Origin: Candidatus Tenebribacter burtonii
GTDB taxonomy: Bacteria; Cloacimonadota; Cloacimonadia; Cloacimonadales; TCS61
Direction: 5' to 3'
Length of the DNA stretch: 32,351 bases
Assembly: GCA_030765625.1 (NCBI GenBank)
Contig: JAVCCF010000091.1
Coordinates: 1 to 32,351 of the forward strand
A model generated the notes under the pieces. It made no database searches, was not told the origin of the DNA, and worked only from the letters and a program-made list of their open reading frames with translations. The stretch's first letter is position 1, and each line of letters opens with the position of its first letter. The position numbers were made by a program, and so were the translations under genes. Of the stretch, positions 1-32,351 are shown piece after piece.

Positions 1-1
1 C

Positions 2-877
2 GGAGGAGAAGCATACATTTTTAATTCTTTGAAAGCTTTGTATTTTGGTTTGATAGCTAAAGTATATATTCATTCGTACGGTAGAGATGACATACTAAAT
101 TATTCTTTAAAAAATGCAATTTTTATTAATTTATACCATGGAATGGTTATTAAAAAGTTAAAGAAATACTATAGAAAGGACGATTTGGATATTGCTTCTT
201 CTGATTTTTTTATTCAAGTTAGACGAAATATTTTCCCAGAAATAAAAAAAATAGCGGTTACTGGAGAACCTAGATATGATATATTTTTTAGTAAGGTTAA
301 TAAAGTTAGAATATTAAAAAAATATCATTTAGAAAGATATATCGACAAGAAAATCATTTCATATTTACCTACCCATAGAAAATATCGAGATACTTATAAA
401 CCATTATTCCAGGAATTCAAGAATATCATTAAGCTAAAGGATGTTATTATTTTTGATAAAAGCCACCCAAGGGAAAAGAATTTAGCAAAAGATATTTTTC
501 CAAATTACAATAATGTTGTAAATATATCCGATTTATATATTGATACACAAGAATTATTAAGTATAACGAATATTTTAATTACAGATTATTCAAGTTGTTT
601 TGTAGATTTTATACTAACAGAACGACCGGTTATTTTTTATGCTTATGATTTAAAAGAATTTACTGAGAAAAATGGGTTTTATGTTGATTACAAAAAAAAT
701 GTGCCGGGTAAAATATGTTACAATGAAAATGAGTTGTATAATTGTATTCAAGCTTATCTAAAATATCCTGAACTTGATTATAGAAAAAGAATTCAAGGAA
801 AAAAACGATTTCATAAATATTATGATGGGAATAGTTCGGAAAGAGTTTATCAGGAAATAATGAAACTTTTAAATTAA
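2..877 (+). CDS. CDP-glycerol glycerophosphotransferase-like protein, 5' partial
   Basis: The reading frame is open to the left edge, so the N-terminus is missing; the TTG at 29 is only an internal candidate start. The visible 292 residues match the C-terminal half of the TagB/TagF-type family, which moves glycerol-phosphate (or related polyol-phosphate) from a CDP-activated donor onto a surface polymer at the inner face of the membrane. Family signatures seen: NLYHGMVIKKL (the usual L-HGTPxKK site), VTGEPRYD (usual GxPRxD), a DKSHPRE stretch and, near the C-terminus, ITDYSSCFVDF followed by RPVIFYAYDLKEF, which is nearly diagnostic. The next gene, a flippase, starts 9 bases after the stop, so the two are probably co-transcribed as the end of a surface polysaccharide locus. 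The exact polymer cannot be told. Family assignment is firm; substrate is inference. Confidence 0.85.
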   Translation, partial: GGEAYIFNSLKALYFGLIAKVYIHSYGRDDILNYSLKNAIFINLYHGMVIKKLKKYYRKDDLDIASSDFFIQVRRNIFPEIKKIAVTGEPRYDIFFSKVNKVRILKKYHLERYIDKKIISYLPTHRKYRDTYKPLFQEFKNIIKLKDVIIFDKSHPREKNLAKDIFPNYNNVVNISDLYIDTQELLSITNILITDYSSCFVDFILTERPVIFYAYDLKEFTEKNGFYVDYKKNVPGKICYNENELYNCIQAYLKYPELDYRKRIQGKKRFHKYYDGNSSERVYQEIMKLLN

Positions 878-885
878 GGAAAATA

Positions 886-2391
886 ATGCGTGAATTAAAA
901 AAATCATTTTGGGATTTTGTTACAGCTAATATCATGATTGTATTTGCCGTACCTTTGATGATAATTTCCGAATCAATTCAGGCAAGGTATTTAGGACCGG
1001 GTAATTATGGGAAAGTAGCTTTGTTCCTTAGTGCAATTGTTTTATTGTACACATTTGGAGTAAGTTGGCTTGGTCTTTCTATTAAACGGTTTGGTAAAGA
1101 AGAATTTATTAAAGAAGATCATTTAAGGAAAACAACAGCAAACTTTTTTATTGTAAGTCTTTTTTCATTTTTTGTTGTATCTGTATTATTCTACACATAT
1201 AGAAAACCGATTCTAACATTTTTAGAGATTGATAAAGTAAATCTATTCTGGTTAATTCTTATTGGTGCGTTTATCTCTTTGATGAAGTTCTTTGTTTTGG
1301 AAGTCTTGCAAGTAATTAGATTGATAAAATTGTACACTTTCTTATTTAAACTTGCATCGAAGATCTTTATAGTTCTTGGAATGTTGTTTTTTGTTTTTTC
1401 TATTCTTGAAATAAGTGTAATATATGTTATTTATATTTTATTAATATCTGATATTCTGGTAATAATAATTGGCATATCATTTATAAAAACCAGATACATA
1501 TATCCATTTCAATTTGATAAAGCACTATTAACAAAAATGATAATATTTAGCTTACCTCTTATGTTTAATAGTTGGTCAGGGTATGTAATTAACTGGGTAG
1601 ATATGTATGTAATAAAGTATTATATGACTCTTGAAGATGTTGGGATCTATCAAGCAGCATATAAAATACTTAATGCTCTTAAATCCTTTTTGGGTATGGG
1701 ATTGATTGCAATTACTATCCCAATAATAATGGTTTTTAAGACAAAGGGTGAAATTGATAAAATAAAAAATTCCTATATTAAAAGACTTATTCCACAGATC
1801 AGCTTTTCTGCAATGATATTAGTTTCATTAATTATTATTTTCAGTGATCAGATGTTTTATATTATTTATGGTGAAGAATTTAATTCTTCAATTTTAATTT
1901 TCAAGATTTTGATGGCTTCTGTGAGTTTTTCTATAATTGGATCTGGACTTGCTGCAATTTATATATCTTTTGATTTGACGAAGATAATTTTATATATTGG
2001 TATATTATCTGGAATATTTAATATTATAGCTGATATTTTCTTAGTAAGATATATTGGAATTGAAGGAGCAGCCATTGCTTCTTTTTTAGTTTTTTCTATT
2101 GGATCTATAATTAGATTACTTTATCTTAATAGATATTTTAGTATCAAAAGAAAGCTTGCACTTTTATTTCCATTGATAACAGTTCTTATCTTAATAATAA
2201 ATATATTGGAGATTAGCTTTATAATTAAATTATTTAGTTCGTTTAGTCTTTTGATCACTGTATTATTATTTGCTAGAAGATTTAATCTTTTTAATAAAAA
2301 AGATATCAGATTAATTCAAAATATTGATATGCCCCCAATAGTAAGGAGAGTATTCACTAAGTTGATATTAATTTTAAGTAGAGATATATAA
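886..2391 (+). CDS. Polysaccharide/O-unit flippase, Wzx/MATE-like
   Basis: This 501-residue, very hydrophobic protein has about 12-14 membrane segments, beginning with WDFVTANIMIVFAVPLMIIS, and the N-terminal QARYLGPGNYGKVAL stretch typical of polysaccharide-synthesis flippases of the MOP superfamily (RfbX/Wzx; usual length 420-500). Such proteins move undecaprenyl-linked oligosaccharides across the inner membrane. The C-terminal 40 residues or so are hydrophilic and basic. It follows the glycerophosphotransferase-like gene by 8 bases, with AAGGAAAAT before ATG, so the pair reads as one surface-glycan operon. The next gene is convergent. Substrate is not readable from the sequence. Confidence 0.85.
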   Translation: MRELKKSFWDFVTANIMIVFAVPLMIISESIQARYLGPGNYGKVALFLSAIVLLYTFGVSWLGLSIKRFGKEEFIKEDHLRKTTANFFIVSLFSFFVVSVLFYTYRKPILTFLEIDKVNLFWLILIGAFISLMKFFVLEVLQVIRLIKLYTFLFKLASKIFIVLGMLFFVFSILEISVIYVIYILLISDILVIIIGISFIKTRYIYPFQFDKALLTKMIIFSLPLMFNSWSGYVINWVDMYVIKYYMTLEDVGIYQAAYKILNALKSFLGMGLIAITIPIIMVFKTKGEIDKIKNSYIKRLIPQISFSAMILVSLIIIFSDQMFYIIYGEEFNSSILIFKILMASVSFSIIGSGLAAIYISFDLTKIILYIGILSGIFNIIADIFLVRYIGIEGAAIASFLVFSIGSIIRLLYLNRYFSIKRKLALLFPLITVLILIINILEISFIIKLFSSFSLLITVLLFARRFNLFNKKDIRLIQNIDMPPIVRRVFTKLILILSRDI

Positions 2392-2445
2392 CAAGCAAAG
2401 AGAAAATATATTAAAAAGAAAATAAACAAATCTCTTTATTATCAA

Positions 2446-4500
2446 TTATTTTATTAATAACATTTTCTTTGTATAAGTTATGTCTCCAGTTTTAAGCATG
2501 TATAAATATACTCCAGATGTAACAGAATTCCCTAGTTCATCTGTTCCATTCCAAATAACATTATTAATTCCTGTTTCCAAATTTCTAATTTCTAATATCT
2601 TTACTTTCTGTCCTTTCAAGTTATAGATTATTAATTCCGCATCTTTTTTATTTTCAGTGTTTAATGAAAACGAAATTGTTGTTGTTGGATTAAATGGATT
2701 TGGATAATTTCCAATCAATTCAGAGGATGCATAGATTAGATTATTTTCAGCATTACTGTTCAAATCTGTATCATAATTCAAAGTAATCTCGGTAATACCT
2801 AATTCGCTTTCAATTTCCAGAATATCACTGACAATTTCACGGTTGTTTTCGGTAAATAATCCCACAACTATATTAAATGTAAGTATCTCTCCACTTTCCA
2901 GATCGTAAGGAAGAGGAAGATTGAAATCTTCAATATCCCAGGGATTCTCACTGATGGGGAATATGCCATTATCTTCAATGCTGATGATCTCAATTGCTGA
3001 GCTTGAAAGATTTGAGATCGTAAATTGCAAACCATTCAGACAGTTCTCTACTGTCATGAAATTTAATTCTAATGGCTCAATGACTAATCCCCCAAAGTTA
3101 ATATCTGTATCATCGCGTGGTTCTAATTTGAAAGAACCATAAGTGAAATCAATAACACCTCTTATACTAAAAATTATATCGTCTAAAACTGGAACGTAAG
3201 TATAAACTCCTAGTCCACCAATTATGCAAGTTCCGGATTGATCTTCAACTTCCCATTCACCATAACCAAGGTCTTCATTGGAAACTGTTACATTCTGAAT
3301 TTTGGCAAATACACTTTCGTAGTCTTCTGTGAAAGATAGTTCTTCAGCACTTAAAATAATAGGCTCAGGGAGTTCAGATGTTCCTGTTATTTCCATATTA
3401 ATTATATCGGTTATCTCTGTTTTATTATTGTATTCTAAAACAGTACCGGAGATTGTTATCTCATCACCAACCTCTACATCTTGTATTGGATAGATAACAA
3501 TACCATTCCATGCACCTGTTCCATCTTGAATGAAAAAATAACTCTCAAATTTGGCAGTAACAACACCGGAAGTTTCTACCAACTCTCCTTCATGCGGAGA
3601 TGGACCGGAAGTAGAATATTGGAGATCATAGATCGTGTAAGGAGTAATTGGAATAGGTTCAATAATAGAGAATGCAGCATTACTATCATCCCATGGATCT
3701 CCATCTTCGGCATCTGATATAATAATTGCATACCAATCATCGACTAATTGATCAATTGGAATGTTCCATTCCCAGCTACCGTCATCTTCAGTGGAAGCGA
3801 CCAGAACTTCTCTATCTCTATAAACCATTTCAAGTTCTATTTTGATATTTCCTGTAAAATTTATAGATATCCAGGTTATATCGTGAGTAGAACCCTGTTC
3901 CCATTGTTCACCACCATTAGGACTCGCAACAATTATCGTTGGTACTGGAGTTCCTCCGATCGTCTGACCATTATTTAATTCTCCAGGAGTTTCCGGTGCC
4001 GGTTCCTGCCAGATAAAATCACTATAAACAGCTCCTGTCCCCATTAGTTGAAGTGACTGTCCAATCTCAGTTGTGCTTCCTTCCTCCACACCAATATCAG
4101 TTGATGTAACACCATTTGCAGGACCACCTATTGCTTCAAAAGAACCTTCATAACTCAGGAATTGACCCGGAATAAGAATACCTTGGTAATCAATTGCAAT
4201 CCCGTCAGGTTCTCCATTTTGAATACCTTCTTTGTAATAATAGAAAATTGTAAATTCATTAACATTTGCACCGGCTGTAAACTGATTTAAAGATATGGAA
4301 TCATATTCTGATCCATTGTTACCATTATAAAAGGTTACAGTATAATCGGATAAAACATTTCCGGGTATTTCTTCCAGAACAACCTCAACAAATTCACCAA
4401 TATCAGTGCTTGTATTGTCATAATGCAGTTCATTGAGCCAGATATTTTGTGCAGAAAGTAGGGTACTTAATAAAAACATAAACGCTATTATTCTTCTCAT
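2446..4500 (-). CDS. Multidomain secreted protein with type IX C-terminal sorting domain
   Basis: The 684-residue protein starts with a signal peptide (about 1-17, ending LLSAQ). Residues about 18-165 resemble the lamin-tail-like domain common in secreted FCB proteins (WLNELHYDNTSTDIGEFVEV). Residues 194-282 are a Kre9/Knh1-type Ig-like domain (SPNGGEQW, then HDITW). Residues about 288-470 look like an OB-fold, DUF5689-like module (GELVETSGVVTA, FIQDGTGAWNGI, VGDEITISGTV). A further beta domain follows, and the last 95 residues or so are the FlgD-like type IX sorting domain (NYPNPFNPTTTISF, GVYLYMLK, final KKMLLIK). It should be exported through Sec, then across or onto the outer membrane. 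No catalytic site is seen; cell-surface binding is the best guess. The DUF6765-like gene ends 19 bases upstream, so the two may be co-transcribed. Confidence 0.8.
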   Translation of the reverse strand: MRRIIAFMFLLSTLLSAQNIWLNELHYDNTSTDIGEFVEVVLEEIPGNVLSDYTVTFYNGNNGSEYDSISLNQFTAGANVNEFTIFYYYKEGIQNGEPDGIAIDYQGILIPGQFLSYEGSFEAIGGPANGVTSTDIGVEEGSTTEIGQSLQLMGTGAVYSDFIWQEPAPETPGELNNGQTIGGTPVPTIIVASPNGGEQWEQGSTHDITWISINFTGNIKIELEMVYRDREVLVASTEDDGSWEWNIPIDQLVDDWYAIIISDAEDGDPWDDSNAAFSIIEPIPITPYTIYDLQYSTSGPSPHEGELVETSGVVTAKFESYFFIQDGTGAWNGIVIYPIQDVEVGDEITISGTVLEYNNKTEITDIINMEITGTSELPEPIILSAEELSFTEDYESVFAKIQNVTVSNEDLGYGEWEVEDQSGTCIIGGLGVYTYVPVLDDIIFSIRGVIDFTYGSFKLEPRDDTDINFGGLVIEPLELNFMTVENCLNGLQFTISNLSSSAIEIISIEDNGIFPISENPWDIEDFNLPLPYDLESGEILTFNIVVGLFTENNREIVSDILEIESELGITEITLNYDTDLNSNAENNLIYASSELIGNYPNPFNPTTTISFSLNTENKKDAELIIYNLKGQKVKILEIRNLETGINNVIWNGTDELGNSVTSGVYLYMLKTGDITYTKKMLLIK

Positions 4501-4519
4501 CTTTTCCTCCCGAAAATCA

Positions 4520-5521
4520 TTACCATTCTTTAATTTCTATTTGAGCAAAGATCGGTTCCATTTTATTAGCTGCTCTTTTCTGATAGTTTTTTGCAGCTTC
4601 TTGGAATCTATACCAATTTGTTTGTTTATAATTTTCTTTAAAAGATAACTTATCTTTAATTGGATCAAATTTTACTTTTTTATCGTTAAGAAATTTGATA
4701 TCTTCTGAAATAGCAGCACTAAACCAGCTATATGGATCATATTCTGTATTTGCATTATGATTTAAGATGAGTCTTTGATATTTTCCAATTCTCTCTTTCA
4801 TTTGTTTTTTATATGAAGACAAATGTCTTTCATCAATTTTGTCTTTGAGGATATCGGTAATATTTGCTTTTACCTCTGTCCAGTTAGTAGGACTTGCTGT
4901 GAACATAAGAAAATTCTTATAGAGTTTATTTGATGCTAGTAAAACCCGCTCGGTATTATCAATTGTACTATTTTCTTCTATCAAACGTGGATCATGCCAT
5001 ATGAGGTTAGGTATATCCGGTTTATACCCTGCATCGGCATGCCCAATATTTGGTGTAAGAGTTTCCCAAACTCCTTTCATTGCATTCATTTCGTCGAAGT
5101 TTCCAATAAAATTCTGGTGAGATATTGTATCAGCTAACATATGAGAAGCAATACCAAGTGAGTATAAATTTTCACTCTTTGTTGCATCGTAAAATATTTC
5201 TTGAGCATGTGTGCTGGAAGATGTAGTATTAAGAAGGTGCATCTTTCCATCTTTTCTTCTGGTTTTAGGGCTTGTTGGGTTTCCTGGCATAAAATGGAAC
5301 AGCAAATATATTCGCATTAATTGTTTTCTGGGTTTAGTGATATTCTTTGTTTGCGTTATGTAATTTTTGTATTCTGAACTATCAGGAAGTTTGATTTTAT
5401 ACTGGGTTGAATTGTCATCGACATATTGTGATGAATAGGCAATAATCTCAGCTTCGGAATTATCAAAACCAGCTTCTAATGCCAGATATTTTGTTATGTA
5501 GTAATGAAATTCAACATTCAT
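4520..5521 (-). CDS. DUF6765-like protein with phospholipase C/S1-type metal pattern
   Basis: This 333-residue protein begins MNVEFHYYITKYLALEAGF and continues AEIIAYSSQYVDD, which I recognise as the start of the DUF6765 family. No signal peptide is visible. Conserved polar residues are spaced like the zinc ligands of the zinc-dependent phospholipase C / S1-P1 nuclease fold: H6, D35-D36, H76, H105, then SHMLADTISHQNF (H127, D131, H135) and GHAD (H161, D163). The role is unknown; a metal-dependent hydrolase fold is inference from this pattern. It is the first gene of its unit, with a TTGACA box about 90 bases upstream and a GGAGGGAGAAAAT-type ribosome site; the secreted multidomain protein follows 19 bases after its stop. 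Confidence 0.7.
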   Translation of the reverse strand: MNVEFHYYITKYLALEAGFDNSEAEIIAYSSQYVDDNSTQYKIKLPDSSEYKNYITQTKNITKPRKQLMRIYLLFHFMPGNPTSPKTRRKDGKMHLLNTTSSSTHAQEIFYDATKSENLYSLGIASHMLADTISHQNFIGNFDEMNAMKGVWETLTPNIGHADAGYKPDIPNLIWHDPRLIEENSTIDNTERVLLASNKLYKNFLMFTASPTNWTEVKANITDILKDKIDERHLSSYKKQMKERIGKYQRLILNHNANTEYDPYSWFSAAISEDIKFLNDKKVKFDPIKDKLSFKENYKQTNWYRFQEAAKNYQKRAANKMEPIFAQIEIKEW

Positions 5522-5606
5522 ATTTTCTCCCTCTCTACAAAAGAAACCATATATTAATTATAGACACAATAATCCATAAATTAATATTTATTGTATAAAG
5601 TTATAA

Positions 5607-5612
5607 TGTCAA
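5607..5612 (-). promoter_or_regulatory. Candidate -35 box (TTGACA) for the DUF6765-like gene
   Basis: TTGACA on the minus strand lies 86 bases before the start codon at 5521. The region 16-17 bases downstream is A/T only (TAAATA), so the -10 element is uncertain. It belongs to a set of similar boxes upstream of most transcription units in this window. Confidence 0.4.
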
Positions 5613-5732
5613 CTAATTAATATTATTTTACTCTAATATATTTAAATGATTCAATCAAAACGTAGCAGAGGATTGCATAACATGATAAAATTAGAGATTA
5701 TTTAGGAATTTTGAAAGAGAGCTGTTCAATAT

Positions 5733-5769
5733 AAAAAAAATGTCCTAACCATCACTGGATAGGACATTT
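5733..5769 (-). terminator. Rho-independent terminator of ptb-rpiB-glyA
   Basis: Read on the minus strand, a 10-bp perfect stem (AAATGTCCTA paired with TAGGACATTT, extended inside by CCA/TGG around TCAC) is followed by a run of U from the A tract at 5733-5740. It begins about 16 bases after the glyA stop. Confidence 0.85.
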
Positions 5770-5785
5770 ATATCTATGCTAAATA

Positions 5786-7090
5786 TTAGTCTTCAGTAAG
5801 AAGTTCTTGATATAATGGAAAGTTATCGCAGAATTCACGAACTGCAATTTTGATTTGTGCCAACTTTTCTTCGTCATCATGATTATTGAATACTTGAGAA
5901 ATAAAATCTGCAATTCGTTCCATATTTTGTTCCTTCATTCCTCTTGTTGTAACAGCAGGAGTTCCAAGACGGATACCTGAAGCTACAAATGGAGGTCTGC
6001 TATCAAATGGGATAGTATTTTTATTTGCTGTTATGCCTGCTTTATCCAAGGCTCCTTCCATTTTCTTTCCACTTGGATTTCCACTATCTTTATCACCCAG
6101 GTCTATCAACATAAGATGTGTGTCTGTTCCACCTGAAACTAAACGTAGCCCTTTCTTTTCTAAAGCTCTTGCTAACGCTTTTGCATTCTTTATTACTTGT
6201 TCTTGATAAATTTTAAAATCATCTTGAAGTGCTTCTTTAAATGCTGCAGCTTTGGCGGCGATCACATGCTCTAATGGTCCACCTTGAATTCCAGGGAAAA
6301 CTTGTTTATCAACTTCTTTTGCATATTCTTCTTTACAGAGGATCATGCCACCACGTGGTCCCCGCAATGTTTTATGAGTAGTAGTTGTTACAATATCTGC
6401 ATAAGGAACAGGGTTCTGATGTAATCCGGCAGCAACAAGACCTGCAATATGAGCCATATCTACGAATAATTTTGCACCTACTTCATCGGCAATTTCCCGG
6501 AATTTTTTAAAATCAATTTTACGGGGATAAGCACTAGCTCCAGCAAGAATCATTTTAGGTTTATGCTCAAGGGCAAGTTTTCTTATTTCATTGTAATCAA
6601 ATTGTTCAGTATCTTTATTCACTCCATATGGGATAATATTATACAAAGCACCGGAAAAACTAAGCGGATGCCCGTGAGTAAGGTGTCCACCGTGAGTAAG
6701 TTCTAAACTAAGAACAGTATCACCTGGTTTTACTAGGGAGAAATATGCAGCCATATTTGCTTGAGAACCAGAATGAGGTTGCACGTTTACATGATCAGCT
6801 CCATAGATTTCTTGGGCTCGTTCAATTGCGAGTTTTTCAACTTCATCTACCCATTCGCATCCACCATAATATCTTCCATAAAGACTATATTTTAATTTTC
6901 CGGTTTTCTTGCTATACCGATAAGGATAACCCTCTGCATATTTGTTTGTGAGGACAGACCCTGCTGCTTCAAGTACAGCTCTGGAAACAAAATTTTCAGA
7001 GGCTATCAATTCCAGATTCTCTGTTTGACGCTTCAGTTCTTTATACATTGCATTATATAGCTCAGGATCATTCTTCTTTAAAAATTTCAT
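5786..7090 (-). CDS. glyA: Serine hydroxymethyltransferase
   Basis: Cytoplasmic PLP enzyme converting serine and tetrahydrofolate to glycine and 5,10-methylene-THF, the main entry to one-carbon metabolism. The 434 residues contain the family hallmarks ELIASENF (about 27-34), [11 protein letters not shown] (102-112), [12 protein letters not shown] (211-222) and the PLP-lysine site [14 protein letters not shown] with the Schiff-base lysine at K240. An unusual feature is that the normally compact YAEGYPGKRYYGG segment is interrupted: about 14 extra residues ([14 protein letters not shown]) lie between YAEGYP and GRYYGGCE. The ATG is preceded by AAGGAGAAATAATAA. It is the third gene of an operon, 3 bases after the rpiB stop, and is followed by a strong terminator. 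Assignment is secure. Confidence 0.97.
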
Positions 7091-7093
7091 TTA

Positions 7094-7531
7094 TTATTTC
7101 TCCTTTTCATAATCTGATATTTTATCTAATCTTTTCTGATGTCTTCCACCTTCAAACTCTGTATTGAACCAAACGTCCATGATCTCTTTTGCAAGATATT
7201 CAGAAATAAATCTTCCTGATAAAATTAAAATATTGGAATCATTATGCCTGCGGGAGAGTTCGGCAAATTGCTTTGTCTGACATAATGCAGCTCTTATTCC
7301 GGGAACTTTGTTTGCCACAATACTCATGCCGAGTCCGCTTCCACAAATCAATATTCCTCTTTCGCAATCTCCATTGGAAACAGCTTCAGCAGACTTAAAT
7401 CCTGTGTCAGGATAATCCATTGAATCTAAATTTACCGGACCAAAATCAATAACCTGATGATCGGTTAAAAATTCTTTTATTCTTTCTTTCAGCTCAAAAC
7501 CAGCATGATCGGAAGCAAGGGCTATTTTCAT
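7094..7531 (-). CDS. rpiB: Ribose-5-phosphate isomerase B
   Basis: This 145-residue RpiB/LacAB-family enzyme interconverts ribose-5-phosphate and ribulose-5-phosphate in the non-oxidative pentose phosphate pathway. Visible signatures are the N-terminal IALASDHAGFELK (D8, H9), the active-site loop ILICGSGLGMSI with C63 as the expected proton-transfer cysteine, ANKVPGIRAA, and RRHNDSNIL with H96. The C-terminus (FEGGRHQKRLDKI) is also canonical. Its ATG overlaps the ptb stop by one base (TAATG), indicating translational coupling, and glyA follows after 3 bases. Length matches the family. Confidence 0.95.
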   Translation of the reverse strand: MKIALASDHAGFELKERIKEFLTDHQVIDFGPVNLDSMDYPDTGFKSAEAVSNGDCERGILICGSGLGMSIVANKVPGIRAALCQTKQFAELSRRHNDSNILILSGRFISEYLAKEIMDVWFNTEFEGGRHQKRLDKISDYEKEK

Positions 7532-8463
7532 TATTCTTCCTCACTACTAAGTTTATCTTTATCTGCCATCAAGCAGGCAAAAGCTAGGGAATATAATTTG
7601 TTCTGTAGTGTATCAGTTCTTGATGAAAGAGTTGTTGGAACTTTTGTTCCTACGATATAAGTTACCATACTTGCCTGGGCAAAATAGGTTAGAGATTTAT
7701 AGAAAACATTTGCAACTTCTAAGAAAGGGAACACAAGACAATCTGCATCTCCCTCTACACAACTCTTTACACCCTTGTAATGCAGGCTTTTAGGATCGAT
7801 TGCCAGATCAATGGAAAGTGGTCCATCTATATCAGCATTTTTTATTTGATTACGATCTGCCATTTTAGAAATGAAAGCACCATCTACAGCAGTTGGGATT
7901 TTTGGATTTGTTTTTTCAGAAAAAGAGATTATTGCTACTTTTGGTCTTTTTACACCAATTTTTCTGGCAGTATCAATTACATATCTTGTCATAGAGATTT
8001 TTTGGTCAATATTCGGTCTGGGAATAAATGCTGCATCAGTAAAAATGAGAAGCTTGTGATAATTAGGAATTTCAGCAATGGAAATATGCGATAGAGTAGC
8101 CTTTGGGATCATTATTCCATTTTCCTTATCAATTATGCATCTCAGTAATTTATCTGTTGAAATTATCCCCTTCATCAGCACATCACCTTTGCCATGATTT
8201 AAAAGTGTCATTGCTTTTTTACCGGATTTTATCTCATCAGGTTCATGAATAATTGTATAAATATTTGGGTCAATATCATGATCAGCACAAATTGTTTTTA
8301 TCACATCTTGATCCCCGATTAGAGTAAATTCAGCAAACTTAAGATCAATAGCTTTTTTAGTTGCTAGAATTGTTATTTTATCCTGTCCATAAGCAACTAC
8401 AACTCTTTTTTTTGATTTGGTTTTTACGAGTTCTATTAAGTCCTCTAACTTTTTAATTGCCAT
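7531..8463 (-). CDS. ptb: Phosphate butyryltransferase (phosphate acyltransferase family)
   Basis: The 310-residue protein belongs to the PTA/PTB phosphotransacylase family, which interconverts acyl-CoA plus phosphate with acyl-phosphate plus CoA. Family features are GDVLMKGIISTDKLLR (typical DxLMKGxxxT), LTFAQASM-like C-terminal helix and VVGTKVPTTLSSRTDT (here YIVGTKVPTTLSSRTDT). Its length and sequence fit the butyryl/branched-chain Ptb subgroup better than acetyl Pta (about 330 residues). No butyrate kinase gene is next to it, so the acyl-phosphate partner must be elsewhere. It leads the ptb-rpiB-glyA operon, with a GGAGGAG ribosome site and a TTGACA box upstream. The acyl chain specificity is inference. 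Confidence 0.88.
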   Translation of the reverse strand: MAIKKLEDLIELVKTKSKKRVVVAYGQDKITILATKKAIDLKFAEFTLIGDQDVIKTICADHDIDPNIYTIIHEPDEIKSGKKAMTLLNHGKGDVLMKGIISTDKLLRCIIDKENGIMIPKATLSHISIAEIPNYHKLLIFTDAAFIPRPNIDQKISMTRYVIDTARKIGVKRPKVAIISFSEKTNPKIPTAVDGAFISKMADRNQIKNADIDGPLSIDLAIDPKSLHYKGVKSCVEGDADCLVFPFLEVANVFYKSLTYFAQASMVTYIVGTKVPTTLSSRTDTLQNKLYSLAFACLMADKDKLSSEEE

Positions 8464-8487
8464 TTCTCCTCCGAAATTTTTTTTTAC

Positions 8488-8516
8488 TCAAAACAGAACT
8501 CAACCTTTAATGTCAA
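8488..8516 (-). promoter_or_regulatory. Candidate promoter of ptb-rpiB-glyA
   Basis: TTGACA (8516-8511, minus strand) is followed after 17 bases by TTTTGA (8493-8488), about 25 bases before the start codon. The -35 match is perfect; the -10 is not TATAAT-like but resembles the TTTTG found at the same place before acsA, yjbQ and the TrmB gene. Confidence 0.45.
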
Positions 8517-8575
8517 GAAATTACGGTTATTGTAGTTATTAGAATGTTATTATATTATAATGGATTCGAATCTAT

Positions 8576-8607
8576 AAATAAAAAGAGGCTACAATTGTAA
8601 CCTCTTT
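8576..8607 (-). terminator. Terminator of the OFA-family transporter gene
   Basis: On the minus strand AAAGAGG pairs with CCTCTTT around an inner palindrome ACAATTGT, followed by TTTTTATTTATA. It lies 17 bases after the transporter stop and separates that gene from the ptb promoter. Confidence 0.8.
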
Positions 8608-8624
8608 CATAAATATTGTATGGA

Positions 8625-9881
8625 TTATGCTAATTTTTGTTTAGGTTGTTTAACACCAAGAATAATACCTGCAGCAACGATACATAAAATACCACAGATT
8701 ATGAAAGCGAGTGAGAAATTATTCATATCTCCTAATTTTCCACCTAAGATTGGTCCGAATATTCCACCAACTCCATAAGCAAGAAATACCCAGCCATAAT
8801 TTTGTCCAATATATTTAGCTCCAAAAGTGTCAGCTGTAATAGTAGGGAATAAAGCAAAGTTCCCACCAAAATTAAATCCTATCAAGGCTGCACCTAAATA
8901 AAGCAGACTAGGAGTTCCAGCGATCCATTGGAATAAAATAACAAAGATCCCTTGAGTGAACATCATTATAGCAATTGAAAGTTTTCTTCCCAATTTATCA
9001 CTCATTGCACCCCAGGCAATTCTTCCCAAGCCATTTGTTAATGAGAAAAATACAGCCATTGCTGTTCCAGCAATACCTGAAGCTGCAAGCTCACTATAAC
9101 CTGCTGCCTGTAAAGCTTCCATTGGAAATAGTTTCATTAAGCCGATACTCATCAAACCCGCACTTGCACCAAAGACGAAAGTAAGCAATATCATATAATA
9201 TTGAGGAGTTTTTAGCATTTCTCCACTTTTCATTTCAATTCCAGAAACAGTAGTTTTTTTCTCAATTTCTGTTGAATTCCATCCTTTTGGTTTCCATCCT
9301 TCTGGTGGAAACTTCATCCAGAGACTACCAATGAAAACAGTTACAAAGAATATGATTCCATAGATTGTAAAAGTTGTACTTAAACCAAGATTTTCTATTA
9401 AGCCACCCCATGATCCAGCCAGTTTAACCCAAAGAGTTGCGCCAAAGCCAAATCCGGCAACAGCCAGACCTGTGATAAGTCCTTTTTTGTCTGGAAACCA
9501 ACGCATCCCGACAGCGATTGGTACAACATAAGCTAAACCAATACCAGATCCACCTATTATTCCTAAGAAAATAAAAATTGACCAAAAATCAGTTCCACCA
9601 AAAAGTCCGGCAAGTAAATACCCGAGACCCAGAACTATTCCACCAGACATCGCAAGTTTTTTAGGACCAAATTTTGGCATAAGTCTTCCGGCAATTACCA
9701 TAATGATTGCAAAGAATGCAAGACCTGCAGCAAATACAGCTTGAGTTTGAGTTTTTGTCCATCCAGCTTCAACCAATGGTTTTGTAAATACAGACCAAGC
9801 ATAGATCGCACCCAAACAAAGCTGAATAACAATTGCTCCAAATACTACGAAATTTCTATTCATTACTTTTTTCTCAGACAT
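8625..9881 (-). CDS. OFA-family major facilitator transporter
   Basis: The 418-residue protein has 12 predicted membrane segments and matches the oxalate/formate antiporter (OFA) family of the MFS. The N-terminus VIQLCLGAIYAWSVFTKPL is the hallmark of this family. Also visible are GRLMPKFGPKKL after segment 2, GIGLAYVVPIAVGMRWFPDKKGLITGLA, and in the second half GRIAWGAMSDKLGRK. Family members exchange or co-transport small carboxylates such as oxalate, formate, lactate or acetate across the inner membrane. The gene lies directly downstream of acsA on the same strand, which makes a short-chain carboxylate substrate likely, but a terminator lies between them. The start is fixed by AAGGAGAAGAT before ATG. 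Substrate is inference. Confidence 0.88.
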   Translation of the reverse strand: MSEKKVMNRNFVVFGAIVIQLCLGAIYAWSVFTKPLVEAGWTKTQTQAVFAAGLAFFAIIMVIAGRLMPKFGPKKLAMSGGIVLGLGYLLAGLFGGTDFWSIFIFLGIIGGSGIGLAYVVPIAVGMRWFPDKKGLITGLAVAGFGFGATLWVKLAGSWGGLIENLGLSTTFTIYGIIFFVTVFIGSLWMKFPPEGWKPKGWNSTEIEKKTTVSGIEMKSGEMLKTPQYYMILLTFVFGASAGLMSIGLMKLFPMEALQAAGYSELAASGIAGTAMAVFFSLTNGLGRIAWGAMSDKLGRKLSIAIMMFTQGIFVILFQWIAGTPSLLYLGAALIGFNFGGNFALFPTITADTFGAKYIGQNYGWVFLAYGVGGIFGPILGGKLGDMNNFSLAFIICGILCIVAAGIILGVKQPKQKLA

Positions 9882-9895
9882 ATCTTCTCCTTCTT

Positions 9896-9931
9896 AAAAA
9901 AAAGTCGGAACCAAAAAATACAGTTCCGACT
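9896..9931 (-). terminator. Terminator of acsA
   Basis: Minus-strand 9-bp perfect stem AGTCGGAAC/GTTCCGACT with an 11-base loop, followed by eight U. It lies between the acsA stop at 9949 and the transporter start at 9881, so transporter expression depends on read-through or a promoter inside or near acsA. Confidence 0.85.
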
Positions 9932-9948
9932 ATATTCTTTATTTACAA

Positions 9949-11934
9949 TTATTTAATTAACTTACGAGCTTCAATTAGATGTTCAACAACACTTGGATCC
10001 GCGAGAGTTGAAATATCTCCAAGATTATCAGCACTATTCTCTGCGATCTTTCTAAGTATTCTTCGCATGATCTTTCCTGAACGTGTTTTAGGAAGTGCCG
10101 GTGCCCACTGAATAGCTTCAGGTGCAGCGATTGGTCCGATTTCCTTACGAACATGCATGATAAGTTCTTTCTTTAATTCATCAGTCTCTTCAACGCCAGT
10201 AATGAGAGTAACATAAGCATAAAGACCTTGTCCTTTGATTTCATGAGGAATTGGAGTTACGGCAGCTTCAGCAACATATTTATGACTTACAAGTGCGCTT
10301 TCAACTTCGGCAGTTCCTATTCTGTGACCAGAAACATTAACAACATCATCGATTCTTCCCATTAACCAATAATCACCATCATCATCGATACGGCAGCCGT
10401 CACCTGCAAAATAAAGATTATCGTACATTGTGAAGTATACATCGATGAATCTGTCGTGATCACCCCACATTGTTCTCATCATTCCGGGCCATGGCTTTTT
10501 AATGCAGAGTTTTCCACCTTCATTATGGTCGCATTCTGATCTATCATCGCGCAGAATAACAGGTTCTACGCCGAAGCATGGTCTGCCTGCACTACCTGGT
10601 TTTAATGTATGAGCTCCAGGAAGTGGTGAGATCATAAATCCACCAGTCTCTGTTTGCCACCATGTGTCCACGATCGGACAGTTTTCTTTTCCAACTTTTT
10701 CATAATACCACATCCAAGCTTCTGGATTAATAGGTTCACCAACCGAACCGAGAATTCTAAGAGTTGGCATTTTATATTTTTCAACCCATTCATCACCTAA
10801 TCTCATCAAAGCTCTAATAGCTGTAGGAGCAGTGTAGAATACAGTTATGCCGAATTTTTCCACAATATGCCAAAATCTGCCAGCATCTGGATAAGTTGGA
10901 ACACCTTCAAACATTACAGAAGTTGCACCATTAGCAAGAGGTCCGTAAACTATATAACTATGACCTGTTACCCAACCGATATCAGCAGTACACCAGTATA
11001 CATCATCATCATGAATATTAAAAACATGTTTGTGAGTTAAAGTTGTGTGCATTAAATAACCGGCAGTTGTGTGAACAACGCCTTTTGGTTTTCCTGTGGA
11101 GCCGGATGTATAAAGTATAAATAGCGGATCTTCTGCTTTCATAGGAACAGCTTCGCAAAATGCATCCGCTTTTGCCATTTCATCATGATACCAGAAATCT
11201 CTTCCTGCTTCCATATGACAAGGTTCATTGTTAACTTTTATAACAATCACATTCTCAATAGTTGGAGTGTCTTTCAGAGCTTCATCAGAAATATTTTTAA
11301 GACGAATGTGTTTTCCAGCTCTATTAGAAACATTGGAAGTGATGAGCATTTTACAATCGGAGTCATTAACTCTTCCTTTGATAGCATCTGCACTAAATCC
11401 ACCAAAAATGATAGAATGGATAGCGCCGATTCTTGTGCAGGCAAGCATCACGATTGCGAGTTCAGGAACCATCGGCATATAAATAGCAATTCTATCACCC
11501 TTTTGAATTCCTTTTGATTTCATTACATTTGCAAATTTGCTTACTTCTAAGTGTAATTCTTTGTAAGTGTATTTTTTTACATTATCTTCTTCTTCACCTT
11601 GAAAAATAATTGCTGTTTTGTTTTCAGTTGGTGTGCCGAGATGTCTATCCAAACAGTTATAACTTACATTCATTTCACCATCTTCAAACCAGGTGTGCTC
11701 GATAATTCGGTTTTTTGTATCCCAATTATATTTGAGACCTATTGTCGGTTCTTTGAACCAGTGTAATGTTTTTGCTTGCTCTAACCAGAATCCATCAGGA
11801 TCTTTAATTGATCTTTCCCACATTTCCTTGTATTGTTCATCTGATGAAATATGAGCATTTTTCCTCATTTCTGCGGATGGTGGGAATGTTCTTCCTTCAT
11901 GTGCTAATGAAGTAATTGCTTTTTTTTCTGCCAT
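9949..11934 (-). CDS. acsA: Acetyl-CoA synthetase (AMP-forming)
   Basis: The 661-residue enzyme activates acetate with ATP and CoA to acetyl-CoA through acetyl-AMP; the family length is about 650. Seen in order: an N-terminal ACAS_N-type region (WERSIKDPDGFWLEQAKTL), the P-loop-like motif ILYTSGSTGKPKGVVH, WWQTETGG, the hinge/core region YFAGDGCRIDDDGDYWLMGR, and the C-terminal PKTRSGKIMRR with the catalytic, potentially acetylated lysine at about K621. The W in WWQTETGG suits acetate-size pockets, so acetate (possibly propionate) is the likely substrate. It starts after AAAGGAGGATTCACAAG and ends before its own terminator; the OFA transporter follows. Assignment is secure. Confidence 0.96.
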   Translation of the reverse strand: MAEKKAITSLAHEGRTFPPSAEMRKNAHISSDEQYKEMWERSIKDPDGFWLEQAKTLHWFKEPTIGLKYNWDTKNRIIEHTWFEDGEMNVSYNCLDRHLGTPTENKTAIIFQGEEEDNVKKYTYKELHLEVSKFANVMKSKGIQKGDRIAIYMPMVPELAIVMLACTRIGAIHSIIFGGFSADAIKGRVNDSDCKMLITSNVSNRAGKHIRLKNISDEALKDTPTIENVIVIKVNNEPCHMEAGRDFWYHDEMAKADAFCEAVPMKAEDPLFILYTSGSTGKPKGVVHTTAGYLMHTTLTHKHVFNIHDDDVYWCTADIGWVTGHSYIVYGPLANGATSVMFEGVPTYPDAGRFWHIVEKFGITVFYTAPTAIRALMRLGDEWVEKYKMPTLRILGSVGEPINPEAWMWYYEKVGKENCPIVDTWWQTETGGFMISPLPGAHTLKPGSAGRPCFGVEPVILRDDRSECDHNEGGKLCIKKPWPGMMRTMWGDHDRFIDVYFTMYDNLYFAGDGCRIDDDGDYWLMGRIDDVVNVSGHRIGTAEVESALVSHKYVAEAAVTPIPHEIKGQGLYAYVTLITGVEETDELKKELIMHVRKEIGPIAAPEAIQWAPALPKTRSGKIMRRILRKIAENSADNLGDISTLADPSVVEHLIEARKLIK

Positions 11935-11974
11935 CTTGTGAATCCTCCTTTATTTTTTGTATTAAAATTTATTT

Positions 11975-12004
11975 CAAAACCTGATGAACATATCGACAAG
12001 TCAA
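11975..12004 (-). promoter_or_regulatory. Candidate promoter of acsA
   Basis: Minus-strand TTGACT (12004-11999) is followed after 19 bases by TTTTG (11979-11975), about 40 bases before the start codon. The spacing is long for a classical sigma-70 promoter. Confidence 0.4.
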
Positions 12005-12116
12005 GTATTTTTTAAAACTTTCTATTATATGAATTTATTTTTAAAAAATATAATATATATATTTTAAAGTTAAATATTTTTTCTTGTAAGACTCTAATTT
12101 AATTACCATTTGAATA

Positions 12117-12719
12117 TCAATTTAGTGGTAACCAATCATTGTCAAAGTCATTGTAAAATGAGATCTTTCCAGAGTGCATATTATATAGCCATTTGTGTAT
12201 TTTTATTTCATTTTTTCTATGCTTTTCTTCTATGTAATCAAAAGTCATAAGATTTTTTGCTTGAAGAAAAATGTTTTCTTTAATTGTCTCTAATTCTAAA
12301 GAATCTCTTCCACTACTCTTTGCTGTTTCTTTTGCAGGATTTGCATACTTGAGCCAGTCATGTATTTTAGAATCTTCTAGTGTACCATCAATTAAGGCGT
12401 TTATTCCACCACACCCAGTGTGTCCACAAATTACAATATGTTCCACGTTTAGATGCAATACAGCATATTCCAGAACTGAACTTGTACAAGTTTCATCGGC
12501 GTCTTTTGGTGGGATAATATTTGCAATATTACGAATAACAAATAAGTCACCTGCATCAGCATTTACTGTAAATTCAGGAATTACACGTGAATCAGAACAA
12601 CCCACCCACAAAACTTTTGGATGTTGTCCATTTTCTACAAGATAGTTATAGAGTTTTTTAGTTTCTTTAAATTTATTAGTAAAAATTGCGTTACCTTTTC
12701 TAATTTTTTCAAGAGACAT
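12117..12719 (-). CDS. Beta-class carbonic anhydrase
   Basis: The 200-residue cytoplasmic enzyme interconverts CO2 and bicarbonate. All expected zinc-site residues are present: VGCSDSRV gives C41, with D43 and R45 as the catalytic dyad, and ICGHTGCGG gives H100 and C103. The N-terminal helix (KIRKGNAIF) and the GDLFVIRNIAN stretch are typical of plant/bacterial type beta enzymes (Can/CynT/YadF). It is divergent from ndk across about 185 bases. A TTGACA box lies 64 bases upstream and TTTGGAGGAAAA precedes ATG. Supply of bicarbonate for carboxylations near acetate and propionate metabolism is a plausible role but is inference. Confidence 0.94.
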   Translation of the reverse strand: MSLEKIRKGNAIFTNKFKETKKLYNYLVENGQHPKVLWVGCSDSRVIPEFTVNADAGDLFVIRNIANIIPPKDADETCTSSVLEYAVLHLNVEHIVICGHTGCGGINALIDGTLEDSKIHDWLKYANPAKETAKSSGRDSLELETIKENIFLQAKNLMTFDYIEEKHRKNEIKIHKWLYNMHSGKISFYNDFDNDWLPLN

Positions 12720-12782
12720 TTTTCCTCCAAATATATAATTATTAATAATAAATTTTTCTTTTAATTGAAGTGTGAAATATTA

Positions 12783-12788
12783 TGTCAA
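12783..12788 (-). promoter_or_regulatory. Candidate -35 box (TTGACA) for the carbonic anhydrase gene
   Basis: Minus-strand TTGACA 64 bases before the start codon; 17-18 bases downstream is ATTAAAA, a weak -10 candidate. Confidence 0.4.
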
Positions 12789-12838
12789 ATATTTTTCTTG
12801 CAAAAAGAAGGCTATAACAAAATTTTGCTTTCTAAAAT

Positions 12839-12863
12839 TTGAGTTTAATAAATGTTAACTCAA
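12839..12863. promoter_or_regulatory. Inverted repeat upstream of ndk
   Basis: TTGAGTT and AACTCAA form 7-bp arms around an 11-base spacer, 41 bases before the ndk start. It could be an operator or a leader hairpin; nothing in the sequence decides this. Confidence 0.3.
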
Positions 12864-12904
12864 ATTAATTGATATTAAGAAATAAATACAAAATTGGAGA
12901 TTAT

Positions 12905-13309
12905 ATGAAACAAAATACTTTACTTTTGATTAAACCTAATTCAACTGAAAAAAACCAAATTGGTGCAATCCTGAAAATGGTAGAAGAAAATGGATTTGTA
13001 ATTGAAAAACTTAAGATGTTTAATATGAATAGTGATCTTACTGATGCGTTTTATGTAGAGCATCTGGGAAAGGGGTTTTATACTGAACTTAGTGAATTTA
13101 TGAGATCAGGAAAAATTGTTGGTGCTGTACTTAGCAGGGAAGAAGCAGTTTTAAAACTTCGTGAACTGGTGGGTAATACAGATTGCACCAAGGCAGCTCT
13201 TGGTACAGTCCGTTCAATCTATGGAGAATCTATAGGAGAAAACGCTGTTCATGCTTCTGATAGCATTGAAAGCGCAGAAAGAGAAATTGGGTTGATATTT
13301 CCTAAATAG
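12905..13309 (+). CDS. ndk: Nucleoside diphosphate kinase
   Basis: The enzyme transfers the gamma-phosphate of ATP to nucleoside diphosphates through a phospho-histidine. The start at 12905 is preferred over the one at 12869 because GGAGA lies 4 bases before it and the protein then begins MKQNTLLLIKP, as in the family; this gives 134 residues. The active-site block NAVHASDS carries the catalytic histidine H116, and LGTVRSIYG matches the phosphate-binding GTxRxxxG stretch. The usual GATNPxxA loop is LVGNTDCTKA here, a modest divergence. The C-terminus is of the short bacterial type (IFPK). It stands alone, divergent from the carbonic anhydrase and facing the aminotransferase across a palindrome-rich gap. 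Confidence 0.95.
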   Translation: MKQNTLLLIKPNSTEKNQIGAILKMVEENGFVIEKLKMFNMNSDLTDAFYVEHLGKGFYTELSEFMRSGKIVGAVLSREEAVLKLRELVGNTDCTKAALGTVRSIYGESIGENAVHASDSIESAEREIGLIFPK

Positions 13310-13323
13310 ATTTACTAATAATC

Positions 13324-13351
13324 TGGTATCCAAACCTCAGTTTGGATACCA
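13324..13351. terminator. Perfect 12-bp hairpin after ndk
   Basis: TGGTATCCAAAC pairs perfectly with GTTTGGATACCA around the loop CTCA, 14 bases after the ndk stop. There is no U tract (AATATTA follows), so it may be a weak or bidirectional terminator, an mRNA 3'-end protector, or a palindromic repeat. Confidence 0.5.
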
Positions 13352-13409
13352 ATATTAACTTAGTTCCCAAAGTGGGTTTTAGGAACGGAAAATACCTCGG
13401 ATTAACATA

Positions 13410-13522
13410 CAATATTTTGGACTTAACTTAATAACACAGCTTGCTGTGAGATTGAGTTAAGAATGAAAACCACCGCAATTCTTAAGTCAATTTCACCTTC
13501 GGTGCTATTAACCCAAATATTG
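13410..13522. repeat. Multi-branched palindromic element
   Basis: The outer arms CAATATTT (13410-13417) and AAATATTG (13515-13522) enclose a hairpin CTTAACT...AGTTAAG (13422-13461) with an inner CACAGC-TT-GCTGTG stem, a GACTTAA/TTAAGTC pairing, and a small CACC-TTCG-GTG type hairpin. An imperfect palindrome GTTCC...GGAAC lies just before it at about 13363-13386. The nesting suggests a folded RNA or a REP/MITE-like repeat. No reading frame of note occurs inside. Copies elsewhere in the genome cannot be seen here. Confidence 0.5.
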
Positions 13523-13529
13523 CTTTTAT

Positions 13530-14723
13530 TCATATTCGTTTCTTATATTTTTCCAGCCCTTTACGGAAAATCTTCATTGCTTTTTTGAGGTCATTTTTAT
13601 TTAAGATATAAGCAAGTCTAATTTCATTTTTACCAAGATCTGGAGTTGCATAAAATCCTTGAGCTGGTGCAAACATTACGGTTTCATTTTTAAAAGTAAA
13701 TTCTTCAAGCATCCATTTAGCAAAATCTTCTGCATCATCAATTGGTAATTTTGCAATGATATAAAATGCACCTTTAGGTTTAATACAGATAATACCATCA
13801 ATCTTCTGGAGTTCATCAAAAACTAAATTTCTTCTTTCATCATATTCATGAATAATTCCTTTGAAATATTCTTCTTCAATATCGATAGCTGCGCTGGCTG
13901 CTAATTGATCGATGGTTGGAGGACATAATCTTGCTTGTGCAAACTTGAGAGTTGCAGTCATAAAACCTTTATTTCGTGATATCAAACAACCAATCCGCGC
14001 ACCGCATGCACTATAACGTTTTGAAATGCTATCAACCATGATGGCAAGATCTTCCATTCCTTTAATATCCAGAATACTAGTATGTGAAAGACCATCATAA
14101 ACAAATTCACGGTAAACTTCATCTGAGATTACATAGAGATCATTTTCTTTTGCGATTTTAGCGATCCTTTCCATTTCTGAACGAGGATATACTGCTCCAG
14201 TTGGATTCCCCGGATTGCATAACATGATAGCTTTAGTCTTCTTATTTATGAGTTCTTTGATCTTATCATCACCTGGTAGTTTAAAGCTTTCTTCAGCGTA
14301 AGTTGTAAGTGGAACAATTTTTACTCCCGTAATTGTTGCAAAACCATTGTAATTTGTATAGAAAGGCTCTGGTACAATTATTTCGTCACCAACATTACAT
14401 GCAGTAAGCAGTGCAAATACGATAGCTTCTGACCCCGCAGTTGTTACGATTATGTTGTTAGCAATAAGCTCAATATCATGTCTTTTATAATAATTAACTA
14501 GATTATTTCTATATACTTCTAAACCTTGCGATGGCCCATAAGCCAGGACTTTCGAGTTGTAATTCTTATAAACATCCAACATCTCTTTTGGTGTTTCAAT
14601 ATCAGGTTGGCCGATATTCAAATGATAAATGTGAATTCCCTTTTTCTTTGTTTCGTTTGCAAACGGCATCAATTTTCTAATAGGAGATGCTTGAATATTG
14701 ATCGCACGATCTGATAATTTCAT
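13530..14723 (-). CDS. PLP-dependent aminotransferase, class I/II (aspartate aminotransferase-like)
   Basis: The 397-residue cytoplasmic enzyme is a fold-type I aminotransferase. It shows LNIGQPDIETP near the N-terminus, YGPSQGLEVYR (61-72), the cofactor-contact residues CNPGNPTGAVY (N170) and SDEVYREF (D201), and the Schiff-base lysine in SISKRYSACGARIG (K235). The family includes aspartate, aromatic and alanine aminotransferases (AspC/AlaA/PatA groups); the amino donor is not decided by these motifs. It is the last gene of the lpxB operon, 2 bases after the acyltransferase stop, and faces ndk. Its presence with lipid A genes may be incidental. Confidence 0.92.
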   Translation of the reverse strand: MKLSDRAINIQASPIRKLMPFANETKKKGIHIYHLNIGQPDIETPKEMLDVYKNYNSKVLAYGPSQGLEVYRNNLVNYYKRHDIELIANNIIVTTAGSEAIVFALLTACNVGDEIIVPEPFYTNYNGFATITGVKIVPLTTYAEESFKLPGDDKIKELINKKTKAIMLCNPGNPTGAVYPRSEMERIAKIAKENDLYVISDEVYREFVYDGLSHTSILDIKGMEDLAIMVDSISKRYSACGARIGCLISRNKGFMTATLKFAQARLCPPTIDQLAASAAIDIEEEYFKGIIHEYDERRNLVFDELQKIDGIICIKPKGAFYIIAKLPIDDAEDFAKWMLEEFTFKNETVMFAPAQGFYATPDLGKNEIRLAYILNKNDLKKAMKIFRKGLEKYKKRI

Positions 14724-14725
14724 AA

Positions 14726-15331
14726 TTACCTCACTTTATTTTTTATTGTTAATTCATCTAATATGTTCTGTAGGAATTCCTTCTTTTCTACGATCTCTTC
14801 TTTTGTATTAATATAAATGGGGTCACCATAAGTGATATTGATCTTACAAAAAAAATATGGAAGTCTGAATTTATCCCACGATTTGAAAACCTTTTCTTTA
14901 TTAATATCTACTGCTATGGGTATAACTGGCAATTTCGTAAAATAAGAAAGAAATAATACCCCGTCCTTAATCTTTTCAGAAGGTCCCTTGGGTCCATCTG
15001 GAGTTATGCCGATACTTTTTTCTTTAGCAAGTTTTATTAGCTCTCTGGTTGCAGAACTTCCCCTTCTACCTGAAGAACCACGTGTAGAATTATAACCGAA
15101 TAGTTTAGCAGGTCCGGCAATTAGTTCACCATCTTTAGAGGAAGAGGCAAGTATTACAATATTCTCGTGGCGGTGCAAATACATCAAAGGGATCATATTT
15201 CTATGCCAGAAAGTATAGATAACTTTTCCCTTAGGTTTTGGTGTTTGCAAATTATATTTCCATGTAATTCCAAGCAATTTTATAAATAAAGCCGCCAGGT
15301 ATTTAAATATAAACATCGAAAATTTATTCAT
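14726..15331 (-). CDS. Lysophospholipid acyltransferase-like protein (DUF374 family)
   Basis: The 201-residue protein has one N-terminal hydrophobic segment (FKYLAALFIKLLGITW) and matches the DUF374 family of LPLAT-fold acyltransferases. Seen are FWHRNMIPLMYLHR, ILASSSKDGELIAGPAKLFGY, the RGSSGRRGSSATRELI stretch and the strongly conserved TPDGPKGP. Members are thought to acylate lipid A or phospholipid precursors at the inner membrane. The gene overlaps the end of lpxB by 8 bases, which supports a role in lipid A synthesis, perhaps as a secondary acyltransferase. The exact acceptor is inference. Confidence 0.85.
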   Translation of the reverse strand: MNKFSMFIFKYLAALFIKLLGITWKYNLQTPKPKGKVIYTFWHRNMIPLMYLHRHENIVILASSSKDGELIAGPAKLFGYNSTRGSSGRRGSSATRELIKLAKEKSIGITPDGPKGPSEKIKDGVLFLSYFTKLPVIPIAVDINKEKVFKSWDKFRLPYFFCKINITYGDPIYINTKEEIVEKKEFLQNILDELTIKNKVR

Positions 15332-16457
15332 TTATCATTTTCTCAATAATGGTTGCAACTTCTATGGATGTGCTTTTACTACCTAAAATATCATGTAGTG
15401 CTTTCAGTTCATTAATAATTTTATTATATTTATTTTCATCTGATAGAATCTCAGTTATCGTTACGAAAATATTTTTTCCATTAACATCTTTTTGGATCAA
15501 TTCAGGAACGATATCTTTTCCAATAACAATATTTGGCAATCCGATCTTATCAATTTTTATGAAATGTTTTCCAACTTGATAAGAGCTATTACTAGTTTTA
15601 TAAACAATAATGAAAGGTGTTCCCAAAAATGCAGTTTCTATTGTGGCAGTGCCAGAAGTTACAACAAGAAAATTACAATATTTCATCATTTCGTAGTTCA
15701 TATTCTTTACTATCTTAATGTTCTTATTTACCTTATTTGTCATTTTTTGAAACAATTTAGTTGAAACTGATGAAGCTTGTGAAATGAGAAATTCATATTC
15801 GTTGCTATCAAATATTTCAATAGCATTTATAAATTCAGGCAGCATATTCTTTAATTCTGTGTTGCGGCTCCCCGGTAAGAATCCAAGCCATTTTTTCTTC
15901 AGGTCGAGATTATTTTTGTGTGCAAATTTCTCTCTTGAAAGTTTAATACTAATCTCTTCTGAAATTGGATGTCCAACAAAGCTTGCATCAATCTTATGTT
16001 TGCTGAAGTGTTTTCCCTCAAATGGCAGAATATATGCAATATGATCAGTGTATTGTTGCAATTTGAAAATTCGCTTGTATTTCCAAGCCCAGAATTGCGG
16101 AACAATAAAATATAAAACCGGAATATTATAACTCTTAGCTAATTTTGCAATTCGCATATTCAACCCAGGATAATCAACCAAAACAATCAGATCGGGTGGG
16201 TTATTCTTGAAAATATTTTTAATGTGTTTTTCTACACCTGCAAAAAATGCCAGATGCTTCACAATTTCTACAAAACCCATCACAGAGAAACGATCAAAAG
16301 GAAAGATGGCTTTGAATCCCTGTGACTTCATCTTTTCCCCGCCAATTCCGAAATTCTCAATATTGTTGAATTGTTTATTCAGTTCTTTCAATACGATCGA
16401 AGCATGAAGATCACCCGAGTTCTCACCTGCTATCCAGAATATTTTTTTACTCTTCAT
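15324..16457 (-). CDS. lpxB: Lipid-A-disaccharide synthase
   Basis: The 377-residue GT19 glycosyltransferase joins UDP-2,3-diacylglucosamine and lipid X to make the lipid A disaccharide at the cytoplasmic face of the inner membrane. Hallmarks are the N-terminal IAGENSGDLHAS (family AGExSGDxxGA), VDYPGLNMRIAK, YFIVPQFWAWKYKRI, FVGHP, GFLPGSRNTELKNMLP and the C-terminal donor site SGTATIETAFLGTPFIIVYKTS. It sits in an operon whose genes overlap: the DUF6901-like gene overlaps its start by 4 bases (ATGA) and the DUF374 acyltransferase overlaps its end by 8. It shows that the organism makes lipid A and has an LPS-type outer membrane. Confidence 0.96.
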   Translation of the reverse strand: MKSKKIFWIAGENSGDLHASIVLKELNKQFNNIENFGIGGEKMKSQGFKAIFPFDRFSVMGFVEIVKHLAFFAGVEKHIKNIFKNNPPDLIVLVDYPGLNMRIAKLAKSYNIPVLYFIVPQFWAWKYKRIFKLQQYTDHIAYILPFEGKHFSKHKIDASFVGHPISEEISIKLSREKFAHKNNLDLKKKWLGFLPGSRNTELKNMLPEFINAIEIFDSNEYEFLISQASSVSTKLFQKMTNKVNKNIKIVKNMNYEMMKYCNFLVVTSGTATIETAFLGTPFIIVYKTSNSSYQVGKHFIKIDKIGLPNIVIGKDIVPELIQKDVNGKNIFVTITEILSDENKYNKIINELKALHDILGSKSTSIEVATIIEKMINE

Positions 16458-17167
16458 TTCTGGTCTCCAGTGTTATCGAACATCCATTTGATCTTAGATA
16501 ATTTCTTCCGGTCAATACTAAAATTAATATAATTTGCAAAGTTATCTAAAATTATAAGAGCATTAACATTTGCATCTTTACCTTTGAGAGATGATAATCT
16601 ATTAAAGAATGCTATATTAACATTATGAATTTTTTTATAGATATCCATCAAACCGTTTAATTTCCAGTCAGGATCTATTCCATTCTGGCTCCTGAAATAC
16701 TGGTTTACAAGATACATGGAAACAGCTCTGTAAATAGTCTCTTCTGTACTGGCAAAAGGAAGATGAAACCTGACCATCGGGCGTAATTTGGAAAGGATTG
16801 GACATCCGGCACTTACCATTATTATCCCCAGCATAGAACTTACTCCCTGCTGCAATGATGCTTCTTTTCTATATTCTCGCTGGGAAGTAGTAATTTGTAC
16901 GGTTGCATTCTCAAAGGATTTTGAATCCTTAAAGATTTCTACCATTTCAACAATATTAGTCGCAACTGGGCAATTTGGTGTTTGCTCTTTATTCAATGGG
17001 CAATTAGGACATTTATTGAATTCAAGTTCCGTCCAAACAGGAAGTTTTGAGAATGGTTCATGGATCAATTCCAAAGTTTGTTGATTGAGTTCAATCTCGA
17101 AGATTTTGATAGAACCATCTTCTTTTGTGAATGTATAATAAAATACTAAATTCTCTTTTTCTACCAT
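16454..17167 (-). CDS. Cysteine-rich DUF6901-like protein of unknown function
   Basis: The 237-residue soluble protein has no signal peptide or membrane segment. I recognise the pattern of the DUF6901 family: WTELEFNKCPNCPLNKEQTPNCPVATN (three CP pairs, possibly a metal or redox site), QREYRKEASLQQGVSSMLG, SAGCPILSKLRPMVRFHLPFAS-like core and a helical C-terminal half. The role is not known. It is the first gene of the lipid A operon, overlapping lpxB by 4 bases, so its product is made with LpxB. An 18-bp perfect palindrome overlaps its ribosome-binding site. The family name is from memory and is the less certain part. Confidence 0.65.
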   Translation of the reverse strand: MVEKENLVFYYTFTKEDGSIKIFEIELNQQTLELIHEPFSKLPVWTELEFNKCPNCPLNKEQTPNCPVATNIVEMVEIFKDSKSFENATVQITTSQREYRKEASLQQGVSSMLGIIMVSAGCPILSKLRPMVRFHLPFASTEETIYRAVSMYLVNQYFRSQNGIDPDWKLNGLMDIYKKIHNVNIAFFNRLSSLKGKDANVNALIILDNFANYINFSIDRKKLSKIKWMFDNTGDQK

Positions 17168-17174
17168 TCAAAGC

Positions 17175-17192
17175 TCCTAATTTAAATTAGGA
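17175..17192. promoter_or_regulatory. 18-bp perfect palindrome over the ribosome site of the lpxB operon
   Basis: TCCTAATTTAAATTAGGA is a perfect palindrome that ends in the AGGA of the minus-strand AGGAG ribosome site, 7 bases before the first start codon. It could be a repressor operator, or in RNA a hairpin that hides the ribosome site. Confidence 0.5.
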
Positions 17193-17220
17193 CCAAAGAT
17201 AAAATGAATAACATCATAAC

Positions 17221-17239
17221 TCATAATATAGTATTATGA
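17221..17239. promoter_or_regulatory. Second palindrome upstream of the lpxB operon
   Basis: TCATAATA and TATTATGA are 8-bp arms around the spacer TAG. It lies about 55 bases before the operon start and covers AT-rich sequence where a -10 element could lie, so it may be an operator. Function is inference. Confidence 0.35.
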
Positions 17240-17326
17240 TAGGCTAAAAATAGGTAAACGACAAACTTTTAGGAACAATGAACATAATTAGAATAATTGA
17301 AACTACTAAACTCAAGTAGATTTGCA

Positions 17327-17719
17327 TTAATTGATCCTTAAAATTACAGTTCTTGTGCGGGGACCATCAAATTCGCAGAAATAGACTCCCTGCCATGTTC
17401 CTAACAGGAGTTTAGTATTATGTATGATGATATCTTGTGAACAACCTAAAATTGAACTTTTTGTATGAGCATCCGAATTTCCTTCCATGTGTTTGAACTC
17501 CGGAAGATCAGGTGATATTCTGTTTAAAGCAATGATGAGATCGTGTTGTACATCAGGATCTGCATTTTCATTAATTGTTACAGCTGCTGTGGTATGTGGA
17601 ATAAAGATGGTAACTTTTCCTTCTGATATATTAGATTCTTTAACAAACTTTTTGATCTCGGAAGTTATGTCTATAAGTTGCTCATGCTTAATTGTATGCA
17701 CGGAAATTTTCTTGATCAT
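17327..17719 (-). CDS. yjbQ: YjbQ/UPF0047 family protein (secondary thiamine-phosphate synthase type)
   Basis: The start at 17719 (MIKKISVHT) is preferred to the ATG two codons earlier because AAGGA then lies 6 bases upstream instead of abutting the codon; this gives 130 residues. The protein matches the small YjbQ family, trimeric beta proteins with weak thiamine-phosphate synthase activity in some members. Visible signatures are FIPHTTAAVTINE, DPDVQHDL, LGCSQDIIIHNTKLLLGTWQGVYFCEFDGPR. These include the conserved histidines and the terminal GxWQxIxxxEFDGPR block. Physiological role is unsettled for the whole family. It is transcribed alone, divergent from the PspC gene. Confidence 0.9.
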   Translation of the reverse strand: MIKKISVHTIKHEQLIDITSEIKKFVKESNISEGKVTIFIPHTTAAVTINENADPDVQHDLIIALNRISPDLPEFKHMEGNSDAHTKSSILGCSQDIIIHNTKLLLGTWQGVYFCEFDGPRTRTVILRIN

Positions 17720-17749
17720 ATACATTCCTTATAAATTTATTTCAATTTT

Positions 17750-17778
17750 CAAAATCTTGAAAAGTGGTTTTATGTCAA
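17750..17778 (-). promoter_or_regulatory. Candidate promoter of yjbQ
   Basis: Minus-strand TTGACA (17778-17773), 18 bases, then TTTTG (17754-17750). The TTTTG overlaps a short hairpin TTTTCAA-AATC-TTGAAAA at 17746-17763. Confidence 0.4.
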
Positions 17779-17960
17779 ATCATATCATTTATCTTGACGA
17801 CTTATATCCAAGATCAGTAAGTTTCCAAAGCTGTAATAAGGGTTTTATTCAACTGAGATTTGGAAAGTTTGATCTCGTTTGTAACCTTCCGGATTTCTTA
17901 TGTTAAATCTTTATCAAAATTCAGCAATCTAAAATGAAATTGCATTTCGATGGAGGGAGA

Positions 17961-18368
17961 ATGAAAAATCTGCATATCTCAGATAAAGAAAAAATACTGA
18001 CAGGTGTTTGTGCCGGGATTGGAGAATCATTTGGAATTAATGCTAACATAGTAAGAGGAGCTTTTCTTATTTCTTTGCTTTTTGGTTTCTCAGGATTTTT
18101 TGTCTATTTGATTCTTTCAATAATCTTACCAAAAAGTGAAATAAAAGCGGAAGTGATCGACGAAGAAGATCAAGAAGAGAAAGAAAAAACAAAGATCGTT
18201 AGAAGTTGGGATAAAAGAATGTTAGCTGGTGTTTGCGGAGGATTTGCGAACTATTTAGGTTGGGATGTGAGTTTGATACGTATAGCATTTGTAGCAATGA
18301 CTATGGCTGGCGGAATCGGAATATTTCTGTATCTTTTCTTTTGGTTCATTTTCCCTAACGAAGAATAA
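17961..18368 (+). CDS. Tandem PspC-domain membrane protein
   Basis: The start at 17961 follows GGAGGGAGA directly and is better than the ATG at 17934; it gives 135 residues. The protein is two PspC domains in a row: residues about 5-58 (KILTGVCAGIGESFGINANIVR, then a membrane segment) and about 82-132 (RMLAGVCGGFANYLGWDVSLIR, then a second membrane segment). A charged linker rich in E and K (about 59-81) separates them. PspC proteins sense or bind phage-shock partners at the inner membrane. No pspA, pspB or pspF lies nearby, so the link to an envelope stress response is by domain only. The 4-OT-like gene starts 28 bases after the stop and may be co-transcribed. Confidence 0.88.
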   Translation: MKNLHISDKEKILTGVCAGIGESFGINANIVRGAFLISLLFGFSGFFVYLILSIILPKSEIKAEVIDEEDQEEKEKTKIVRSWDKRMLAGVCGGFANYLGWDVSLIRIAFVAMTMAGGIGIFLYLFFWFIFPNEE

Positions 18369-18395
18369 AAATTATAAATTTATTTTGGAGGAGTT

Positions 18396-18575
18396 ATGCC
18401 GATTATAACATTAGAAAACGCAGGGACACTAACTGTTGAACAAAAAACTCAACTTATCAAAAAGCTTACAGATGTAGTTGTGGAAGTAACCAATAAATCT
18501 GCATCAGCTGTTTATGTGCGAATTGATGAAGTTCCAAGAGAGAATTTCGGTGTAGGTGGTAAAAGTTTAGGTTAA
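18396..18575 (+). CDS. 4-oxalocrotonate tautomerase-like small protein
   Basis: This 59-residue gene begins MPIITLENAGTLTVEQK and ends ENFGVGGKSLG, the layout of the 4-OT/DmpI/YwhB tautomerase family. The N-terminal proline, the catalytic base after Met removal, is present. The usual Arg11 and Arg39 positions are Leu and Tyr here, although an Arg occurs two positions later, so classical 4-oxalocrotonate substrates are doubtful. GGAGGAG lies 2 bases before the ATG. It follows the PspC gene by 27 bases on the same strand. Its substrate is unknown. Confidence 0.85.
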   Translation: MPIITLENAGTLTVEQKTQLIKKLTDVVVEVTNKSASAVYVRIDEVPRENFGVGGKSLG

Positions 18576-18600
18576 TTCAGATATATCATTCCCGAGCTCG

Positions 18601-18725
18601 TGTCATCCTGAGTTTGTCGAAGGATGAGGGTGTATGTATCTTGCACATTGTTCTTTGGAAGGATGTCTTTCTAAATAACGAGATTCTTCATGAGAGAATT
18701 CTCCTAAAAATTCCTCAGAATGACA
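18601..18725. repeat. MITE-like element with TGTCATYCTGAG terminal inverted repeats
   Basis: TGTCATCCTGAG (18601-18612) and CTCAGAATGACA (18714-18725) are inverted copies matching at 11 of 12 positions, 125 bases end to end. The left end folds further (CATCCT...AGGATG). I recognise the TCATCCTGAG...CGAAGGATG text as a dispersed repeat seen in many bacterial genomes. No coding frame is inside. It sits between the tautomerase stop and the promoter of the barrel gene. Confidence 0.6.
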
Positions 18726-18770
18726 ATTTTTTCTTTATCCAATATATTTACCCCAAATAACAACATTCAC

Positions 18771-18776
18771 TTGACT
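18771..18776 (+). promoter_or_regulatory. Candidate -35 box (TTGACT) for the 1091-residue barrel gene
   Basis: TTGACT lies 58 bases before the start codon and is itself the left half of an 11-base palindrome TTGAC-T-GTCAA. The -10 element is unclear (GTTTTC after 17 bases). Confidence 0.35.
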
Positions 18777-18833
18777 GTCAAAGTACAATTTTTGTTTTCA
18801 TTTAAAAAAGTATTTTTTGGATAGATAGAAAGA

Positions 18834-21800
18834 ATGAAAATAAAAATTGTAATTGTCATTATTTTTCTGCAGGTTGCATTATCTGCCTATAATTTCTTCT
18901 CTCCAATAATTAAATGGGAAAGGTTAAATGTAACCGATACTGAAGCATCAATAGAACTATCTACAACAAATATAATTATCAATTCAGAAAGAGTTTATAA
19001 CGATTCGCTTGTTTTTAATTTGGATAAATACAGCATCGATTATAAAAAAGGGATGATCACTTTTCACGAAACTTTAGGAAATTGTATTATAGAGTATTAT
19101 GTCTATCCTGAGCAACTTATAAACCGGTTTTATCTCTTTCAAACGCAAGAATATTCTGATACAACAGAAGTGAAGATAACAAAATCAAGCTCTCAACAAT
19201 TTTATAACAACACTGATCTTGATATTACTGGAAGTAAAACCATTTCCATATCAGTTGCTAACAACGAAGATTTTGATCTGGATCAATCACTCTTCTTAAA
19301 AATCAATGGTAAATTAAGTGATGGGATGAGTATTGAAGCACAACTTTCTGACAGTCAAACTCCCATAACTCCGGAAGGGGATTCCCGTGAACTTAGTAGT
19401 CTGGACAAAATATTTATACGCTTGTACGGAGAAAAATATGAACTTGCTTTTGGTGATCTTGAAATGGACTTTGACAATTCATCTTTTATGAAATACTCGT
19501 CTAAATTTGAAGGGTTAAAGGCAGGATGGCTTGGGAAGAATAAAGTAACAGGAGCGTTAGCGGTTTCAAAAGGTAAAAAGATTACAGATTCATTTGACGG
19601 CGTAGAAGCCAAACAGGGCCCCTATTATTTATCAGTTGAAGGAATTTTGGGAATTCAGGTAGTTCCAGGATCAGAGGAAGTCTTTTTAAATGGATTACAG
19701 ATGCAGCGTGGAACAGATTATTCGATAGATTATTCGGAAGGCGGGATAACATTTTCTAATAAACATTTTATTTCTTCAACAAATAAAATTCGTGTTACAT
19801 TCCAGTATTCAGACGAAAATTATAATCAGAATATGTATCTTGCTTCATCAGAAGTAAATGTTACAGATAAATTTAAGATTTATAATGATATGATCATCCA
19901 GAACGATGACAAGAACAATCCTCTATTGGATAGCTTTTCTGATGAGGAAATTGATTCTTTAGAGACTGCCGGCGATGAAACTGCGTGGGTGAGTGGAATA
20001 TCAGAAGTTGAAGATGGTGAATATGAACTTTCAGAAGATGGATTGTATTACTATTATGTTGGCAGCACAATAGTAGGACATTATAATATTCACTTTGAAT
20101 ATATGGGAATCGACAATGGAGATTACGATTACAATTCCGAAGGAGCTTTTTACGAATATGTTGGTGTTGGAAATGGTAGCTATCTTCCACTTAAGAAACT
20201 TCCATTACCACAGAGTAAATTAAATTATGATTTGAGTTTTAAATATGAAGGAGAAAGTTACATTTTAATAGCAGAGGGTTTGTTCACTTCCGATGATAAG
20301 AATACATTTTCCGCTGTTGATGACGGCGATAATAATGATTTTGCTACCCGTTTAAGCGCTCAAGTTTACCCTGAATATGATAAAATAGAGCCTAATTTGA
20401 AATTAATGTACGAAAGACTAGGCGGAAATATTTCCACTTTTTCCCAACTCCAAAGTGCTGCCGATGCTCACGAATTCACTCAATTACCGGATAGCTTGAA
20501 CAGTGAAGAATATTCAGCGGAATTAAGTATGAATATTCTGGATTTCTATTCTCCTTTTATTATTTATAAGCAGAAGAAAATAGTTGATTTTGCTTATCAG
20601 CAGTATATTTCAGTTACTTCCAATCTAAAACAAAAAAAGCTATTTCCACAAATTTATCACCGTTATCTTTTAGTAAAACAAACTGCAGATGATCAGCAAA
20701 TTAATGATTCTAAAATTGAACAACACGATTTAAAAGGAAAATACAGTTTTGGGAAATTTGCCTACGGTTTGGATTATTTTATTCGCAATAATGAATATGA
20801 AATTACGGAAGAGAGTAAATTTTTCGAGAGAAATGAAAACTGGAAAACTCAACTTGAAACTGCTAATTTGAAATGGATAACATCGCGGATATACTTCCAG
20901 ATGAAAAATGATCGGCAGCAATCGAGTAATGATCAAGGTTATATAACTCAACATGATGAAACATCCTATACATATGGGATCGAAACCTTTTTAAATACTG
21001 TCAAACATCGGATAAATGTTGCTTTCACACACCGGCAAATGAAAGATAATAAACAAGAGATAACTAATGATTTTGATATAGCTGACATCTCTGCAAGAAA
21101 TCTTTTTTTTAAAGATTTTGTAAACGTAAACTCCAATTATTCACTAAAGAATGTTGAATTTTTTCCTAAAATAAAAGAATTTCAGTATGTAGGAGAAGAT
21201 ATAGGATCCTATGATATTGATACCCTTTTTGTAGGTTATTTCCAGGGAGATTATGATTGGGAAGTTATTGCGGTAGATTACGAAAATCCTGAAATGTCGG
21301 TGGAAATCAATGCCAGCCTATCAGTGCATCTAACACCAAAAATGATAACGAAATCATTTTTAAAAAAATTCCAAACAGAAACATATGTTATGATAACAGA
21401 AAATTCTAGAGAAGATGATAAAAAGTTAGTTTATTTTTTAAATCCGAGTGTATTGATGGATACACTAACAACGATCTTTGGTAGAAGAATTCTGCATCAA
21501 ACTTTCTCGTTTGACATAATAGAGAGAAAACTTGTTTCCAAACTGGGTTATAAGTTAGAGGAAACGCTAGATAGCCGTTATAATGAAGAAACAGCAAAAA
21601 AAAATCAGGAAACATGGGATGCTGAATTAGGTATTTTAGTATTTGAAAACACGAACATGGAACTTCATTTTAATCGTATAGGAGAAGAAGATTCACATTA
21701 CAACTCGCAAATAGAAATAGATCAAATAAAGATGGATATTCAGAATAGACTATCTTCCTATATAACATTAAGATCATCAGCTTCTTATTCATTTGAAGAA

Positions 21801-22109
21801 GGGAGCGATGATGCAGATGACAATAGGTATACTATCAGCGCATTAAAATTTGAAGAATCAGCATCCTACTTCTTTAAACGAAAATACAGATTCTTCGCTA
21901 AAGCTAGCTATAAAAGAAATTACCGTGATGGTTCGGGATTTTTAACCTTTCTTGCAGATAAAAAGGAAGGAAATATTTTCAAATGGGATATTACTATGAA
22001 TTACCGTATGAGCAATTACACATCACTAAATCTGCAATATTCCGGCAATAGCTATCCTGAAGAAAAACAGGTTCATAAACTTAGCTTGGAAGTGAAAGCA
22101 GAGTTCTAA
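18834..22109 (+). CDS. Very large predicted outer-membrane beta-barrel protein, uncharacterised
   Basis: The 1091 residues begin with a signal peptide (about 1-18, ending ALSA). Residues about 20-110 form a beta domain (WERLNVTDTEASIELS). Residues about 125-350 hold a conserved core I recall from uncharacterised FCB-group proteins: GSKTISISVANNEDFDLDQS, LSDSQTPITPEGDS, SSLDKIFIRLYG, AFGDLEMDF, SVEGILGIQVVPGSEEVFLNG, IDYSEGGITFSN and FQYSDENYNQNMYLA. From about 440 on, alternating-hydrophobicity strands predominate, and the protein ends ...KLSLEVKAEF with the terminal aromatic residue typical of outer-membrane barrels. No enzyme motif is visible. A TTGACT box lies upstream. gmhA follows with its own promoter-like sequence. 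Membrane location is well supported by pattern; function is unknown. Confidence 0.7.
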   Translation: MKIKIVIVIIFLQVALSAYNFFSPIIKWERLNVTDTEASIELSTTNIIINSERVYNDSLVFNLDKYSIDYKKGMITFHETLGNCIIEYYVYPEQLINRFYLFQTQEYSDTTEVKITKSSSQQFYNNTDLDITGSKTISISVANNEDFDLDQSLFLKINGKLSDGMSIEAQLSDSQTPITPEGDSRELSSLDKIFIRLYGEKYELAFGDLEMDFDNSSFMKYSSKFEGLKAGWLGKNKVTGALAVSKGKKITDSFDGVEAKQGPYYLSVEGILGIQVVPGSEEVFLNGLQMQRGTDYSIDYSEGGITFSNKHFISSTNKIRVTFQYSDENYNQNMYLASSEVNVTDKFKIYNDMIIQNDDKNNPLLDSFSDEEIDSLETAGDETAWVSGISEVEDGEYELSEDGLYYYYVGSTIVGHYNIHFEYMGIDNGDYDYNSEGAFYEYVGVGNGSYLPLKKLPLPQSKLNYDLSFKYEGESYILIAEGLFTSDDKNTFSAVDDGDNNDFATRLSAQVYPEYDKIEPNLKLMYERLGGNISTFSQLQSAADAHEFTQLPDSLNSEEYSAELSMNILDFYSPFIIYKQKKIVDFAYQQYISVTSNLKQKKLFPQIYHRYLLVKQTADDQQINDSKIEQHDLKGKYSFGKFAYGLDYFIRNNEYEITEESKFFERNENWKTQLETANLKWITSRIYFQMKNDRQQSSNDQGYITQHDETSYTYGIETFLNTVKHRINVAFTHRQMKDNKQEITNDFDIADISARNLFFKDFVNVNSNYSLKNVEFFPKIKEFQYVGEDIGSYDIDTLFVGYFQGDYDWEVIAVDYENPEMSVEINASLSVHLTPKMITKSFLKKFQTETYVMITENSREDDKKLVYFLNPSVLMDTLTTIFGRRILHQTFSFDIIERKLVSKLGYKLEETLDSRYNEETAKKNQETWDAELGILVFENTNMELHFNRIGEEDSHYNSQIEIDQIKMDIQNRLSSYITLRSSASYSFEEGSDDADDNRYTISALKFEESASYFFKRKYRFFAKASYKRNYRDGSGFLTFLADKKEGNIFKWDITMNYRMSNYTSLNLQYSGNSYPEEKQVHKLSLEVKAEF

Positions 22110-22145
22110 TATTTGTGCATTTCTGTGAAGAAATGAAAAATCATG

Positions 22146-22173
22146 TTGACTTTGAAATGATCGATTTTAAAAT
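22146..22173 (+). promoter_or_regulatory. Candidate promoter of gmhA-dtd
   Basis: TTGACT (22146-22151), 16 bases, TAAAAT (22168-22173), 29 bases before the gmhA start. This is the most classical sigma-70-like promoter in the window. Confidence 0.5.
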
Positions 22174-22201
22174 TTTTCAGCAGGAATGAGAAAGGGGAAA
22201 A

Positions 22202-22789
22202 ATGAAAAATAATATTGAAATATCATTAAAAGAATCTGTTGATAATTTTGTAGATTTTGCTTCCGATAAGAGAAATGCTAAGATAATTGAACAAATTTCC
22301 GGTAAGATCGCAAATGCATTTAAAAATGGGAATAAAGTTCTTATTTGCGGCAATGGCGGCAGCACTACAGATGCAATGCATTTTGCTGAAGAATTAACCG
22401 GAAAATTTCGTAAAGAACGTCGTGCTCTACCGGCAATTGCTTTAACCGATCCGTCACATATTACTTGTGTTGCAAACGATTATGGTTTTGAAGAAATTTT
22501 TGCACGAGGTGTTGAAGCTTATGGGAAAGAAAATGATGTGTTGATAGCAATTTCAACCAGCGGCAATTCTCAAAATATTATAAATGCAGTTAAAAAAGCT
22601 GCTGAAAATAAAATGATAACCTTTGGGTTGTTGGGAAAAGATGGTGGGAAGCTGAATGAAAAATGTGATATTCAGATTATTGCTCCCGGTAGAACAACCG
22701 ATAGAATTCAGGAAATACATATAGCAGTTCTTCATATAATTATAGAAATCATTGAGAGAATTCTTTTCCCAGATAATTATACGGTTTAA
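22202..22789 (+). CDS. gmhA: Phosphoheptose isomerase (sedoheptulose-7-phosphate isomerase)
   Basis: The 195-residue SIS-domain enzyme converts sedoheptulose-7-phosphate to D-glycero-D-manno-heptose-7-phosphate, the first step to LPS core heptose or other ADP/GDP-heptoses. Seen are the phosphate site GNGGSTTDAMHFAEEL, with H60 and E64 as likely zinc ligands, ALTDPSHITCVANDYGF, ISTSGNSQNI (S118-S123 region) and TTDRIQEIHIAVLH with Q170 and H178 completing the metal site. The usual GGSAADAQHF is GGSTTDAMHF here, a mild change. dtd starts 4 bases after the stop, so the two are co-transcribed. Together with lpxB it supports heptose-containing LPS. Confidence 0.94.
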   Translation: MKNNIEISLKESVDNFVDFASDKRNAKIIEQISGKIANAFKNGNKVLICGNGGSTTDAMHFAEELTGKFRKERRALPAIALTDPSHITCVANDYGFEEIFARGVEAYGKENDVLIAISTSGNSQNIINAVKKAAENKMITFGLLGKDGGKLNEKCDIQIIAPGRTTDRIQEIHIAVLHIIIEIIERILFPDNYTV

Positions 22790-22792
22790 AAA

Positions 22793-23230
22793 ATGAAATT
22801 AGTAATTCAGCGTGTAAAACATGCCAGAGTAGAAATTGATGGAAAAGAAATATCCAGCATTGGTAAAGGATTGCTTATTTTAATTGGTATTTCCAAAGAT
22901 GATGATGGAACTCAAATTGAGTGGCTGGCCAAAAAAGCTGTTGAATTAAGGATATTTGAAGATGAACATGATAAAATGAATCTGTCTCTAAATGATATAA
23001 ATGGTGAGATATTACTTGTTTCACAATTCACACTTTATGGAAGCTGTAAAAAGGGACGTAGACCAAATTTTCTGAATGCTGCCAAACCTGAAAAGGCTAA
23101 AAAAATGTATCTTGATTTTACGGAAGCATTGAAGCAGAACGGCATTATTCCAAAACTTGGAGAATTTGGTAAACACATGGATATCACATTATTAAATGAT
23201 GGTCCTGTTACAATGATTCTTGAGAGATAG
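22793..23230 (+). CDS. dtd: D-aminoacyl-tRNA deacylase
   Basis: The 145-residue enzyme removes D-amino acids (and glycine) mischarged on tRNA. Both DTD signatures are present: SQFTLYG (77-83) and NDGPVTM (136-142), the latter carrying the cross-subunit Gly-cisPro motif. The start MKLVIQRVKHARV is typical, as is length. It is 3 bases after gmhA. Its stop shares a base with the GTG of a decayed HAD gene, which was probably once translationally coupled to it. Confidence 0.96.
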   Translation: MKLVIQRVKHARVEIDGKEISSIGKGLLILIGISKDDDGTQIEWLAKKAVELRIFEDEHDKMNLSLNDINGEILLVSQFTLYGSCKKGRRPNFLNAAKPEKAKKMYLDFTEALKQNGIIPKLGEFGKHMDITLLNDGPVTMILER

Positions 23231-23444
23231 TGAAGAATATCATTTTTGATCAAGGTAAGGTTCTGGTAGAAAATAATTTTTATGTAATTTATAAAGAGTT
23301 GGGTTATGAAGCAGAAAAAGAAGCATTGATGGAGTCAACTGCTTCTGTTCTTGAGTTTGAATCGGGTAGGATTACACGACAAGAATTTTATTTTTAAATG
23401 TTGAAGATAAAAAAAAATATAAGAAATTATTTGAATTAGAATAA
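23230..23444 (+). pseudogene. HAD-superfamily hydrolase remnant, frameshifted and truncated
   Basis: From the GTG at 23230 the frame reads VKNIIFDQGKVLVENN, matching the HAD motif I start (KNIIFDLGGVLVD) with the nucleophile Asp in place, then YKELGYEAEKEAL and FESGRITRQEF, the start of a YihX/HAD-IA cap domain. It stops at 23397 after 55 residues. One base-level frame change just before the stop would continue as FLNVEDKKKYKKLFELE to a second stop at 23444. Motifs II-IV are absent, so no activity is expected. The partial conservation suggests a recent loss; a sequencing error at the frameshift would not restore the missing two thirds. Confidence 0.6.
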
Positions 23445-23463
23445 AATAGAAGGGAGAAAAAGT

Positions 23464-24111
23464 ATGATAGATTTAGAAAAAATGATTGTAATTAGCGTTG
23501 AAGAACAGAAATTACGTTTGATACAGAATGATTACAAAATTGCTGAATACTCAATATCAACTTCCAAATTTGGCATCGGGAATAAAACTGGTAGTAATAT
23601 GACACCTTCTGGACATCATATAGTAAAAGAGAAAATTGGAGATCATGTTCCTGCTAATTCAATTTATAAGGCAGGTGAATTTACAAAAGAAATTGCTACA
23701 ATAAATAATAAAAAAGCTGTTGTTGAGGATCTTGTAACGACACGGATAGTAAAATTAGAAGGAATGGAAAACGGCATCAATAGAGGCAGTGGAATAGATT
23801 CATATAAAAGAGAGATCTGGATTCATGGAACACCGGCAGAAGATAAAATTGGATCACCTGTATCTCATGGTTGCATAAGGATGAAGAACGATGATATTAT
23901 TTTACTTTTTAATTCAATTGAAGTGGGAACACCAGTTAATATCGAAATGAAACTTATTGCTAAAGTACAAGGAAGAAAGACTCAATTTGCTGATAGAGGG
24001 CATACTTTCAGATTAAAAGACAGACGGAAACAAAGTGTTCTTGATTCTGCACTTTATAATTTAAGCGGTAAAGATCGACGAAAATTGGAAGAGCGAAGAA
24101 AAGATAAATAG
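23464..24111 (+). CDS. L,D-transpeptidase (YkuD domain) without an obvious signal peptide
   Basis: The 215-residue protein is a YkuD-fold L,D-transpeptidase, which forms 3-3 crosslinks in peptidoglycan or attaches proteins to it. The catalytic block IHGTPAEDKIGSPVSHGCIRM is complete, with H121, S134, H135, G136, nucleophile C137 and R139. The domain begins almost at the N-terminus (MIVISVEEQKLRLI), leaving no signal peptide or membrane anchor in the predicted protein. The C-terminal 40 residues are highly basic and repeat KDRRK. AGGGAGAAAAAGT before ATG supports the start, and no upstream in-frame extension is plausible past the HAD remnant. Family firm; location open. Confidence 0.88.
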   Translation: MIDLEKMIVISVEEQKLRLIQNDYKIAEYSISTSKFGIGNKTGSNMTPSGHHIVKEKIGDHVPANSIYKAGEFTKEIATINNKKAVVEDLVTTRIVKLEGMENGINRGSGIDSYKREIWIHGTPAEDKIGSPVSHGCIRMKNDDIILLFNSIEVGTPVNIEMKLIAKVQGRKTQFADRGHTFRLKDRRKQSVLDSALYNLSGKDRRKLEERRKDK

Positions 24112-24212
24112 GGCTAATTAATAAAGCTCGATGATTTAACAATAAGCCGATAGGAAATCTTAATTTCTTGTATTTTTAAAAAATATTATTCTGAAGTTTC
24201 ATAATATTAAAT

Positions 24213-24218
24213 TTGACA
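24213..24218 (+). promoter_or_regulatory. Candidate -35 box (TTGACA) for the 639-residue secreted protein gene
   Basis: TTGACA lies 50 bases before the start codon; TATTAT occurs after 15 bases and TTATGT after 17, either of which could act as -10. Confidence 0.4.
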
Positions 24219-24268
24219 CTAATATTTGAAATTTATTATGTGTAAATAAAATAATTAAGGAGAGAAAA

Positions 24269-26188
24269 ATGAAAACTAATTCAAAAATTTTGTATGTAAT
24301 TCTAATGATCATTGTAACAACATCAATAAGCTATGCTGCTAATCTTACCTCTAATGGGCATAGTAATGGAAATGGTGGCCCAGCAAACTTAAGACCTGTA
24401 AATTGGATCGAAACTGATTCTGGATTACCTCAAGGCTTTGGTGTTGGACAGATCTCAATCGGGATGAATGATCAGGAATCTCTATGGGCAATGGCAATCG
24501 ACAATACGGGTGCAGTTGCAGATAATTTTACTAGATCAACAGATAGTGGAGAAAATTGGACTGCTGGAACATTCAATGCCGGTACAGGACTTTCTCAGAT
24601 TTTTGCTGTTGACGACATGACTTGCTGGGCTGTATTTAATACCGGAGCTGATCAAGGACTTTATAAAACAACAGATGGTGGAGCGAACTGGATTAACATG
24701 AATGCAGGTTATGGTGCTTCTTCTTTTACAAATGTCATTCATTTTTTCAATGACAATGATGGTTTTGCTCAAGGGGATCCAATAGATGGATATTATGAAC
24801 TTTATACTACTACAAATGGTGGTGACAATTGGACTCGCGTACCAGAAGCTGATATTCCTGTGCCAACAACTGGTGAATTTGGAATTACAGGTAACTATTA
24901 TGCAGTTGGTGATAACATCTGGTATGGAACAAACCTAGGTAGGATCTTTTACTCAACAGATAAGGGATATACGTGGGATGTAACTATGACACCTTTTGGA
25001 TCTGCCAATACTGTAACTTGCATATTTTCAGATGCCTTAAATGGATTTGCTTTCAGATCTTATCTTAATATGGGAATTGAGCCTGAAATAGATATTACAA
25101 CAGATGGTGGACAAACATATACACCTTTATTTGTTACTGGTGATATGTACGCAAGATGGTTTTCTCATGTTCCAGGCACGACATCTACTTTTGTTGGATC
25201 TTCTTCCGAGCCTGGTTTTGAAGGAGCTTCTTATAGTGAAGATGGTGGAAATACATGGATTACACTTAATAGTGGAGTAGCAATTCAAGCAACTGCATTC
25301 CTTGATGCTGAAACAGGTTGGGCAGGCAATTGGGCTGGAGCAACAAGTGGCGGTATGTATATCTTTGACGGAAACTTGAATGTGATCACGGGTGAAATCG
25401 AGGGTACAGTTACAGATCTTGATGAAGGATTTGCCATTGAGGGTGCTGTTATCACTTTAGGAACATTCTCTACAACTACTGATGTAAACGGTGATTACAA
25501 TATGATAATGGATATAGGAACGTTTACATTGACCAGCGAAATTGATGGTTATGAAGTTTATACACAAGATAATGTGGTTATTGAAGAAGATGAAATTACA
25601 ACTGTTGATTTCCAAATGCAAAACCTTTACCTTCCACCTCAAAATCTAACCTATATATTTAATGCACCAAATGTTGTTTTAAATTGGGATGTTCCTGTTG
25701 GCTCAATTGGACTTTCTGGATATAAAGTATATCGTAATGGAGCTATGCTCTCTGAGATCAATAATGTATCAGCTACTTTATACGTTGATCAAAACGTTCC
25801 AACAGGGAATTATACATACTACTTAACAGCAATGTATGGAACACATGAATCTGTTCCTTCCAATGAAGTGGAGGTAGAAGTTGTTGATGCCGGCAACATT
25901 TTACCAGCAAATGGAACTACTTTAAATGGGAATGTTCCAAATCCATTCAATCCGACAACCACTATCAGCTTTTCGCTTGAAACAGCTGGTTATGTTAATA
26001 TTGATATTTACAATGTGAAAGGTGAAAAAGTACGTACGCTTGTTGATGAAAACTTAGAAGCAACTTCTCATAGTGTTGTTTGGGATGGAAAAGACGATCT
26101 TGGAAGAACTACATCAAGTGGTGTTTATTTTTACAAAATGAAAACAGGTTCGTTTACTTCAACTAAAAAAATGGTGTTAATGAAATAA
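24269..26188 (+). CDS. Secreted BNR/YCF48-like propeller protein with type IX sorting domain
   Basis: The 639-residue protein has a signal peptide (about 1-23, ending SYA). Residues about 45-370 carry at least six Asp-box-like motifs (TDSGENW, TDGGANW, TNGGDNW, TDKGYTW, TDGGQTY, EDGGNTW), as in YCF48/sialidase-type beta-propellers. Residues about 375-450 are a carboxypeptidase-regulatory-like domain (GEIEGTVTD, DVNGDYNM). Residues about 455-540 are fibronectin-III-like (NVVLNWDVP, GYKVYRNG). The last 90 residues or so are the FlgD-like type IX domain (VPNPFNPTTTISFSL, GVYFYKMK, final KKMVLMK). Surface binding or recognition is likely; no hydrolase residues were recognised. The neighbouring convergent gene encodes a comparable secreted protein. 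Confidence 0.8.
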   Translation: MKTNSKILYVILMIIVTTSISYAANLTSNGHSNGNGGPANLRPVNWIETDSGLPQGFGVGQISIGMNDQESLWAMAIDNTGAVADNFTRSTDSGENWTAGTFNAGTGLSQIFAVDDMTCWAVFNTGADQGLYKTTDGGANWINMNAGYGASSFTNVIHFFNDNDGFAQGDPIDGYYELYTTTNGGDNWTRVPEADIPVPTTGEFGITGNYYAVGDNIWYGTNLGRIFYSTDKGYTWDVTMTPFGSANTVTCIFSDALNGFAFRSYLNMGIEPEIDITTDGGQTYTPLFVTGDMYARWFSHVPGTTSTFVGSSSEPGFEGASYSEDGGNTWITLNSGVAIQATAFLDAETGWAGNWAGATSGGMYIFDGNLNVITGEIEGTVTDLDEGFAIEGAVITLGTFSTTTDVNGDYNMIMDIGTFTLTSEIDGYEVYTQDNVVIEEDEITTVDFQMQNLYLPPQNLTYIFNAPNVVLNWDVPVGSIGLSGYKVYRNGAMLSEINNVSATLYVDQNVPTGNYTYYLTAMYGTHESVPSNEVEVEVVDAGNILPANGTTLNGNVPNPFNPTTTISFSLETAGYVNIDIYNVKGEKVRTLVDENLEATSHSVVWDGKDDLGRTTSSGVYFYKMKTGSFTSTKKMVLMK

Positions 26189-26200
26189 TAAAATGAAACC

Positions 26201-26233
26201 TTCTGAATGGTTTGTGACTTTCTGAATGGTTTG
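26201..26233. repeat. Short tandem direct repeat
   Basis: TTCTGAATGGTTTG occurs at 26201-26214 and 26220-26233, a 19-base period, just after the stop codon at 26188. It looks like a small slippage or recombination duplication in the 3' untranslated region. Confidence 0.6.
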
Positions 26234-26248
26234 ATACAATTGCATAAC

Positions 26249-26278
26249 AAGAGCCCTGACTTTGGTCAGGGCTCTTTT
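26249..26278 (+). terminator. Strong rho-independent terminator between convergent genes
   Basis: AAGAGCCCTGAC and GTCAGGGCTCTT form a perfect 12-bp stem with loop TTTG, followed by TT. The plus strand has the better T end; the opposite strand has GTTATG after the stem, so only the plus-strand gene is clearly served. Confidence 0.85.
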
Positions 26279-26311
26279 CTATCTCAAGACTAAGCTTTGA
26301 GTTATTATTTC

Positions 26312-28267
26312 TTACTTCATAAGGATCATTTTTCTGGTAAAGGAGTAGTTAGTAGATTTCATTTTGTAAAGATATACTCCACTAGAAACAGGTTTGTTAG
26401 AATTATCATTACCATCCCAGCTGGTAATATGTTCGCCAGTTTCTTTAATCTCATTTATCAGTGTTTTAACAAGTTGACCCTTTAAATTGTAAACTTCTAA
26501 TGTTACGTATCCTGTCTCTATTATTGAATAAGAAATATTTGTAACCGGATTAAATGGATTTGGATAGTTGTGCCCAAGTACTGCATTTGTAATTACGATA
26601 TTTTCAGAACTTACAATTGGTTCTAAAGAAAAATCTATTCCAGTTGTGCTATTACCGGAAGTGACTTCTACATCATCTATTGTTACCTGCTCATAACCAT
26701 CAAGAGAAGCTGTTACATCGTATGTACCGGGAGTAAGTATAATGGAATAATCTCCATTTATTTCCGGATTCACAATCATTCCACCCGCTTCTATATCAAC
26801 ATCTGTGACAATACCACTTCCACCGTTTAATACAACATTTCCTTCTACGTACCCATCGTTTATTACACCCAGCAAACCTTCAAAGGTAATATTCTGAGCA
26901 TAAATATCACTACCACCATTTCTGCTGTCTTCCCAGGATGCAATGATCTGATTATTATTAAATTGACCTGCTACACTATGAACTTTGTTAGAAGCTACTG
27001 AACACATCATTACAAAATTTTCTTCCCATACAAAGTTTCCATCCGAATCAAGGCGCATGGCTTTTGTAGAGTAATCTATACTGGTGATTTCTTCATCATA
27101 AAAAACAATTACGTCATCATTTGCTTTACGAACCGCAAATGGTAAGACATAAAGAGTTGAAATGTTAATGATATTATTACCGTTTGCTCCCCACAACAAG
27201 TTTCCGCTAGCATCGAGTTTTTGTCCTGTAATTCCATGAATATTTTGATTACCATCTGTTTGTGACCAATAAGTTGTTAATTCATCATTTACAGAATTAT
27301 ATACAGATTCAGGATAATAACTCTGACGGTTCATTTCGGTAGAAAGCTGTGTGCCGTTTGCAACAAAAGCAACTGTGCCATCCGAATTCACATGCTGTAC
27401 AAACGGATAAGAAATTGTTCCACCTCCACGACTGTCGTGCCAAGAAATAAAACAGCCATTATTTTCATCGGAAATTATATTGAAAACTTGTGTCCATGCA
27501 GAGATCCCACCAGCATTGGAAACGACAGTATCGCTTGCCCAAAATGCATCTCCATCATTATCAAATTTCTGAATGTAACAATGACGAGTTGGCGCCCAGG
27601 CAGGACCAGAATCATGGAAAAATTTTAATAAAATGTGGTCATTCTCTACTGCAAAAGGTTGTGGCCATGAGTATGTATCAGCACAACTCAGTGTTATACC
27701 GGTAGTACCCCAGACAAGAGTTCCATTATTTGCAATTCTTTGCATAATGATCGCATCATCTGACTGCCAGGTGATAACCGCACCACCTTCTGATGTTACA
27801 CAAACTTTTGGCGCTACATCGAAAGCAATAGAATTTGAAAGTTCAATCCCATCATCTCCCCATACAAAAGAACTATCAGGCGAAATTTTATAAGCGTAAA
27901 TATTGTTATTTCCACTATTGCGGATGTCTTGAAAAACCAAGATTGCATTGTTGTCCTCATCGACTGTCATATCCCAATCTGTAAGCCAGCTCATTGCAGG
28001 ATGATCACTGATAACGATTCCATTATGATCCCATAACTCATTACCCTGGGAATCTAATCTTTGTAGTCGTACATCATAATTTCCAGAATCATTTGAGAAC
28101 CAACCGATATAAGTGTCTCCTGTGGAACTTGTGGCAACTTTAGGTATTGCCTGCTCACCACCAAGATCACAGATCGCATTGTTCATTGCCGGATCATTAC
28201 TCCATTCTGCAGTTAGGCTTACTGCTATGAGCATAATAAACAAAGAAAATACAATTGTCTTTTTCAT
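26312..28267 (-). CDS. Secreted repeat protein (predicted propeller) with type IX sorting domain
   Basis: The 651-residue protein has a signal peptide (about 1-19, ending SLTA). Residues about 25-460 hold at least seven degenerate repeats around RLDSQGNELWDHNG-like motifs (KISPDSSFVWGDDG, RIANNGTLVWGTTG, KLDASGNLLWGANG, RLDSDGNFVWEEN), which suggests a beta-propeller of 6-8 blades. A PEGA/carboxypeptidase-regulatory-like domain follows (GYVEGNVVLNGG, NGDYSIILTPGTYDVTA). The last 90 residues or so are the type IX domain (NYPNPFNPVTNISYS, GVYLYKMK, final KMILMK). It should be secreted to the cell surface. AAAAGGAGAGGGAAA precedes ATG. The TrmB gene ends 28 bases upstream on the same strand, so read-through is possible. 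Function unknown. Confidence 0.78.
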   Translation of the reverse strand: MKKTIVFSLFIMLIAVSLTAEWSNDPAMNNAICDLGGEQAIPKVATSSTGDTYIGWFSNDSGNYDVRLQRLDSQGNELWDHNGIVISDHPAMSWLTDWDMTVDEDNNAILVFQDIRNSGNNNIYAYKISPDSSFVWGDDGIELSNSIAFDVAPKVCVTSEGGAVITWQSDDAIIMQRIANNGTLVWGTTGITLSCADTYSWPQPFAVENDHILLKFFHDSGPAWAPTRHCYIQKFDNDGDAFWASDTVVSNAGGISAWTQVFNIISDENNGCFISWHDSRGGGTISYPFVQHVNSDGTVAFVANGTQLSTEMNRQSYYPESVYNSVNDELTTYWSQTDGNQNIHGITGQKLDASGNLLWGANGNNIINISTLYVLPFAVRKANDDVIVFYDEEITSIDYSTKAMRLDSDGNFVWEENFVMMCSVASNKVHSVAGQFNNNQIIASWEDSRNGGSDIYAQNITFEGLLGVINDGYVEGNVVLNGGSGIVTDVDIEAGGMIVNPEINGDYSIILTPGTYDVTASLDGYEQVTIDDVEVTSGNSTTGIDFSLEPIVSSENIVITNAVLGHNYPNPFNPVTNISYSIIETGYVTLEVYNLKGQLVKTLINEIKETGEHITSWDGNDNSNKPVSSGVYLYKMKSTNYSFTRKMILMK

Positions 28268-28295
28268 TTCCCTCTCCTTTTAGGAATCGGCTTGC

Positions 28296-29132
28296 TTAAG
28301 CAAACGATTTCTCTTTTATTTTTTTATATTCTTCAATTGTCATAGAGTTATTCCAATATATCTCAAAAATACCAGCCATAGCTTCTGCAAAATCGGTGTG
28401 TTCAAAAGTCATCGTTGTAAAACTCAATGATATATCAACTTTATTCTGCAGAGCCAGCATTATTGTTTGTTCATCAAAAACAAACATTTTAAAAGGAAGA
28501 TGTTTAGAAATTCTCACCTCTTCACCCATTTTCTGGAAGTGTTTAACCTTCTTGGTAAAACCGTTTAAATCAGTTGGCTCAACTTCGTATAAAGAGCGAA
28601 ACGTCACACCACGCTCAATACTTTTTTGTTCAGGATTTCTAATCTCTTCAGAAACTTTAGAAACATTTGATTTTCCAATATTCATTGTATAAGGGGGTTT
28701 ATTAAAAGCCAGCACATTTCTTTGTGCACCTTGCTCCAACGCTTCAATTTTGGAAATTATACTATTCCGAGAGCTAAGAACTTGTAGAAAATCTAGAGGA
28801 TTGTTATTGCCAGAATTATTATCGTATAGTTTAGCAAGTCTTCCATTAAGACCTTTGATTACAGCTTTCTTTTTATCAAGTTCTTTTTCTAAGCTTGAAA
28901 GTACTTTTTCCGGTTCGACAGCACAATATCTTTTTACTCTTCCTCTTATCTCTGTGCAAATACCGTGCTGGATGAGTTTGGGTAATACATCATAAGTTTG
29001 AGTTCTATTAATACCAGTAAGCCGTGATATTTCGGTAGCTGTTAAGGTTTTGTTTCGTAAAAGATTTACATAAACCATTGCTTCCAATTGAGAAAGCCCC
29101 AGATCCACTAAACTTGCAATTATTTTTTCCAC
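28296..29132 (-). CDS. TrmB-family transcriptional regulator
   Basis: The 278-residue protein has an N-terminal winged helix (about 1-72; LGLSQLEAMVYVNLL, TATEISRLTGINRTQTYDVLPKL), a short coiled coil (about 73-100; EKVLSSLEKELDKKKAVIKGL) and a C-terminal effector-type region (about 110-270). This is the TrmB layout, common in archaea, where members respond to sugars, and sparse in bacteria. The effector here is unknown. It is divergent from the P-type ATPase across 187 bases and is followed by a secreted protein. Direct repeats at 29159-29180, just downstream of its candidate promoter, may be its own operator. Confidence 0.85.
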   Translation of the reverse strand: MEKIIASLVDLGLSQLEAMVYVNLLRNKTLTATEISRLTGINRTQTYDVLPKLIQHGICTEIRGRVKRYCAVEPEKVLSSLEKELDKKKAVIKGLNGRLAKLYDNNSGNNNPLDFLQVLSSRNSIISKIEALEQGAQRNVLAFNKPPYTMNIGKSNVSKVSEEIRNPEQKSIERGVTFRSLYEVEPTDLNGFTKKVKHFQKMGEEVRISKHLPFKMFVFDEQTIMLALQNKVDISLSFTTMTFEHTDFAEAMAGIFEIYWNNSMTIEEYKKIKEKSFA

Positions 29133-29158
29133 AATATCTCCTGTTGTAAATTTTCTAA

Positions 29159-29180
29159 CGACATTAACATCGTCATTAAC
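29159..29180. promoter_or_regulatory. Candidate operator: 12-base-period direct repeat
   Basis: CGACATTAAC (29159-29168) and CGTCATTAAC (29171-29180) match at 9 of 10 positions. They lie between the candidate promoter of the TrmB gene and its start codon, where a bound repressor would block transcription. Operator function is inference. Confidence 0.4.
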
Positions 29181-29187
29181 GAGACGA

Positions 29188-29214
29188 CAAAATAATTCAG
29201 AATTGTTATGTCAA
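29188..29214 (-). promoter_or_regulatory. Candidate promoter of the TrmB gene
   Basis: Minus-strand TTGACA (29214-29209), 16 bases, then TTTTG (29192-29188), followed by the direct repeat described at 29159-29180. Confidence 0.4.
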
Positions 29215-29259
29215 TTATTTTTTTAATTAAATAAATTTCTGTTTCATAATACGAACTAT

Positions 29260-29265
29260 TTGACC
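29260..29265 (+). promoter_or_regulatory. Possible -35 box (TTGACC) for the P-type ATPase gene
   Basis: TTGACC lies 54 bases before the TTG start. No convincing -10 is seen at 16-18 bases, although TATAGA occurs closer in. Confidence 0.25.
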
Positions 29266-29319
29266 AAATATATAGAATTGTTCAGAGTCGTATTCAAATA
29301 AGTTAAGGAGATAATAAAA

Positions 29320-32067
29320 TTGGATAAAATGAAATTGTACCAACAATCAATAGAGGAACTTTTTGAGGCATTTGATACTGGAACAAAAGGATTGAGTTTT
29401 TCAGAAGCTGCAAAGAGATCAAAAGAATATGGAAGAAATGTGCTCATAACAAGTCAGAAAGTTTCTCCATTTATTAAATTCTTAGCACAATTTAAAGATG
29501 TATTCATGATAGTTCTCCTGGTTGCTGCAAGTTTATCATTTTCTATAAAGAGCTATAGCGACGGCATCATCATGCTTATAATAGCTCTTATAAATGCAGT
29601 TGTTGGCTTTATGCAGGAATATAAAGCCGAAAAAATCATGGAATCATTAGAGAAACTTGTTCAATCTCCCTCAAAAGTGTTAAGAGATAGTGAACTTACT
29701 GAAATTCATCAGGGTGAATTGGTACCGGGTGATATTGTAAGTCTTGAAGAGGGTGATAAGGTTCCTGCGGATATCCGAGTCATCGAATCGTTCAATTTGC
29801 GTACAAATGATGTCTCTTTAACCGGAGAATCGATGCCGCAAGATAAACACAGTAATGCCATCAAGGAAGATTGTCAGTTAGCAGATAGAGATAATATGAT
29901 TTACTTGGGAACAACGGTCGCTTCTGGTAATGCAAGAGGACTTGTAACCGCAACAGGAATGAAAACCGAAATGGGTAGGATCGCTGATCTTACGCAAGAG
30001 GAAGAGAATTCCCGTTCACCACTACAACAGGAGCTACAAAGTGTTGCAAACCGATTAACTATTTTTGCTGTTATTATCGCGATTTTTTTATTTATTGGTA
30101 GTGCACTTCAAGGATTAGGCGTAAATTTTGCATTCATCTATGCTTTAGGAGTTGCAGTAGCAGTTGTACCACAGGCACTTCCAATGCAAATTACTGTTGC
30201 GCTAACCCAAGGTGTTAACCGTTTATCAAAAGAGAATGCAGTTGTAAAAAAGTTATCATCTGTAGAAACTTTAGGTTCAACTAATGTGATCTGTACAGAT
30301 AAAACAGGTACACTAACTAAAAATGAGATGACCGTAAAAGAGTTGTGGTTTTCGGGTAAATATTATAGAATAACAGGTTTAGGATATAAACCAGAAGGAA
30401 CAATATTAGATAAAGATAATAAAGAACTTTCACAGCAAGATATTAATGAAATGGAGATAATGCTGGATGCCGCAACCATGGCTTCCAACGCAACTATTCA
30501 TACGCCAGATGAGAATCATAATAGTTGGTATCCTGTTGGAGATCCAACAGAAGCTGCTTTGATAACTCTCTCTACTAAATTGGGAACTTATTCTGCTACA
30601 GAAGATGAGGAAAATCCGGAAATTCATGAGTTCAGCTTTGATTCTGTACGTAAACGAATGAGTTCAATCAGGCAATTTGGAGATGAAAAATATCTACAGA
30701 TGAAGGGAGCTTCGGACAGTATACTTTCAGTAAGTAAACATATTTGGAAAAACGGAAAGAAAGTAGCCATCACAAAAAATGATAAAACAGAGATAGAAGC
30801 AATAAACGATGAATACTCAAAACAAGCGATGAGAGTTATTGCTATAGCTTTTAGAAAATTAGAAGCGGACGAGAAGGATTACGTACTGGAAGATATTGAA
30901 AAAGAAGTTGTATTCTTAGGCCTTATAGCCATGACCGATCCTCCAAAAGAGGGTGTTAAAGAAGCAATTGATAAGACTCATGAAGCTCATATACGTACGT
31001 ACATTATGACAGGAGATCATGCTGTTACGGCACAGGCTATTGGTAAAGAGATCAACCTCTCTGCTATAGATGCAGATGTTCCCGTGATTACTGGTAAAGA
31101 ATTTATTGATCTTTCTGATGAAGAACTGAATAAGATCATGAACGATAACGATTCGCTAATTTTCAGTAGAGTATCACCGGAAGATAAATTACGCATAGTA
31201 AAACTACTTAAGAATCAGGATAAGATAGTTGCTGTTACCGGAGATGGAGTAAATGATGCACCTGCTCTTAAGAGTGCACATATTGGCGTTGCAATGGGGC
31301 AGATGGGAACGGATGTTTCTAAACAAGCCGCCGAATTAGTTTTACTCGATGACAGTTTTCCAACATTGGTTAGTGCTATTAAAGAAGGCAGGATAATATA
31401 TAACAATCTAAAGAAAACTGTTTTAGCATCGCTTACAAGTAATGGTGCAGAATTAGCTGTTGTTCTGCTTGGATTATTAGGTGTAATGCTGTTTAAATGG
31501 CCAATTCCTATCCTTGCGATACAAATCTTAGCTATTGACCTGTTTGCGGAAATACTACCCTTAACAGCTCTAACTTTCGATCCTGGATCAAAAGAGTTGA
31601 TGACATCGCCTCCTCGAAGTCGCAAAGAACATATTGTAAATAAAAGATCATCTACAGAGATCATTTTCTTAGGTTTTTTGATGGGACTTTTGGCATTCTT
31701 GAATTTTGGATTCTTTATTAAACGAATGGGTATTGTGCTCACGGCAGATCATATCTTATATGCAAGGGCTACAACGATTTGCTATACAACAATAGCTTTC
31801 ACGCAATTTGTAAATATCCTATCAAGACGTTATGAATTGAAATCGATATTCTCAAAAAATTTCTTTAATAACCCCAAAATGCTATACTCAATAATTTTCT
31901 CAATATCAATTTGCTTGCTGGCAATTTATTTACCTGGTATCAACAATTTCCTGGCTTTTTCTCCATTGCAAATAAGTGATTGGATAACAATAATGGCAGC
32001 TTCAGCAATATTCTTATTAGCACATGAGTTAATAAAAGTATTTAAGAATATGAAAAAGAAAGGGTAA
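29320..32067 (+). CDS. P2-type cation-transporting ATPase with altered ion-site residues
   Basis: The 915-residue membrane pump has the full P-type ATPase layout: N-terminal cation-ATPase domain (about 1-60), actuator motif TGES (168-171), phosphorylation site CTDKTGTLTKNEM (D327), KGA (462-464), TGD (564-566), GDGVNDAPALK (641-651), and about 10 membrane segments. Order and length fit the P2A/P2B (SERCA/PMCA-like) group. Ion-site residues differ from SERCA: the M4 motif is PQALP (Q285 for Glu309), M5 keeps N708 and E711, and M6 reads AIDLFAEILP (D740, A743, E744 for Asn796, Thr799, Asp800). The TTG start is chosen because AAGGAG lies 9 bases before it; the ATG at 29329 is 18 away. It is divergent from a TrmB regulator. 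The ion is not determined. Confidence 0.92.
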   Translation: MDKMKLYQQSIEELFEAFDTGTKGLSFSEAAKRSKEYGRNVLITSQKVSPFIKFLAQFKDVFMIVLLVAASLSFSIKSYSDGIIMLIIALINAVVGFMQEYKAEKIMESLEKLVQSPSKVLRDSELTEIHQGELVPGDIVSLEEGDKVPADIRVIESFNLRTNDVSLTGESMPQDKHSNAIKEDCQLADRDNMIYLGTTVASGNARGLVTATGMKTEMGRIADLTQEEENSRSPLQQELQSVANRLTIFAVIIAIFLFIGSALQGLGVNFAFIYALGVAVAVVPQALPMQITVALTQGVNRLSKENAVVKKLSSVETLGSTNVICTDKTGTLTKNEMTVKELWFSGKYYRITGLGYKPEGTILDKDNKELSQQDINEMEIMLDAATMASNATIHTPDENHNSWYPVGDPTEAALITLSTKLGTYSATEDEENPEIHEFSFDSVRKRMSSIRQFGDEKYLQMKGASDSILSVSKHIWKNGKKVAITKNDKTEIEAINDEYSKQAMRVIAIAFRKLEADEKDYVLEDIEKEVVFLGLIAMTDPPKEGVKEAIDKTHEAHIRTYIMTGDHAVTAQAIGKEINLSAIDADVPVITGKEFIDLSDEELNKIMNDNDSLIFSRVSPEDKLRIVKLLKNQDKIVAVTGDGVNDAPALKSAHIGVAMGQMGTDVSKQAAELVLLDDSFPTLVSAIKEGRIIYNNLKKTVLASLTSNGAELAVVLLGLLGVMLFKWPIPILAIQILAIDLFAEILPLTALTFDPGSKELMTSPPRSRKEHIVNKRSSTEIIFLGFLMGLLAFLNFGFFIKRMGIVLTADHILYARATTICYTTIAFTQFVNILSRRYELKSIFSKNFFNNPKMLYSIIFSISICLLAIYLPGINNFLAFSPLQISDWITIMAASAIFLLAHELIKVFKNMKKKG

Positions 32068-32231
32068 TTAATAATTGTAGTTTATATAAATCTTAATATC
32101 GATGATAGCAATCTGATGGAAGAGATAAAACTGTTCGACCAAACTTGCTTACGAGTTTAATGAGATTGTTGAGGAAGTTTTTGAAAAACACTAATTTTTT
32201 TTCTGAATTAAAACAATATAAACAGAAAAAA

Positions 32232-32264
32232 AGCCCCTCGGCTCACACCGAAGGGCTATTTTTT
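32232..32264. terminator. Bidirectional terminator after the P-type ATPase gene
   Basis: AGCCCCTCGG and CCGAAGGGCT pair (one C-A mismatch) around CTCACA. T follows on the plus strand and A precedes the stem, so it can end transcription from both sides. It is 165 bases beyond the ATPase stop; the gap holds no convincing gene. Confidence 0.8.
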
Positions 32265-32337
32265 ATCTTATGTTAATTTTGTATTACTTAAGAAGTAAAA
32301 TAGTTGCTCCTCCCAATAAAATGGTCGGAGCTAAACA

Positions 32338-32351
32338 TTACTTAAGAAGCA
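32338..32351 (-). other. Possible 3' end of a further secreted-protein gene, cut by the window edge
   Basis: On the minus strand the last bases read (M)LLK and stop, like the KKMxLxK ends of the three type IX-secreted proteins in this window. The bidirectional terminator at 32232-32264 would serve such a gene. Only four codons are visible, so this is a hint. Confidence 0.25.

Follow-up and report, generated by a model that had tools for sequence, protein, structure and literature searches.

The gene for a predicted giant barrel and its locus

The window analysed here is a 32,351-nt stretch of DNA from Candidatus Tenebribacter burtonii (Cloacimonadota), and the gene of interest within it is a single open reading frame, with an ATG start and a TAA stop, that encodes a protein of 1091 aa (Table 1), predicted to form an outer-membrane barrel and referred to below as the giant barrel. 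An earlier note on this DNA had described a 1091-residue gene with a signal peptide, conserved core motifs and a C-terminal Phe. The reading frame proved exact and all five motifs are present, namely GSKTISISVANN (aa 133-144), LSDSQTPITPEG, SSLDKIFIRLYG, VPGSEEVFLNG and IDYSEGGITFSN. The N-terminus, MKIKIVIVIIFLQVALSA followed by YN, was recognized by eye as a predicted Sec signal peptide. The N-terminal core is strongly conserved, and the beta-rich C-terminus ends in a conserved EVKAEF whose last residue, Phe, is beta-signal-like. In an alignment of 21 family members, mean column identity is 50%, with invariant residues along the whole length and a conserved end of the form E-KAEF.

The gene was found in 52 of 60 related whole genomes searched, including 36 of the 37 with a completeness of 90% or more. 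It occurs as one copy per genome, some copies being split by contig ends, and it is retained at full length down to approximately 33% identity. Because of this conservation, we regard the reading frame as a real gene. Its neighbours in the window are pspC, gmhA and dtd, and not genes of the type IX secretion system (T9SS) machinery. Three secreted proteins encoded elsewhere in the window carry a T9SS type A sorting domain. A promoter scan gave results scarcely above chance. The intergenic region before the gene (18600-18730) contains a hairpin-like sequence, gtcatcctgag...ctcagaatgac, that by eye resembles a dispersed repeat.

Table 1. Features of the window, with predicted parts of the giant barrel
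Feature	Position	Strand	Basis
T9SS type A cargo protein	2446-4500	-	TIGR04183, above curated cut-off
Whole gene for the predicted giant outer-membrane barrel, SprA-related, 1091 aa	18834-22109	+	ORF, conservation, AlphaFold2
Predicted signal peptide, aa 1-18, cleavage between LSA and YN	18834-18887	+	Sequence by eye; helix 2-21 in AlphaFold2 model
Small beta-domain copy 1, SprA-type DY-IDY-G-I-F, aa ~26-90, periplasmic by strand count	18909-19103	+	hhalign, AlphaFold2
Predicted barrel strands 1-8, aa 128-255, with GSKTISISVANN, LSDSQTPITPEG and SSLDKIFIRLYG	19215-19598	+	AlphaFold2; collinear with SprA 155-303
Second SprA-type small beta-domain, aa ~275-325, VPGSEEVFLNG...IDYSEGGITF	19656-19808	+	hhalign; TIGR04189 matches in relatives
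Predicted strands 9-10, aa 330-363	19821-19922	+	AlphaFold2
Third small domain, repeated Y-YVG--G-Y motifs, aa ~370-456, periplasmic by strand count	19941-20201	+	AlphaFold2; conservation
Predicted C-terminal barrel part, ~28-30 strands, aa 461-1091	20214-22106	+	Conservation, AlphaFold2; unalignable to SprA
T9SS type A cargo protein	24269-26188	+	TIGR04183, above curated cut-off
T9SS type A cargo protein	26312-28267	-	TIGR04183, above curated cut-off

Predicted structure and relation to SprA

An AlphaFold2 model built with 64 homologues (mean pLDDT 85.8, pTM 0.72) predicts a large outer-membrane barrel, as had been supposed from the sequence, with approximately 38-40 long strands in three runs of eight, two and about 28-30 (the last at aa 461-1090). 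The total becomes 40 when the strand number has to be even, with the chain ending in the periplasm, and residues 763-785 and 807-814 are counted as two strands. The chain may close into a single barrel, and the three small beta-domains would be periplasmic if strand 1 begins on that side. The supposition that a barrel is fused to a periplasmic beta domain was not supported, as the core is predicted to be largely barrel, with about ten strands, two small beta-domains and a third domain. A second model, of a 987-aa Latescibacterota relative (pLDDT 70.7), reproduced the N-terminal half (eight strands, a domain, two strands, a domain) and has approximately 37 strands overall, with a C-terminal half of low confidence. 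Strand amphipathicity was only partly informative, with 40% of strands above the 95% null over their full length.

When the window model was compared to the PDB using Foldseek, the top three matches were SprA structures (8gl6, 8gl8 and 6h3j; E 1e-11 to 3e-9), and their TM-scores were low, at 0.25-0.30. Barrels of a general kind, BtuB and LptD among them, came next. With the second, weaker model, SprA did not come first and ranked 26th and 32nd; FimD was only a weak structural match to this model. No confident match to a porin or usher was obtained with the window protein, and its predicted fold is not a soluble one. LptD, TonB-dependent/SusC and usher barrels have a general large-barrel fold similarity to the giant barrel, but they rank below SprA for the window model, have no family match to the protein, and none of their accessory domains were recognized in it.

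Searches of Pfam, NCBIfam and the PDB with the 1091-aa sequence returned no family that covers it, and no description of the family was found in the open-access literature, which agrees with the view that it has no assigned function. The curated cut-offs of PF14349 and TIGR04189 (the NCBIfam SprA model) were not reached, the 1091-aa protein matching neither model, and TIGR04189 matched the SprA-type small domain in five of seven distant relatives at no more than 39 bits, against a cut-off of 200. No match to POTRA or Omp85 domains or to LptD domains was seen in Pfam or NCBIfam at E ≤ 10, nor to the fimbrial usher domain of Pfam at the same limit. Likewise, Pfam yielded no polysaccharide-export family, and Pfam and NCBIfam yielded no peptidoglycan-binding or adhesin domain. 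A weak match of about 50 residues to the phage-tail family DUF2460/TIGR02217 and to tail-tube proteins lies in the small beta-domain. Phage-tail identity was rejected, since the match is sub-threshold (E ~6e-4) and falls on the same motif as the SprA-type domain; a short beta motif is all that is held in common, with no function implied.

Profile comparisons were carried out using hhalign. With small alignments, only aa 275-357 matched SprA (Prob 89.6). With FCB-wide profiles built from 82 giant-barrel family members and 36 SprA proteins, the core (aa 125-327) was collinear with SprA 155-449 (Prob 96-97, E 5e-9 to 1.6e-10), aa 262-345 matched SprA 604-678 (Prob 98), aa 30-100 matched SprA 594-662 (Prob 97), and the two copies of the small beta-domain matched each other (Prob 98.9). 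A reversed SprA profile gave at most 0.5% and the profile of an unrelated Omp85 barrel 0.2%. Judged by these profiles, the first third of the giant barrel is a distant relative of SprA. Between the C-terminal barrel and SprA no sequence relationship was detectable (Prob 24%), and homology of that part is unsupported. Of the families that the earlier note had singled out for comparison, SprA matched through the core of the giant barrel (Prob 96-98), while LptD, Omp85/TamA and the ushers did not match.

SprA has been described as the sole 36-strand giant channel of the FCB superphylum (PMC10994853, PMC12611786). The giant barrel resembles SprA/Sov (TIGR04189, PF14349; PDB 6h3i, 6h3j, 8gl6) in its collinear N-terminal strands, in its 'DY...IDY.G.I.F' small domain, which occurs more than once, in its prediction as one giant barrel, in its single copy and in its FCB distribution. 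It differs in being half as long (about 950-1200 aa vs 2000-2500 aa), in lacking the PF14349 region, in a C-terminal barrel that cannot be aligned and perhaps in having more strands (~38-40 predicted vs 36). It is also not the organism's own SprA, which is ruled out by that unalignable barrel and by a separate full-length SprA ORF of 2006 aa on another contig (C131) of the same genome. All 50 good genomes examined from the order likewise have a separate full-length SprA.

Distribution and co-occurrence with type IX secretion

Across approximately 85,000 species genomes, a scan recovered 192 relatives of the giant barrel. The best 80 of these are mostly from Cloacimonadota, the remainder being from Latescibacterota, Bacteroidota, Fibrobacterota, Poribacteria, WOR-3, Muiribacteriota and Margulisbacteria, and most of these relatives are 850-1200 aa long with the same conserved N-terminal core. 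The earlier note had placed relatives across FCB phyla, and this was correct: the giant barrel is found as a single copy in nearly all Cloacimonadota genomes tested and in 70 of 71 Fibrobacterota genomes (SprA also being present in 70 of 71), with strong homologues, by profile search, in 94 of 148 sampled Bacteroidota genomes, and more rarely in Latescibacterota, Poribacteria and WOR-3.

In the Bacteroidota sample, presence of the giant barrel is nested within that of SprA. Both proteins occur in 94 genomes, SprA only in 23, neither in 31, and the giant barrel without SprA in none (Fisher p 1.4e-17, not corrected for shared ancestry). The giant barrel is not an obligatory part of the T9SS, because 23 of the 117 SprA-bearing Bacteroidota do without it. 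Nor is the link strict in the other direction, since four of 23 genomes with distant relatives have no SprA, namely one WOR-3 MAG, one Muiribacteriota genome and two Margulisbacteria. These four carry distant core-type relatives only, several per genome in Margulisbacteria, and the core module may therefore predate or reach beyond the T9SS. The co-occurrence with type IX genes that the earlier note had proposed as a check was found in part, in the 94 vs 0 Bacteroidota genomes, with the 23 SprA-only genomes and the SprA-less genomes as exceptions. Among the SprA-less genomes, L146 and L147 (Margulisiibacteriota) and L143 (Muiribacteriota) carry proteins with the SprA-type core or small beta-domain, which may reveal the origin of the module.

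The suggested tie to type IX secretion is upheld by the SprA homology, the co-occurrence and the three cargo proteins of the window; a role as a secretion, assembly or surface-display component is itself a proposal. In addition to SprA and T9SS cargo, the window's own genome contains roughly ten genes of the PorV family. A search for the GldM motor domain (PF12081) gave no match in this genome, hinting at a divergent or different T9SS energy source in Cloacimonadota.

Gene neighbourhoods and candidate function

Within the window's family the usual gene order is pspC, giant barrel, gmhA, dtd, HAD and L,D-transpeptidase, the HAD gene being missing from the window's own locus. Given that the giant barrel here precedes gmhA, of the heptose pathway, and lies near lpxB, it could serve to export not protein but a glycan or lipid of the cell surface (LPS, O-antigen or exopolysaccharide). 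We consider this decidedly improbable, as the gmhA neighbourhood is confined to part of Cloacimonadota, none being observed in Cloacimonadaceae, Fibrobacterota or Bacteroidota, and as LptD and the polysaccharide-export families did not match. Cloacimonadaceae, another family of the order, instead have the arrangement TPR lipoprotein, S24 peptidase, giant barrel and TSUP permease.

In several other phyla the giant barrel adjoins an Omp85 gene. At locus L125, an NHL propeller lipoprotein, the giant barrel and a three-POTRA Omp85 follow each other with gaps of 11 and 83 nt, and in Fibrobacterota and Latescibacterota the Omp85 comes directly after the giant barrel, either a few bases away or overlapping it. 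An NHL propeller protein is also encoded directly upstream in one Poribacteria genome and three Bacteroidota genomes (L149, L159 and L163), and apart from these three the Bacteroidota loci have no neighbour in common. That such a tight cassette recurs suggests an outer-membrane complex of several proteins. A single neighbourhood that would explain the giant barrel was rejected, since the neighbours change from clade to clade. In the Fibrobacterota loci L130-L138, the gene directly upstream (c14) encodes a conserved lipoprotein-like protein of ~300-380 aa that belongs to no known family. By eye it had been taken for a propeller, and this was dropped after hhalign to NHL proteins gave 1.6%, a weak test in that the NHL set comprised three proteins, the first row being a non-propeller protein from L127.

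The adjoining Omp85 with POTRA domains, together with a propeller upstream at L125 that is reminiscent of BamA with BamB, raises the possibility that the giant barrel belongs to a dedicated outer-membrane assembly or insertion complex of the BAM or TAM kind. Like the Omp85 proteins BamA and TamA, it is predicted to combine an outer-membrane barrel with periplasmic domains. However, it has no POTRA domain, no sequence similarity to Omp85 (hhalign 0.2%) and far more predicted strands, no Omp85 neighbour was seen at the Cloacimonadota or Bacteroidota loci, and the neighbouring Omp85 could equally be the giant barrel's own assembler, making such a complex an improbable explanation.

The giant barrel may also be structural, acting, without transport of its own, as an outer-membrane anchor or assembly hub by which surface proteins are organized or periplasmic lipoproteins linked to the outer membrane. 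Consistent with such a scaffold are the conserved domains on the predicted periplasmic side, the adjoining NHL propeller proteins and TPR lipoprotein, the large SlpA/SDBC barrel of Deinococcus among the Foldseek matches, and the gene directly upstream at L126 (3983-5863), which encodes a fusion of a PorV/PorQ-family barrel with carboxypeptidase-regulatory-like and OmpA domains. The common core is, however, specifically that of a protein-conducting channel, and a peptidoglycan-binding or adhesin domain is absent from the protein; a purely structural role is in our view unlikely.

We tentatively favour, at somewhat short of even chances, an auxiliary SprA-related gated channel of the outer membrane, forming a separate family that is kept beside SprA. 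The chain would be exported by Sec and then inserted by an Omp85/BAM machine as a barrel of roughly 36-40 strands. The N-terminal and inserted small beta-domains would lie on the periplasmic side, where they might gate the lumen and provide the docking site for a periplasmic partner, which in several phyla could be the NHL propeller protein and in Cloacimonadaceae possibly the TPR lipoprotein. The barrel would then act as a second SprA-like gated conduit through which a large substrate, either a T9SS-linked protein or a surface polymer, leaves the periplasm. A bolder version of the gated channel holds that this single chain, with 38-40 strands, exceeds the 36-strand SprA and constitutes a second ancient FCB translocon, a sister of SprA inherited together with it since early in FCB evolution and working with a periplasmic propeller and a dedicated Omp85 assembler; taken as a whole, we think this rather unlikely.

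If a second, compact and widespread relative of SprA does exist in FCB, the T9SS channel would be part of a wider superfamily, the compact relative would serve as a smaller model of the construction and gating of giant barrels, and an unstudied outer-membrane function would be indicated in major phyla. Because the giant barrel is present in many Bacteroidota genomes, these proposals are testable in genetically tractable strains.
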